A stretch of DNA of 64,000 nucleotides from an uncultured Olsenella sp. (GTDB taxonomy: Bacteria; Actinomycetota; Coriobacteriia; Coriobacteriales; Atopobiaceae). Positions 1 to 64,000 of this stretch are shown one piece after another (the stretch's first letter is position 1; each line of letters begins with the position of its first letter). The notes under the pieces are model-generated. The model did not search any database. It saw only the letters and a list, made by a program, of their open reading frames with translations, and was not told the DNA's origin. The stretch lies in assembly GCA_900314575.1 (NCBI GenBank), contig OMVS01000002.1:1-64000 (forward strand), in the 5' to 3' direction. The translations under genes and the position numbers were made by a program.

Positions 1-9
1 TCGAATGCT

Positions 10-85
10 TGGTGGAGACAATGGGGTTCGAACCCACGACCTCAGGCTTGCAAAGCCCGCGCTCTCCCAGCTGAGCTATGTCCCC
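10..85 (-). tRNA. tRNA-Ala (anticodon TGC)
   Basis: Read on the minus strand this folds into a complete 76-nt cloverleaf. The acceptor GGGGACA pairs with TGTCTCC with one G-U pair, the anticodon loop CTTTGCAAG centres on TGC, the T-loop is GGTTCGAAC, and ACCA is encoded. It lies downstream of tRNA-Ile on the same strand. Confidence 0.97.
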
Positions 86-102
86 GGATTCCCCACTGAT
101 GC

Positions 103-147
103 AATAAACGCCCCAGCGGCGACTCGGCTCACGCTGGGGCGTTTATT
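103..147 (-). terminator. Perfect hairpin between tRNA-Ile and tRNA-Ala
   Basis: A perfect 16-bp inverted repeat (103-118 with 132-147, 13-nt loop) has a GC-rich core flanked by AAT/ATT ends. It lies between the two tRNA genes and looks like an intrinsic terminator, most likely for tRNA-Ile. It could instead be a processing signal in a two-tRNA transcript. Confidence 0.55.
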
Positions 148-158
148 ATCAAAGAAAG

Positions 159-235
159 TGGTGGGCCCGACAAGGTTCGAACTTGTGACCTCCCGGTTAT
201 CAGCCGGACGCTCTGACCAACTGAGCTACGGGCCC
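159..235 (-). tRNA. tRNA-Ile (anticodon GAT)
   Basis: A 77-nt cloverleaf on the minus strand. The acceptor GGGCCCG pairs perfectly with CGGGCCC, the anticodon loop CTGATAA gives GAT, the T-loop is GTTCGAAC, and CCA is encoded. The Ile-GAT/Ala-TGC pair is often found in rRNA spacers but is free-standing here. Confidence 0.97.
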
Positions 236-434
236 ATCCGCAAGAAGGTACAATACGCTCTCTCAACCCCCGTGTCAACGAGAATCTTGAAAAAGTTGGC
301 GACAATCTGGGTACTCCATATGCAGAGTTCGTCTGCGGGGGATTGCGCGGCCCCTGCGGCGCCAATCTGCTATACCGTTGCGAAACACGTTCGGTCTCAA
401 GACACGTTGGGCAACGAGCCCAGGAAGAAGCCAG

Positions 435-1127
435 ATGTCACTCGTTCGCTTGGAAATAACATCAGTGGTCGTCGGCGAGGGCACCGTCTCTTCGATGGTG
501 ATTCTCAAGCCCCACAGGCGGACGGCTCCCTCGGCGAAGCTCCCCATCCGGATCGGCTCAGTGGAGAGCACGGCGATCAGCATGGGCATCGACGGCACGC
601 AGCACCACCGTCCCATGACCCACGACCTTCTCAACGACGTAATCGTCTCGCTGGGGGGACGCCTCGTCAGCGTGGTGATCAACGACGTCAGGGGCACGAC
701 CTTCTTCGCGCAGCTTCGCATCGTCACCTCTGCCGGAAGCCAGGTCAGCGTGGATGCCAGGCCCTCCGACGCCATCGCGCTCGCGGTCCGCGCTCACGTT
801 CCCATCTTCGCTGAGGAGGAGGTCGTGGACACCGCATCGCTTCCCGACTTCTCGTCCGTCGAGGCCGAGGAGCGCAAGGAGGAGCTCAAGCGCTTCCACG
901 ACTTCGTCGAGGGACTCACCCCCGAAGACTTCGCCCTCGACCGGGGTGACGTCCGCGCTGCCGCCGATGACACCCTCTCGAGGCCCTCTCAGGCCCCCTC
1001 GCATGAGCGCGCTTCGGGACCGGACGAGCGGGCGGGCGATCTCGGGCACCCGCACGAGAAGCCGGGTCAGGACCTCAGGGACGACCTCGCGGACGGCACC
1101 AACACGGCCGAGCACCCCGGCTCGTAG
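435..1127 (+). CDS. Bifunctional nuclease (BFN/DUF151) domain protein
   Basis: This 230-residue protein has the BFN (DUF151) core: LGGRLVSVVINDV, then TFFAQLRI, then the signature DARPSDAIALAVRAHVPIF. Family members have reported DNase/RNase activity, but the exact role here is unknown. An upstream in-frame ATG at 378 exists; the ATG at 435 was chosen because AGGAAGAAG lies just before it and the conserved domain begins there (SLVRLEITSVVVGEG). The last 60 or so residues are polar and low-complexity (many D, R, P, S) and look like a disordered tail. It is convergent with gyrA and shares its terminator. Confidence 0.85.
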   Translation: MSLVRLEITSVVVGEGTVSSMVILKPHRRTAPSAKLPIRIGSVESTAISMGIDGTQHHRPMTHDLLNDVIVSLGGRLVSVVINDVRGTTFFAQLRIVTSAGSQVSVDARPSDAIALAVRAHVPIFAEEEVVDTASLPDFSSVEAEERKEELKRFHDFVEGLTPEDFALDRGDVRAAADDTLSRPSQAPSHERASGPDERAGDLGHPHEKPGQDLRDDLADGTNTAEHPGS

Positions 1128-1150
1128 GTCCCAGCGGCACGCACGAAGAA

Positions 1151-1185
1151 GGGGCCCGCCTCCGGTGGAGGCGGGCCCCTTTCCC
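1151..1185. terminator. Bidirectional intrinsic terminator
   Basis: A perfect 13-bp GC stem (1151-1163 with 1167-1179) has a 3-nt loop. It is followed by TTTCCC on the plus strand and TTCTTC on the minus strand. It separates the convergent BFN gene and gyrA. Confidence 0.85.
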
Positions 1186-1217
1186 TTGGGCCGTTCTATG
1201 AGCGCGCAGAGGGGGCG

Positions 1218-4049
<2,832 letters not shown>

Positions 4050-4128
4050 TGCGAAAACCTTTCTTCAGCGCTCGCTGGCCGCTCCCGGCCGAGGTGGCCC
4101 GGGTCCGGGGCGCGGCTTGCGGCGCGGC

Positions 4129-6087
<1,959 letters not shown>

Positions 6088-6228
6088 TCATAGCGACGCC
6101 GCGCGGTAGACGCACGGCCCTCCCATTCTAGTCCACCGCGGCTCACAAGCCTAGGCCGGACGCGTTTTGGGGGAATCTCTGGGCACATACCACATCTCAG
6201 AGCCTTGCAGAGGCGTTCTCAGACACTG

Positions 6229-6813
6229 TCAGCTATCTTGCGGCTCCTTTGCCTTCTGGCGCATGAACGAGAATCTCACGGCGCGAGAGACGCTTTCCTT
6301 GAGGGGCTCCGGCACGTCGGCCACAAGGTCTTGTACCCGCGCCTCCTCGGCTGGCGTGAGGCGGGGGAGGGGCTTGGGGGCGCAGGGCTCCTCCCGCCTC
6401 TCCCGGTCGGAGACGAATCTGCGCTTGGAGAGGCGGAACTCCACCCCCGAGACCGCGTAGCCGAAGTTCGCGAGGCGCGCGAGGTAGATCTCGCGGCGCG
6501 CGGTGAAGTCCGTGAGGCGCGAGCTCGAGTCGACGTAGACCCCGAGTACGGGGGCGGCGCCGGCCGAACGACCCTGCCTGAGGTAGACCCCGGTCGTGTG
6601 CTTGCGCTCCACCACCCCGTTGCAGCCGTACCAGGCCGCGGCGGCGCGCTGGGCGTCGCTCAGGTGTCCGCCGAACTCGCCGCCGAGGTAGCGTCGCAGG
6701 ACGTCGCCCGCGCTCGACGCCGCGTCGCGGGCGCGCTCGGCGCGCTGGGCCCTCACGACCTCGGCCGAGGGGGCGAGGTTCCACTCCCCCTCCCGCGCCC
6801 GCCTACCCGCCAT
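6229..6813 (-). CDS. DUF721 (DciA-like) protein
   Basis: A 194-residue protein whose residues 30-135 fit the DUF721 family (DVLRRYLGG, LGVYVDSSSRLTDFTARREIYLARL, VSGVEFRLSKRRF). Some DUF721 proteins (DciA) load the replicative helicase in bacteria without DnaC/DnaI. Position straight after recF supports a replication role, but function here is inferred. Its start overlaps the end of recF by 11 bp, so the two are translationally coupled. The remaining C-terminal part is basic and polar, without a recognised domain. Confidence 0.85.
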   Translation of the reverse strand: MAGRRAREGEWNLAPSAEVVRAQRAERARDAASSAGDVLRRYLGGEFGGHLSDAQRAAAAWYGCNGVVERKHTTGVYLRQGRSAGAAPVLGVYVDSSSRLTDFTARREIYLARLANFGYAVSGVEFRLSKRRFVSDRERREEPCAPKPLPRLTPAEEARVQDLVADVPEPLKESVSRAVRFSFMRQKAKEPQDS

Positions 6814-7900
6814 AGCGGACCACCTCCGCGCCCTCGAGCAGGGACTCAGGGAAGTACCCGAGGTTGGTCGTGGTGACCACCGTCTGGATCCCGCCCCGCA
6901 CGAACCTGGTGACGGCGTCGCGCCGGCTGGCGTCCAGCTCGCTCATCACGTCGTCAAGCAGGAGCAGGGGCTTCTCGCCCAGGACCTCCTCGGCGATGGC
7001 GACCTCGGCCATCTTCCAGGCCAGGACGATGGAACGCTGCTGGCCCTGGCTGCCGAACGAGCGGGCGTCCCGGCCGTCGAGGGTGAAGGCTATGTCGTCG
7101 CGCTGGGGCCCCACGCTCGTCTGCTGCCGCCGCAGGTCGTGCGCGCGGGCCTCGGCGAGGCGGGCGGAGAAGAGCGCGCAGACCTCGCCCCTCTCCGGCG
7201 CGGCGGGGTCGCCGGGAAGCTCGCCCAGGCTGCACTCGTAGGCGCAGTCAAGCTCGTCCGAGCCGCCGACCTGGGCGTATATCTCCCTGAGGTGGGCCCT
7301 CAGGCGGTAGAAGAGCTTGAGGCGGGCCACGAGGAGGGCGGCGCCGCCCGTGGCGACCGATGCGTCCCAGGCGTCCAGGAGCGCGAGGTCCGGCGCGTCC
7401 TCCTTGAGGAGGCGGTTGCGCTGCTCGACCGCATGGGCGTACGCCTGTGCGAGCTTCCTGAAGCCGGCGTTGGCCTGCGCACCGAAGGCGTCGAGCTCGT
7501 CGCGGCGCCAGCGGGCGCCCCGCTTCACGAAGGAGAGGTCGTCGGGGCAGAAGAGCACGCTCATGAGCGTGGCGGAGAGGTCGGCCGGGCGGCACTTCTT
7601 GCCGTTCCTGAGGAAGCTCCGCCTCCTCTCGCCGATCTCGCACGCGACGTCTATGACGCGGCCGTCCCCCTCGAGGCGCGCGGAGATCCTCGCCCCGGGC
7701 GCGCCGTCCATGATGAGGTCGGCGGCCCGGGGGTGGCGAAACGACATGCCCGAGGAAAGCATCTGGAGCGCCTCGACGGAGTTGGTCTTGCCCGTCGCGT
7801 TGGGGCCCACGAGGACGGTCAGGCCGTCCGCGAGCTCGAGGTCCCTCTCGGAGAAGTTCCTGAAGGAGCGCATCCCCAGGCTCCGCACCTTGAGGCCCAA
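6803..7900 (-). CDS. recF: DNA replication/repair protein RecF
   Basis: An SMC-like ABC ATPase that helps load RecA at gaps. Seen: Walker A GPNATGKT (32-39), ABC signature FGSQGQQRS and Walker B LLLLDDVMSELD. Its 365 residues are the normal length. The start is TTG, three bases after the dnaN stop, with GAGGAT of the dnaN 3' end acting as RBS. A GTG and an ATG lie a little further in, but the conserved KVRSLGMRSFRNF begins before the ATG. It forms an operon with dnaN upstream and the DUF721 gene downstream. Confidence 0.96.
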   Translation of the reverse strand: MGLKVRSLGMRSFRNFSERDLELADGLTVLVGPNATGKTNSVEALQMLSSGMSFRHPRAADLIMDGAPGARISARLEGDGRVIDVACEIGERRRSFLRNGKKCRPADLSATLMSVLFCPDDLSFVKRGARWRRDELDAFGAQANAGFRKLAQAYAHAVEQRNRLLKEDAPDLALLDAWDASVATGGAALLVARLKLFYRLRAHLREIYAQVGGSDELDCAYECSLGELPGDPAAPERGEVCALFSARLAEARAHDLRRQQTSVGPQRDDIAFTLDGRDARSFGSQGQQRSIVLAWKMAEVAIAEEVLGEKPLLLLDDVMSELDASRRDAVTRFVRGGIQTVVTTTNLGYFPESLLEGAEVVRYGG

Positions 7901-7902
7901 GC

Positions 7903-9006
7903 CTACATCCTCACGGGCATGAGCAGGTAGAGGTAGTTGATGCTCGCGTACGACTTGAAGATGGCCGGCTGCATGGCGCTCATCAGCTCGAGCGAGATGT
8001 CCTTCTCGCCCGTCGCCGCGTTGACGCAGTCGAAGACGTAGTGGTAGTTGAGGGCGATGGACATGCTCTGCCCCTCGACTTCGGCGGGGACCGTCTCGGT
8101 CGACTCGCCCTGGTCGGGGGAGCTCGCGGAGAGCTTGACGATGCCGCCGTCGGCGTCCACGTCGAAACGGACCGACGGGTTGGCGAGCGCGATGACGGAG
8201 ACGCGCTTGAGGGCGGCGGCGAGGCCGGTGAGGTCCACCTTGACCGAGGTCGTGCAGCCCTTGGGGAGGAGCTGCTTGTAGTTGGGGAAGTTGCCCTCGA
8301 TCCTGCGGGCGACGTAGGTGGTGTTGCCGAAGGAGAAGACCACCTGGCTGCCAGTGGTGCCGATGAGGAGGCGCTCGGTCATCGAGGGGATGGAGAGGGC
8401 GTCGTGGAAGACCGCGCCGGGGACGATGGCCGTGAAGGCCGCGTCGGTCGAGGAGGTCTCCGTGTTGGAGTCGCAGACGGCGAGGCGGTAGGAGTCGGTC
8501 GCGACGAGGCGGATGACGTTGTTCTCGACGGTGAGCAGCACGCCGGAGAGGATCGGGCGGGAGGTGTCCCTGCTCGTGACCTTATAGACCTTGTCGACCA
8601 TCTTGGTCAGCAGGTCGCTCGGGAGCTCGACGGAGTTCTCGAGCTCGAAGGTCGGGAACTCGGGGAAGTCCTGCGGGGCGAGGGTGTTGAGGCGGAAGTG
8701 CGACTTCTCGCAGGCGATGGTGCAGGTGCGGTCGTCGGCCTCGAAGCTCACCGCCGCGTCGGGCAGCGTCTTGACGATGTTGGCGAGGATCTTGCCGGAG
8801 ACGACGGTCTCCCCCGGCTCCTCCACGTCCGCCGCGATGCTGTGGCGGATGGATATGTTGAGGTTGGTGGACTGGAACTCGAGCGTGCCCTCCTCCGCCT
8901 TGACGTAGATGCCCGAGAGAATGGGCAGGGTGGAGTTGGAGCCCATGCCCTTGGAGACGACCCCGAGAGCCCGCTCAAGGGCGGACTGGCTGACTATGAA
9001 CCTCAA
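7903..9006 (-). CDS. dnaN: DNA polymerase III sliding clamp (beta)
   Basis: The ring-shaped processivity clamp. It has three repeated clamp folds and ends in the typical YLYLLMPVRM. I chose TTG at 9006: AGGAGG (9016-9021) is nine bases upstream of this TTG but directly abuts the ATG at 9015, leaving no spacer for that codon. The product is then 367 residues beginning (f)MRFIVSQSALERAL, which matches the family start; the ATG would add three residues. The leader of this gene contains the proposed unwinding element. Confidence 0.95.
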   Translation of the reverse strand: MRFIVSQSALERALGVVSKGMGSNSTLPILSGIYVKAEEGTLEFQSTNLNISIRHSIAADVEEPGETVVSGKILANIVKTLPDAAVSFEADDRTCTIACEKSHFRLNTLAPQDFPEFPTFELENSVELPSDLLTKMVDKVYKVTSRDTSRPILSGVLLTVENNVIRLVATDSYRLAVCDSNTETSSTDAAFTAIVPGAVFHDALSIPSMTERLLIGTTGSQVVFSFGNTTYVARRIEGNFPNYKQLLPKGCTTSVKVDLTGLAAALKRVSVIALANPSVRFDVDADGGIVKLSASSPDQGESTETVPAEVEGQSMSIALNYHYVFDCVNAATGEKDISLELMSAMQPAIFKSYASINYLYLLMPVRM

Positions 9007-9274
9007 TGCCTTCATCCTCCTATTATTTGTTCTTCTTTAATAAATAAAGAGATAGCGATAGTAATAGGTCTTGTCGAAAAGTAGAAAACTCAGCGTCTGC
9101 CCAGGTGGGCGGCCATTTTATGACGTCTGTGCATTCGTCCTCCGCTCAACGCTTTCACCTTGTCGTCGGATGTCGAAAACCTCCTTCTACACGACCTTGC
9201 GCCTTTTCCGCGCTCGTCGAAAGGATTTCTTCCGGGTTTTAACATCCCTCGACGCCCCCCGTTCCCTTGCGGCC
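9007..9274. other. Probable oriC core (dnaA-dnaN intergenic region)
   Basis: This noncoding stretch holds two exact copies of TTTTCGACA on the minus strand (9072-9080 and 9171-9179) and a near copy, CTTTCGACG (9215-9223). Going on from the 9072 box on the minus strand comes AGAC, then triplets CTA TTA CTA TCG CTA TCT CTT (9067 down to 9047), then an AT-rich run to about 9022. Box, short spacer, then CTA-like triplets and AT-rich DNA is the layout of the basal unwinding element described for B. subtilis (DnaA-trio). No canonical TTATCCACA was seen. Confidence 0.75.
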
Positions 9275-10894
9275 CTACTCCGTGATGCTCTCCCTGATGC
9301 GGGCGATGCGGTCCGCGAGCAGCCGGTCGCTCTTGGAGAGCTCGTCTATCACGCCGATGCTGTGCTTGATCGTGGCGTGCGTCCTGTTGCCGAAGCGCTT
9401 CCCGATGTCGGCGAGGGTGTTGTCGGTCAGCTCGCGCGTGAGCCAGATGGCGACGTGGCGCGGCTCCATGAGCTCCTTGTTGCGCTTGCCGCCGACGAGG
9501 TCGGCGTGCGAGATGTCGTAGTCCTTCTCGACCGCCTTCTGGATCTGCTCGACCGTCACGACCTTCTGGCCCGAGGGCCACTTCTGGCTCGCGAGCTGCA
9601 CGACGTCCTCGCGGGTGAGCGAGCCGCCCTGGGACTGGTGCTGGTAGGCGAGCATCAGGCAGGACTGCACGAAGCCCTCGATCACGCGGATGTTGGTGCC
9701 CGCGCGCTCGGCCATGAGCTTGCGCATGTCTGGCGCGATGTCCGCGTCGAGCCCCGGGACGCCCTCGCGGCGCGAGTCCTCGCGCATCCTCTCGTAGAAG
9801 GTGTCGATGAGCTCGAGCTTGAGCTCGTAGTCCGGGACCTGGATGCCGATGGTGAAGCCTGAGTCGAGGCGGCTCGTCACGCGCTCGTCGAAGCGCGAGG
9901 TCCCGCCGACGCCGAGCTCGGAGGGGGTGCGGTCCGCGGCCATCACGATCTGCTTGCCGTGCCCCACCAGGTAGTTGAAGGTGTCGAAGAAGAAGCCGAT
10001 CGTGCCGCCGGCCGTCGACATGCCCTGGATGTCGTCGATGATCAAGACGTCGATGTTGTGGTAGTTCTCCGCCAGCGCCTCGGCGGCGCCGGCCCGGGCG
10101 TTCTTCATGGCCTTGGAGTAGTCGTCGATGAAGTCGGTCGCGACGCGGTAGACGCACGTGCGCGACGGGTCGTTGACGGCGATGTAGTTCTGGATGGCGC
10201 GCAGCAGGTGCGTCTTGCCGAGTCCGCTCTTGCCGTAGATGAAGAGCGGGTTGTAGTTCATGTTCTGGCCGTTGGCGACCTGCTTGGCGGCGTCGAGCGC
10301 AAACTTGTTCTGGGGGCCCTCGACGAAGCGGTCGAAGGTGAGCTTGGAGTCCGCCTCGGTGATCTGCTCGACGAGCGGGTTGGCGGCAACCCGGCCCTCC
10401 CCGGTCGCCGAAGGCGCGCCCGCGGGCGAGGAGGACGTGGGGGTCGCAGCGCTGCCCGGGGCGGGGGAGGTGGCCGCCGGCGCGGCGGGACCTGCGGGCG
10501 GCTGGGGTGCGCCTGCCTGCTGCGCGGGCGCGGAGGCGACCCGAGCGGCGGGGTCGTGCCTCGTCGCGCTGTTCCAGCTGTCGACCTCGGCGCGCGAGAG
10601 CTCCGAGTGGGTGGCCAGCGGCCTGTGCTCGCGCTCCTGGCCGATCTCGACGGCGAGGGAGAGCCTCATGAACGCGACCTGCTCGACGCAGGCCTCGACC
10701 TCGGGCGCGAACTTGGCGACGGTCCTCTGGACGAAGCGGGACGAGGTGGAGATGTGGAGCGCCTCGTCGTCGAGGCTGGTCGCGGAGCAGCTCTGCAGCA
10801 TCGCGAGGGTCGCGGGCGGCAGGTTCTTCTCCGCGAGGAGGTCAAGCACGTCCTCCCACAGAGCCTCTGCGTCCGATTCGTTCGTTGGGTCCAT
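9275..10894 (-). CDS. dnaA: Chromosomal replication initiator DnaA (divergent DNA-binding signature)
   Basis: The origin-binding AAA+ initiator, 539 residues. Domain I is at the N-terminus (ALWEDVLDLLAEKNLP). A Pro/Ala-rich linker (about 115-165) follows, then AAA+ with Walker A GKSGLGKT and Walker B LIIDDIQGM, then domain IV. The usual domain IV signature GGRDHTTV reads GNRTHATI here (502-509): the aspartate is Thr505 and the first threonine is Ala507, both at base-contacting positions in E. coli. This may explain the absence of standard DnaA boxes nearby. The ATG has AGGGG upstream. Confidence 0.96.
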   Translation of the reverse strand: MDPTNESDAEALWEDVLDLLAEKNLPPATLAMLQSCSATSLDDEALHISTSSRFVQRTVAKFAPEVEACVEQVAFMRLSLAVEIGQEREHRPLATHSELSRAEVDSWNSATRHDPAARVASAPAQQAGAPQPPAGPAAPAATSPAPGSAATPTSSSPAGAPSATGEGRVAANPLVEQITEADSKLTFDRFVEGPQNKFALDAAKQVANGQNMNYNPLFIYGKSGLGKTHLLRAIQNYIAVNDPSRTCVYRVATDFIDDYSKAMKNARAGAAEALAENYHNIDVLIIDDIQGMSTAGGTIGFFFDTFNYLVGHGKQIVMAADRTPSELGVGGTSRFDERVTSRLDSGFTIGIQVPDYELKLELIDTFYERMREDSRREGVPGLDADIAPDMRKLMAERAGTNIRVIEGFVQSCLMLAYQHQSQGGSLTREDVVQLASQKWPSGQKVVTVEQIQKAVEKDYDISHADLVGGKRNKELMEPRHVAIWLTRELTDNTLADIGKRFGNRTHATIKHSIGVIDELSKSDRLLADRIARIRESITE

Positions 10895-11056
10895 GCGCGC
10901 CCCTGACCTCCGGTGCCCCTCCGGCTACGTTCCTCTTGTTGAAAACCTCGCCGCGAGGCAAGGGAATCAACAGTATATGATGAAAACTTCCCGCCGCGGG
11001 CGTTGACGGCGTTGAAATGTGGGAAGTCGCCATCGGGCCGAGGGGGCTCCGGCAGC
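10895..11056. promoter_or_regulatory. dnaA upstream region with DnaA-box-like repeats
   Basis: A 162-bp noncoding gap. It contains TGTTGAAAA (10937-10945, that is TTTTCAACA on the minus strand) and the related TGATGAAAA and GTTGAAAT. There is also an inverted repeat ACTTCCC/GGGAAGT. A minus-strand -10-like TATACT lies near 10971. The repeats suggest DnaA autoregulation or an auxiliary origin cluster; this is inference. Confidence 0.5.
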
Positions 11057-12451
11057 CTAGGAGAGGGGGTGGCTCTCGACGAAGGCCCGCCCCATCCCCG
11101 TGAGGCGTCTCTTCTGGCCGTCCTTCTTGATCAGGCCGTCCTCCTCGAGTTGCTTGAGCTCGCGCGTCCAGGTGGGCTGCGACTCGCCGTAGGCCCTCTG
11201 GAGGTCGCTCGGGCCGACGGACCCGTTGTGGGCGAGGTAGGCGAGGGCGGCGCGCCCGCGTGCGGTGAGCCTGACCCACGAGAAGGGGTCCGGGCCGGCC
11301 GCCGCCGGGGTGGCGGGTGACGGGGGCACCTCCGCACCGGGCGCCGGGGACGCCTGGCGCTGCTGGTAGGGGGCCTGGGACGGGTCGGGCTCGGGCGCGC
11401 CGCCAGCAGGCTGGGGGTATCCCGGCTGTGGGTAGGCGCCCTGCGGGTAGGTGGCCTGGGGGTAGCCCAGCTGCCGGTAGTCCCCCTGCGGGTATCCCGC
11501 CTGCGGATACCTTGGCTGTGGGTATCCGGCCTGCGGATACGGCTGCTGGCCCCAGGGCTGCTGCGCGCCGCCTGCCTGGGGCCATCCCTGAGGCGGCCAG
11601 CCGCCCTGGTTCCCCGCGGCCGCAGCCGGCTGCTGGCCAAAGGGGTAGGTTCCCGCGGCGGGCTGGGAGGGGTAGCCCGGCGCCGGCTGGTACGGATAGG
11701 GCGAGAAGCCCATCCCGCCCGCCGTCTGCTCGCCCGGCTGGCCTTGCTGGCCGGGCGCCTGCGGAGCGAGCGCGCCCGCCTGCGCGCCACCGCGCCCGCC
11801 GCGAGGCTTGGTTGAGATGGTGACGACGGTCCCCTGGGAGATGTTGTCCTCGACGGTCAGCGAGCCGCCCTTGTCCTCCATGTACTGCTGGACGTAGGGG
11901 AGGCCCGAGCCGACGCCGCGGATGTAGCGCTTCATCTCCTCGGTCGCGGAGCTGGTGCCGTACTCGAGCGCGCGGTCCTTCTCCTTGATGCCGGGGCCCT
12001 GGTCGGAGAACCTGATCGTGTTGCCGGAGTCCAGGATCGAGATGGTCGGCTCGATGAAGTAGGCGTGGATGAAGTTCTCGACGATCTCTCGGATGACGGT
12101 GAAGGGGATGGTGCCGCCCTGCTCGTGGGAGAGGCTCGTGACCTGCTTCGTGATCTCCTCGAGGTAGGAGCGGACGTCCTTGGGGTCGACGATGACGACG
12201 CGGGGCGCGGCCGCGGCGTCGTCGTAGACCGCGATGCGGGCGGGAAAGTCCACCTCGCTTGCGGTGAGGGCGCGCCTCGCCCCGCCTCCCGGCGCTTCGG
12301 AGGCGGGTCCGGCCCCGGGTGCGAAGGCGCCAGCCCGAGCCGCCGCCGCGCCCGCGCCTGGCTGCTCGGTGCCGCCCTGGGTCGGTGGCGTGGCGGGATT
12401 GCCCGCGCCATCGGGGTCGTTGTCGACGAACGGGTAGAACGGCCTGGCCAT
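11057..12451 (-). CDS. GHKL ATPase with repeat linker and C-terminal winged helix
   Basis: No named family recognised; domains can be read. Residues 85-215 form a histidine-kinase-type ATPase: N box REIVENFIHA (121-130), G1 SDQGPGI (149-155), G2 RGVGSGLPYV (178-187) and the closing GTVVTIST. No phospho-acceptor His domain or sensor is present. Residues 220-385 are a Gly/Pro/Gln/Tyr-rich linker with a tandem YPQxG repeat. Residues 390-464 look like a winged helix (LTARGRAALAYLAHNG, then LQRAY, LKQLEEDGLI, RRLTGMG). An upstream ATG at 12487 lies inside an origin-like box, so ATG 12451 with AAGGAGG eight bases before was chosen (464 residues). It sits between rpmH and dnaA. Confidence 0.8.
   Translation of the reverse strand: MARPFYPFVDNDPDGAGNPATPPTQGGTEQPGAGAAAARAGAFAPGAGPASEAPGGGARRALTASEVDFPARIAVYDDAAAAPRVVIVDPKDVRSYLEEITKQVTSLSHEQGGTIPFTVIREIVENFIHAYFIEPTISILDSGNTIRFSDQGPGIKEKDRALEYGTSSATEEMKRYIRGVGSGLPYVQQYMEDKGGSLTVEDNISQGTVVTISTKPRGGRGGAQAGALAPQAPGQQGQPGEQTAGGMGFSPYPYQPAPGYPSQPAAGTYPFGQQPAAAAGNQGGWPPQGWPQAGGAQQPWGQQPYPQAGYPQPRYPQAGYPQGDYRQLGYPQATYPQGAYPQPGYPQPAGGAPEPDPSQAPYQQRQASPAPGAEVPPSPATPAAAGPDPFSWVRLTARGRAALAYLAHNGSVGPSDLQRAYGESQPTWTRELKQLEEDGLIKKDGQKRRLTGMGRAFVESHPLS
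11405..11542 (-). repeat. In-frame short tandem repeat encoding YPQxG units
   Basis: Within the GHKL protein, residues 304-349 consist of about nine degenerate five-residue units (YPQAG, YPQPR, YPQAG, YPQGD, YRQLG, YPQAT, YPQGA, YPQPG, YPQPA), encoded by a 15-bp DNA repeat. Copy number may vary between strains. Confidence 0.8.
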
Positions 12452-12930
12452 CACCGCCTCCTTTGCGTGCTTGGTACTTTTCGACATTCGTTCAACGAAT
12501 GAAGAAAACCTTTCAGAAGAAAATTTCAGTGGAAGAAAGTTTTCAACAGTGGGTGAAAGAATGTCGATAAGTGCGTTGAATCGAACGTGTCGGGCTGAAA
12601 GATTCTACCACCGGACGAGAAATTACCTTGTCAGACGGCAAGTCTATTCAACTCTAGGGCAAAGATTTCTTTCACGGGCGCGCGGGTGAAAGAAAGCCTT
12701 CACGAGAGCTTTCCGCGGCGGGCGCCTGGTGATATGAGCGGCTCGGAGGAGGTGAACTCCGCGCTGGCGGGCCCTCGGATGTTTTGGCCTCCGGCTTGCG
12801 CGCTACGGAGCTCGGGCCGCTGGATCTCTGCAGGGCTCGGCGCATACTTTGTGATTCGCAAGACTACTTTTGCCAAGGCGCCCGACTTTCGCGTACTATG
12901 AGTAGAGTTTGCAGAATTGCCCAGTTGAAA
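12452..12930. other. Noncoding box cluster between rpmH and the GHKL gene
   Basis: No gene is supported here. The left half is AT-rich for this genome. It carries TTTTCGACA (12478-12486), TTTTCAACA (12540-12548), an 8-1-8 palindrome CATTCGTT/AACGAATG (12485-12501), and three copies of GTGAAAGAA (12553-12561 and 12686-12694 plus; 12667-12675 minus). The rpmH-dnaA gap is the oriC position in many Gram-positives, so this is a candidate second origin subregion. Nothing identifiable was seen between 12700 and 12930. Confidence 0.6.
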
Positions 12931-12960
12931 TTGACAGCGGCCTCAGGTGGCCCATACAAT
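12931..12960 (+). promoter_or_regulatory. rpmH promoter
   Basis: A consensus -35 TTGACA (12931-12936) and -10 TACAAT (12955-12960) are separated by 18 bp, placed 48 bp before the rpmH start. It probably drives rpmH-rnpA-yidD-yidC-jag. Confidence 0.75.
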
Positions 12961-13007
12961 CTGAGGGCTCAGAACTGGACATTGGTATTATCCCAGGAGG
13001 ATTCGAG

Positions 13008-13142
13008 ATGAAGCGTACGTATCAGCCCAACAAGAGGAAGCGCGCTAAGACCCACGGCTTCCGTGCTCGCATGGCTACCAAGGGCGGCCGTCTGGTCCTC
13101 GCCCGCCGCCGCGCCAAGGGCCGCAAGAAGCTCACCGTTTAG
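13008..13142 (+). CDS. rpmH: 50S ribosomal protein L34
   Basis: A 44-residue basic ribosomal protein with the family sequence [19 protein letters not shown] and the [14 protein letters not shown] tail, full length. The start ATG has AGGAGG about seven bases upstream. It is first in the conserved rpmH-rnpA-yidD-yidC-jag string; rnpA follows after 7 bp. Confidence 0.98.
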
Positions 13143-13149
13143 GAACCAA

Positions 13150-13485
13150 ATGGAGACCATCAAATCCAAGAAGGAATTTGAGAGGGTCTTCTCTGGTGGT
13201 AGGCGCTATAACCATCGGCTTGTACGCATAACAGTTCTCAGGGTGAGCGAAGGCGGCTTGAACAAAGTCGCCTTTGTTGCACCTAAGAGGCTTGGCAATG
13301 CGGTTTTCAGGAACAGGTGCAAAAGGGTTCTACGTGCGGCGGCGTACGAGTGTGGCCTTCCGTCAGAGGATGCGAGCATAATCATGTTTGCAACAAAGGC
13401 AACACACGGAGCGTCATCCGTCGAGGTTGCTCATGCGCTCTCTCAGCTCCTTCGCAAGGCGGGCGTGAGATGCGATGGGGACTGA
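13150..13485 (+). CDS. rnpA: Ribonuclease P protein component
   Basis: Protein cofactor of RNase P, which matures the 5' ends of tRNAs. The RNA-binding motif is [12 protein letters not shown], next to [10 protein letters not shown]. At 111 residues it is normal. The start at [14 protein letters not shown] was preferred over an upstream in-frame ATG at 13063 that lies inside rpmH. The 3' end overlaps yidD by 11 bp. Confidence 0.96.
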
Positions 13486-13708
13486 CGGCAAGGGTTTTGT
13501 CGCAAGGGCCTTCATGCTCCTGATACGTGGGTACCAGCGCTTTATTTCACCTATTCTCCCGGACTCGTGCATCTACTCGCCGACTTGCTCCCAGTACGCG
13601 ATAGAGGCGATTTCGAAGTACGGGGCGGCGAAGGGTACATGGCTCGCCCTTAGGAGGATCCTGAGGTGCAACCCCTTTCACCGCGGTGGATATGATCCCG
13701 TTCCCTAG
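13475..13708 (+). CDS. yidD: Membrane protein insertion efficiency factor YidD
   Basis: A 77-residue member of the YidD (DUF37) family. It shows [35 protein letters not shown] and the three conserved cysteines, ending [13 protein letters not shown]. It associates with YidC-dependent insertion. The start overlaps the rnpA end, and yidC follows after 21 bp. Confidence 0.96.
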
Positions 13709-13729
13709 AGAAAGAGTGGCTCGGACACC

Positions 13730-14491
13730 ATGTGGGATTGGTTTATTAACTTCCTGAGCGGCATCCTCGCCGGACTGCAGGGCATCTGCGGAGACTGGGG
13801 TCTCGCCATCGTCATCCTGACGGTGATCATCCGGATCCTCATCATGCCCCTCATGACGAGGTCTACCGCCTCCTCCGCGAAGATGCAGGCGCTCCAGCCG
13901 AAGCTCATGGAGATTCAGCAGCGCTACGCCGATGACCCTCAGAGGCAGTCTGAGGAGCTGCAGAAGTTCTACGCCGAGAACAAGTTCAACCCGCTCGGCG
14001 GCTGCCTGCCCCTCATCCTCCAGATGCCGGTCTTCTTCGCGCTCTTCAGCGTCACCCGCGATCATATCCCCGTAGACGCGACGCTTTTCGGCTTCATCGA
14101 GCTCGGACAGTCCCCGGCCAACGTCATGGCGACTAACGGTTGGGCCGCTGCGCTGCCCTACCTCGCCCTCGTGATTCTCGATGGCGTCCTCACCTTCATC
14201 CCCATGGTGCTCCAGTCTCGCCAGAACTCGGACTCCGAGCAGGCGAGGCAGTCCCTGATTATGGGTGGCGTCATGTCGGTCTTCATCCTCTGGTTCGCGT
14301 GGAGCATCAACTCCGGCGTCCTGATCTACTACGTGACCTCCGCCGTCTGGCAGGTCGTCCAGCAGCAGATCGTGACCAAGCGCGTCACCGAGAAGGTCAA
14401 GGCCGAGACCGAGGCGAAGCTCGCGGCGGATGCGGTCAAGGTCGACGTGGTCCGCAAGGAGCGCAAGGCGCGCCCTCGCAAGAAGAAGTAG
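13730..14491 (+). CDS. yidC: Membrane protein insertase YidC/OxaA
   Basis: A 253-residue short Gram-positive-type insertase. It has hydrophobic segments near residues 24-43 (carrying the conserved arginine in VIIRILIMPL), 92-112, 140-162 and 175-205, and a cytoplasmic charged hairpin with the KLMEIQQRYADDPQRQ motif between the first two. The C-terminal tail is very basic (RKERKARPRKKK), as expected for ribosome contact. There is no clear lipobox. It lies in the conserved origin operon. Confidence 0.95.
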   Translation: MWDWFINFLSGILAGLQGICGDWGLAIVILTVIIRILIMPLMTRSTASSAKMQALQPKLMEIQQRYADDPQRQSEELQKFYAENKFNPLGGCLPLILQMPVFFALFSVTRDHIPVDATLFGFIELGQSPANVMATNGWAAALPYLALVILDGVLTFIPMVLQSRQNSDSEQARQSLIMGGVMSVFILWFAWSINSGVLIYYVTSAVWQVVQQQIVTKRVTEKVKAETEAKLAADAVKVDVVRKERKARPRKKK

Positions 14492-14570
14492 GGTACGGCA
14501 GAGAATGCAGGGTGGGGCATGGCGTGCATGTTGCGTCATGCCCCTTGAATTTGAATCCTGGAGGTAACAC

Positions 14571-15158
14571 ATGGAGGACGAGGGCATCACCTCCTCGGTG
14601 AGCGAAGGGGCACAGGAGACGACGGAGGCTGCGGCCGACGACGCCTTTGCCGAGATTCGCGAGCACTATGCGGCGACCAAGGAGCTGACCGAGGAAGAGA
14701 CGGACAAGATCGCGGATGTCGCGGTCGGATACCTGAGGGACATCCTCGGGTTCTTCAGCGAGGACAAGTCGTCCATCGACGAGTACGACGGCGACGAGGG
14801 CGAGCTCATCCTCGACATCAACGGCGGGAACCTCGCGGTCCTCATCGGACGCCACGGCCGCACGCTCGATGCGCTGCAGATGGTCCTCTCCTCCCTGATG
14901 AGCAGCAACCTCAAGTTCCACTACCCCGTCGTCGTGGACATCGAAGGCTATAAGAGCCGTCGCAAGGATAAGGTCCGCACCATCGCGCTCTCTGCCGCCG
15001 CCCGCGCGAAGCGGCAGGGGAGCGCGGTCTCCCTGGCGCCGATGAACGCCTACGAGCGCAGGCTCGTGCACATTGCGCTCGTGGACGATGACGAGGTGGC
15101 GACGCATTCCGAGGGGGAGGACCCCGACCGTTACGTAGTCATCACCCCGGTCAAGTAG
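14571..15158 (+). CDS. jag: Jag/KhpB-type KH-R3H RNA-binding protein
   Basis: A 195-residue RNA-binding protein: an acidic N-terminus, a KH domain around residues 65-130 (LIGRHGRTLDALQ loop, then DIEGYKSRRKDKV) and an R3H domain at the end (APMNAYERRLVHIAL, then DRYVVITPVK). The Jag_N domain seen in many Firmicutes is absent. Homologues affect cell elongation and division. A good RBS (GGAGG) precedes the ATG. It is the last gene of the rpmH string and is followed by a hairpin. Confidence 0.92.
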   Translation: MEDEGITSSVSEGAQETTEAAADDAFAEIREHYAATKELTEEETDKIADVAVGYLRDILGFFSEDKSSIDEYDGDEGELILDINGGNLAVLIGRHGRTLDALQMVLSSLMSSNLKFHYPVVVDIEGYKSRRKDKVRTIALSAAARAKRQGSAVSLAPMNAYERRLVHIALVDDDEVATHSEGEDPDRYVVITPVK

Positions 15159-15194
15159 CTTCTCGCCGCGATAGCTCTTCTCAGAACCGTACGT

Positions 15195-15245
15195 AGGCCC
15201 CTGGCAGTCCGAAGCCTTCGCGAGGACATGCCGGGGCCCTTTCTA
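15195..15245 (+). terminator. Intrinsic terminator after jag
   Basis: A long GC hairpin: GGCCCC and GGCA pair with TGCC and GGGGCC around one bulged T, with inner GTCC/GGAC pairs. It is followed by CTTTCTATG, 40-80 bp after the jag stop. Confidence 0.65.
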
Positions 15246-15373
15246 TGCGTCGGCAATCTAAGGCACGTCGTTCTTGTGGCGCCTCGAGGGGCGGGGACCG
15301 TTGTGCCTCCGGCAACTTGGTATCCTCGGATAGCGCTTAGCTACGTTGTCCGCTCGTGGGATGGGGGAGTCGC

Positions 15374-16099
15374 ATGGACCTGGAAGAGGGGATCGAGAAG
15401 CTCGTGGACGTTGCGAGTGGCTACGGCATATCCTTGACTCGCGGTCAGGCCGAGAAGCTCGTCGGACACCTGTGCCTCGTGGAGGAAAAGAACAAGGTGG
15501 TCAACCTGACGAGAATTGTGGACGATCGTGACGCGCTCATCCTGCACATCCTCGACTCGCTTCTCCTTGCCTCCAGGCTTGACGAGGCACCAGAGGGGGC
15601 CTTCCTGGACATAGGTACCGGGGCGGGCTACCCCGGCCTTCCGCTCGCCGTGGTCACGGGTAGGCGAGGAGTGCTCGTAGACTCCGTTGGCAAGAAGGTG
15701 AACGCCGTACGGGGCTTCATCGACGAGCTCGGCCTCGCTGAGCAGGTCGAGGCCCGGCACGTCCGCGTTGAGGAGCTCGCAAAGGTGCAGAAGGGTGCTT
15801 ATGCGGCCGTGGTTGCTCGTGCCGTCGCACAAGTGAATGTGCTTGTCGAATATGCCACACCCTTTCTCTGTAAGAATGGACTGCTGGTCATCGCCAAAGC
15901 GAGGCCCGATGAGGACGAAATTCTCGCCGGAAACAAGGCGGCGGCGATATGCGGGCTTCGGCCGGTTGCCCTTGACGAGTATGAGCTGCCGGAGGGCCTG
16001 GGTCACAGGGAGGTTCTCACCTACAGAAGGGTCGGAAGCCCGAAGGTAAAGCTACCTCGCAAGACTGGGATGGCGAGCCATCAGCCGCTTGGTGTCTAG
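15374..16099 (+). CDS. rsmG: 16S rRNA (guanine527-N7)-methyltransferase RsmG
   Basis: Methylates G527 of 16S rRNA using SAM. The SAM-binding loop is LDIGTGAGYPGLPLA; other family signs are NKVVNLTRI, LHILDSLL, VVARAVAQVNVLVEY and the C-terminal YRRV. ATG 15374 is preceded by GGGGGAG; an ATG six codons earlier (15356) is possible but lacks a good RBS. The protein is 241 residues. Genes of this family usually sit just upstream of parAB, as here. Confidence 0.95.
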   Translation: MDLEEGIEKLVDVASGYGISLTRGQAEKLVGHLCLVEEKNKVVNLTRIVDDRDALILHILDSLLLASRLDEAPEGAFLDIGTGAGYPGLPLAVVTGRRGVLVDSVGKKVNAVRGFIDELGLAEQVEARHVRVEELAKVQKGAYAAVVARAVAQVNVLVEYATPFLCKNGLLVIAKARPDEDEILAGNKAAAICGLRPVALDEYELPEGLGHREVLTYRRVGSPKVKLPRKTGMASHQPLGV

Positions 16100-16288
16100 G
16101 GGACGCTCCGCATTCGCTCGCATGCAGAGCGTCCTCCTCATGAGGGGCGCGTTACCCATGCGGTTCGTGAGTTCTCAGTCTCAGCCTGGGTACCGAGGTC
16201 ATTTGCTGATCGTCAGGAGGCTGACCAGACCGTCTCCACTGAGCCCCTGAGGTGTCGGCGGGCCTTCACCCGAACACGCACGTGAGTG

Positions 16289-16304
16289 TGTTTCACGTGA
16301 AACA
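16289..16304. promoter_or_regulatory. parS site 1
   Basis: A perfect 16-bp palindrome TGTTTCACGTGAAACA, the universal chromosomal parS that ParB binds and from which it spreads. Confidence 0.97.
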
Positions 16305-16674
16305 GGAATGTGGGACGTGCTGGTTGGCACGATTCGCGCGTGCTCCCATCCTCCCACAGCCTACGTTGTCTAGGCTGCCCATGGATTGGCGATAGGTTGA
16401 GGAAGCCTGGGGACGGTCACGAGATGACCTGCCGCGACCTAGAAGTATCGAACTAAGGGGTGGCTGCCTCTTCGGGGCATCGGGCTAAGGGGTGGCCGAA
16501 TATCGACAAGAGCATGCCTCCATACCCACCATGCTGACGGGCATGCTTCGAGCTCCCCGTAATGTGGCGCGAATCAAGGGATAAGGGCGGGAAGCCCTGT
16601 TTAGGCGTCGATACGCTGAGTCACGGTCGACCTGACCGTGGGACGGTGCCAACGTCATGCTTCTTTAGGATACG

Positions 16675-16690
16675 TGTTTCACGTGAAACA
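16675..16690. promoter_or_regulatory. parS site 2
   Basis: A second perfect TGTTTCACGTGAAACA palindrome, 386 bp from the first and about 190 bp upstream of parA. Confidence 0.97.
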
Positions 16691-16881
16691 TTTTCGTGTG
16701 GCGAGGGCGATGAGGGTGCCTTTGTTGTCCCGATACGTGGTGATACTTGCATGTGTTAGGCATGAAATCGCGGCCGTGCCGACAGAAAGTGACAAGCATC
16801 TCGTTCTGGAACTCGGGCTCTTCGAGCGTGTAAAGTAGAGCATCCGATAGCCATGATGCGAAGCGAACAGGGGAGGAAGAC

Positions 16882-17682
16882 GTGGGATACACAGGGACCA
16901 AGAGGGCGCTACCGCAACGAGACTCCCAGGTAATCGCCATCATCAACCAGAAGGGTGGAGTCGGGAAGTCTACGACTGCGGTCAACCTCTCCGCCGCGCT
17001 CGGAGAATCAAAGAAGAAGGTCCTCATCATAGACTTCGACCCGCAGGGCAACGCGACGAGTGGCTTTGGAATCGAGAAAGAAAGCCTTCATGGAGACGTC
17101 TATGACGCGCTTTCCGGTCGCTGCGGTCTCCAGGACGTCATCCTCGATACCATCGAGCCAACGGTCTTCATCGCTCCATCGACAATCTCGCTTGCTGGTG
17201 CTGAGATCGAGCTTGTGACGATGGAGGACAGGGAGACGGTTCTCAAGCGCCTGATAGCACCTGTGCGCGACGAGTTTGACTACATCTTCATCGACTGTCC
17301 TCCATCGCTCGGGGTACTGACGCTTGACGCTCTCGTAGCCGCCGACTCTCTGCTCATTCCGATTCAATGTGAGTTCTATGCGCTCGAGGGGCTGACCAAG
17401 CTCCTCGAGTCGATGAAGATGGTTAAGTCACGCCTGAATCCCGATCTTGAGATCTTCGGCGTCCTTATGACCATGTTTGACGCCAGGACGACCCTCTCAA
17501 AACAGGTCGTGGACGAGGTGCAGACGTACTTTGGTAAGAAGGTCTTCAAGACCGTCATTCCACGCAACGTAAAGCTCTCGGAGGCACCTAGCCACGGACT
17601 CCCGATTAACCACTACTCTCGCATGAGCCGTGGTGCCTTGGCGTATGGGAAGCTGGCGAAAGAGGTGGTACGACGTGGCTAA
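16882..17682 (+). CDS. parA: Chromosome partitioning ATPase ParA (Soj)
   Basis: A deviant Walker-A ATPase that binds DNA nonspecifically and moves ParB-parS complexes. Motifs: KGGVGKST near residue 24, LIIDFDPQGNATSG, and IFIDCPPSLGVLT. At 266 residues it has a short N-terminal extension before the fold. The start is GTG with AGGGGAGGA upstream. It overlaps the parB start by 8 bp, a coupled parAB operon between parS sites. Confidence 0.97.
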   Translation: MGYTGTKRALPQRDSQVIAIINQKGGVGKSTTAVNLSAALGESKKKVLIIDFDPQGNATSGFGIEKESLHGDVYDALSGRCGLQDVILDTIEPTVFIAPSTISLAGAEIELVTMEDRETVLKRLIAPVRDEFDYIFIDCPPSLGVLTLDALVAADSLLIPIQCEFYALEGLTKLLESMKMVKSRLNPDLEIFGVLMTMFDARTTLSKQVVDEVQTYFGKKVFKTVIPRNVKLSEAPSHGLPINHYSRMSRGALAYGKLAKEVVRRG

Positions 17683-18571
17683 GCACAGCGGTCTTGGACG
17701 GGGTCTCGAGTCGCTGCTGGGAGAGACAGCTGGAGAGGTCGGTGCGCTCGAGGCTAGCCAGGCGGAGATTCCACTCGATGAGATCCGGGTGAATCCAAAC
17801 CAGCCACGCAAGCTCTTCGACGATGCGGCTCTTGACGAGCTTGCGGATTCGATTCGTCAGAACGGCCTCATCCAGCCCATCGTCGTACGCAGGCATGGCG
17901 ACGGATATGAAATAGTGGCGGGTGAAAGACGCTATCAAGCATCACGACGGGCGGGACTCACGACAGTGCCCGCAATTGTGAGGGATGTCAGCGATGAGGA
18001 CATGCTCAAGATTGCCCTGATCGAGAACCTGCAGCGAGAAGATCTCAACCCCATCGAGACCGCGATGGGGTATCAAAGGCTTATCGAAGAAAATGGGTTG
18101 AGGCAGCAGGACCTCGCGGACCTGCTCTCTCGTTCGCGTTCCTCCATTGCGAATTCCCTACGGCTGCTCGAACTGCCCGAGGGAATCCAGGAGTTGCTAC
18201 AGGCTGGGAAGCTCACGCCCGGTCATGCTCGTGCGATCCTCACGGTCGACGGGGAGGAGAATCGCATAAGGCTGGCAGAGAAGGTCGTGCGAGAGGGGCT
18301 CTCAGTTCGTCAGACAGAAAAGCTTGCTTCGTGGATTTCTGTCCAGACGAGCGAGGGAGGGAAAGAGACCGAGCCCAGGGAGGTCAGACCCGCGGCCTAC
18401 GGTATCGCCGAACGGAGACTGCGCGACGTGCTGAAACTGCCGGTCGCCGTGCGTCGGGTGCGGGGCAAGAACAAGCTTGAGATTCAGTTCGAGGACGAAG
18501 GTCAGCTGTCGGCACTCATCTCCCTCCTTACTTCTGCGGAGGGGGATCCAGGGTTCGATGATGACGAGTAG
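17675..18571 (+). CDS. parB: Chromosome partitioning protein ParB (Spo0J)
   Basis: A CTP-dependent DNA clamp that loads at parS. The N-terminal CTP-binding boxes are NPNQPRK and GERRYQASR with ENLQREDLNPIE. The central helix-turn-helix is GLRQQDLADLLSRSRSSIANSLRLL, and a C-terminal dimerisation part follows. The GTG start gives (M)AKHSGLGRGLESLLG, the classic ParB N-terminus. The protein is 298 residues. Sites matching its expected target lie at 16289, 16675 and 18974. Confidence 0.97.
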   Translation: MAKHSGLGRGLESLLGETAGEVGALEASQAEIPLDEIRVNPNQPRKLFDDAALDELADSIRQNGLIQPIVVRRHGDGYEIVAGERRYQASRRAGLTTVPAIVRDVSDEDMLKIALIENLQREDLNPIETAMGYQRLIEENGLRQQDLADLLSRSRSSIANSLRLLELPEGIQELLQAGKLTPGHARAILTVDGEENRIRLAEKVVREGLSVRQTEKLASWISVQTSEGGKETEPREVRPAAYGIAERRLRDVLKLPVAVRRVRGKNKLEIQFEDEGQLSALISLLTSAEGDPGFDDDE

Positions 18572-18614
18572 TTAAGCGGTTTAGAGCTTGGACGGTATGA
18601 CGGAGGTGTCAACA

Positions 18615-18869
18615 GTGGGCATCAAGGCAATTGGTAGGACGATGGCGGTATCGGTGGCCATGGCGGGTGTGGGGTACCTGGCATATACGTATGCGATACC
18701 TGCCGAGAAGAAGGTTGAGCTCGAGACCAGGTTTGCTGAAGCAAAGTCTCGGGCTCATGAGATCGTAGAGGCAGTCAGGCCGTACGTCGACCAGATGGTA
18801 CACCCCTCTCCGGCAGACCACAGCAATAGGGAGGCGACCATTCGGCAATGGGAGACGCTCGGATACTGA
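18615..18869 (+). CDS. Small single-pass membrane protein downstream of parB
   Basis: Not recognised. The GTG at 18615 is preceded by GGAGG with suitable spacing; ATG 18597 is an alternative but has no RBS. The 84-residue product has one hydrophobic segment (about residues 8-30) followed by an amphipathic charged helix (EKKVELETRFAEAKSRAHE) and a polar tail, a shape like YtxH-type small proteins. It is 43 bp downstream of parB and ends at a terminator, so it is probably the last gene of the parAB operon. Confidence 0.65.
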   Translation: MGIKAIGRTMAVSVAMAGVGYLAYTYAIPAEKKVELETRFAEAKSRAHEIVEAVRPYVDQMVHPSPADHSNREATIRQWETLGY

Positions 18870-18903
18870 CCTCCGGCGAAGACACCCATGATGCGAACGT
18901 CTT

Positions 18904-18940
18904 AAGCGCGGCTGGCTACAGTGCCAGCCGCGCTTCTTCG
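18904..18940 (+). terminator. Intrinsic terminator of the parAB operon
   Basis: A perfect 13-bp stem (18904-18916 with 18923-18935), 6-nt loop, then CTTCG. Confidence 0.75.
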
Positions 18941-18973
18941 TAGTACGGATGATGCGACGTAGATACTAATCGA

Positions 18974-18989
18974 CGTTTCACGTGAAACA
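18974..18989. promoter_or_regulatory. parS site 3
   Basis: The sequence CGTTTCACGTGAAACA has one mismatch (first base) to the full site and a perfect 14-bp core palindrome. Its right end overlaps the rlmN terminator stem. Confidence 0.93.
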
Positions 18990-19024
18990 CCGCGAGGCCG
19001 ACTGAAAATCGGCCCCGCGGTGTT
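18986..19024 (-). terminator. Terminator after rlmN overlapping parS 3
   Basis: Arms 18986-19001 and 19009-19024 (15 of 16 paired, 7-nt loop). On the minus strand the stem ends in GTGTTTCACG, so the T-rich tail is shared with parS. Confidence 0.65.
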
Positions 19025-19104
19025 GTTCGATTCGTTTGTAGTACGACTGCGATTGGGCTTTACCGTCGAGCCAAAAGGAGGTGCGGTCCGAAGAACGCCC
19101 CGTC

Positions 19105-20178
19105 TTACGAACGCAGCACCTTCTGGCTAAGCTGACCACAGGCGGCGTCGATGTCTGCGCCACGCGAGTTGCGGACGGTTGCCTCTACGCCGACGTTGGC
19201 GAGCCGTCGTACGAACTCGTCGGCCCGCTCGTCGGTAGAGGGCTGGAACTTGGAGTGAGGAATGGCGTTTAGCTTGATGATGTTCACGTGCGCCAGGGTT
19301 CCGCGACAGAAGTCGCAGAGGTACTGAAGCTCCTCGTCACTATCGTTGATGCCCTTGATGAGAGCGTACTCGTACGTGGGCCTACGGCCGGTCTTGTCGA
19401 CGTATTCGCCTATGGCGTCATACAGATGCATCAACGAGTACTTCTTGACGCCGGGCATGAGGTAGTCACGGGTCCTTTGCACCGCAGAGTGCAAGGAGAC
19501 GGCCAGGGTGAACTGCTCGGGCTCCTTTGCGAAGCGAAGAATCATCGGAATGACTCCACAGGTCGACACGGTGAGGTGACGAGCGCCGATGCCCGCCCCA
19601 TCAGGAGAGTTGAGCCGACGTAGGGCCTCGAGCGTGTTGTCGTAGTTCATGAACGGTTCGCCCTGACCCATGAGTACGACAGATGTCACACGGGTGTTGA
19701 AGTCATCGCGGACGTGCATGACCTGCTCGTAGATCTCTCCTGCGGTGAGGGAGCGGGTGAGCCCAGCGGCACCCGTAGCACAGAAGGCGCACCCCATGGC
19801 ACAGCCCGCCTGGGTCGACGCGCAGACGGCAAGACGGTTCTTCGTTGGCATGCCGACGCACTCTACGGCAGTCGAATCCGGGAAGCGAAGGAGGTACTTC
19901 TTGCTGCCGTCAATGGAGGTCTGGACGGCAACCTCCTCCACGCCACCGAGGGAGGCGACCTCGCCGAGCTTCTCCCTCAGGGTCTTGGGGAGGTTGGTCA
20001 TGTCGTCGAAGGAGCTTACGTTCTTCTCCCAGACCCATTCCTCGATCTGCTTGACGCGGAACTTGGGCTGCCCAAGCTCGGCGACGAGCTCGACGATCTC
20101 GCCATGGCTCATCGAATGGAGGTCGCGCTTGCGGCGCACGGTCGGCTGGGACGGCTTGTTGTCGTCTACTGTCGTCAT
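19105..20178 (-). CDS. rlmN: Dual-specificity 23S rRNA/tRNA adenine-C2 methyltransferase RlmN
   Basis: A radical-SAM enzyme that methylates A2503 of 23S rRNA and A37 of some tRNAs. The CxxxCxxC cluster is in QAGCAMGCAFCATGAAG. The methyl-carrying cysteine lies near the end in AACGQL, with its partner in STCGVIP; also present are VLMGQGEPFMNYD and the GINDSDEE motif. Its 357 residues are normal. It is transcribed against its neighbours, alone, and divergent from ddl. Confidence 0.96.
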   Translation of the reverse strand: MTTVDDNKPSQPTVRRKRDLHSMSHGEIVELVAELGQPKFRVKQIEEWVWEKNVSSFDDMTNLPKTLREKLGEVASLGGVEEVAVQTSIDGSKKYLLRFPDSTAVECVGMPTKNRLAVCASTQAGCAMGCAFCATGAAGLTRSLTAGEIYEQVMHVRDDFNTRVTSVVLMGQGEPFMNYDNTLEALRRLNSPDGAGIGARHLTVSTCGVIPMILRFAKEPEQFTLAVSLHSAVQRTRDYLMPGVKKYSLMHLYDAIGEYVDKTGRRPTYEYALIKGINDSDEELQYLCDFCRGTLAHVNIIKLNAIPHSKFQPSTDERADEFVRRLANVGVEATVRNSRGADIDAACGQLSQKVLRS

Positions 20179-20287
20179 GTTATTTTGCCCTTGTCTATTT
20201 GTGTACCAAAACGAGGAGTATCCTGTTTTCGCAGGTAATCATGTAAACGAGTCTAGCGCACACGTGTTGCGCTCAAGGAGTCATGAC

Positions 20288-21283
20288 ATGTCAAGCACGG
20301 ACGTTACACGATACAAGGTGGCTGTCCTCGCTGGCGGATGGTCTGACGAGCGAGAGATCTCCCTCGAGACTGGCCGTGCGGTCGAGACCGCACTGCACGA
20401 GGCCGGCTTCGAGTCCGTCGAGCTTCTCGACGTCGCCTCCGACAGCTTCCTCTCGGACTTCTCCAACGGCGGATTCGACGTAGCCTTCATCGCCATGCAT
20501 GGCCGCTATGGTGAGGATGGTTGCGTCCAGGGGCTCTGCGAGATAATGCATATGCCTTATACGTTCTCGGGCGTGCTGGCCTCTGCGCTGGCGACTGAGA
20601 AGGACGCTGCGAAGGTCATGTACCGCAACGCGGGCATCCCGACTCCTGAGGGCGTCGACATCGAGGCGGACGACGAACTGACCGAGGAGCTTCTCGATGA
20701 GATAGTCGAGAAGTACGGTCTTCCCCTCTTCGTGAAGCCTGCCTGCAATGGCTCTAGCTATGGCATCACCAAGGTCACCGAGCGCGCCCAGCTCGGCGCC
20801 GCCATCGAGAAGGCGCGTGAGGAGGGCGACAACGTGCTCGTGGAGACGTGCGTCGTAGGAACGGAGATCACCGTTCCTGTCATCGGCAACGATGACCCGC
20901 AGGCCCTCCCGATCGTCGAGATCGTGACCGGCGCAGACTTCTACGACCTCAAGGTGAAGTACGAGCCCTCCTCGCTGCACCACGTCATTCCCGCCCGCCT
21001 CGAGTCGGGCGTCTATGCGAAGGCGCAGAAGTATGCCGTCAAGGCACACGAGGCGCTCGGCTGTCGGGGGTGCTCGAGGAGCGACTTCATTGTCACGGAG
21101 GATGGCACGCCGGTCATCCTCGAGACCAACACCATTCCTGGCATGACCCCAGCAAGCCTGCTTCCCGATTCCGCCAGGCACGGCGGAATCGAGTTCCCTG
21201 ACCTCTGCAAGAGGTTCATCGAGCTCGCGCTTGAGGAGAAGACCGGGGACGAGCCTTCCGCCAAGACCGACGAGGAGGACTAG
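20288..21283 (+). CDS. ddl: D-alanine--D-alanine ligase
   Basis: An ATP-grasp ligase making D-Ala-D-Ala for peptidoglycan. Motifs: LAGGWSDEREISLETG, AMHGRYGEDGCVQG, FVKPACNGSSYGITKV, the metal-site ILETNTIPGMTPASL, and CSRSDF. The start ATG 20288 (MSSTDVTRYKVAVLAGG) follows AAGGAG; the open frame extends upstream, antisense to rlmN, without coding features. The 331 residues include an acidic C-terminal tail. Confidence 0.95.
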   Translation: MSSTDVTRYKVAVLAGGWSDEREISLETGRAVETALHEAGFESVELLDVASDSFLSDFSNGGFDVAFIAMHGRYGEDGCVQGLCEIMHMPYTFSGVLASALATEKDAAKVMYRNAGIPTPEGVDIEADDELTEELLDEIVEKYGLPLFVKPACNGSSYGITKVTERAQLGAAIEKAREEGDNVLVETCVVGTEITVPVIGNDDPQALPIVEIVTGADFYDLKVKYEPSSLHHVIPARLESGVYAKAQKYAVKAHEALGCRGCSRSDFIVTEDGTPVILETNTIPGMTPASLLPDSARHGGIEFPDLCKRFIELALEEKTGDEPSAKTDEED

Positions 21284-21356
21284 CGACTCGCTTGACGTAT
21301 CGTGTAAGTACTACACGATAAGACGTTCGTCATACGTCGACATACATCGGAGACAT

Positions 21357-24326
21357 ATGCACCACACCGATAAGCGCGAAGAAAAGGGGAGCCAGGGCGT
21401 AACGCTCGGCTCCCTCCTTCTTCCCACAACACCGAGCCCGATCAGGAGCATCTACGAGAGCCTCGAGGAGCGTGCGAAGACCTACGACTTCGGTCTTCTC
21501 GAAGAGGACGTCGTCGTTCTCGACACCGAGACGACGGGACTCTCCTTCAAGAACTGCGAGTTGATAGAAATCGCCGCCGCACGACTCTCAGGCCGCGAAG
21601 TCGTGGAGAGGTACCACACCTTCGTTAAGCCGGAGGGACGCATTCCTCCCCAGATTCAGGCGCTCACGAACATCAAAGAGTCAGACGTGGTAGATGCCCC
21701 CGGCGCCGAGGAGGCCGTGGCAGGCCTGGCGGAGTTCGTCGGGGGAATGCCCGTCCTTGCGCACAACGCCATCTTCGACCGAACCTTCGTCGAGAAGGTC
21801 CCCGGAGGCAAGGAGGTATCCGACAACTGGATCGACACCCTCGCACTGTCCAGGATTGCCCTTCCGTGCCTGAAGTCGCATAGGCTTTCGGATATGGCGC
21901 AGGCCTTCCACTGCGACTCGGTGACGCATCGCGCGATGGACGACGTCGATGCGCTCTGTGGAATGTGGCGCGTCATCCTCTGTGGTCTTGCGGCCTGGCC
22001 GGCAGGTCTTCTGGGGAGACTCGCAGACCTGCATCCTGAGATTGACTGGGTCTACCGTCCGATCTTCTCGCATCTCGCATTGGAGACCGAGGGGGCGTCC
22101 TTCTCGCTCAAGGAGGTCCGAGCGCGCCTGGCCATGTCCGCCTGTGATTGCAGCAAGGATGATGCGGCAGAGAGGCTCGATCCCTACGACCTGCCCTCCC
22201 GCGACGAGATGGACGCTGCGTTTGCGAGCGATGGCGTCGTGTCACGCATGTACCACGACTTCGAGTCGAGGCCGGAGCAGGTTGCGATGGCCCAGGAGGT
22301 CCGTGAGGCCTTGGGGACCTCGACACACAGGGCCATCGAGGCGGGGACCGGCGTCGGCAAGTCCATGGCGTACCTGCTACCTGCAATCGAGTTCGCCCAG
22401 AGGAACAACGTGACCGTCGGCGTCGCGACGAAGACGAATGCCCTGACGGACCAGCTTGTCGCCCATGAGTTGCCAGCTCTCGATGCGGTCCTCCCTGACG
22501 GCGTGAGCTTCTGCGCTCTGAAGGGTTACGACCACTACCCTTGTCTCCTGAGGCTCGAGCGAGCCGCATCCGGCGAACTGCCCCTTTCGCAGGTCGACAT
22601 GGGCTACCGCTCGGAGAACGCCGTGGGCTCGGACATGCTGACGGCCATAGCGGTCACTTACGCCTATTCCTCGCAGGTTCTCGAGGGTGATCTCGACGCG
22701 TTGGGTATTCGTTGGCGTTTCGTCCCCCGCAGTATGCTGACCATCGGCCCTTCGGACTGCATCCATAACAGATGCCCCTTCTACCCGAAGGAGTGCTTCA
22801 TCCATGGCGCGCGCCGACGCGCCGCATCTGCAGACATCGTCGTGACGAACCACTCGCTTCTCCTACGAAACGTTGCGGCGGACAACGCCATTCTCCCTCC
22901 CATACGACATTGGATTATCGACGAGGCGCACGGGTTCGAGTCAGAGGCTCGGCGCCAATGGGCGGAGGAGCTGTCTGCCGAGAAGACGCGTGTGACCTTC
23001 GAGCGCCTGGGTGGGAGCAAGACGGGAACGCTTCATGCCCTCCTGGTGTCGATGGCTGGAAGAGAGGGGTCCACACTCGCCGTCGGACTCCTCACGAAGG
23101 CCGCCGCATCCGCGGCGCGTGCCTCCACCGCCACAGCAAGTCTGTATGAGGCGATTCATGGATTGGTGAGGCTTGCGGATCGTACTGGCGGATATGAGAA
23201 CGTGACGCTTTGGATTGACGAGAGGGTCAGGGAGAGCGAGGAGTGGCAGTCTGTGGTCAGAGCCTCGACGGAAGCGGTGGAGAAGCTCTCGGAGACGAGC
23301 AAGTGTCTCGATGAGGCCCGCGAGTCGCTTGCGGAGGTAGACCCCCAGCTTGCTGATGGCTTGGGTGAGGCAATGCGCGGCATCTCAGAGATGACGGACG
23401 CAATCAAGGACATCGTCGTCGCGCCTCAGGACAACATGGTCTACTCGGCTGAGCTCTATCGACAGAGAAAGCGGATCGGCCAGGAGAAGCTGGTGGCGGA
23501 GAAGCTGGATATCGGGGCAGACCTGGCGGAGCGCTGGATGCCCGAGATGGAGAGCGTTATCTTCACGTCCGCGACGATGGCCGTCGGAAAGAGCTTCAAC
23601 CACTTCAACCACGCGGTGGGCTTCGATCGGCTTCAGGCCGAGAAGTACAAGGATCTGCAGTTGGACAGCAGCTATGACTTTGACAACCACATGTCGGTCA
23701 TTCTTGCCCAGGACCTCCCCGCGCCTCAGGATAAATCTTACCTGGCGGCATTGACCGATCTGCTCTTTGACGTGCACACGTCAATGGAAGGCTCTGTGCT
23801 CACGCTTTTCACCAACAGACGCGAGATGGAGCGGGTCTATGCGGACCTCAAGCCGCGTCTGGAGGAGGTTGGCCTTGAAGTGGTGTGCCAGGAGCGGGGA
23901 TCATCCCCACGTCAGCTCCGGGAGAGGTTCCTCGCGGAGAAGCGGCTCTCGTTCATGGCCCTGAAGTCCTTTTGGGAGGGATTCGACGCCGCGGGCGATA
24001 CCTTGCGTTGCGTCGTGATTCCCAAGCTACCGTTTGCGAGCCCGCAGGATCCCCTCGTGAAGGAGCGGGAGCTGAGGGAGGATCGTGCGTGGTGGCGGTA
24101 CTCCCTTCCTGACGCGGTTCTCTCTGTCAAGCAGGCTGCCGGCAGGCTGATCAGGACGGCAGGAGATACGGGTGTATTGGTGCTCGCGGATTCACGGCTT
24201 GTGACGAAGAGGTATGGCCGCGACTTCATCAATTCTCTGCCATCACATAACATCCAACGCCTCGAGACCGAAAACGTTGGCAAATACATTCGAATGTGGC
24301 GTACTACGCATGAGTCGACACGCTAA
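21357..24326 (+). CDS. DinG-family helicase with N-terminal DEDDh exonuclease domain
   Basis: Product of 989 residues. Residues 50-215 are a DnaQ/PolC-like 3'-5' exonuclease (D56 and E58 in LDTETTGL, AHNAIFDRTF, HRAMDDVDA). The rest is an XPD/DinG superfamily-2 helicase: Walker A AGTGVGKS (K335), cysteines C396, C468, C473 and C480 fitting an Fe-S cluster, DEAH box at 522-525, and a C-terminal FWEGFDAAGD plus QAAGRLIRT motif. This is the Firmicutes-type DinG arrangement, in which the helicase activity may be altered. ATG 21357 has GGAG upstream. It is 73 bp after ddl. Confidence 0.92.
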   Translation: MHHTDKREEKGSQGVTLGSLLLPTTPSPIRSIYESLEERAKTYDFGLLEEDVVVLDTETTGLSFKNCELIEIAAARLSGREVVERYHTFVKPEGRIPPQIQALTNIKESDVVDAPGAEEAVAGLAEFVGGMPVLAHNAIFDRTFVEKVPGGKEVSDNWIDTLALSRIALPCLKSHRLSDMAQAFHCDSVTHRAMDDVDALCGMWRVILCGLAAWPAGLLGRLADLHPEIDWVYRPIFSHLALETEGASFSLKEVRARLAMSACDCSKDDAAERLDPYDLPSRDEMDAAFASDGVVSRMYHDFESRPEQVAMAQEVREALGTSTHRAIEAGTGVGKSMAYLLPAIEFAQRNNVTVGVATKTNALTDQLVAHELPALDAVLPDGVSFCALKGYDHYPCLLRLERAASGELPLSQVDMGYRSENAVGSDMLTAIAVTYAYSSQVLEGDLDALGIRWRFVPRSMLTIGPSDCIHNRCPFYPKECFIHGARRRAASADIVVTNHSLLLRNVAADNAILPPIRHWIIDEAHGFESEARRQWAEELSAEKTRVTFERLGGSKTGTLHALLVSMAGREGSTLAVGLLTKAAASAARASTATASLYEAIHGLVRLADRTGGYENVTLWIDERVRESEEWQSVVRASTEAVEKLSETSKCLDEARESLAEVDPQLADGLGEAMRGISEMTDAIKDIVVAPQDNMVYSAELYRQRKRIGQEKLVAEKLDIGADLAERWMPEMESVIFTSATMAVGKSFNHFNHAVGFDRLQAEKYKDLQLDSSYDFDNHMSVILAQDLPAPQDKSYLAALTDLLFDVHTSMEGSVLTLFTNRREMERVYADLKPRLEEVGLEVVCQERGSSPRQLRERFLAEKRLSFMALKSFWEGFDAAGDTLRCVVIPKLPFASPQDPLVKERELREDRAWWRYSLPDAVLSVKQAAGRLIRTAGDTGVLVLADSRLVTKRYGRDFINSLPSHNIQRLETENVGKYIRMWRTTHESTR

Positions 24327-24483
24327 CTGAGTCTTACGAGATGGTATTACGATACGACATGCGTAGTCAGGACGTCGTAAGGCGCTTGACACGTTTGTCA
24401 GAGCTGCACTGAGATGTATTTTGATAATAAAGAATGCATGAGATGTTACCCGGGATAATACGTATTAACGCAGCTAAAACCCA

Positions 24484-24522
24484 GAACGCCATACGTAGCA
24501 AAATTTGTTACGTATGGCGTTC
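24484..24522 (-). terminator. Terminator between dinG and the WYL gene
   Basis: A 14-bp perfect stem (24484-24497 with 24509-24522), loop of 11. On the minus strand it is followed by TGGGTTTTAG, so it most likely ends the minus-strand regulator gene. The rest of 24327-24596 is relatively AT-rich and gene-free. Confidence 0.6.
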
Positions 24523-24596
24523 GTGTAAGACGAAGCCTACGTGTCAGTCAGGGAGGGGAACTGAGTCGTAATACGTGACGCCAGATCCAACCTGCG

Positions 24597-26864
24597 CTAC
24601 TCACCCAGCAAGCTTGAGATGTATTGCCGAACCTCCTGTGCGAGCTCCCTGTCGTCGGTCGCGACGGTGCCACGGCAAGCCGCGACGTGACGCGCGAGCC
24701 AGGGGCGACCATTGCCGTAATACAGTATTCTTGCGTCGAAGGCGGCACCCTCCTCCGTTCCGTCGCGCCCGTCGGTAATGCCTCGACGTTTGCTGACGAC
24801 AGGCACGAGCCCAGGCCACGTGAAAAGCGAGAGGTACCTCGGGTCGGAAAAGCGCAGTCCCACCTCGCGTTGCGGAGAGACGTCGGCTGCGGAGCGTGCC
24901 AGGGAATCCATAAGGTCGGTTTCGGGTGCAGCTAGGCGAGTCTTGACGCGTGCAGGGTTAGGGTCTGTGCCGGCATCCTCGCTTACGAACTCGGCCCCCT
25001 TCTCTCGAGGCATTACATCTGTCATCTTGTCGGTACGAAACGTACGTTCCTGCTTGAGCGCAAGGTCCAGGGCGTCTAGGTACCACGAGTCCCCGCTCCT
25101 GCGCAAGCAAAGGGGTTTGACCTCCCGGTGCCGTGCCTCGGCGTCACAAGTGCCCTGATAGGAGAAGGTGAGTCCGTATCCCTCGGCGAGGGCCTGGGAG
25201 CATAGCCTCACTACAGACTCGTCTTGGTCGGAGGAAGCCAGTGATAGCGAGCGCCTCACTTCCTTTGGGCTGATCGAGGGAGAGGCGTATGAGCTCTCGA
25301 CCTTAATCCGAAGCGGGTCATCTGCCTTCGTACCGAGAGCCTCGAAGGCTGCATGCAGTGCCACGGTCTCATCCTCAGTTAGTCTGAGGGGAAGGCCACG
25401 TAGGGTTCCCGCGAACTCCATGAGGGTGAGACGAGCTTGACCTTCTTCGGCGTAGAGGGAGAGATAGTTACCATCCTCGCCTCCGGCACTAGAGACGAGC
25501 TCGAGGAGCTTTTTGGCCTCGGGCATCTCGATGCCGAGCCTGGAGGAGATTGCCGCGGCAGAAATGGAGTCGCCTTCCTCGCTCAGCGCACCGAGCAGGG
25601 CGACAAGCCTGCGCGCCTCCTGAAGACCTGACCGCCTCCCGCGCGAGCTGACGGCGTTGCTGCGTTTGTCGTAGGGGAGGGTCCGCTTCGTCTCGGCGAC
25701 AGAAGGGGCGGAGCCCTTCGGGCTCGCATGCAGAGGGGGCACGACTTCAGTCGCGAGGCCGTGCTCGAGCGCATCTCTCCACTCCATGACGAGATTGGCA
25801 GGCTCTATCGGACGTATGCCCTCAGCGATGGCCCAGGAGGCGGCTGCGGAGGTGTCACAGACCGTAATACTCCAAATGACGTCGGTATTAGCGATGTGCT
25901 CACTCTGCATTATCGTGGATGACGGACGCGAGTGCCCTGAGACTGCATCCGTATTACTAGGAAGAGGCTCAGGTTCTTGCGGCGAGTTCTCACTGGCTTT
26001 CGTGATGCCGTCCTTCGAACTTGACGCAACGCCCGTGCCGGGACGAACGATCTCCTCGAAGTCACCCCGTCCTCTCGTCTCCGAACGGAACTCATGCAGA
26101 AGCTGCTTCGGGATCCTGAAACGCGCGAGGTAGTTCTCGTGCCCGATCTGGAAGGGTAGCTTGATGTAGTCGCGCACCTCGAAGTCCGAAGGTATGTCAT
26201 ACGTAAGCCTTGAAAGCTCAGACGCCTTCACGATCCGGTCGATGTTGTAGGTGTGCGCAGGCGTGGCCTCCTGACCGGTCTCGAGTCGGATGGCGACCAT
26301 ATACGAGACGCCCCTTAGAGAGAAGAGCCCGCATACGCCAACCGTGCGCTCGACCTGGGTGTCGTCTGCCTTCACGTAGGTAATGCGTAGGGCATGGCGT
26401 GCCGAGAGGCACCGCTCGACCAGCTCCTGTGCCCTCGAGCGCCTGCACGCGCGCTGGTGAAGGCGTGCGACGGTCACCTCCGAGAAGGACCTGTCGATCT
26501 TCGAGAGCGCCATGCGAAGGTCTTCGGCGTAGGGGAAGCTTGGTTCCGAGGCGAAGGGGAGAAGTGCCACGTCGATGGTAAGGGCCTCGGTCGGAGTCAG
26601 GGCGTTCGGCTGCGCAAGGGAGGTCCTGTCAATCGCCCAGGCGGCTGCGCCCGCGGAGACGTCCCTCTTGACGACGAGGCCGCAGCGAGCCAGGCGATAG
26701 CGGTCCCTCTGGAAGGACTTTCTCCTCACCTCGTCGTCACGTCCGGGATAGAAGTTGTCATAGAAGTACGATGTCGGAAGCGGCCTCTTGGCGTTGATGA
26801 GGGCGATTGCAATCGCGAGAATACGCTGGGCCTCAAGGTCCGTCTCGTTTACCTTAACCATCAT
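24597..26864 (-). CDS. Fused PafB-PafC-like WYL-domain transcription regulator
   Basis: A 755-residue protein made of two similar halves. Each has an N-terminal helix-turn-helix-like part (EAQRILAIAIALINAKRPLP... and LQEARRLVALLGALSEEG...) followed by a WYL domain; the second contains SWYLDALDLA and a C-terminal WCX-like tail. In actinobacteria PafB and PafC are usually separate adjacent genes forming a RecA-independent DNA-damage activator. Here they appear as one chain joined by a Ser/Pro/Glu-rich linker of about 120 residues. The start is uncertain (ATG 26864 or 26861; GTGs further up). It lies next to a DinG-type gene, consistent with a damage-response setting. Confidence 0.8.
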   Translation of the reverse strand: MMVKVNETDLEAQRILAIAIALINAKRPLPTSYFYDNFYPGRDDEVRRKSFQRDRYRLARCGLVVKRDVSAGAAAWAIDRTSLAQPNALTPTEALTIDVALLPFASEPSFPYAEDLRMALSKIDRSFSEVTVARLHQRACRRSRAQELVERCLSARHALRITYVKADDTQVERTVGVCGLFSLRGVSYMVAIRLETGQEATPAHTYNIDRIVKASELSRLTYDIPSDFEVRDYIKLPFQIGHENYLARFRIPKQLLHEFRSETRGRGDFEEIVRPGTGVASSSKDGITKASENSPQEPEPLPSNTDAVSGHSRPSSTIMQSEHIANTDVIWSITVCDTSAAASWAIAEGIRPIEPANLVMEWRDALEHGLATEVVPPLHASPKGSAPSVAETKRTLPYDKRSNAVSSRGRRSGLQEARRLVALLGALSEEGDSISAAAISSRLGIEMPEAKKLLELVSSAGGEDGNYLSLYAEEGQARLTLMEFAGTLRGLPLRLTEDETVALHAAFEALGTKADDPLRIKVESSYASPSISPKEVRRSLSLASSDQDESVVRLCSQALAEGYGLTFSYQGTCDAEARHREVKPLCLRRSGDSWYLDALDLALKQERTFRTDKMTDVMPREKGAEFVSEDAGTDPNPARVKTRLAAPETDLMDSLARSAADVSPQREVGLRFSDPRYLSLFTWPGLVPVVSKRRGITDGRDGTEEGAAFDARILYYGNGRPWLARHVAACRGTVATDDRELAQEVRQYISSLLGE

Positions 26865-27369
26865 GTCTGATTCTTGCACGTTAGCAACCCCCAATGCGCG
26901 AAACCTAGGTATACCTGTGCTAATACTGGAAAACACAATGTCTTACACTGCATGACGAGCGGTATTACAGGCGATGCTACATATGTATGTATGCGGTACT
27001 GCAAGCGTGAGACGTAGCGCAGGGAGCAAATTGACCGCCGGAGCCGTGCGAATGGCCCGCGTTCGCCGCCCCACCGGCAAACGGGCGCTCGAGAACCGCA
27101 GGACGCTGGACAGAATACATCTGTTCGGAACCAGGCTCATAGTCGAAGCCGTCTAATAACCGGTCGCGTCCGAGGGAACCGTATCCCGCTGGCGAAGAAG
27201 CGCCCGCTTCGCCCGCGTGACGCGAAGGAGCCTGCCTGCGGCCGAGCCCTGCCGCTCCGCCGGGCCCCAGCAGGGCAGACGCAACCTGCTAGACGTATAC
27301 TCAAGAAACGAATGCGACGAACCGCTGCACCAAAGAGGTACCCAAGAATTCCAGGTAAGGAAAACCAAT
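26865..27369. other. Noncoding region upstream of the WYL gene and the M28-like gene
   Basis: About 500 bp between divergent genes. It holds GTATTAC (26962-26968), which recurs around the WYL gene, and a short AT patch ACATATGTATGTATGC. A possible -10 TATACT near 27293 lies upstream of the M28-like gene. A possible 34-codon Arg-rich reading frame starts at 27051 but is not convincing. Confidence 0.4.
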
Positions 27370-30300
27370 ATGGCCAAGACGCGCGATTACATGGACTATC
27401 TCGATGACGAGATTGGTATCGCCCCCGCAAACAGCCAAGAGGAGTTCCAGGCCGCCGAGACCATCGTCGAGGTGATGAAGGACCACGGCCTCGAACCGTC
27501 GATCCAGGAGTTCGACACCCATCCCCTCGGCAGGCTCATGCCGCAGGTCGTTTCCCTCGTGCTCTTCCTTGCGCTTCTGGTGTGCGGCGTGGCGAACGGC
27601 GCTCCCAAGGTCATCGCCTTCCTGCTCGCCCTGGTCTGCGCCGTCCTTCTCGCCATGAGGCACTTCGGGAGGAACGTGTTCGAGAACCTCGGTCCCGCAA
27701 GACGGAGCCAGAACGTCGTCGCGGTCCACCACGCGACGGGCGACAAGGTCGTCAAGGGTGCGCGCCCGATCGTAATCCTCGCGCACTACGACACCCCGCG
27801 ACAGAACGTTCTGTACTCGAGCTCCCTCGCTCGCTACCAGTCGTTCTTGAAGCGCGCCGCCTTCCCGAGCACCTGCGTCGCCGCAATCGGGTCGCTCTTC
27901 CAGGTGCTTGGCTTCGTTCCATCCGCCGTGCGCCTCTTCGTCTGGGTCGTCGCCCTCGTAGCCTCGCTTCCGATCGTCGTCGTGGCGGTGGCGGCGATCA
28001 TCGAGAACTTCGGCGCATACACCACCGGGTCCAACGACAACAAGTCGTCCGTCGCCGCGCTCATGGCCGTGCTCGCGAAGGTGCGTCCCGGAGAGGACCG
28101 CGTCGACGCAACCATCGAGGGCAAGCCGTACGTCCGTCGCGCGTCCGAGCCCGCCCCTAAGCCCCAGCCCGTCTACGAGGAGGTCCGCGGAGTCCGCCAC
28201 GGCAGGGAGGTCCTCGAGTCGCTCGGCATGCTCCCGGCCGACTGCGAGATCGTGTACGAGGCCCCAAGGCAGATCAACGTCTCCGGCGACGAGGTGGCGG
28301 CGGCAGAGGCGCCGGCGCCGGAGCAGTACCAGACCGAGGCGGCCGACCTCGCCCACGAGCAGGGATTCGTCCAGCAGCCTCAGGCCGAAGAGAACACCTA
28401 TGCGAGCTACGACGAGGAGGCCTACGCAGAGGGGGATCAGCCGTACGACGAGGCGCCCTACGACGACGAGGCGCCCTACGACCAGACCGCGGAGCAGGAG
28501 GGTGCCGCCTCCCATGCGGACCAGGGCTACGGCGCCGGCGACTCGGCGGCGACGGATTCCGATGGCTACGGTCCCGTGGACGAGCAGGGGGTGCAGGACG
28601 TCGCGGACCAATGGCCCGACGATGCGATGGCCAGCGACGGCCAAGGTGCGCAAGTCGCGGAGAAGGACGCGTATGGCGAGCTGTATGCCGAGGAGACAGA
28701 GCCCGCCCCGTCCGCCGGGACGCCCGGGAAGGCGTCTGATGCGGTGCGCGGAACGGGCAAGAGGCTCCTCTCGCGCATCAAGGGCCTCTTCCATCGCGGC
28801 GACGGCGATCCCATCGCGATTCGCCGCGGCAAGGACCTCACCGACGGCGAATCGGTAGATTACAGCGAGTTCGAGGCGAAGTACGAGGGCGACGAGCTCG
28901 ATGATCTCGACGAGCTCGATCGTCCCGCAGGTGCCTCCTTCGCGAGCGAGAAGAGGGTGGCGCCAGACGAGGCCCTTCTCCCGCTAACCCCCGACGACAT
29001 GCCTCAGAACGTCGTGGAGGAGGATGCGCCCCTCGAGGAGGCCGACCTCGCCCCGGTCGAGGGCGTGGCCGTAGAGCCGGCACAGACGGACGACGAGGCG
29101 ACCGCCGTCGCACCAGTCGCCCCAGCGGAGGTCGAAGACGCGGCCGAGAAGGACGTCGAGGTCGTCTCCGTCGCACCCGAGGCCCCGGCCGCCATCCCGG
29201 ACCCCATACGCGTTGACGACTCCGACGTTCGTGACGAGCGCACGTCCCTCTCGGCCGCCGAAGGTCGCGACGAGCAGGCCATAACGACCCAGGCCCCCTC
29301 CGAGGCGGAGCAGGCCACCGCGCGTCGTGCGACCCGCAGGCAGCCCCGACCCGAGTCGGTGCGCGTCGTCCAGGACGAGGCGCACGAGGTGGAGGCGGAG
29401 GTCCTTGTCGAGGAGGATTACGCAGACGCAGAGCCGGGCTCCTCGGAGGAGAAGGAGCCTGAGGGCGTGGTCGCAGCGGCCGATCTCGACTGGGATCAGC
29501 CGGCCGTCGAGGACCCGGAGCGCCCCGCGGAGGAGTCCGAGGACGTCGTCGACCTCTCCAAGGAGGGCGCGGAGGTCCTGCCCGGGGACACCGCAGCCTT
29601 CAAGATGCCCGCAGAGGCTGACGTCGCATACGGGCCCGCGGATGCTTCCCTTTCCGAGGACTCGTATGCCGGAGACGCGTATGCCGAGGACGTCCCCTAC
29701 GACGAGGGCGCGCCTTTCGACGACGAGGCCTACGACGTGGAGGAGAACGACGAGGGCCTGGACTACTCCGACGCCCAGTACGAGCAGGTGGGGACGAACG
29801 ACGAGGCCGAGAAGACCAGCTTCTCCGACCGCGTCCGGGGAGCCTTCTCGCGGCTGCGCCAGCGCCTCGCGCGCAGCGGTGCCCCCGCGGAGGGCGCGGA
29901 CCCCGCTGCCACAGGCGACGCAGCCCCCGATCGGGAGGCAGTCGCCTCCTGCGACGACGGCTTCGCGCCCAGCGACGGGTATTACGCGGACGAGACCGAG
30001 GAGGCGGGCTACGACGACTACGACTCCGACTATGCGGACGCGGACTACGCGGACGAGTCCCTGGAGGACGGCTATGCCGACCTTCCGGAAGAGGCTGGGG
30101 AGCCGGTCGGCGCACCTGACGCCAATCCCCGGGACCCCGAGGGACGCGCTGCGGTCGCGAAGGCGGGAGGCGAGCGCCCCGAGCGCGAGGCGGGCGCCGG
30201 CCGCGATGAAGACGCGGATCGCGATGAAAGCGCAATCCGCGATGAAGACGCCCGCCACGATGGGGACGCCATCCGCGAGGAGCTCGGCGGCCGCGTGAGC

Positions 30301-31356
30301 TATCTCGAGCTCGGCGAGGAAGGGGAGGGCGACGACATCCTTCCCAAGGACACCTCCGGTCTCGACACCCTCACCGACCTCGATCTCGACGAGGACGAGG
30401 AGACCGTTCCCTCGCGACCCGCGCCGCGCCCGATCGAGGACCCGAACTGGGGCAAGTCCACCTACGAGCCGCCTTCGACCACCCCCAACATCGCCCGCCG
30501 CGCCGCCCTCTTCGACCTTCCGGACGTCTCGTCCCGCGCGCGCGACCCCTTGTCCGGCTCCAAGGACTACGAGGACGAGGGGGATCTCGGGGACTCCGCT
30601 GACGCCGTGGCAGAGGGACCCGCGTCCGACCTCGGAGACACCGCGGAGTACGACGCCACCACCGACGACCCCACCTCGCCGCTGCATGGCTGGAAGGGAG
30701 GGGCTGCGCTCAGGTCTGACCTGCGCGAGCAGGACGTCATGGCCCCAGATGACAACGCTGGCGCAGCGGCGTCCGTCGACGACTCCGTCGCCCCCGACGC
30801 GGCGCCCGCACAGAGCGCCGCGGACGACCAGGCCGCAGGTGCCGAGGACGGGCCCTCTGCAGTCGACGAGGGCGACCTCCAGGACGCCATTCTCGGCCTC
30901 GGGGACGATTACCTCATCGCGCACGACATCTGGTTCGTCTGCGTCGGAGGATCCGAGATGGACCACGCCGGCGCGCGTTCCTTCGTCGCCAACTTCCGTC
31001 GCGACCTGCGCGGCGCCTTCCTCGTCAACCTCGACAGCATCGGCGCCGGCCAGCTCGTCACGCTCACCAACGAGGGCTACGACGAGGGGCGGCGCGCGGA
31101 CCGCAGGAGCTCGCGCCTCCTCACGCAGACCGCGTCCGATCTCCAGATACCCGTGGAGAAGATTGACTACGGCTGGGAGGAGACCGACGCGACCTGCGCC
31201 ATGCGCGCCCGCGTCCGAGCCATCACCGTCATGGGCATGGACGAGAACGGCCTGCCCGCCCTCTCCCACACGGAGAACGACGTGCCGATGAACGTCGACC
31301 CGAAGCAGGTGTCCTCGGTTGCCCGCTTGATCTGCGAGTTCATTCGCAGGTCGTAG
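27370..31356 (+). CDS. Membrane-associated M28-like peptidase interrupted by a giant acidic insert
   Basis: A 1328-residue protein. Hydrophobic segments lie near 57-75, 79-97, 168-186 and 188-210. An M28-type zinc peptidase core is split: the first part has H139 (ILAHYDTP) and D223 (GSNDNKSSVAA); the last part has E1196 (GGSEMDHAG), D1222 (VNLDSIG) and H1300 (LSHTENDVP). M28 enzymes normally have a Glu pair; here the second is Met1197, so activity may be changed. Between about residues 290 and 1150 lies a very acidic, low-complexity stretch rich in D, E, A, Y and P, with short basic islands (for example GKRLLSRIKGLFHR). ATG 27370 follows AAGGAAA. Substrate unknown. Confidence 0.75.
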   Translation: MAKTRDYMDYLDDEIGIAPANSQEEFQAAETIVEVMKDHGLEPSIQEFDTHPLGRLMPQVVSLVLFLALLVCGVANGAPKVIAFLLALVCAVLLAMRHFGRNVFENLGPARRSQNVVAVHHATGDKVVKGARPIVILAHYDTPRQNVLYSSSLARYQSFLKRAAFPSTCVAAIGSLFQVLGFVPSAVRLFVWVVALVASLPIVVVAVAAIIENFGAYTTGSNDNKSSVAALMAVLAKVRPGEDRVDATIEGKPYVRRASEPAPKPQPVYEEVRGVRHGREVLESLGMLPADCEIVYEAPRQINVSGDEVAAAEAPAPEQYQTEAADLAHEQGFVQQPQAEENTYASYDEEAYAEGDQPYDEAPYDDEAPYDQTAEQEGAASHADQGYGAGDSAATDSDGYGPVDEQGVQDVADQWPDDAMASDGQGAQVAEKDAYGELYAEETEPAPSAGTPGKASDAVRGTGKRLLSRIKGLFHRGDGDPIAIRRGKDLTDGESVDYSEFEAKYEGDELDDLDELDRPAGASFASEKRVAPDEALLPLTPDDMPQNVVEEDAPLEEADLAPVEGVAVEPAQTDDEATAVAPVAPAEVEDAAEKDVEVVSVAPEAPAAIPDPIRVDDSDVRDERTSLSAAEGRDEQAITTQAPSEAEQATARRATRRQPRPESVRVVQDEAHEVEAEVLVEEDYADAEPGSSEEKEPEGVVAAADLDWDQPAVEDPERPAEESEDVVDLSKEGAEVLPGDTAAFKMPAEADVAYGPADASLSEDSYAGDAYAEDVPYDEGAPFDDEAYDVEENDEGLDYSDAQYEQVGTNDEAEKTSFSDRVRGAFSRLRQRLARSGAPAEGADPAATGDAAPDREAVASCDDGFAPSDGYYADETEEAGYDDYDSDYADADYADESLEDGYADLPEEAGEPVGAPDANPRDPEGRAAVAKAGGERPEREAGAGRDEDADRDESAIRDEDARHDGDAIREELGGRVSYLELGEEGEGDDILPKDTSGLDTLTDLDLDEDEETVPSRPAPRPIEDPNWGKSTYEPPSTTPNIARRAALFDLPDVSSRARDPLSGSKDYEDEGDLGDSADAVAEGPASDLGDTAEYDATTDDPTSPLHGWKGGAALRSDLREQDVMAPDDNAGAAASVDDSVAPDAAPAQSAADDQAAGAEDGPSAVDEGDLQDAILGLGDDYLIAHDIWFVCVGGSEMDHAGARSFVANFRRDLRGAFLVNLDSIGAGQLVTLTNEGYDEGRRADRRSSRLLTQTASDLQIPVEKIDYGWEETDATCAMRARVRAITVMGMDENGLPALSHTENDVPMNVDPKQVSSVARLICEFIRRS

Positions 31357-31497
31357 GGTACGGGCGGGCCGCACTGCGGCCCGCCGCCTGCCCCGCGTCC
31401 TTCTCCGCGCGCGGGCCGCGTCTGCCCGGCTCCTTTCTGTGCGGGTTTCCAAATCTCGTACCGACCACGTGATTGTGTGCTAGAATCCCTCCTACAT

Positions 31498-31572
31498 GCG
31501 GGCATCGCCAAGTGGTAAGGCAACGGCTTCCCAAGCCGTCATCCGCGGGTTCGAATCCCGTTGCCCGCTCCA
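31498..31572 (+). tRNA. tRNA-Gly (anticodon CCC)
   Basis: A 75-nt cloverleaf: acceptor GCGGGCA/TGCCCGC, anticodon loop TTCCCAA giving CCC, T-loop GTTCGAATC, discriminator T (typical for tRNA-Gly) and encoded CCA. A -10-like TAGAAT lies about 12 bp upstream. Confidence 0.97.
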
Positions 31573-31583
31573 GAGCACCTACG

Positions 31584-31603
31584 GGCCCCTTCGGGGGCCT
31601 TTT
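31584..31603 (+). terminator. Terminator of tRNA-Gly
   Basis: GGCCCC/GGGGCC stem with a TTCG loop followed by TTTTC. Confidence 0.8.
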
Positions 31604-31668
31604 CTGTTGGGAAGATCTCCAGGCCTGGGAGTGCGGATCGGCCGCGCGCCCGACCGAAAGGAAGCGCC

Positions 31669-32949
31669 ATGACCACAATCCAGCGAGAAGAGCCGCCCGC
31701 CGGCGAGGGGGAGGGGCTCCAGCTCCAGCTCGACCGATACGCCCGCCTCATCGTGAGGAGGGGTGTCGCCCTGCAGCCTGGCCAGGAGCTCGTGCTCACC
31801 GCCCCCGTCGAGCGCGCCGACTTCGCGCGCAAGGTGACCCGTGCGGCCTACGAGGCCGGTGCGAGCCACGTGACCGTTCTGTGGGCGGACGACGAGATCA
31901 CGCGCCTGACCTACCAGAACGTCGACCTCGAGTACTTCCGCCACACCCCCTCGTGGAAGCGCGAGCAGCTCGACTCGCTCGCCGAGGCGGGGGCCGCCTT
32001 CCTCTTCCTTGAGGGGCAGGACCCCTCAGCCCTCGCAGGCGTCGACCCGGCGAAGCCCGCCGCGGCCTCGCGCGCCCGCAACAGCGAGTGCAAGGCGTTC
32101 CGCTCCGGCCTCGACTTCGGCCGCAACACCTGGTGCATAGCCGGCGTCCCCATCGCCGCCTGGGCCAAGACGGTCTTCCCCGACCTCGGCGCCGACGAGG
32201 CCCAGCTCAGGCTCTGGAGGGAGATCCTGTGCGTCGCCAGGTCCTCCGGCACCGACCCGGAGGCTGAGTGGGACGAGCACAACGCGACCTTCGAGAGGAA
32301 CAAGTCGCTGCTCAACGGCTACGCCTTCGACAGGCTGCACTATCGCGCCTCGAACGGCACCGACCTCACGGTCGGGCTCAACCGTGGCGGCATCTGGGAG
32401 GGAGGCGCGGCGACCACGGTCGACGGCGTGAGCTACTTCCCCAACATCCCGACCGAGGAGGTCTTCACCACGCCTGACCGCACCCGCGCGGACGGGATTG
32501 TCTTCTCCGCCATGCCCCTGGTGCACGCCGGTCAGATCGTCCGAGACTTCTGGCTGCGCTTCGAGGGCGGTCGCGTGGTGGAGTACGGGGCAAAGGGCGG
32601 CTACGAGGTGCTCAAGCAGATCGTGGACACGGACGAGAACGCCTGTCGCCTCGGCGAGTGCGCGCTCATCGCCAAGGATACGCCCATCCGCCAGAGCGGC
32701 ATCCTGTTCTACGACACGCTCTACGACGAGAACGCGAGCTGCCACCTCGCCCTGGGCATGGGCTTTCCCGAGTGCCTCGCCGGCGGCCTCGACATGTCGA
32801 AGGAGGAGCTCCTCGCGCACGGCGTGAACCAGAGCCACACGCACGTCGACTTCATGATCGGCACCGACGACCTCAGCGTGACGGGCGTGACGCCCGAGGG
32901 CGGGGAGGTGCCCGTGTTCGTCGACGGCACCTGGGCCTGGGGCGCGTAG
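31669..32949 (+). CDS. M29-family (AmpS/PepS-type) aminopeptidase
   Basis: A 426-residue cytosolic thermophilic-type metallo-aminopeptidase. Family features: VRRGVALQPGQELVL at the N-terminus, a GGIWEGGAATT and IPTEEVFTTPD segment carrying one metal Glu, RLGECALI with another, and YDTLYDENASCHLALG plus NQSHTHVDFMIG supplying the two histidines and the aspartate. It removes N-terminal residues from peptides. The ATG has GAAAGGAAG upstream. It stands alone between two tRNA genes. Confidence 0.93.
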   Translation: MTTIQREEPPAGEGEGLQLQLDRYARLIVRRGVALQPGQELVLTAPVERADFARKVTRAAYEAGASHVTVLWADDEITRLTYQNVDLEYFRHTPSWKREQLDSLAEAGAAFLFLEGQDPSALAGVDPAKPAAASRARNSECKAFRSGLDFGRNTWCIAGVPIAAWAKTVFPDLGADEAQLRLWREILCVARSSGTDPEAEWDEHNATFERNKSLLNGYAFDRLHYRASNGTDLTVGLNRGGIWEGGAATTVDGVSYFPNIPTEEVFTTPDRTRADGIVFSAMPLVHAGQIVRDFWLRFEGGRVVEYGAKGGYEVLKQIVDTDENACRLGECALIAKDTPIRQSGILFYDTLYDENASCHLALGMGFPECLAGGLDMSKEELLAHGVNQSHTHVDFMIGTDDLSVTGVTPEGGEVPVFVDGTWAWGA

Positions 32950-33019
32950 GGGCGCCCTGCCTGACGGCCCGACTTCGGGCCAGGTGGTTGCCAGGGTGGC
33001 GTGATAGAATCACAAGCGC

Positions 33020-33095
33020 GCGCCCTTAGCTCAGTTGGTAGAGCAGGGGACTTTTAATCCCAAGGTCGTGGGTTCGAGGCCCACAGGGCGCACCA
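33020..33095 (+). tRNA. tRNA-Lys (anticodon TTT)
   Basis: A 76-nt cloverleaf: acceptor GCGCCCT/AGGGCGC, anticodon loop CTTTTAA, T-loop GTTCGAGGC and encoded ACCA. TAGAAT 10 bp upstream matches the -10-like box seen at tRNA-Gly. Confidence 0.97.
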
Positions 33096-33104
33096 GAGAG
33101 AAAC

Positions 33105-33145
33105 CGCAGGCCAGAGGGCACTTCCGCCCTCTGGCCTGCGCCTTG
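33105..33145 (+). terminator. Terminator-like hairpin after tRNA-Lys
   Basis: A perfect 15-bp stem (33105-33119 with 33126-33140), 6-nt loop, then CCTTG. Confidence 0.65.
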
Positions 33146-33246
33146 TGCGCCCCGCGGGCCCCTCGTCCTTCTCGCACGAATGTATCCTGCATGTTTCGGT
33201 TGGCGGCGAATAGACGGATTCCCGGTCGCGTGATGGAGATTCGGCC

Positions 33247-33252
33247 TATGAT
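33247..33252 (+). promoter_or_regulatory. Possible -10 box of the arg leader
   Basis: TATGAT lies about 95 bp before the leader start. No good -35 was found at the usual distance, so this is tentative. Confidence 0.35.
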
Positions 33253-33346
33253 GCAGGGCACGGAAAGGCACGGAGCCAGAGGGCAGACGTGCAAGCTGCA
33301 GCCGTGTGCAAGAGCACACGCCACTCGCTTTTGAGGAGGCCACGCC

Positions 33347-33436
33347 ATGAAGCGTATGTTCGCGAACATGCTCCACGCCAACGCGAACGAGGTCTCCCTG
33401 CGACGCCGCGCCATCCGCATCTCGCAGCGACGATAG
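33347..33436 (+). CDS. Arginine-rich leader peptide upstream of argGH
   Basis: A 29-codon reading frame with a strong RBS (GAGGAGG, spacing 6) starting MKRMFANMLHANANEV and ending SLRRRAIRISQRR. Seven of its 29 residues are Arg, six of them in the last eleven, including a CGA-CGC-CGC triplet and a closing CGA-CGA pair. It lies 207 bp before argG, whose pathway makes arginine. This is the design of an amino-acid attenuation leader: ribosomes would stall at the Arg codons when charged tRNA-Arg is scarce. Function is inferred from position and composition. Confidence 0.75.
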   Translation: MKRMFANMLHANANEVSLRRRAIRISQRR

Positions 33437-33480
33437 GCCGCACCAGCGGCGACGCTGCGCCCGCGCCCAGAGGCGCGCTT
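33398..33480 (+). promoter_or_regulatory. Alternative stems in the arg leader (possible attenuator)
   Basis: CTGCGA (33398-33403) can pair with TCGCAG (33422-33427), enclosing the Arg codons. CGCAGCG (33423-33429) can instead pair with CGCTGCG (33453-33459); the two are mutually exclusive. A third stem, CGCGCC/GGCGCG (33462-33477), follows and ends CTTGGC. No long T-run is present, so the terminating mechanism is uncertain. Confidence 0.5.
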
Positions 33481-33643
33481 GGCAAGCAACACCCCCTTGC
33501 AACAAGGACCCGAGAGCGTCGGGAGGCCCCGTAGAGGTCCTCTCGTCAGGCAGAAGGCCCGGCCCCGTCCGCGGGCGCGCAAGCCCAGCGTCCTGGCCGG
33601 CAGGTCATCAACCTCGCAAGAAGCCAACCATAAGGAGAGCATC

Positions 33644-34870
33644 ATGGCTGAGAAGGAAAAGGTAGTCCTCGCGTATTCCGGTGGTCTCGACACCTCCGTC
33701 ATCGTCAGGTGGCTGCAGACCGAGAAGAACCTCGACGTCATCGCCATCTGCGGCAACGTCGGCCAGGACGAGAAGGACCTCGAGTGGGTCAAGGAGAAGG
33801 CCCTCAAGATGGGCGCGATCCACTCCGAGGCCCTCGACATGCGCGAGGAGTACTGCAACACCATCGTGAAGAGCGCCATCCAGGCCAACGGCGAGTACGA
33901 GGGCGTCTACCCGCTCCTCTCCGCCCTCTCGCGCCCGGTCATCTCCAAGCACCTCGTGGACATCGCCCACCAGTACGGCGCCACCACGATTGCCCACGGC
34001 TGCACCGGCAAGGGCAACGACCAGGTACGCTTCGAGACCTGCATCCACGCGCTCGACCCCAGCCTCAAGATCATCGCCCCGGTCCGCGAGTGGGACCTCA
34101 CCACGCGCGAGTCCGAGATGGACTGGGCCTCGCAGCATGACGTGCCCATCCCCGTCACCAAGAAGAAGCCCTACTCCATCGATGACAACCTCTGGGGCCG
34201 CGCCATCGAGTGCGGCGTCCTCGAGGACTCCTGGAACCAGCCGCCCGCGGACATCTGGACGATGACCGTCGACCCGACCGAGGCCCCCGACACCCCCGAG
34301 TTCGTCGAGATCTCCTTCGAGCAGGGCGTGCCCTCCGCGATCAACGGCGAGAAGATGGACCTCCTCCCGCTCGTGATCGAGGCCAACAAGATCGCCGGCC
34401 GAAACGGCTACGGGCGCATCGACATGATCGAGGACCGCGTCGTGGGCATCAAGAGCCGCGAGTGCTACGAGTGCCCCGGCTCCATGCTGCTGATCGAGGC
34501 CCACAAGGCGCTCGAGTCGATCACCCTCGACCGCGAGACCCTCAAGCTCAAGCAGCACATGGACCAGGAGTGGGCCAGCCAGGTCTACTACGGCTACTGG
34601 TTCAGCCAGGTGCGCAACGCCATCGACGCGTTCAACGCCTACACGCAGAAGTTCGTCTCGGGCACCGTCCGCTTCAAGCTCTACAAGGGCAGCCTGCTCA
34701 TGGACGGCATCAAGAGCGACTACAGCCTCTACGACGAGAGCCTTGCGACCTACGGCGAGGGCGACACCTTCGACCGCACGGCCTCCAAGGGCTTCATCGA
34801 CCTGCACTCGCTGATGACGAGCACCTGGTCCAAGGCTCAGGGCCCCGCGAGCGGCAACCAGCCGGCGTAG
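33644..34870 (+). CDS. argG: Argininosuccinate synthase
   Basis: Joins citrulline and aspartate with ATP in arginine synthesis. The 408-residue protein shows the P-loop AYSGGLDTSV near the start, GCTGKGNDQVRFE, and YSIDDNLWGRAIECG. The start MAEKEKVVLAYSGG follows TAAGGAGAG; the frame extends upstream to 33479 without an RBS. It is followed by argH after 139 bp and preceded by the Arg leader. Confidence 0.97.
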   Translation: MAEKEKVVLAYSGGLDTSVIVRWLQTEKNLDVIAICGNVGQDEKDLEWVKEKALKMGAIHSEALDMREEYCNTIVKSAIQANGEYEGVYPLLSALSRPVISKHLVDIAHQYGATTIAHGCTGKGNDQVRFETCIHALDPSLKIIAPVREWDLTTRESEMDWASQHDVPIPVTKKKPYSIDDNLWGRAIECGVLEDSWNQPPADIWTMTVDPTEAPDTPEFVEISFEQGVPSAINGEKMDLLPLVIEANKIAGRNGYGRIDMIEDRVVGIKSRECYECPGSMLLIEAHKALESITLDRETLKLKQHMDQEWASQVYYGYWFSQVRNAIDAFNAYTQKFVSGTVRFKLYKGSLLMDGIKSDYSLYDESLATYGEGDTFDRTASKGFIDLHSLMTSTWSKAQGPASGNQPA

Positions 34871-35009
34871 CGGAGGCGCAGCGCGCCGCCCAGGCGGCGC
34901 CAGGCCGGACGATGGGGAAGGGGACCTCGCGGCAGCCGCCGTGGGGTCCCTTTGGTTACAGTGGTGACGTGCGCGCACCGGCGCGCGGAGCGACAGGATG
35001 GGGTATCAC

Positions 35010-36410
35010 ATGGCACTTTGGGGCGGCAGGTTCGAGAAGGGCGTCGACCAGTTCACGCAGGAGTTCGGCGCCTCGCTCGAGGTCGACAAGAACATGGCGC
35101 AGCAAGACATCGCGGGCTCGCGGGCGCACGCCCGGATGCTGGCCCGGCAGGGCATCATCTCCGACGCCGACCAGCAGGCGATCGACCGCGGCCTGGCGGA
35201 CATAGCGCAACAGATCGCCGACGGCACCTTCCCCTGGGACGTGAACGACGAGGACGTCCACATGGCCGTCGAGTCGCGCCTCACGGCGCAGATCGGCCAG
35301 CCCGGCGCCCGCCTGCACACGGGCCGCAGCAGGAACGACCAGGTGGCGACCGACATCCGCCTGCTCGCGAAGGACCTCACCGCGCAGCTCATGCGCGGCA
35401 ACGTCGAGCTGCGCCGCACCTTCGTGGACTGCGCGGAGCGCTACCTCGGCGTCGTGCTCCCAGGCTACACCCACCTGCAGCACGCCCAGCCGGTGCTCCT
35501 ATCGCACCACCTCCTCGCGTACTACTGGATGTTCCAGCGCGACTACGTCCGCCTCGAGGCGGCTCTCAAGGCAGCCGACGCCAACCCGCTCGGCGCCGCG
35601 GCGCTCGCCGGCACGACCTACCCGCTCGACCGCGCCTACACCACGGAGCTCCTGGGCTTCGACCACGCGATCCCCAACTCGCTCGACGCGGTGAGCGACC
35701 GCGACTACCTGCTGGACCTCGAGTACGCCTGCAGCGTGAGCATGATGCACCTCTCGCGCCTTTGCGAGGAGATCGTGCTCTGGAGCAGCACCGAGTTCGG
35801 CTTCATCACGCTCTCCGACTCCTACTCCACGGGCTCGAGCATCATGCCCCAGAAGAAGAACCCGGACTTCGCAGAGCTCACGCGCGGCAAGACGGGCCGC
35901 GTCTACGGCGACCTCATGGCGCTGCTCACCACCATGAAGAGCCTTCCGCTCGCCTACAACAAGGACCTGCAGGAGTGCAAGGAGGGGCCGCTCGACGCCG
36001 TGCGCACCCTCTCCGACTGCATGGAGATCGCGTCCGGCATGCTCGAGACGATGACCGTCCACGAGGACGTGATGCTCGCCCAGGCGCAGAGGGGCTTCAC
36101 CGCCGCCACCGACGTGGCGGACTACCTGGCCAAGAAGGGCATGCCCTTCCGCGAGGCCCACGCCGTCGTCGGCCAGCTGGTGCTGTACTGCGAGAAGCAC
36201 CACAAGGGCCTCGAGGACCTGACGCCTGCGGAGTTCAAGGCGGCGAGCGACCTCTTCGAGGACGACGTCGCCCGTGACCTCGACCCCGCCGGCATCGCGA
36301 ACGCGCGCAACACCTACGGCGGCACCGGCTCCGAGGCGGTGCGCCAGCAGCTCGCCGAGGCCCGCCAGTCGCTCCAGGCTGACGAGGCCGCCCTCGCCCC
36401 GGAGAAGTAG
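35010..36410 (+). CDS. argH: Argininosuccinate lyase
   Basis: Splits argininosuccinate into arginine and fumarate, the last step of the pathway. The lyase superfamily signature SSIMPQKKNPD, the family start MALWGGRFEKGVDQFTQEFG, and TGRSRNDQVATDIRL are present; 466 residues. ATG 35010 was preferred over ATG 34998 because the conserved start begins there and GGATGGGG is suitably spaced. It is in an operon with argG. Confidence 0.97.
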   Translation: MALWGGRFEKGVDQFTQEFGASLEVDKNMAQQDIAGSRAHARMLARQGIISDADQQAIDRGLADIAQQIADGTFPWDVNDEDVHMAVESRLTAQIGQPGARLHTGRSRNDQVATDIRLLAKDLTAQLMRGNVELRRTFVDCAERYLGVVLPGYTHLQHAQPVLLSHHLLAYYWMFQRDYVRLEAALKAADANPLGAAALAGTTYPLDRAYTTELLGFDHAIPNSLDAVSDRDYLLDLEYACSVSMMHLSRLCEEIVLWSSTEFGFITLSDSYSTGSSIMPQKKNPDFAELTRGKTGRVYGDLMALLTTMKSLPLAYNKDLQECKEGPLDAVRTLSDCMEIASGMLETMTVHEDVMLAQAQRGFTAATDVADYLAKKGMPFREAHAVVGQLVLYCEKHHKGLEDLTPAEFKAASDLFEDDVARDLDPAGIANARNTYGGTGSEAVRQQLAEARQSLQADEAALAPEK

Positions 36411-36433
36411 GGGCAAGGAGAAGGACCCGGCCC

Positions 36434-36509
36434 CCGGGCGGCGCCGGCGCGTGCGGCGCCGCCCGGAGGGGGCCGCGAGAGCAGGAGGGCGCCCCGCGGG
36501 GCGCCCTCC
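36434..36509. terminator. Tandem GC hairpins between argH and the DUF3006 gene
   Basis: Two perfect 12-bp stems: 36434-36445 with 36455-36466, and 36484-36495 with 36498-36509. They separate convergent genes. T-tails are poor, so termination strength is uncertain. Confidence 0.6.
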
Positions 36510-36562
36510 GTGGCATCTCCGTCCGGACCGAGGTCCTTCTCGGCCGGGGCCTCTTGTCCGTG

Positions 36563-36781
36563 CTAGTTCCCGAAGAGGCGGTGTACCCGCCCGCGCAGAC
36601 GATTGGCGCGCTCGCCCGTGGCGCCGGGGTCCCTGCGATAGATGCGCCCGTCGAACACGAGCACGTCACCCTCGTGCGTCGTGGTGGGGAGCTGCGCGCG
36701 TGGCACGTTGCGCATCAGTCCGAGGCCGACCTCGACCACGGCGAAGCTACCCTCGAAGCGATCGACTATGACGCGTTCCAT
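36563..36781 (-). CDS. DUF3006-type small protein
   Basis: A 72-residue protein with the DUF3006 pattern: MERVIVDRFEGSFAVVEV, then VPRAQLP, then HEGDVLVFDG. The biochemical role of this family is unknown. ATG 36781 (preceded by AAGGGA) was preferred to an ATG eight codons upstream. It is convergent with argH and divergent from purB. A minus-strand -10 TATAAT (36913-36918) is a possible promoter element. Confidence 0.7.
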   Translation of the reverse strand: MERVIVDRFEGSFAVVEVGLGLMRNVPRAQLPTTTHEGDVLVFDGRIYRRDPGATGERANRLRGRVHRLFGN

Positions 36782-37022
36782 CTCTCGTCCCTTCCGCTCG
36801 AGCACCTACCGGGAAGCCGCCTCTCGGCGGCATGGATCGAGAAGGTCCTGGGGCTCGTGGCCACCAGCGCGCGTCGAGCGCCACGCCGTAGGGAGCCCGT
36901 CACTAACTTGAGATTATATTCGCCCTCCGGGAATCTGCATGCGAAACCGTGGCCCCGAACCTCGACGGTGACGCCGCGGTAGAATCTGAGGCGTCGCAAA
37001 CGTCGGTGCGAAAGGAACGCGG

Positions 37023-38366
37023 ATGATCGACCGCTACACCCGTCCCGAGATCGGGAACATCTTCACGCTCGAGAACAAGTACGCCATCTGGCAGGAGATC
37101 GAGGTCCTCGCCTGCGAGGCCCAGGCGGAGCTGGGCAAGATCGGCATCACCAAGCAGGAGGCCGCCTGGATCCGCGAGCACGCCGCCTTCAAGAAGGAGG
37201 AGGTCGACGCCATCGAGGCCGTCACCAACCACGACGTCATCGCCTTCCTCACCAACATGGGCTCCTACATCGACGCGGACGTGCCTGCGGGCGAGCCCAA
37301 GCCGAGCAGGTGGGTCCACTTCGGCATGACCTCCACCGACCTCGGCGACACCGCCCTGTGCTACCAGCTCAAGCAGGCGACCGAGATCATCCTCGCGGAC
37401 TGTAAGCAGCTCGGCGAGATCTGCAAGCGCCGCGCCCTCGAGGAGCGCGACACCCTCTGCGTCGGCCGCACCCACGGCATCCACGCCGAGCCGATGACCT
37501 TCGGCATGAAGTTCGGATCGTGGGCCTGGGAGCTCAAGCGCGACTACGACCGCCTCTCCGATGCGCTCGACAACATCAGCTACGGCGCCATCTCCGGCGC
37601 GGTGGGCACGTACTCCTCGATCGACCCCTTCATCGAGGAGTACGTGTGCGAGCACCTCGGCCTCAAGAGCGACCCGCTCTCCACGCAGGTCATCAGTCGC
37701 GACCACCACGCCTACCTCGCCAGCGTCCTCGCGTGCACGGCGGCCACCTGCGAGCGCATCGCGACCGAGGTCAGGAGCCTGCAGAAGACCGACACCCTCG
37801 AGGCGGAGGAGCCGTTCCGCAAGGGGCAGAAGGGCTCCTCGGCCATGCCTCACAAGCGCAACCCCATCACCATGGAGAAGGTCTGCGGCCTCGCGCGCAT
37901 CGTGAAGGCCAACGCCCAGGTCGCCTACGACAACGTGGCCCTTTGGCACGAGCGCGACATCTCGCACAGCTCCACCGAGCGCATCGCCCTGCCCGACAGC
38001 TTCATCGGCCTCGACCACATGTTCCAGTGCCTCATCCGCGTCATCGACGGCCTGATCCTGTACCCCGAGCAGATGCTCAACAACCTCAACAAGACCCGCG
38101 GCATGCTCTTCAGCTCCAAGGTCCTGCTCGCCCTGGTGGAGACCGGCATCACCCGCGAGGACGCCTACAAGGTCGTCCAGGGCAACGCCATGGCGACCTG
38201 GGCTGACATCCAGCAGTGCCGCCAGGGGCCGAGCTTCCGCGAGCGTCTCGAGGCCGACCCGGCCTGCACGCTCTCGAGCGAGGAGCTCGACCGCATCTTC
38301 GACCCGCGCTCCTTCCTCACCCGCGTGGACGTGGTGTTCGACCGCCTCGAGAAGCTCGAGTTCTAG
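37023..38366 (+). CDS. purB: Adenylosuccinate lyase
   Basis: Catalyses two fumarate-releasing steps of purine synthesis. The signature is KGSSAMPHKRNPITMEK. Other family segments are IDRYTRPEIGNIFT, NHDVIAFLTNM, WVHFGMTSTDLGDTA and RTHGIHAEPMTFG. Its 447 residues are a normal length. The start is ATG with GAAAGGAA. purC lies 3.8 kb downstream, past unrelated genes. Confidence 0.97.
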   Translation: MIDRYTRPEIGNIFTLENKYAIWQEIEVLACEAQAELGKIGITKQEAAWIREHAAFKKEEVDAIEAVTNHDVIAFLTNMGSYIDADVPAGEPKPSRWVHFGMTSTDLGDTALCYQLKQATEIILADCKQLGEICKRRALEERDTLCVGRTHGIHAEPMTFGMKFGSWAWELKRDYDRLSDALDNISYGAISGAVGTYSSIDPFIEEYVCEHLGLKSDPLSTQVISRDHHAYLASVLACTAATCERIATEVRSLQKTDTLEAEEPFRKGQKGSSAMPHKRNPITMEKVCGLARIVKANAQVAYDNVALWHERDISHSSTERIALPDSFIGLDHMFQCLIRVIDGLILYPEQMLNNLNKTRGMLFSSKVLLALVETGITREDAYKVVQGNAMATWADIQQCRQGPSFRERLEADPACTLSSEELDRIFDPRSFLTRVDVVFDRLEKLEF

Positions 38367-38384
38367 CAGAGGGAGCCTCATCGG

Positions 38385-39626
38385 ATGTCCTTGCGTTCCC
38401 GAGGGCGCGGCGAGCGTCCTGCCAGGCACAGCATGACGCGGCGAGGCCTCTTCAGGGGCCTCGCCGCCACGGGTGCCGCCGCCGCGTGCGTCGGCGTCCT
38501 CTCCGGCTGCACGCACCGCTCCGACGATGCGACCCCCGAGCCGACGGTCGTCTCGTCCGACTCCGCCACCTCCGTGCTTGACTCCTACCAGGAGGCCGAC
38601 CTCACCCTGTCCGAGGGTCCCTCGTGGAGCCTGCCCCTGGGGAGCGTCCTTCACGAGGCGGAGGGGACCTGGATCCCGGTGGTGCTCGCCGGCTCCTCCG
38701 CCGCGCCCATGGTCAAGGGCTGCGCCCTCTCGCTCGACGACGGCAGCCTCGCCGAGGTCATCCCCAAGACGCTGAGCTCGAGCCCGACGGCCGTCATCTA
38801 CGACGTGCGCTGCTCCGACAAGGTCTACGCCTGGGTGGAGTACGACTACCTCACCGCGGACTGGGCGCTCTACTGCTCGGGCTTCTCCGCCGGCACGCTC
38901 AGCGGGGACACCTCCACGCTCTGGCAGGGCGGCGCGGACTTCGACCCTCCCAAGTTCGCGTGCACGGACAGCGAGGTCATCTGGCAGGTCATGCCCTCCA
39001 CCTCGGGCTCCAGGACGAGCGAGAGCTCCTACTGCTACCTCTGGAAGCTCGGGCAGAGCGACGCAAAAGCGGTCGTCGAGTCCCCCGGACGCTTCGCATG
39101 CGCGCCGGCCGTCTCGGACGGCACGGTGACGCTCGTCCCGCGCGTCCGGCAGAGCGAGGGCGTCTACTACGGCATCACCGCCTACAGCCTCTCCGACGAC
39201 CTCTCGACGGTGGTCGACCAGCTCGTGATGCCCAAGGGCGTGAAGCCGTTCTACGCGGTGCGCATGGGCGACAAGTTCGCGCTCTCCGTCGAGGCCAGTT
39301 ACGGCACCAGCGACCTCCTGAGCTCGATGGGCACCTACATCGGCACGGGCCAGGACGCCTCGGGCTTCGTCCGGCTCTCCCGCGAGCCCTCCGCCAACGT
39401 CGCGGGCAAGGACGGCACCTACGTCATCAAGAGCCGCGCCTCCTACTTCGTGGTGAACACCGCGGCGTCGACCTACAGCGTCCTGTCCGCCACCAACCGC
39501 TGCATGGACTACGGGGAGTTCCCGGCGCGGGTGGGCAGGACCGACAAGTTCGTGACCTTCGCGACGGTCAAGGACGAGGAGACGGGCTACCCGTCCTCGG
39601 TCACGGTCCGCACCTTCACGCTGTAG
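38385..39626 (+). CDS. Predicted secreted lipoprotein of unknown function
   Basis: The 413-residue protein has a twin-arginine-like start (MTRRGLFRGL), a hydrophobic stretch and a lipobox VLSGC with Cys42, so it is likely an exported lipoprotein, possibly through Tat. The mature part is Ser/Thr-rich with repeated beta-strand-like segments (DDGSLAEVIPK, SDGTVTLVPRV, TAYSLSDDLSTVV), resembling a beta-propeller. No family recognised. The start could instead be ATG 38433. It is 18 bp after purB and ends before the two-component pair. Confidence 0.75.
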   Translation: MSLRSRGRGERPARHSMTRRGLFRGLAATGAAAACVGVLSGCTHRSDDATPEPTVVSSDSATSVLDSYQEADLTLSEGPSWSLPLGSVLHEAEGTWIPVVLAGSSAAPMVKGCALSLDDGSLAEVIPKTLSSSPTAVIYDVRCSDKVYAWVEYDYLTADWALYCSGFSAGTLSGDTSTLWQGGADFDPPKFACTDSEVIWQVMPSTSGSRTSESSYCYLWKLGQSDAKAVVESPGRFACAPAVSDGTVTLVPRVRQSEGVYYGITAYSLSDDLSTVVDQLVMPKGVKPFYAVRMGDKFALSVEASYGTSDLLSSMGTYIGTGQDASGFVRLSREPSANVAGKDGTYVIKSRASYFVVNTAASTYSVLSATNRCMDYGEFPARVGRTDKFVTFATVKDEETGYPSSVTVRTFTL

Positions 39627-39811
39627 GCCTCCACGTCCTTCTCGCCGCCTGCGCCGCCTGCGCGCCCGCCGCCGCCCGAGGACCTACCGCCCGCGGGCGG
39701 CTTCTGGTGCCTCGCCCCTCGGTGTATGGGGTACACTATTGGCTGAATATATGGGTTTTGTGCGGAATACCGCCGGCGGCTTCGTCGGCCTGAAGGGTGT
39801 GGAGGGGCGCT

Positions 39812-40543
39812 ATGGCTTCTGAAGAGAAGAGAATTCTTTTGGTCGAGGACGAGAAGACCATACGCGATGCCGTCGCAGCCTACCTCGAGAGGGAGAACTA
39901 CTCGGTCCGCGGCGTCGGCGACGGCCAGAGCGCCGTCGAGGAGTTCGAGAAGCACTCGTTCGACCTGATCATCCTCGACCTGATGCTCCCCAAGCTCTCC
40001 GGCGAGCGCGTCTGCCGCGCCATCCGCGAGACCTCCAACGTGCCCATCATCATGCTGACCGCCAAGGGCGAGGTCGAGGACCGCATCATCGGCCTCGAGC
40101 TCGGTGCTGACGACTACCTGATCAAGCCCTTCTCGCCCCGCGAGCTCGTCGCGCGCGTCCGCGCCCTGCTGCGCCGCGCCCACACGGAGAGCGAGCCGCA
40201 GCTCGAGGTGCTCGACTTCGGCGACCTTGTCATCGACATCTCGGGTCACAAGGTAATGATTGACGACCGCGAGGTCGACCTCACGGCCTCCGAGTTCAAG
40301 CTCCTGACCACCCTCGCGCGCTTCCCGGGCCGCGTGTACACCCGCATGGAACTCGTGGAGAAGGTCCTCGGCTACGACTTCGAGGGCTACGAGCGCACGA
40401 TCGACTCCCACGTCAAGAACCTCCGCGCCAAGCTCGGCGACGACCCGCGCAACCCGCGCTGGCTCTACACCGTCCACGGCGTCGGCTACCGCTTCGAGGC
40501 GGGGGATGCCGAGAAGGCCAAGCAGAAGCCGAAGGCGAAGTAG
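39812..40543 (+). CDS. OmpR-family response regulator
   Basis: A 243-residue regulator. The receiver has the phospho-acceptor D56 (LIILDLMLPKLSG), an acidic pair near the N-terminus (VEDE) and K105 (DDYLIKPFS). The C-terminal winged helix has LTASEFKLLTTLARFPGRVYTR and TIDSHVKNLRAKL. ATG 39812 has GGAGGGG upstream; an in-frame GTG at 39797 is less likely. The kinase gene starts three bases after its stop. The target genes are unknown. Confidence 0.95.
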   Translation: MASEEKRILLVEDEKTIRDAVAAYLERENYSVRGVGDGQSAVEEFEKHSFDLIILDLMLPKLSGERVCRAIRETSNVPIIMLTAKGEVEDRIIGLELGADDYLIKPFSPRELVARVRALLRRAHTESEPQLEVLDFGDLVIDISGHKVMIDDREVDLTASEFKLLTTLARFPGRVYTRMELVEKVLGYDFEGYERTIDSHVKNLRAKLGDDPRNPRWLYTVHGVGYRFEAGDAEKAKQKPKAK

Positions 40544-40546
40544 GCC

Positions 40547-42055
40547 GTGCGCCACAAGAAGGGCGCCGGCGCGCACGACGAGGCGCCCGCAGGCGCGAGC
40601 TCCTCGTCCTACAACACGATCAAGCCCAACCCCAAGCCCACCTACACCTACGCGACGAGGATGACGCTCGCCTTCGCGGGGACGGCGCTCATGACGGTCG
40701 TGGTGCTCGCGCTGGTTCTGGCCTACGTGTGGACCGGGCAGTTCCAGAAGTACGCGCGCGAGAACATGCAGCGCACGGCTGACAGCATGTCGTCGGCCAT
40801 GGCCCAGCAGTATGAGAGCGACGGCCGGTGGTCGGGAGACGCGATGGAGTCGGTCCGCCACTCGGCCGAGCTGATGAACGACGTGGGCGTCCAGCTGCTC
40901 GACGTGGACGGCACCGTGCTCTTCGACGACACGAACCTCCCCCGGATCGACTCCGGAAGGGGCACCACCACGGCGCCCCCGAGCGCCGAGTCGGTCGTAT
41001 CCTCGGACGTCATCACCTCGGCGGGCCAGAAGGTTGGGACGCTCCGCTTCTTCGCCATGGGCTCCGACGCCTTCTTCACCAAGAGCGACTCGGCCTTCCG
41101 CGCCAACTCCTTCGGCGCGATCTTCTCTGCAGGCTGCGTCGCCCTGGTGCTCGCCTGCCTGATCGGCTACTTCGTCTCGCGCGCCCTGACCCGCCCGCTC
41201 AAGCGGATCACCACCACGGCGAGCCAGATCCGCAACGGTAACCTCTCCGCTCGGACCGGCCTTGCGGGCAGGGACGAGATCGGCCAGCTTGCCGAGACCT
41301 TCGACGACATGGCCACCACCCTCGAGCGCGACATCAAGCTCGAGCACCGCCTCACGAGCGACGTGGCCCACGAGTTGCGCACGCCGCTGATGGCGATGCA
41401 GGCGACGGTCGAGGCGATGCAGGACGGCGTGCTGCCGACCGACGACGAGCACCTCGCCACCGTCGCGATCGAGGTCCGTCGCCTCTCGCGCCTGGTCGAC
41501 GCCATGCTGCGCCTCTCGCGCATGGAGAACGGCAAGACGCCCTGCAAGAAGGAGAGTACCGACGTCGTCGGCATGGTCAACGGGCTCGTGACCTATCAGG
41601 CCCAGCTCTTCTCCGACAACGGTCTCGACCTCATCTTCGAGAACAACACGGGCTCCAAGGAGTTCTACGCGGAGCTCGACCCCGACCTCATCCGCGAGGC
41701 CACCGTGAACCTCATGAGCAACGCGATGCGCTACACGCCCGAGGGGGGCACGGTGACCGTCTCGGTCGGCAAGACCCGCAGCGACGTGCTCATCTCGGTC
41801 AAGGACACCGGCATCGGCATCGCCAAGGAGGACATCCCGCGGGTCTTCAGCCGCTTCTGGCGCTCCGACGCCAGCAGGGAGAGGGTCGCGGGCGGCCTCG
41901 GCGTGGGCCTCTCGCTCACCAAGGAGATCATCGACCGGCACAACGGCACGATCAAGGTGGACTCCGAGGAGGGCGTCGGCACCACCTTCACCCTGGTGCT
42001 GCCGATCGGCCACCGCGAGCTGCGCGAGCGCCTCGAGGCGAGCCAGCACCAGTAG
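40547..42055 (+). CDS. Sensor histidine kinase
   Basis: A 502-residue membrane kinase paired with the upstream regulator. It has TM1 around 42-65, an extracytoplasmic sensor of about 120 residues, TM2 around 190-212, HAMP, HisKA with H275 (SDVAHELRTPL), and HATPase_c with NLMSNAMRYTP, VKDTGIGI and GVGLSLTKEI. The GTG start is close to the regulator stop; an internal start is possible because the first 40 residues are polar. The signal is unknown. Confidence 0.93.
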   Translation: MRHKKGAGAHDEAPAGASSSSYNTIKPNPKPTYTYATRMTLAFAGTALMTVVVLALVLAYVWTGQFQKYARENMQRTADSMSSAMAQQYESDGRWSGDAMESVRHSAELMNDVGVQLLDVDGTVLFDDTNLPRIDSGRGTTTAPPSAESVVSSDVITSAGQKVGTLRFFAMGSDAFFTKSDSAFRANSFGAIFSAGCVALVLACLIGYFVSRALTRPLKRITTTASQIRNGNLSARTGLAGRDEIGQLAETFDDMATTLERDIKLEHRLTSDVAHELRTPLMAMQATVEAMQDGVLPTDDEHLATVAIEVRRLSRLVDAMLRLSRMENGKTPCKKESTDVVGMVNGLVTYQAQLFSDNGLDLIFENNTGSKEFYAELDPDLIREATVNLMSNAMRYTPEGGTVTVSVGKTRSDVLISVKDTGIGIAKEDIPRVFSRFWRSDASRERVAGGLGVGLSLTKEIIDRHNGTIKVDSEEGVGTTFTLVLPIGHRELRERLEASQHQ

Positions 42056-42155
42056 GGCCCCTCTGCATGGAATCCCTGTTGGTCGAGGCTCAGCGTCGCC
42101 TTCGCAGGCACATCTACTACAATCTATGGCGTCTGTGTCCTAGGAAAGGGTAGCT

Positions 42156-43040
42156 ATGTCAAAAATCGAGGCACGTCCCGATTCCCACGGCAAGGTCCGT
42201 GACATCTACGACTGCGGGGACAGCCTGCTCATGGTCGCGAGCGACCGCCTGAGCGCCTTCGACTTCATCCTGCCTGACGAGATCCCCTACAAGGGTGAGA
42301 TCTTGACGCGCATCTCCGCGTTCTGGTTCGAGAAGTTCAAGGACCTCATCCCCAACCACGTCATCTCGACCGACGTGAGGGACTATCCCGCCGAGTTCCA
42401 GAAGTACGCCGACTACCTCGCCGGCCGCTCGATGCTCGTGAAGAAGGCGCAGACCGTCCCCATCGAGGCGATCGTGCGCGGCTACCTCACCGGCTCCGGC
42501 AAGAAGACCTACGACCAGGACGGCACCGTTTGTGGCATCAAGCTGCCCGCCGGCCTGGTGGAGGCCTCGAAGCTCCCCGAGCCGATCTTCACCCCCTCGA
42601 CCAAGGCCGCGCTGGGCGACCACGACGAGAACATCTCCTTCGAGCGCTGCGCCGAGCTGGTGGGCGAAGACACCGCCACCAAGCTTCGCGACGCCTCCCT
42701 CGGCATCTACAAGGCTGCCTCCGAGTACGCCTCCACGCGCGGCATCATCATCGCTGACACCAAGTTCGAGTTCGGCTTCATCGACGGGCAGTTCTCCATC
42801 ATCGACGAGTGCCTGACGCCCGACTCGAGCCGCTTCTGGCCCTCCGAGGGCTACTCCGAGGGGCACGTTCAGCCGAGCTACGACAAGCAGTACGTCCGCG
42901 ACTGGCTCAAGGCCAACTGGGACATGCAGGGCGAGCCGCCCCACCTGCCCCAGGAGGTCATCGAGGGCACCTCGAGGCGTTACCAGGAGGCCTACCAGAT
43001 CATCACGGGCGAGGAATTCAAGCCGGCGAAGGAAGTCTAA
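42156..43040 (+). CDS. purC: Phosphoribosylaminoimidazole-succinocarboxamide synthase
   Basis: ATP-dependent SAICAR synthase of purine synthesis, 294 residues. Family motifs: GKVRDIYDCGDSLLMVASDRLSAFD, VPIEAIVRGYLTGSG, IIIADTKFEFGF, and DECLTPDSSRFWP. The ATG is preceded by GGAAAGGG. Its stop overlaps the start of the next gene by one base (TAATG). Confidence 0.97.
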   Translation: MSKIEARPDSHGKVRDIYDCGDSLLMVASDRLSAFDFILPDEIPYKGEILTRISAFWFEKFKDLIPNHVISTDVRDYPAEFQKYADYLAGRSMLVKKAQTVPIEAIVRGYLTGSGKKTYDQDGTVCGIKLPAGLVEASKLPEPIFTPSTKAALGDHDENISFERCAELVGEDTATKLRDASLGIYKAASEYASTRGIIIADTKFEFGFIDGQFSIIDECLTPDSSRFWPSEGYSEGHVQPSYDKQYVRDWLKANWDMQGEPPHLPQEVIEGTSRRYQEAYQIITGEEFKPAKEV

Positions 43041-43801
43041 TGTCACTGCGCGACACCATCCAGGGAGCACGCGAGGAGGTCGGCGCCAACGGCGTCCTCT
43101 CCCGCAAGGACAAGGAAGAGAAGCCCGCGGAGGACGCCGAGAAGGACGAGGGCGAGAGGGGCGGCTTCAGCAAGAGGTCCGTCTCGCGCGCCAAGCCCGC
43201 CCGCGAGGCCGCCGCCGGCGTCCGCGTGGTCGACGCCTCCGGCAGGACTAAGAGCAAGAAGGGTACGAGCGAGCCTAAGACCAAGGAGGAGAAGAAGGCC
43301 GAGCGCCGCCGCGAGCAGGAGCTCAACGACAAGCGCTTCACGGTCTCCGACGCCATCCTCAACCAGAACCCGGACTACCTTAAGTACCGCCGTACCTGGT
43401 GGATCCTGCTTGGCACCGGCTTCGCGGCCCTGATCCTCACCTTCGTGACCAACATCGCCGACCCCGCTGCCGCCGCGGACGTGAGGACCAACCTCGGCCT
43501 GGCGTCGCTCATCCTCATCGTCTTCTCCTACGTCGCGATCATCGCGGGCTTCATCTACGACTTCCGCAAGATCCGTCCCCTGCGCAAGCAGGCCGACGCC
43601 GCCGCCGCCGGCATGAGCCTCAAGAAGCTCAACGGCACGGTCGACGATCTCCGCAGGAAGAAGATGGCCGAGGAGGCCGCTCGCAGCTCCCAGAAGGCCG
43701 CCAAGCGCTCCAAGTCTCGCTTCGGCAAGAAGCAGGCGACCGGCGCCGACGCAGCGGATGAGGCCGAGAAGGACGCCAAGTCCGACAAGGCAAAGAAGTA
43801 A
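43040..43801 (+). CDS. Two-pass membrane protein, unknown function
   Basis: Not recognised. The 253-residue product has a long charged N-terminal region rich in K, E and R (1-105), two hydrophobic segments (about 118-138 and 151-175), and a basic/acidic C-terminal tail (KSRFGKKQ ... EKDAKSDKAKK). Both tails should be cytoplasmic. Its start codon overlaps the purC stop, so it is translationally coupled. tRNA-Arg follows directly. Confidence 0.7.
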   Translation: MSLRDTIQGAREEVGANGVLSRKDKEEKPAEDAEKDEGERGGFSKRSVSRAKPAREAAAGVRVVDASGRTKSKKGTSEPKTKEEKKAERRREQELNDKRFTVSDAILNQNPDYLKYRRTWWILLGTGFAALILTFVTNIADPAAAADVRTNLGLASLILIVFSYVAIIAGFIYDFRKIRPLRKQADAAAAGMSLKKLNGTVDDLRRKKMAEEAARSSQKAAKRSKSRFGKKQATGADAADEAEKDAKSDKAKK

Positions 43802-43864
43802 GTCGGGCAATCTCTGCCGCGCCGCCAAAACCGGCGCGGCAGGTGCTACAATATGGGCTTGCCC

Positions 43865-43940
43865 GCCTCCGTAGCTCAGGGGATAGAGCACTGGTTTCCT
43901 AAACCAGGTGTCCGTGGTTCGAATCCGCGCGGGGGCACCA
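43865..43940 (+). tRNA. tRNA-Arg (anticodon CCT)
   Basis: A 76-nt cloverleaf: acceptor GCCTCCG/CGGGGGC (one G-T pair), anticodon loop TTCCTAA giving CCT, T-loop TTCGAAT and encoded ACCA. Confidence 0.96.
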
Positions 43941-43949
43941 GAGAATGCA

Positions 43950-43984
43950 GCAGGCCGGACGCAAGGTGCGCCCGGCCTGCTTTC
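43950..43984 (+). terminator. Terminator of tRNA-Arg(CCT)
   Basis: GCAGGCCGG/CCGGCCTGC stem (43950-43958 with 43972-43980) followed by TTTCG. Confidence 0.75.
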
Positions 43985-44098
43985 GTATGCCGCCGTGAGT
44001 CCGCCTCGACCATCGGGGAGGCAGGACCCGGCGGGCGCCCTGTGGCGAGAGCCGCGCACCGAGAGCTTCGCAGCGAGGGCCGCGCGACCCTTGAAGAA

Positions 44099-44131
44099 GA
44101 GGGGCGCGGGACCCATAGTCCTGCGCCCCTC
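44099..44131 (-). terminator. Terminator of the kinase/cell-wall cluster
   Basis: A 14-bp stem (44099-44112 with 44118-44131, one G-T pair), 5-nt loop; on the minus strand it is followed by TTCTTC. It lies 50 bp beyond the PASTA kinase. Confidence 0.75.
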
Positions 44132-44182
44132 CAGGGTGGTTCGTGCGTATCGGCGGCCATGGGCCCGTCTCGGACCCACCGG

Positions 44183-46201
44183 CTAGTTCGTGCCGGTGTC
44201 CGTTCCGGTCCCCGTGCCAGTGCCCGTCCCCGTGCCGCTGTCCGTACCCGTGCCGGTGCCGGTGCCGGTACCGGCACCGGAGTTGGATCCGCCGCCCGTG
44301 GTGGAGCTCGTCCCGGAGGAGACTCCGATGGTGATCGAGGCTCCCTTGCTGGCGGTGCCCGTGGAGGACTGCCAGACGACCGTGCCCGCCGCCTTGCTGC
44401 TCGAGACGGTGCTCGAGGAGACGGAGAATCCCGCGCTCTTGAGGCGCGTGGTGGCGGTGGATTCGTCGAGGCCGACTACGTCGGGCACCTCAACCTGGGC
44501 GGCGCCGAGCGAGACGGTGATGTCGACCTCCGAGCCCTTGGTCGCCTTGCCCGTGACGCTCTGGTAGGAGACCACGCCCTCCTTGTACTTGTCGCTGTAG
44601 TCGGAGGAGACGACCACGGAGAAGCCCGCGTTCTCGAGCGCGGAGCGGGCGTTCTGCTCGCTCATGCCCACGACGGAGGGGACGTCGATGGACTCGGTGC
44701 CCTTGGAGAGCTGGTAGGTGACCGTGTCGCCCGCCTTGACGGTGGTGCCGGGGGCGGGGCTCTGCTGGGCGACGTTGCCCGTCTCGACAGAGTCGGAGTA
44801 GACGGAGTCGCCGGCAGAGGCCACGAGGTTGAGCTTCTTGAGCGCCGCCTCGGCCGCGGAGGGCGTCATGTTGGTGAGGTCGGGCACCGTCACGTCCTGC
44901 GCGGGCTCCTTGCCCTTGGAGATGACGAGGTTGATCTGGGTGCCTTCGGGGGCGTCGTTGCCGGCGTCGGGGTCCTGGTCGATGACCAGGCCCTGACCGA
45001 CCGTGCTGGAGTACTCCTCCTTCACGGTGCCGCTCGTGAAGTAGTTGGTGGCGTCGATCTGCTGGATGGCCTGGTCCTTGCTGAGACCGATGAGGTTGGG
45101 GACCGAGCGGGTCGCCGGGTGCGAGAGCGCCCAGGCCGCGGCCGCGAGCGCGGCGATAAGGGCGCAGACGACGAGGGCGATGGCGACGTTACGGTGCCGC
45201 CTGTGCTTGCGCTGGGCCTCGAGCTCCGTCGCGGACTGCTGGCGGAAGCGCTGGCTACCCGTGGCGGAGGGGTTGCGCGTGCGGCCGAGCTGGGAGGTGT
45301 CTCCGCCGATGGGCTGCACGCGGTTGGCGCGCGGGATGGGGTTGGTCACCATGGGGCTGATCGTCGCCGTGGTGACCGCCTGGAGCCTGCCTGCGAGGTA
45401 GTCGCGCAGCGCGTGGTAGAGCTCGTCGGCCGTCTGGAAGCGGTCGGCGGGGTTCTTCTGCATGCACTTGAGGATGATCGATTCGAGCGCGGCGTCCACG
45501 TTGGGGTTGATCTGGCTGGGGGGCTTGGGCTGCTCGTTGACCTGCTTGAGGGCGACGGTGATCGCGTCGTCTCCGTCGAAGGGCACTCGGCCGGTCGCTG
45601 CCTCGTACATCACGATGCCGAGGGAGTAGAGGTCGGTCGTGGGACCGAGCTCCTTGCCCTGGGTCTGCTCGGGCGAGACGTAGTGCGCCGTGCCGAGCAC
45701 GGAGTTGTCCGTGGTCAGGTGGCTGTTCTTGGCCCGCGCGATGCCGAAGTCCATCACCTTGATGTTGCCGTCCGGCTGCACCATGATGTTCTGCGGCTTG
45801 ATGTCGCGGTGGATGATGTCGTGGCGGTGCGCCACGGAGAGCGCCTGGGCTATCTGCGAGCCGATCTGCGCGACCTTGCGGCAGTCGAGGGCGCCGTGCT
45901 TGCGGATGCCGCTCTTGAGGTCGGTGCCGCGCAGGTACTCCATGATGATGTAGTAGGTGTCGCCGTCCTTGCCCCAGTCGTAGACTGAGACGATGTAGGG
46001 GCTCTGGAGGGCGGCTGCCGCCTGCGCCTCCTGCTTGAAGCGCGCTGCGAACGAGGGGTCGGCGGCATACTGGGGGAGCATCGTCTTGATGGCGACGGTC
46101 CTCCCCAGGACCTTGTCGAGACCGCGATAGACAATCGCCATGCCGCCGGTGCCGATCTTGTCCTGCACTATGTAACGGCCACCGAGAACTCTACTAGGCA
46201 T
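44183..46201 (-). CDS. pknB: PASTA-domain Ser/Thr protein kinase (PknB type)
   Basis: A 672-residue kinase sensing peptidoglycan or lipid II. The kinase domain has the glycine loop GTGGMAIVY, K39, HRDIKPQN (D133), DFG and a VSPEQ segment. One membrane segment (about 338-358) follows. Four PASTA repeats are then visible, starting SVPNLIGLS, VTVPDLTNM, IDVPSVVGM and VEVPDVVGL. The C-terminal 40 residues are a Gly/Thr/Asp/Ser repeat (GTGTGTDSG). It is the last gene of the cluster, 144 bp after the RodA-PbpA fusion gene. Confidence 0.95.
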   Translation of the reverse strand: MPSRVLGGRYIVQDKIGTGGMAIVYRGLDKVLGRTVAIKTMLPQYAADPSFAARFKQEAQAAAALQSPYIVSVYDWGKDGDTYYIIMEYLRGTDLKSGIRKHGALDCRKVAQIGSQIAQALSVAHRHDIIHRDIKPQNIMVQPDGNIKVMDFGIARAKNSHLTTDNSVLGTAHYVSPEQTQGKELGPTTDLYSLGIVMYEAATGRVPFDGDDAITVALKQVNEQPKPPSQINPNVDAALESIILKCMQKNPADRFQTADELYHALRDYLAGRLQAVTTATISPMVTNPIPRANRVQPIGGDTSQLGRTRNPSATGSQRFRQQSATELEAQRKHRRHRNVAIALVVCALIAALAAAAWALSHPATRSVPNLIGLSKDQAIQQIDATNYFTSGTVKEEYSSTVGQGLVIDQDPDAGNDAPEGTQINLVISKGKEPAQDVTVPDLTNMTPSAAEAALKKLNLVASAGDSVYSDSVETGNVAQQSPAPGTTVKAGDTVTYQLSKGTESIDVPSVVGMSEQNARSALENAGFSVVVSSDYSDKYKEGVVSYQSVTGKATKGSEVDITVSLGAAQVEVPDVVGLDESTATTRLKSAGFSVSSSTVSSSKAAGTVVWQSSTGTASKGASITIGVSSGTSSTTGGGSNSGAGTGTGTGTGTDSGTGTGTGTGTGTDTGTN

Positions 46202-46345
46202 CCACTGCTCCTATCGACAGCGTGGAACCCCCACGCAAGGTACCGACCCTGACGGCGCTCGGCTTGTGCCGGCGTCCCACCTGACCGCTGCGCGCGGCTC
46301 CCCAGGGAGGCTCCTGCGGCCGAGCCGCCTCCCTGCGCCGCAAGA

Positions 46346-49186
46346 TCACGAGGCCGCCCCCGCGGACTGCACGGCGAGGCACTGCGCGAGCACTCTGCCG
46401 GCGACGCGGGTCGCGACCCCCGTGACGTCCTGCCCGTTGCCCTCGATGCAGATCGAGATGGCGAGGGTCGGACTATCGTACGGTGCGAAGCCCACGAAGA
46501 GGGAGTTGATGGAATTGCTGCCCACCTGGGCGGTTCCGGTCTTGCCGGCGACCTCGTATCCGTTGACGCGAGCGGCGGTGCCGGTGCCGGAGGTGACGAC
46601 CTCGCGCATGCCCTCCTTGACCTTGGCCGCAGTCTCGGAGGAGACGGCCTGGCCGAGGGACTTGGGGCTCGTGGTCGAGGTGGTCACGCCCTCGGGGGAG
46701 AGGATGTGGTCGACGACGTAGGGGTTCATCACGATGCCGTTGTTTGCGATGGCAGAGGCCATCACGGCGTTCTGCATGACCGTCGTCTGCGGGCCGGCCG
46801 GGCTCTGGTGCTCGCCCACGGGCTGGCCGCAGGCCGCCCACGCAGTCTCCCAGCTGGTCATCTCGGAGGGGTTGGGCATGAGCGACGCGCTGCAGGAGAA
46901 GTCCTGGCCGAGCGCGGAGCCGTAGCCGAAGGCCTTGGCGTAGCGGACGAGGGTCTCCGGCCCGACCTGGGTGCCGACCTGGCCGAAGACGGTGTTGGCC
47001 GAGTAGGCCAGCGCCTCGCGCAGGGTGATCTCGCCGTAGCTCGCGTCCCGGTCGTTCGTGACGGCGCGGCCGTCAACGTCGAGAGACGAGGGCGCGGAGT
47101 AGGTGCTGTCGAGCGAGGCGGCGCCCGAGTCGATCGCCGCGGCGAGGGTGATTACCTTGAACGTCGACCCGGGCGTGTAGAGCTGGGTGGTGCGGTCGAG
47201 CAGGGCGGAGCCCGACGAATATATCGCCGAGTCGATGTCGTCGAGGGCGTAGGTCGGGTTGGAGGCCTTCGCCAGGACCGCGCCCGTCTGGGGGTTCATG
47301 ACCACGATCGCGCCCTGGTAGCCGCTGAGCGCGTCCTCGGCCGCCAGCTGCATCTGGTAGTTGATCGTCAGGACGACGGAGGAGCCCGCGTTCCTGACAC
47401 CAGCCAGCGAGTTCAGGGCGCCGGACCAGGTGGAGTAGTTGGAGTTGCCCGAGAGCGTGTCGTTCATGCTCATCTCGATGCCGGTGGCGCCGTACTGGGT
47501 GGAGATGTAGCCCACCGTGTGCGCCGCGACCGAGCCGTGTGGGTAGCTGCGAGCGTACGTGCCGTCCGCGCGCGCCAGGCTCTCCGCGAGGGTCTGGCCG
47601 TCGGAGGTGATGATCGCGCCACGCTGGACGTAGGCGGTCTTCCTGATGGTGTGGTTGTTGCTTGGCATCTCCTGGATGTCGTGAGCCTCGATCACCTGGA
47701 TGTAGGTGAGGTTGGCGATGAGCAGGGCGAAGAGGACGGTGAAGATTGTGATGAGCCTGGTCAGGCGGTTGCCGAGGGCGACTCGGCCGAGGACGCCGGA
47801 CTCGGGGGTGTCAAGGCCGAAGCTGCCGCGGACGTGCGAGCCGCGCGCGACGGCAGAGACCCTGCTCGCGGCACCCGGCGCCACGCGCGTGGTCGTGCCG
47901 GAGGCGATCTCCGCGCTGCGGCCCGTACCCTCGTCGCCCGCGCGCAGGAGCAGGCCGACGATGATGAAGCTCGCGAGGAGGGAGCTGCCGCCCTGGCTCA
48001 TGAAGGGCAGGGTGACGCCCGTGAGGGGCAGCAGCCGCGTGGTGCCGCCGATGATCAGGAAGGCCTGGAAGGCGATCGCGCAGGTCAGGCCGATGGCCGT
48101 GAAGGCCGAGACGTCGGACTTGGCGCGGGCGGCCGTGGCGAAGCCGCGGACCGAGAAGATCATGTAGCCCATGATGACCGCCGAGGCGCCGAGCAGGCCC
48201 ATCTCCTCGCCGATGGCGGAGAAGATGAAGTCGGAGGCGACGACGGGGATGAGGGTGGGCAGCCCCTTGCCGATCCCGGAGCCGATGAGGTCGCCGTCGG
48301 CCAGGGAGTAGAGTGACTGGATGAGCTGGTAGCCGCCGTCGGGGTTGCCGAAGGGGTCGAGCCAGATGGCGACGCGGTTCTGGACGTGGCCGAAGGTGTG
48401 GTAGCAGAAGACGCCGCCCACGGCCAGAAGGACGAGGAAGACGAGGACGTAGCTCGCCCGTCCGGTCGCGGCGTAGAGCATCACGATGAAGAACGTGAAG
48501 AAGAGCAGGGCGCTGCCGAGGTCGCGCTCGAAGATGACGACGAGCAGGCTGATGCCCCACATCACGAAGAGGGGCGCGAGCATGCGCGGCCGCGGAAGCG
48601 CGAGGGGCCCGAAGTGGCGGGTGGAGGCCGAGAGCAGCTCGCGGTTCTCGGCGAAGTACGCCGCGAGGAACAGGATGATGAGGATCTTGGCGATCTCGCC
48701 CGGCTGGAAGGAGAAGGATCCGAAGGTGATCCAGAGCCTCGAGCCGCCGCGCTCCGTGCCGACGAGCATGGGCAGGACGAGCAGCGCCACGCCCGCCGCA
48801 CCCATCGTGTACTTGTAGCGCGCGAGGTCGTCGAGGCTCTTTACCGCGACGAGGGTCGCCACCATGGCGCCCACGGAGACGAAGAGCCACATCACCTGGC
48901 GGATGGCGTCGTCCGGCGCGAGGCGGGTGACGAAGGCGATGCCGATGCCAGAGAGCACGAAGGTGACGGGCAGGATGACCGGGTCCGCGCCGGGGGCGAG
49001 GAAGCGGATGGCGACGTGGGCCACGGCGAAGGCCGCGAACAGGCCGAGCGGCACCGCGAGCGTATGGAAGCTGAGCGGCGTCTGCGTGTTGGCCACGTAC
49101 ATCGCATAGAGTAGCACGACGGGGATGGCCCCCGCGCAGAGCAGGAGAAGCTCGGTGTTCCTCCTCGTTGCTATCGTCCTCGCCAT
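46346..49186 (-). CDS. Natural fusion of RodA/FtsW-type SEDS glycosyltransferase and class B PBP
   Basis: One uninterrupted 946-residue chain. Residues 1-415 are a multi-pass SEDS protein ([70 protein letters not shown]). After a linker of about 65 residues comes another membrane segment (about 480-500) and a penicillin-binding transpeptidase with S674xxK (PGSTFK), S729xN (YSANT) and K882TG (AGKTGTAQ). SEDS proteins polymerise glycan strands and class B PBPs crosslink them; normally they are separate interacting proteins. In mycobacteria rodA and pbpA are adjacent at this place between pstP and the kinases; here they are one gene. It starts four bases after the phosphatase stop. Confidence 0.95.
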
Positions 49187-49190
49187 GTGA

Positions 49191-50558
49191 TCACCTGCCC
49201 TCCGTCTGGTCCTCTGCCCCGCTCTGGGTGTCGGCCTTCGCGACCGCCTGCCCCTCCGCCGTCTGCGCTGCCTCCGCCGGCGTCGCCGAGCCGTCCTCCG
49301 CCGGGGCCGACGGGGCGTCCCCGGCGCCCGCGGTCTGGGCGCCCGCGGAGCCGGAGGCGCTCTGCGTCTCGGCGGCCGCCTGGGCCGCCTTGGTCTTCTC
49401 CTGGTCGATCTGGTCGCGGTAGCGCTCGACGGTCACGTGCGCCTCCTGCTCGGAGGAGACGTGGATGCCGCCCTTGAGCTGGTCTTGGATGGCGACGGGC
49501 AGGTCGCTCACCTCGACCGACGAGGTCTCGACGAGCTCGTTGAGCGAGATGCCGAACAGCTCGTCGTTGATGCCTCGGTACACGCCGACCGTGCCGCCGT
49601 TGTCCCCGACGTACCAGTCGTTGCGGATGATGGCCCCGATGCCCCCGGCGATCGTCGCGAGCGCCACGAGGGCGATCGCGACCCACACGGCGACGCTCCT
49701 GCGACGGATCTTGCGATGGACCTCGGCGAGCCCGTCGTCGAGGACGTCGACGACCACGACGGTGACGTTGTCGTGGCCGCCTGCCGTGAGGGCGGCGGAG
49801 ACGAGGTTGTCGGCGGCGGCCTGGGGCGTCACGCTGGAGATGGCCACGGACTCGAGGTCCTTGTCGGCCACCATGCTCGAGAGGCCGTCGGAGCAGATTA
49901 CGACGCGGTCGCCCGCGGTCACGTCGATCAGGAAGTGGTCCGCGTACATGTCCGGGTCCGAGCCGAGCGCGCGGGTGATGATCGAGCGCGACGGGTGCGT
50001 GCGCGCCTCGTCGGCCGTTATCTCACCGGCGTCCACGAGTTCCTCCACGTAGGAGTGGTCGTGCGTCAGGCGTACGAGGGTGCCCGCGTGCAGGAGGTAG
50101 ACGCGCGAGTCGCCGACGTGGGCGATCGCCATCTTGTTCTTCTCGATGATGACGCAGGTGGCGGTGGAGCCCATGCCGGGCTTGCCCTGACCCCGGTCCG
50201 CGCTCATGAGGACGGCGGCGTTGGCCGACTCCACGGCGGCGCCGAGCGCGATGTCGTCGGCGTGCTCGGGCGCCATGGCCCCGATCGTGTCGACCGCGAT
50301 CTTGCTCGCGACCTCGCCCGCCGCGTGGCCGCCCATGCCGTCGCACACGCAGAACAGCGGCGCGCGCACGAGGAAGGAGTCCTCGTTCTGGCCGCGCACG
50401 AGGCCCACGTCCGAGCGCGCCCCCCAGGAGAGGGCGTCGGAGCAACCCGTGGAGGTCGAGGCGCCCGCGCGGTTGACCACCGGCATCTCGTTTCTTCCCG
50501 GGGCGTTGACCGGCTCGGCCGACTGCTCCTCGTCGAGGGTGGGTGCGTCGTCGCTCAT
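49191..50558 (-). CDS. pstP: PP2C-family Ser/Thr phosphatase (PstP type)
   Basis: A 455-residue metal-dependent phosphatase opposing the kinases. Motifs: [49 protein letters not shown], and [13 protein letters not shown] single membrane segment lies near 288-310, followed by an extracellular region with an Ala/Glu-rich tail. The start overlaps the FhaB end by 4 bp. Its place matches pstP in the mycobacterial cluster. Confidence 0.94.
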
Positions 50559-50968
50559 CGGCGGCTCACTCGCATGATGGTGTCGCCTACCTGGACCTCG
50601 TCGCCCTCGCGGAGGGTGACGGGCTGGGTGATGCCGTGCCCGTTCACCAGGGTGCCGTTGGTGGAGCCGAGGTCCTCGAGGACGAGCGCCGGGCCCTGCA
50701 GGGTGAAGCGGGCGTGGGTGGCCGAGACGAACGGCTCGTCGATGACGATGTCCGAAGAGGGCGCGCGCCCGATGACGACGGGGCCGAGGATGTCGACGTG
50801 CAGGCCGCGCAGCTGGCGCGAGCCCTTCTCGACGTCGACCGACCAGATCGCCGCGTCGCGGCGCTGGCCGCGCACGAGGCCGATGCCCGTGCGCATCGCG
50901 GCGTACAGGAAGAGGTACAGGACGACGACGAGGAGGATGCGACCCGCGAAGAGAACGAGGTCGATCAT
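50555..50968 (-). CDS. fhaB: FHA-domain membrane protein (FhaB/FipA-like)
   Basis: A 137-residue protein with an N-terminal membrane anchor (residues 3-23) and a C-terminal FHA phosphothreonine-binding domain (VIGRAPSSDIVIDEPFVSATHARF, DLGSTNGTLVNG). Homologues link kinase signalling to division and wall synthesis. It lies one base after fhaA and overlaps the phosphatase gene by 4 bp. Confidence 0.92.
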   Translation of the reverse strand: MIDLVLFAGRILLVVVLYLFLYAAMRTGIGLVRGQRRDAAIWSVDVEKGSRQLRGLHVDILGPVVIGRAPSSDIVIDEPFVSATHARFTLQGPALVLEDLGSTNGTLVNGHGITQPVTLREGDEVQVGDTIMRVSRR

Positions 50969-50969
50969 G

Positions 50970-51986
50970 CTAGTCCTCCTTGAACGTGAGGTTCACGAGG
51001 CCGATCGTGATGACGTCACCGTCCCTCAGCGAGCACGCCTCCACGTCGATGTCGTTGACCAGGGTTCCGTTGGTGGACTTGAGGTCGTGGATGACCCACT
51101 CGCCGTTGTCGTAGACGATCTCGGCGTGGCGACGCGACACGTTGGGGTCGTGCAGGACGATCCCGCCGGGCACGCGCTCGCGGCCGATGGCGGTGCGCTG
51201 CGTGGTGACGGGGTAGCTGCGCCCGGTCTCCTGGTCGATGAGGCGGCAGGTCGCGGGCCTCGTGAGAGAGGTGGGGGCGATGACCTCGTGCACGTCGGTC
51301 GTGGACACGGGGACCGTGGCGTCCGAGGTGGACCCTGCGAGCTCGACGCTCGCGGGCGTGGCGGGGGAGGATGCCTCCTCGGCGTCGTCCGAGCCCTCGC
51401 GGCGCAGGAGCGCCTCGTCCACCACGTCGTCGATCGCGGAGTCGGGCATGACCTCGAGGCCAGCCGAGCTGCTGCCGAGGCCCGCGTCCGCGGGTCCCGC
51501 CTCCGGGCTGGGGACGGGCGCCGCGCCCGTGCCGGGGGCCTGTGCGGTGGGGGTGGGGGCAGGGGTGGGGGCCACGTTGAGGTAGGCGCTCTCCTCGGCG
51601 CGCAGGCGGGCGAGCGTGCGCGGGTCCACGTTCTCAGCGAAGACGGCGAAGCGGCCCTGCTTGAGGCTCGGGTCGACCATGAACCTCACGAGGGGCTTGC
51701 CGACGAAAGTGTAGGCGCGCTTCTTGGCCTGGGCCTCGACCAGGGAGGAGATCTCCTCGGTGATCTGCGGGTAGAGCGTGCGCATGTTCTCGTCGTCGGC
51801 GGTCGAGACGAGGACCGTGTAGAGCGCAGGTGCCGTGTCGATGCCGTCGATGACGAAGGTCTCGTCCTCCATCTCGCGGACGGCCTTCTTCGCAAGCTTC
51901 TTGAAGGAGAAGGGCTCGGACTTGACTCCGCCGCCCGCGCCGAAGATAGAACCGATGCGCTCCTCGAATATGTCCAGGACGTTCAT
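50970..51986 (-). CDS. fhaA: DUF3662-FHA protein (FhaA-like)
   Basis: A 338-residue cytoplasmic adaptor. The N-terminal DUF3662 domain spans residues 1-115 (MNVLDIFEERIGSIFG, KLAKKAVREMED). A Pro/Ala/Ser-rich linker follows, then a C-terminal FHA domain (AIGRERVPGGIVLHDPNVSRRHAEI, DLKSTNGTLVND). Mycobacterial FhaA binds the MviN/MurJ pseudokinase region. The start overlaps the upstream kinase stop by 4 bp. Confidence 0.93.
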   Translation of the reverse strand: MNVLDIFEERIGSIFGAGGGVKSEPFSFKKLAKKAVREMEDETFVIDGIDTAPALYTVLVSTADDENMRTLYPQITEEISSLVEAQAKKRAYTFVGKPLVRFMVDPSLKQGRFAVFAENVDPRTLARLRAEESAYLNVAPTPAPTPTAQAPGTGAAPVPSPEAGPADAGLGSSSAGLEVMPDSAIDDVVDEALLRREGSDDAEEASSPATPASVELAGSTSDATVPVSTTDVHEVIAPTSLTRPATCRLIDQETGRSYPVTTQRTAIGRERVPGGIVLHDPNVSRRHAEIVYDNGEWVIHDLKSTNGTLVNDIDVEACSLRDGDVITIGLVNLTFKED

Positions 51987-53872
51987 GCTCGCTCATCACC
52001 TTCCGCGTCGCCACCGGGGCCGTGAAGGACGGTCGTGACACACATAATCACTCCTAAGACTACCGCAACGCCAAATGAGGGCAGATCGCCAGCGCCTGGG
52101 TTGGTGATATTCTCCATCTGAGCCCATGCAAACTGAAACGATGCCAAGACGAGCGCGGAGAGCGCGTAGCCGGCGATGCAGCTCGCCCTGGTGCCGCGCG
52201 CGACCAGCAGGGAGCAGACCCACGAGGCCGCGGCGACGCCGGCGAGCGAGGCCCAGCTGCCGGGGTCGCCGGCGGCGGCGACGACGCCCGCGAGCAGGCC
52301 CCGGGCGTCGAGCCCCCAGGTGCCGACGAGCTCGGACCCCCGCTCGAGGAGCCAGGCCGCCACGGCCGTCCCGAGCGCCGAGGCGGGCGGAAGGGTGCCC
52401 CCGGCCGCCGGGACCGCGGCCTCGGGCGAGCCGAGGACCAAGGGGGCGAGCAGGGCGAAGGCGCCGAGGCGCTGACGGCGGCCTATGGAGACCCACCAGA
52501 GCAGTGCGGCCAGCGCGAGCAGGAGGGCGAGGGGGAAGACGTCCGCCGTCGCCCCGGAGGCGATCGCGAGCAGGCTCGAGACGGTCGCGAGGGGGACGCC
52601 GAGCACGGGGAGGGCGGCCGTCGCGGCGGCGCCGGCGCCGCAGCAGGCGGCGAGAGCGCCGCCGTCGAGGGAGAAGGCCCGAGGCAGCGTCCGCCACAGG
52701 ACGGCGGCGGTCGGCAGGGCCGCGGCCGCGCGCACGAGCGCGCCCTCGAGCCAGGGGAAGCGCTCCCAGGGCGTGAGCTGGCCACCGTCCGGCGACGAGG
52801 CCGGCCCCTCCTCCTCGCCGGACTGCGAGATGAGCCAGGCGAGCGACTCCTTGCCCTCCCGTGCGTCCCCGAGCGCGCGCACGACGCCTCCCACGAGCTC
52901 CGCAACGGAGGACATGCGAGCGGCGGGGCTGGGGTCCAAGGCCCTGAGCAGGGTGCTCTCCACGACGCCGGCGAGCTCCGGCTCCACGTGGGAGAGCGAC
53001 GGCGTGGGTCCGCGCCGAATCTTCTCGAGCGAGCGCTCCGGAGTGGCGGCGGCATAGGGGCAGCTGCCGGTGAGGGCCTGCCAGGCGACGACCGCGAGGG
53101 AGAAGACGTCGGTGCGCTCGTCTACGTAGTCGCCACAGATCTGCTCGGGGGGCATGTACCCCACGGTGCCGCCGCGGGCGCCCTCGAAGCCGGCGGCCGA
53201 GGCGAGCGACGCCATGCCGAAGTCGGCGAGCTTCACGGTGCCGTCGCGCGAGATCATGATGTTGGCCGGCTTGATGTCGAGGTGAAGGACGCCGTTCTCG
53301 TGTGCGAACTCGAGGGCCGACCCCACGCTCTCCAGCACGTGGGCGCACTCGTCGAAGGTGAGGACGCCCCCCTCCACGCGCGCGAGGAGCTCCTGGAGGT
53401 CCAGGCCGTCCACGTACTCCATCACGAGGTAGGAGCTCTGCGCGTCCGTCTCGAAGTCGTAGACGGTGACGATGTTGGGGTGGGAGAGCATGCTCGAGGT
53501 CCTGGCCTCGCCGAGGGCCTCCTCGAGGGTGGAGGAGGGCACGGCGCCCTCGGAGACGGTCAGGGGCATGCGCTTGATGGCTACGCGGCGCTGCAGGCGC
53601 GTGTCCCAGCAGGTGCTCACGGTGCCGAAGCCGCCCTCGTCGTTGGTCGAGAGGATGCGGTAGCGTCCGAGGAGCATGCGCGCCGCCCCCGCGCCCCCTA
53701 CCGGCGCGGTGGGGGCGGCGTCCGGGGCGAAGGCTCCAGAGGTCCGCGTGTCCGGGTCTGTTCTCGCTGCGTTGCGCACGACGGCTCCCTCGGTCGCGCC
53801 GGCGTCCGAGCGGCCGGCGTCTCGCGATGGCCCTCCGAAGGGCTCCCCTGGAGGGGCCATTGGAGACGCCAT
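51983..53872 (-). CDS. Second Ser/Thr protein kinase with multi-pass C-terminus
   Basis: A 629-residue kinase at the head of the cluster. Residues 1-65 are Pro/Ala-rich; the kinase domain spans about 68-335 with K100, catalytic D199 and D217FG. The catalytic loop is HLDIKPAN rather than HRDIKPAN, so it is a non-RD kinase, and the glycine loop is NDEGGFGTV. The C-terminal 260 residues are Ala/Leu-rich with several hydrophobic segments, no PASTA and no recognised sensor. Its position replaces pknA of the mycobacterial order, but upstream of fhaA. The start is uncertain; M66 is an alternative. Confidence 0.88.
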   Translation of the reverse strand: MASPMAPPGEPFGGPSRDAGRSDAGATEGAVVRNAARTDPDTRTSGAFAPDAAPTAPVGGAGAARMLLGRYRILSTNDEGGFGTVSTCWDTRLQRRVAIKRMPLTVSEGAVPSSTLEEALGEARTSSMLSHPNIVTVYDFETDAQSSYLVMEYVDGLDLQELLARVEGGVLTFDECAHVLESVGSALEFAHENGVLHLDIKPANIMISRDGTVKLADFGMASLASAAGFEGARGGTVGYMPPEQICGDYVDERTDVFSLAVVAWQALTGSCPYAAATPERSLEKIRRGPTPSLSHVEPELAGVVESTLLRALDPSPAARMSSVAELVGGVVRALGDAREGKESLAWLISQSGEEEGPASSPDGGQLTPWERFPWLEGALVRAAAALPTAAVLWRTLPRAFSLDGGALAACCGAGAAATAALPVLGVPLATVSSLLAIASGATADVFPLALLLALAALLWWVSIGRRQRLGAFALLAPLVLGSPEAAVPAAGGTLPPASALGTAVAAWLLERGSELVGTWGLDARGLLAGVVAAAGDPGSWASLAGVAAASWVCSLLVARGTRASCIAGYALSALVLASFQFAWAQMENITNPGAGDLPSFGVAVVLGVIMCVTTVLHGPGGDAEGDERA

Positions 53873-53943
53873 TGTACAGAAAAAGAATGTCCTAAGATTG
53901 TCCTTGCACTTTCCCCAGCGGTAGTAGTAGGATATGTGCTCAC

Positions 53944-54030
53944 GCGGGCGTGGCGGAATTGGCAGACGCGTACGGTTCAGGTCCGTATGAGAGCAATCTC
54001 ATGAAGGTTCAAGTCCTTTCGCCCGCACCA
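53944..54030 (+). tRNA. tRNA-Leu (anticodon CAG)
   Basis: An 87-nt class II tRNA: acceptor GCGGGCG/CGCCCGC, anticodon loop with CAG, a long variable arm (GTATGAGAGCAATCTCATG), T-loop GTTCAAGTC and encoded ACCA. Confidence 0.96.
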
Positions 54031-54041
54031 TTGCAAAGTAT

Positions 54042-54081
54042 GAGCACCTCCGTAGGCTTGGCCTCCGGAGGTGCTCTTCTT
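54042..54081 (+). terminator. Terminator of tRNA-Leu
   Basis: An 11-bp stem GAGCACCTCCG/CGGAGGTGCTC (54042-54052 with 54066-54076), then TTCTT. Confidence 0.8.
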
Positions 54082-54180
54082 ATGGACGGCTCTTCCGTTG
54101 CGCGGCTTACGCCCAAGGCAGGCCCCTCTCTCGGCGCAAGCCAGGCGCAAATCGGTCGCAAACCGCAGGTACGAGTCGGG

Positions 54181-54218
54181 AAAGGGGAGAGGGCGGGACT
54201 GCCGCCTCGCCCTCTCCC
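54181..54218 (-). terminator. Terminator downstream of the small membrane-protein gene
   Basis: GGGAGAGGGCG/CGCCCTCTCCC stem (54185-54195 with 54208-54218); on the minus strand it is followed by CTTTCCC. Confidence 0.7.
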
Positions 54219-54279
54219 TATGCCCGCGCTCGGGCGGGTGGCTATGTATGTAAGTGGAAGGGCGCGCGAGGCCCTCGTC

Positions 54280-54501
54280 CTAGTGGTTGTCCTCGTCGAA
54301 GTCCGACCAGCCGCTCTCGTCGTCATCGTCGAACAGGTCCCAGTCGTCCTCGGACTTCTCGTGGTTGTAGAACTCGCGGCGCGTCTTGCGCTCGAGGACG
54401 ACGGCGATGATGAGGAAGAGGATGATTCCACCCACGACGAGGCACGCGACGCCGGGTCGGGTGCCAAACAGCCAGTCCATGAATCCAGATGCTGCGCTCA
54501 T
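54280..54501 (-). CDS. Small acidic-tailed membrane protein
   Basis: Not recognised. A 73-residue product with one membrane segment (about 17-39, GVACLVVGGIILFLIIAVVL), a short basic region (ERKTRREFYNHEK) and a very acidic C-terminus (DDWDLFDDDDESGWSDFDED). The ATG at 54501 has GAAAGG upstream. It is divergent from serS, with a perfect 16-bp palindrome in the shared promoter region, and ends at a terminator. Confidence 0.7.
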   Translation of the reverse strand: MSAASGFMDWLFGTRPGVACLVVGGIILFLIIAVVLERKTRREFYNHEKSEDDWDLFDDDDESGWSDFDEDNH

Positions 54502-54538
54502 ACGTGCGCCTTTCGTTATGTAACCTAGCGGAACCTCG

Positions 54539-54554
54539 CCAAGTATATACTTGG
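54539..54554. promoter_or_regulatory. Perfect palindrome in the divergent serS promoter region
   Basis: CCAAGTATATACTTGG is a perfect 16-bp dyad placed 78 bp before serS and 38 bp before the divergent small gene. TATACT within it could be a -10 on either strand. It is a good candidate operator for an unknown dimeric regulator. Confidence 0.6.
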
Positions 54555-54631
54555 TCATCAAGTGTAACGGAACCAAGACGGTGCTATCACAAGGTGCGTG
54601 AAAGCCGCACCCCCGCCGAGAAGGGGAGCTT

Positions 54632-55918
54632 ATGCTCGACATTAAGTTTGTACGAGAGAATCCCGACGTCGTGGACAAGTCCTGCGCGTCGCGCCAGAAC
54701 GCGCACTGGGACCGTGAGAGGTTCTTCGAGCTCGACGAGGAGCGCCGCACCGTCATCGTCGAGGTGGAGAAGATCCAGGCGGAGCGCAACGCCGTCTCCA
54801 AGCAGATCGGCCAGCTCATGCGCGAGGGCAAGAAGGACGAGGCCGAGGCCGCAAAGGCCAAGGTCAAGGCCAACAAGGACCGCATGGACGAGCTCAACGA
54901 GAAGCGCGGTGCCGTCGAGAAGGAGCTCTTCGACCTCGTCGCCGCCATCCCCAACATCCCGCACGAGTCCGTGCCCTACGGCAAGGACGACTCCGACAAC
55001 CCCGAGGTGCGCCGCTGGGGCGAGCCCACGACGTTCGACTTCGAGCCCAAGGCCCACTGGGACCTCGGCCCCGCGACCGGCATGATCGACTTCGAGCGTG
55101 GCATCAAGCTTGCCGGTACCCGCTTCTACCTGCTCGGGGGCGCTGGTGCCCTGATGGAGCGCGCCCTTATCAACTTCTTCGTCGACGAGCACGTCAAGGC
55201 CGGCTTCAAGGAGTGGTGGCCTCCCGTCATCACCAACTACGACAGCCTCTTCGGCACCGGCCAGCTGCCCAAGTTCGACGAGGACCTCTATCACGTGAGC
55301 GGCGGCATGTACCTCATCCCGACGGCCGAGGTCATGCTCACCAACATCCATCGTGACGAGATCCTCTCCGGTGACGACCTGCCCCTGTGGTACACGGCGT
55401 TCACGCCCTGCTTCCGCGAGGAGGCAGGCTCCGCGGGACGCGACACGCGCGGCATCATCCGCGTGCACGAGTTCGACAAGGTCGAGATGGTCAAGTTCGC
55501 CAAGCCCGAGGACTCCATGAACCAGCTCGAGTCCATGGTCGCCGAGGCCGAGCGCATGCTCCAGCTCCTCAAGCTCCCGTACCACGTCGTCACGCTCTGC
55601 ACCGGCGACATCGGCTTCTCCGCCACCAAGTGCTATGACCTCGAGGTCTGGCTGCCGAGCTACAACGCCTACAAGGAGATCTCCTCCTGCTCCAACTGCT
55701 GGGACTTCCAGGCGCGTCGTGCGAACATCCGCTACAAGGACCCCAAGGAGTTCAAGGGCACGCGCCTCGTGCACACCCTGAATGGCTCCGGCCTCGCGGT
55801 CGGTCGCACCATGGCCGCGATCATGGAGAACTACCAGAACCCCGACGGCTCCATCACGGTGCCCGAGGTTCTGCGCCCCTACATGCGCGGCATGGAGGTC
55901 ATCAAGCCCATCGCGTAG
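54632..55918 (+). CDS. serS: Seryl-tRNA synthetase
   Basis: A class II synthetase of 428 residues charging tRNA-Ser. It has an N-terminal coiled-coil arm (about 30-105), class II motif 2 ([24 protein letters not shown]) and motif 3 ([20 protein letters not shown]). The start ATG is preceded by AAGGGGAG. No T-box leader was seen. Confidence 0.97.
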
Positions 55919-55951
55919 CGGAACCGCTATCGCAAGGCAGCGCGAGAAGAG

Positions 55952-55990
55952 CGAGGGGGAGGCCTGGCGTCGAGCCGGGCCTCCCCCTCG
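55952..55990 (+). terminator. Terminator of serS
   Basis: A perfect 13-bp stem CGAGGGGGAGGCC/GGCCTCCCCCTCG (55952-55964 with 55978-55990), 13-nt loop. There is no T-run. Confidence 0.6.
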
Positions 55991-56086
55991 AGCCGTTACG
56001 CGCTGGCAGGCGCCGCCGCCGACGCGCGAGGGAGGCCCTCCCGGCGGGGTCCGCACAGGCATCGGCGTCGCGACTACTTCTTGTCT

Positions 56087-56113
56087 AAAGAAAAAGGCCC
56101 GGATACCCGGGCC
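56087..56113 (-). terminator. Terminator of tRNA-Ala(GGC)
   Basis: Minus-strand stem GGCCCGG/CCGGGCC followed by TTTTTCTTT, directly after the tRNA. Confidence 0.9.
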
Positions 56114-56122
56114 GAAGATTCA

Positions 56123-56198
56123 TGGTGGAGAATAGGGGATTCGAACCCCTGACCTCATGACTGCCAGTCATGCGCTCTCCCAGCTGAGCTAATTCCCC
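56123..56198 (-). tRNA. tRNA-Ala (anticodon GGC)
   Basis: A 76-nt cloverleaf on the minus strand: acceptor GGGGAAT/ATTCTCC, anticodon loop CTGGCAG giving GGC, T-loop GTTCGAATC and encoded ACCA. Confidence 0.96.
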
Positions 56199-56322
56199 AA
56201 TCAGTTGGTGCGGTAGATACTTTACCAAAGACTCGTCCGCGCGCAAGCCCCAATTTTAATTCACGGTCTGTCCATCTCTGAGCGGTCACCCCATTCTCGA
56301 TTCTAGAGAAGACAAGAACAGG

Positions 56323-56362
56323 TGTTCCCATAGCGCTCATGGAGTAGTACAATTGTTCCCAT
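56323..56362 (+). promoter_or_regulatory. Direct repeat flanking a possible -10 before the orphan gene
   Basis: TGTTCCCAT occurs twice (56323-56331 and 56354-56362), starts 31 bp apart (three helical turns), bracketing TACAAT (56348-56353). It is a candidate operator and promoter for the gene at 56384. Confidence 0.5.
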
Positions 56363-56383
56363 CACAGGGGATGGGAGGCAATC

Positions 56384-56812
56384 ATGGGAGGCTATCCGCA
56401 GGAGCACAAGGGCTACACGCTCTTGGAGGTCGATGACGGGGACGAGACGAGGAGGGTCTTTGGCTTCGAGGAGCCCGGCGGCCTTGGCGTCGGGGAGATT
56501 ACACGAGGCGAGCTGACGATGTGCGTCTTCGGGACGGACGCCCACTTCCACCAGATAACCCTCACCGAGAGAGACTACGAGAGGTGCGCCCGCCTTCTCG
56601 GCGCGGCGGACTCGCCCGAGGACGCAGGGGACCTGGTCTGCCAGTTGCGTATCTGGTTCGGGGCGACAGGGTTCTTCCTGAGCGATCTCATGGACCTGCT
56701 CGACCGGGAGGGCGTGCGCTACGGCTACCTCAATGACTGCAGGGGCGCCGGCGTCTCATACCATGCGGTCAACGGCTTCGGAGGGGAGGAGGGCCACCTG
56801 AGGCTGGTCTAG
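56384..56812 (+). CDS. Hypothetical protein, no family recognised
   Basis: A 142-residue soluble, acidic protein with an ATG preceded by GGGAGG. No signal peptide or membrane segment. Visible stretches are YTLLEVDDGDETRRVFGFEEP, LTERDYERCARLLGAADSPEDAGDLV and LSDLMDLLDREGVRYGYLND. It contains several cysteines but no paired metal motif. It lies alone between two minus-strand tRNA genes, with its own repeat-flanked promoter and a shared terminator, which hints at a stand-alone accessory gene. Confidence 0.6.
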   Translation: MGGYPQEHKGYTLLEVDDGDETRRVFGFEEPGGLGVGEITRGELTMCVFGTDAHFHQITLTERDYERCARLLGAADSPEDAGDLVCQLRIWFGATGFFLSDLMDLLDREGVRYGYLNDCRGAGVSYHAVNGFGGEEGHLRLV

Positions 56813-56842
56813 CTGGGACCGGGCGCCGCTTCGGCCTCTTGA

Positions 56843-56871
56843 CAAAAAAGGAGCCCCTTTCGGGGCTCCTT
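56843..56871. terminator. Bidirectional terminator
   Basis: A 10-bp stem AAGGAGCCCC/GGGGCTCCTT (56848-56857 with 56862-56871). On the minus strand it is followed by TTTTTTGTC (ends tRNA-Arg); on the plus strand by CGAAAT. Confidence 0.88.
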
Positions 56872-56879
56872 CGAAATCC

Positions 56880-56956
56880 TGGTGCGGCCTGAGGGATTCG
56901 AACCCGCGACAGACTGATTCGTAGTCAGTTCCTCTATCCAGCTGAGGTAAGGCCGC
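56880..56956 (-). tRNA. tRNA-Arg (anticodon ACG)
   Basis: A 77-nt cloverleaf on the minus strand: acceptor GCGGCCT/AGGCCGC, anticodon loop CTACGAA giving ACG (expected to be deaminated to ICG), T-loop GTTCGAATC and encoded ACCA. Confidence 0.95.
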
Positions 56957-57132
56957 TTGCGGCTATTTACTATGCCAGTCGGGCCTGGATGAGTCAAGGA
57001 CTTTTTTCCTCTTTTTGAGAAAAAATTGAGGGATGGAGAAGAACGCGAGGTAGAAGGGGGCGTCAGAGCGCAACTGAGGTCCAGTCGCGCGAGGGGGAAT
57101 CTACAATTGCGTAAGATGGGAGCGGAGGGAAC

Positions 57133-58455
57133 ATGCACAGGCTATTTGTCATGAGCGTCGACGCGCTCTTCACGAGCAACCTCACGGACGTACGGAGGCT
57201 GCCAGGCTTCTCACAGGTGCTCGAGCGGGCCGCCGTGTTCGAGGACGTGTATGCCGTCTATCCGACGCTGACCTACGTATGCCACGCGAGCATCATGACC
57301 GGATGCTGGCCCGACCGACATGGGGTGCCGCACAACCAGCTGCTCGATCCCGCTACGGGCGACCGGGTGTGGTACTGGGACTACGGGAGCCTACGCGCCC
57401 CCACCATCTTCGACTGGGCCAAGAGGGCGGGAAGGACCTGCGCCTCGGTCGGATGGCCGGTTACGGCCGCGGCGGACGCGATAGACGTGAACGTGCCCGA
57501 GGTCTGGGTCTGCGACCCCCAGATGATGCGAGACGAGCTCCTGCCCCAGGCTCTGGACGAGGTCTACCGGCGGGGGTGCTCGCCCGCCGGCTTCTCCCTC
57601 TACGAGCGGCACAAGGACCTCTTGGTCAATAACGCGACGCCCTACCTCGACGAGTTTGACGTGGCCTGCTGCGAGGAGGTCATCGAGGGATGCAAGCCTG
57701 ACGTGCTGCTCACGCACCAGGCCCACCTCGACCACGTGCGCCACTCCTGCGGCGTGGACTCCCCCCAGGTCCAGGACGCCCTCAGGTTCCACGACTCCCT
57801 CGTGCAACGCTGCATCGAGTCCATGCGCCGCGCAGGCACCCTCGACGACACCGTCTTCGTGATCCTCGGTGACCACGGGCACCTGCGCGTGGACTACAAG
57901 ATCTGCCCCAACGTCCTTCTCGCCCAGGCGGGCCTCATCGACTTGGGTGCAGGCGGAGTGCCAGGCTCATGGCGGGCCTACGTGCAGAGCGCCGGCGTGA
58001 GCGCACAGCTCTTCGCGCGGGACGGCCGGGCGCTCGAGGAGGCGAGGGCGGCCCTCGCGCCCCTGGTGGAGGACGGGCTCGTGACCAGCGTCCTCACCCG
58101 CGAGGAGGCGCGCCGCCTCTACCACGCCGGGGGCGACTTCGCCCTCATGATGGAGGCGGCTCCCAACCACGCCTTCGGCGCGGACTGCACGGGCGAGCTC
58201 GTGTGTGCCTCGGGCAGCGAGGACTACCGCTACGCGGTCTCCACCCACGGGCACCTGCCATCGCGCGGGCCCCGCCCACCCTTCGTCGTGGCTGGCCCGG
58301 GCGTCGAGCCTGGTCGTTACGTCGGGGCGCGCCTCGTCGACGAGGCGCCCACGCTGATGAGGCTTGCGGGGATTCCCTACGACGAGGCCGCGCTCGACGG
58401 AACGGACCTCTTTGGTCCGGGGTCGCCGGCGGTCAGGGTCCCGGACTGGGCATAG
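57133..58455 (+). CDS. Alkaline-phosphatase-superfamily (type I phosphodiesterase/NPP-like) enzyme
   Basis: A 440-residue metal-dependent phosphohydrolase without signal peptide. It begins with the metal Asp in MSVDAL (D10). The nucleophile threonine is expected at T47 in VYPTLTYVCHASIMTG. Further metal-site motifs are HQAHLDHVRH, ILGDHGHL and STHGHLPS. The family hydrolyses nucleotide pyrophosphates or phosphodiesters; the substrate here is unknown. The ATG has GGAGGGAA upstream. It is monocistronic, between tRNA-Arg and tRNA-Ser. Confidence 0.88.
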   Translation: MHRLFVMSVDALFTSNLTDVRRLPGFSQVLERAAVFEDVYAVYPTLTYVCHASIMTGCWPDRHGVPHNQLLDPATGDRVWYWDYGSLRAPTIFDWAKRAGRTCASVGWPVTAAADAIDVNVPEVWVCDPQMMRDELLPQALDEVYRRGCSPAGFSLYERHKDLLVNNATPYLDEFDVACCEEVIEGCKPDVLLTHQAHLDHVRHSCGVDSPQVQDALRFHDSLVQRCIESMRRAGTLDDTVFVILGDHGHLRVDYKICPNVLLAQAGLIDLGAGGVPGSWRAYVQSAGVSAQLFARDGRALEEARAALAPLVEDGLVTSVLTREEARRLYHAGGDFALMMEAAPNHAFGADCTGELVCASGSEDYRYAVSTHGHLPSRGPRPPFVVAGPGVEPGRYVGARLVDEAPTLMRLAGIPYDEAALDGTDLFGPGSPAVRVPDWA

Positions 58456-58469
58456 CGCCCAAGATAAGG

Positions 58470-58501
58470 AAAAACCCGCCCGACCTGACGGTCCGGCGGG
58501 T
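58470..58501 (-). terminator. Terminator of tRNA-Ser
   Basis: Minus strand: ACCCGCC..GACC pairs with GGTC..GGCGGGT around one mismatch, followed by TTTTCC. Confidence 0.85.
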
Positions 58502-58509
58502 GCATTTAC

Positions 58510-58600
58510 TGGCGGAGAGCTGGGGATTCGAACCCCAGATAGGATTTGGTCCTATACTCGCTTAGCAGGCGAGCACCTTCGGCCTCTCGGTCAGCTCTCC
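58510..58600 (-). tRNA. tRNA-Ser (anticodon GCT)
   Basis: A 91-nt class II tRNA on the minus strand: acceptor GGAGAGC/GCTCTCC, anticodon loop CTGCTAA giving GCT, long variable arm, T-loop GTTCGAATC and encoded GCCA. Confidence 0.96.
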
Positions 58601-58640
58601 AATCAACATGCTTGAGCATCATACCCCAGTGAGGACAAAG

Positions 58641-59612
58641 TCACAACTTCAACATCTGCGGAAGGTCGCCTACGACGACGTCCTCTGGGTGGGCGCGCAG
58701 CGCGTCCCAGGAGAAGCGGCCGACAAGGGCCTCGGCCGAGAGGGCCTCGCCAGGCTCCGCGAGCGACACGAGGGACGCGAGCCAGCCGATCAGCGGCTCG
58801 GGGCCGGCGAGGCGCGAGCGGAGGTAGCCGAGGTCGAGGTCGTGGTCCCGCTTCGAGAGGCGACGTCCCTCGGGCGTTATGAGGAGGGGCACGTGCGCGT
58901 AGCGGGGATGGGAGTAGCCCAGCAGGTCCTGCAGGTACATCTGGCGCGCGACCGAACCGAGGAGGTCGCTGCCGCGGACGACGAGGTCGACCCCCATGAG
59001 GGCGTCGTCCACCACGACCGCCAGCTGGTAGGCGATGACCCCGTCGGAGCGCCTCACGATGAAGTCCCCGCAGTCGCGCGCGAGGTTCTCCCGCCGCTCC
59101 CCGAAGACGAGGTCGCGAAACCTCACCTCGGCGGCAGGGTCCTCGGTGTCGGGGACGCGCAGGCGCGTGGCCGGCGGGCGGAGGCGCGAGCGCCGCGCGA
59201 CCTCGCTCGGCGAGAGGCCACGACAGGTTCCCTGGTACACGTAGGTGCCGTCCGAGGCGTGGGGCGCGCTCGCGGCATGGAGCTCCTGCCTCGTGCAGAA
59301 GCACGGGTAGGTGTGGGGGGCGAGCTCGCGCAGCGCCTCGAGGTAGAGCCCGCCCCGGTCGGACTGGAAGTAGGGGCCCTCGTCCCAGTCGAGCCCGAGC
59401 CAGCGGAGGTCGTCCACGAGCAGGCCCGCGACCTCGCGGTCCTGCGCCCGGGGGTCGAGGTCCTCGATCCGCAGGACGACGCGCCCGCCCGCGGAGCGGA
59501 CCGCGAGCCAGCCCATGAGCGCCGAGAAGACGTTGCCCGCATGCATGCGACCGGAGGGCGTCGGGGCGAAGCGCCCGACGGGGCCGCCGTGCGCGCTGTC
59601 CCTCCCGGCCAC
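58641..59612 (-). CDS. gluQ: Glutamyl-queuosine tRNA(Asp) synthetase
   Basis: A 323-residue truncated class I synthetase that attaches glutamate to the queuosine of tRNA-Asp rather than to a tRNA 3' end. It has GRFAPTPSGRMHAGN (HIGH-like), a Cys-x-Cys (CFCTR) of a zinc site, VVRGSDLL and RRLSKRD (KMSKR-like), and lacks the anticodon-binding domain of GltX. The start is GTG 59612, sharing one base with the stop of the upstream gene and preceded by GGGGAGGAGGGG. It could be a diverged GluX-like enzyme, but length and motifs favour GluQ. Confidence 0.9.
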   Translation of the reverse strand: MAGRDSAHGGPVGRFAPTPSGRMHAGNVFSALMGWLAVRSAGGRVVLRIEDLDPRAQDREVAGLLVDDLRWLGLDWDEGPYFQSDRGGLYLEALRELAPHTYPCFCTRQELHAASAPHASDGTYVYQGTCRGLSPSEVARRSRLRPPATRLRVPDTEDPAAEVRFRDLVFGERRENLARDCGDFIVRRSDGVIAYQLAVVVDDALMGVDLVVRGSDLLGSVARQMYLQDLLGYSHPRYAHVPLLITPEGRRLSKRDHDLDLGYLRSRLAGPEPLIGWLASLVSLAEPGEALSAEALVGRFSWDALRAHPEDVVVGDLPQMLKL

Positions 59613-60313
59613 TACCCCTCCTCCCCAAAGAGGGCGCTGGCGTAGGCGTAGACCTCTATCCCGCAGGTGGGGGTCGGCGGCGCGGTGCGGACCCTGCGCA
59701 TCCCCGCGTGGTCGTAGAAGCCGAAGTCGCATCCGTCGTCGGTCATGAGGTAGAAGCCCCGCGCTCCCGTCTCCCTGAAGTGGTCGATCGCGGCGGAGAA
59801 GAGCCTCCCGCCCACACCCCTGCCCCTGAGCGCGGGTGCCGTCACGAAGAGCTCGACGGAGGCGTCGGCGTAGGGCTCCCCGCTCGCGGCGATCCGGTCG
59901 GAGAGCGCCTGCTCGCGCTCGAGCACCTCGATGCCTTCCGTCGTCGCCGCATCCCAGCGCTCCCTCGCGGGCAGCGTCGCCATGAGCAGGTCGATGCGCC
60001 TGCGCCAGAGGTTGTAGTGGGGCGCCGACCCGCGGCTCGCGCACAGGATGACCCCGCCGGCGACGCCGTCCTTCTCGGCCACGAGCGACCAGTCGTGGTG
60101 GAGGAGATGGTGGCAGAGCTCGACCGCGCCGAGGGTGCCCTTGAGCGCGGTCGGGGCGCAGGGGAACCAGAGGTCGGCGAGGAGGGGCGCGAGCGCCTCG
60201 ACGTCGCGCTCCTCGAAGGGGCGCAGCCTTGCTCCGCCCTGCTCGTCCACCCTGTCGCGACGCGGGTCGCATCCCCCTCGCAGCGGCGAGGGGGCCTGGT
60301 TTGTGCTCGACAT
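59612..60313 (-). CDS. GNAT-family N-acetyltransferase
   Basis: A 233-residue protein with the GNAT fold. It has RLRPFEERDVEALAPLL at the N-terminal side, SLVAEKDGVAGGVILC, the acetyl-CoA loop VTAPALRGRGVGGRLFSAAI, and FYLMTDDGCDFGFYDHAGMRRV. The acceptor substrate is unknown. ATG 60313 has AGGAGAG upstream. It is coupled to gluQ by a one-base overlap and is divergent from the gene at 60425. Confidence 0.88.
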   Translation of the reverse strand: MSSTNQAPSPLRGGCDPRRDRVDEQGGARLRPFEERDVEALAPLLADLWFPCAPTALKGTLGAVELCHHLLHHDWSLVAEKDGVAGGVILCASRGSAPHYNLWRRRIDLLMATLPARERWDAATTEGIEVLEREQALSDRIAASGEPYADASVELFVTAPALRGRGVGGRLFSAAIDHFRETGARGFYLMTDDGCDFGFYDHAGMRRVRTAPPTPTCGIEVYAYASALFGEEG

Positions 60314-60424
60314 TCGACTCTCCTGGATTCGGGCGCGACCGCGCCCCCGAGTGGGTATACCGAAGTACATGGTAGACATCGTAGCGATTGGGCGCCGGCG
60401 CGGGCCGGTGCGGGGGAGGGGCGT

Positions 60425-61087
60425 ATGTCAGAGGTCGACGAGGCCATGCAGGAGGGCTTCCAGCTGGGAAGGCCGGCGCTCGTGTGCAGGTGGAGGCTCG
60501 CCGGCGCGCGGCTCCCGATGGCCAACAGGCACATGCGGGCCCTCGGGGAGCGCGCGGTCCTGGGGTCGCGCCTCTCGGCGCAGCTGCTCGCCTGGGTCAA
60601 GCAGCACATCGAGTGGACGCTCGCAGACGGGGCGGCCGAGCACCCGGACGGCGTGCTCATGCTCGTGGTGGACGAGAAGGGCCGGGCGGCGATGAGTGTG
60701 GGGCCCTACGAGGGGCTGGCGTCGACGACGACGGAGGCCCTCGTCGAGCGCGCCCGCGCCTCCAAGGTGGAGGCCCTGCGCACCGGCGTCGCCCCCGAGA
60801 CCCTCTGGGCCGTCTCCGGGGACGCGCTCGTGTGGGGCGCGGCTCCGCAGCGCCCCGCCTCCGCCACGGGCTCGCTGATGGGCGACCTTGCCCGCACGCT
60901 GGGGATCCCCGTCAGGAGGGACGACGCCCTCGCCGAGGAGGTGGCCGCCGACCCCGCCGCCTACGAGGAGGTCTTCCTCGTCTCGGACGAGCACGGCGTC
61001 GTGCCCGCCCGAGACGCCTCCGGCGCGCGGGCGCTGAAGTTCGCCCAGGGCTACGAGCGCCTGCTCGACAGGACCGCGCGCCTCTAG
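60425..61087 (+). CDS. Unassigned protein with weak resemblance to class-IV aminotransferases
   Basis: No family assigned with confidence. The 220-residue product starts at ATG after GGGAGGGG. The second half (SATGSLMGDLARTLGIPVRR ... AAYEEVFLVSDEHGVVPARD) resembles the C-terminal part of PLP class-IV aminotransferase or aminodeoxychorismate lyase proteins, in which a product-determining loop is followed by F-x-S/T. The usual lysine-bearing N-terminal segment is not obvious, so it may be a non-enzymatic relative or the match may be accidental. It is divergent from the GNAT gene. Confidence 0.6.
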   Translation: MSEVDEAMQEGFQLGRPALVCRWRLAGARLPMANRHMRALGERAVLGSRLSAQLLAWVKQHIEWTLADGAAEHPDGVLMLVVDEKGRAAMSVGPYEGLASTTTEALVERARASKVEALRTGVAPETLWAVSGDALVWGAAPQRPASATGSLMGDLARTLGIPVRRDDALAEEVAADPAAYEEVFLVSDEHGVVPARDASGARALKFAQGYERLLDRTARL

Positions 61088-61346
61088 CCTCCCGGCGCCT
61101 TGCCGGCGCGGCATGACGGCCCCGGCCTGCCCCCGTCGGCGCCCCACCCCGTCCGACCTCGCCTCGAGGCCTGGCCGGGATACCCCGGCGCGGTGCCCGC
61201 TGCATTGCGGGAGTGTGGTTGCTGTATCATGTGGAAAGCACTGTGTGGGGAGCATGGCGCACAGGCGGCCCCGGCCGATTACTGGGGTATGAACTCGTGA
61301 TAGCCACCGGATCCTCGGTGGACCGTATCGCTTCGAAGGAGAGGAT

Positions 61347-64000
<2,654 letters not shown>

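Follow-up and report, generated by a model that had tools for sequence, protein, structure and literature searches.

A probable basal unwinding system with a non-standard DnaA box in the dnaA-dnaN intergenic region of an Atopobiaceae genome

Among the closest known systems to the locus described here is the basal unwinding system (BUS) of Bacillus subtilis incC, which comprises DnaA boxes #6 and #7, a spacer and the DnaA-trios (PMC6669920, PMC10721633). Published search rules for a BUS call for a box with at most two mismatches, a spacer of at most 16 nucleotides and at least three NAN trios, and tandem boxes are the commonest arrangement (PMC8287927). With regard to the initiator, strong conservation of Asp433 across DnaA proteins from every bacterial class has been reported (PMC8235120), and I190 of B. 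subtilis DnaA is required for single-stranded DNA (ssDNA) binding and unwinding, the I190A exchange abolishing unwinding (PMC8287927). No paper on the oriC of Coriobacteriia or Atopobiaceae, or on the box sequences reported below, was found in the open-access literature searched, and the supplementary BUS table of PMC8287927 may list some of the species.

The site between dnaA and dnaN

We re-read the minus strand upstream of dnaN in the window, i.e., the whole 64-kb stretch of DNA analyzed in this work (Table 1). The original prediction had placed a box, a spacer and a run of triplets at positions 9022-9080 of this strand, and both the letters and the coordinates were an exact match. The B. 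subtilis-type layout, with CTA/TTA triplets separated from a box on the same strand by a short spacer, is present upstream of dnaN as proposed, the triplets reading in the same direction as the box, which comes first. The box is also non-canonical as had been stated, since it shows two mismatches to TTATCCACA and none to TTTTCRACA, and it lies 4 nt before the first trio. What had been missed is that another box, TTTTCTACT, lies upstream in tandem with this one, the two sharing one base (position 9080).

The predicted triplet run stood in part. Taking as proper those trios with a T in the middle on the minus strand, the strand of the boxes, only the first three are proper and contiguous, and on the complementary strand they read GAT AAT GAT, exactly three contiguous 3'-NAN-5' units, before AGC interrupts. 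TCG and TCT depart from this pattern without shifting the 3-nt register, and the CTA after TCG and the CTT after TCT are still in register with the run. The tract that follows is probably the DNA unwinding element; no 50-base stretches in the window are richer in AT than those beginning at 9017-9025, and the tract is part of such a stretch.

Table 1. Features of the predicted unwinding site and of its surroundings (positions in the window).
Feature	Sequence or content	Position	Strand	Remark
Third conserved element	ACCTGG, consensus ANCWGS	9106-9101	-	12 nt upstream of box 1
Box 1 of the tandem pair	TTTTCTACT	9088-9080	-	counterpart of B. subtilis box #6
Box 2 (the box first reported)	TTTTCGACA	9080-9072	-	counterpart of B. 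subtilis box #7
Spacer	AGAC, 4 nt	9071-9068	-	read off the sequence
DnaA-trio run	CTA TTA CTA TCG CTA TCT CTT, CTATTACTATCGCTATCTCTT	9067-9047	-	
AT-rich tract	TATTTATTAAAGAAGAACAAATAAT	9046-9022	-	88% AT
Distal DnaA box	TTTTCGACA	9171-9179	-	dnaA-dnaN intergenic region; exact match
DnaA box upstream of dnaA	TTTTCAACA	10937-10945	-	exact match
DnaA box, upstream origin cluster	TTTTCGACA	12478-12486	+	near rpmH; exact match
DnaA box, upstream origin cluster	TTTTCAACA	12540-12548	+	exact match
DnaA box, upstream origin cluster	TTATCGACA	12562-12570	-	one mismatch to TTTTCNACA
dnaN		9006-7903	-	probable start TTG 9006
recF, gyrB, gyrA			-	after dnaN
dnaA	Pfam Bac_DnaA, Bac_DnaA_C	10894-9275	-	
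GHKL/winged-helix gene		12487-11057	-	between rpmH and dnaA
rpmH, rnpA, yidD, yidC		from 13009	+	

The gene order around the site, rpmH-rnpA-yidD-yidC, a GHKL gene, dnaA, dnaN and recF, is that of a dnaA-type origin; apart from dnaA, dnaN and the GHKL gene, names were assigned to the genes from their order and from reading. The source genome (2.1 Mb in 144 contigs), whose nearest named relatives are Olsenella, Parafannyhessea, Thermophilibacter and Tractidigestivibacter, contains 12 TTTTCRACA sites, five of them within 3.5 kb around dnaA. The dnaN start is probably the TTG at 9006 rather than the ATG at 9015, which AGGAGG (9021-9016) abuts; homologues align from residue 4. The product of the GHKL gene has a GHKL ATPase domain, a Gln/Pro-rich linker and a C-terminal winged helix, with no NCBIfam equivalog, and a homologue was found between rpmH and dnaA in 42 of the 43 Coriobacteriales genomes whose upstream sequence was long enough.

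Conservation of the module in Coriobacteriia

Conservation of triplets and box in close relatives had been proposed as one condition on which the prediction should stand or fall, and the site came through it strongly. Of 84 distinct leaders from Atopobiaceae, 75 have the boxes, the spacer and the trios in the same register, and tandem boxes followed by a 4-nt spacer and (C/T)TA TTA CTA occur in Atopobiaceae, in its sister family f10, in other families of Coriobacteriales and in other orders of Coriobacteriia. In the consensus of 59 thinned Atopobiaceae sequences, box 1 reads TT(T/A)TC-N-AC and shares one base with box 2, TTTTC-(G/T/A)-ACA, which is followed by 4 nt ending in C and by (C/T)TA TTA CTA CTA CT(G/A). 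Within this set, position 8 is an invariant C in both boxes, box 2 has A at position 7 in 57 sequences and C at position 8 in all 59 (C at position 6 in only one), the last base of the spacer is C in 45, and trios 1 and 2 hardly vary. Nearly all relatives have the 4-nt spacer as well as the pattern TTNTNNAC at the offset of box 1. The boxes are spaced 9 bp apart in f10 vs. 8 bp in Atopobiaceae, and the trio run of the present genome is weaker than that of its relatives, with three contiguous trios as against the usual five to seven.

A clear module was absent from the dnaN leader in a minority of Atopobiaceae (G020, L103, L105, and G198). The leader of the Olsenella massiliensis type (L105, L205 = G198) bears, in place of the forward module, the trio-like run GTATTAGTAGCAGC in the opposite polarity, a possible rearrangement of the unwinding site.

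The distance from the trios to dnaN ranges from 39 to 97 nt, whereas the box-spacer-trio spacing is fixed, so that what is constrained is the module itself and not its distance from dnaN. This result bears on the proposal that the block is a promoter or regulatory element of the dnaN leader whose likeness to DnaA boxes is secondary, a proposal to which its location immediately before dnaN in these genomes and the similarity of TCGACA to a -35 hexamer lend some appeal. Besides the drifting distance, the variability of box position 6 is at odds with TTGACA, further copies of the box lie upstream of dnaA and near rpmH, and a search of the dnaN leader gave no sigma-70-like promoter, on which ground the sigma-70 reading of the leader was rejected. 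We consider a role of the block as a dnaN control element very unlikely.

Chance resemblance was assessed with a matrix of 40 columns derived from 74 further leaders of Atopobiaceae, the source genome being left out. The score of the site was 43.7 bits. When the intergenic region was shuffled 3,000 times (Markov shuffles), the maximum was 2.5 bits, and on both strands of the window the matrix matched 9050-9089 only, with nothing above 2 elsewhere; the alignment set had been gathered by searching this pattern, which somewhat inflates absolute column values and leaves the shuffle control and the single match in the window unaffected. That single match also argues against regarding the site as a remnant or an auxiliary part of the origin, with the real opening located between rpmH and the GHKL gene in the upstream cluster (12478-12700). 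Several box-like sites occur there, two of them exact and inverted relative to the rest, but the trio module is absent. Experimentally studied split origins, moreover, open between dnaA and dnaN (PMC7561715, PMC5043019), and opening in the upstream cluster thus appears improbable to a high degree.

TGTCGAA is the consensus of the Spo0A box in B. subtilis. That identity would make the TGTCGAA repeats Spo0A boxes like those of B. subtilis oriC instead of DnaA boxes, a reading with hardly any chance of being right, given that no Spo0A_C domain was found in this incomplete genome assembly (with B. subtilis as positive control) and that the variants TTTTCAACA and TTTTCTACA are equally common in relatives; the lack of this domain in the assembled genome was taken to rule it out, unless Spo0A is encoded in the part missing from the assembly.

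Set against the published rules, the site has the box, the 4-nt spacer and the three trios, together with a second box in tandem, in a pair arrangement conserved in relatives, and a place in a dnaA-associated oriC, namely the dnaA-dnaN intergenic region with further DnaA boxes. Every sequence feature by which a BUS is recognized was found in the DNA module. Its position, layout and conservation and the clustering of boxes are direct observations, and on this sequence evidence the site is very probably the BUS of this chromosome's oriC, at which opening is predicted. In two complete relatives from Atopobiaceae (G014 and G019; 20 x 20 kb each, L148-L187), GC and TA skew showed little or no polarity around dnaN, so that a skew minimum elsewhere, the other ground for refutation named in advance, was counted neither for nor against the site.

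A third element was detected upstream of the boxes. The motif ANCWGS occurs about 12-18 nt upstream of the tandem pair across Coriobacteriales, and similar hexamers were recognized by eye in other orders of Coriobacteriia. The information over eight columns amounted to 4.4 bits in Atopobiaceae, 4.7 in the other families with an offset of 8 and 6.5 in f10, vs. shuffle maxima of 0.7, 1.8, and 1.4, respectively; in f10 the element has C in 32 of 32 and G in 30 of 32 sequences. ANCWGS is absent from the published description of the BUS. By its position, the GHKL/winged-helix protein is a candidate for binding it. On the plus strand, a palindrome, CTGCCCAGGTGGGCGG, with a T-rich tail and a terminator-like score lies over the third element (9097-9112). 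A conserved hairpin at this place was discarded, the palindrome not being evident in relatives read by eye.

Changes in DnaA and at box position 6

Alignment of the dnaA product to domain IV of E. coli DnaA (1j1v) gave R-T-H-A-T-I-K-H for helix 5, i.e., Asp433 is replaced by Thr, Thr435 by Ala and Leu438 by Lys (E. coli numbering), while His434 is kept. In place of the canonical Asp433-His434-Thr435, the 31 scored Atopobiaceae DnaA C-termini have S/T/K-H-A/T, and residue 433 is S, T or K in further Atopobiaceae as well. Asp433 is kept in the other families and orders read, with the exception of some members of f10, which have Asn433.

The loss of Asp433 goes along with a shift at box position 6. 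G or T was found at this position of box 2 in 47 of 59 Atopobiaceae without Asp433 vs. 6 of 63 sequences with it, and of box 1 in 33 of 59 vs. 3 of 63, although Fisher values for these counts overstate the case, because the counts are not independent (the loss of Asp433 is one family event plus a few in f10) and because the grouping into amino (A/C) and keto (G/T) bases was chosen after the data had been seen, the Asp433 families also using A at position 6. Where Asp433 is present, position 6 is A or C in 60 of 63 (box 1) and 57 of 63 (box 2) sequences. The Asn433 members of f10, five distinct sequences from two genera, have A or G at position 6 of box 2 and never C, which gives limited independent support to the association. 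A plain division of TTTTCRACA in Atopobiaceae vs. TTTTCCACA in the rest was rejected because families with Asp433 also carry A at position 6, and the exchange of Thr435 for Ala was rejected as the cause since, in a few genomes, it co-occurs with Asp433 and position 6 is still mostly A/C.

The non-standard box is an Atopobiaceae-wide trait that correlates with the loss of Asp433. Whether the helix change (loss of Asp433, with residues 435 and 438) caused the relaxed or shifted requirement at position 6 we judge to be about an even bet. A and C each present an amino group from which Asp can accept a bond, and the loss of Asp could therefore relax the choice between these bases and the others; against such a contact as the cause, Asp433 has been assigned to box position 7, not 6 (PMC8235120), and position 7 is unchanged in Atopobiaceae.

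The surface of DnaA that binds ssDNA has also changed. In an alignment to 8btg, the equivalent of B. subtilis I190 in the ISM is Ser, a residue that is not hydrophobic; of 31 Atopobiaceae, 22 have T, S or R at this position, and of 24 genomes from other orders of Coriobacteriia, 23 have I or V. The arginine finger (B. subtilis R264) is retained, SRFEW aligning with SRLDS. Because DnaA thus differs from the canonical initiator at both of its DNA-contacting surfaces, we class the site as a BUS variant.

Proposed opening and comparison with known systems

By analogy with B. subtilis and H. pylori, domain IV would load DnaA onto the two tandem boxes (9088-9072), and the AAA+ domains would extend as a filament on the complementary strand (3'-GAT AAT GAT...), starting 4 nt past box 2. 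The filament would stretch this strand, and the duplex would open into the AT tract before dnaN. As suggested in the original prediction, opening and dnaN expression might interfere with each other. Opening would depend on CTATTACTA and on both boxes, and the remainder of a split origin would consist of the distal boxes in the dnaA-dnaN intergenic region and upstream of dnaA. A joint reading goes further: both DNA-contacting surfaces of DnaA would have been rewired in Atopobiaceae, the double-stranded one by the loss of Asp433 with the position-6 shift and the single-stranded one by the loss of the hydrophobic ISM residue, with the BUS layout kept and ANCWGS of Coriobacteriia bound by a further origin factor, possibly the GHKL/winged-helix protein. 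We put this combination forward as a tentative and rather doubtful one.

As a BUS, the site belongs to a known kind, and what makes it a variant is the family-wide shift of box and initiator. It offers a natural case in which a conserved base of the DnaA box and Asp433 have changed together while the trio module stayed, and it makes both DnaA-box recognition and the dependence of origin opening on the hydrophobic ISM residue testable. Tools for finding origins gain TTTTCRACA as the likely box of a gut-dwelling family, and ANCWGS points to an order-wide origin element outside the published BUS description.

Among the systems compared, the oriC2 of Helicobacter pylori and other Epsilonproteobacteria (PMC8235120, PMC5043019) likewise combines a lineage-specific box, altered helix-5 residues and an adjoining trio run; there, however, the core is TTCAC, position 5 is changed and Asp433 is kept, whereas here position 6 is changed and Asp433 is lost. 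The oriC2 of Clostridioides difficile (PMC7561715) shares the rpmH-dnaA-dnaN context, the split origin and the trios before an AT-rich element upstream of dnaN, but it has canonical TTWTNCACA boxes and keeps D405, the equivalent of Asp433. As in B. subtilis incC, two tandem boxes in the same orientation, a short spacer, CTA/TTA triplets on the same strand and an AT tract are found between dnaA and dnaN. Unlike in incC, the boxes are TTTTCTACT and TTTTCGACA with a 1-bp overlap, the trio run is interrupted after three, an extra ANCWGS lies upstream, and DnaA has neither Asp433 nor the hydrophobic ssDNA-binding residue.
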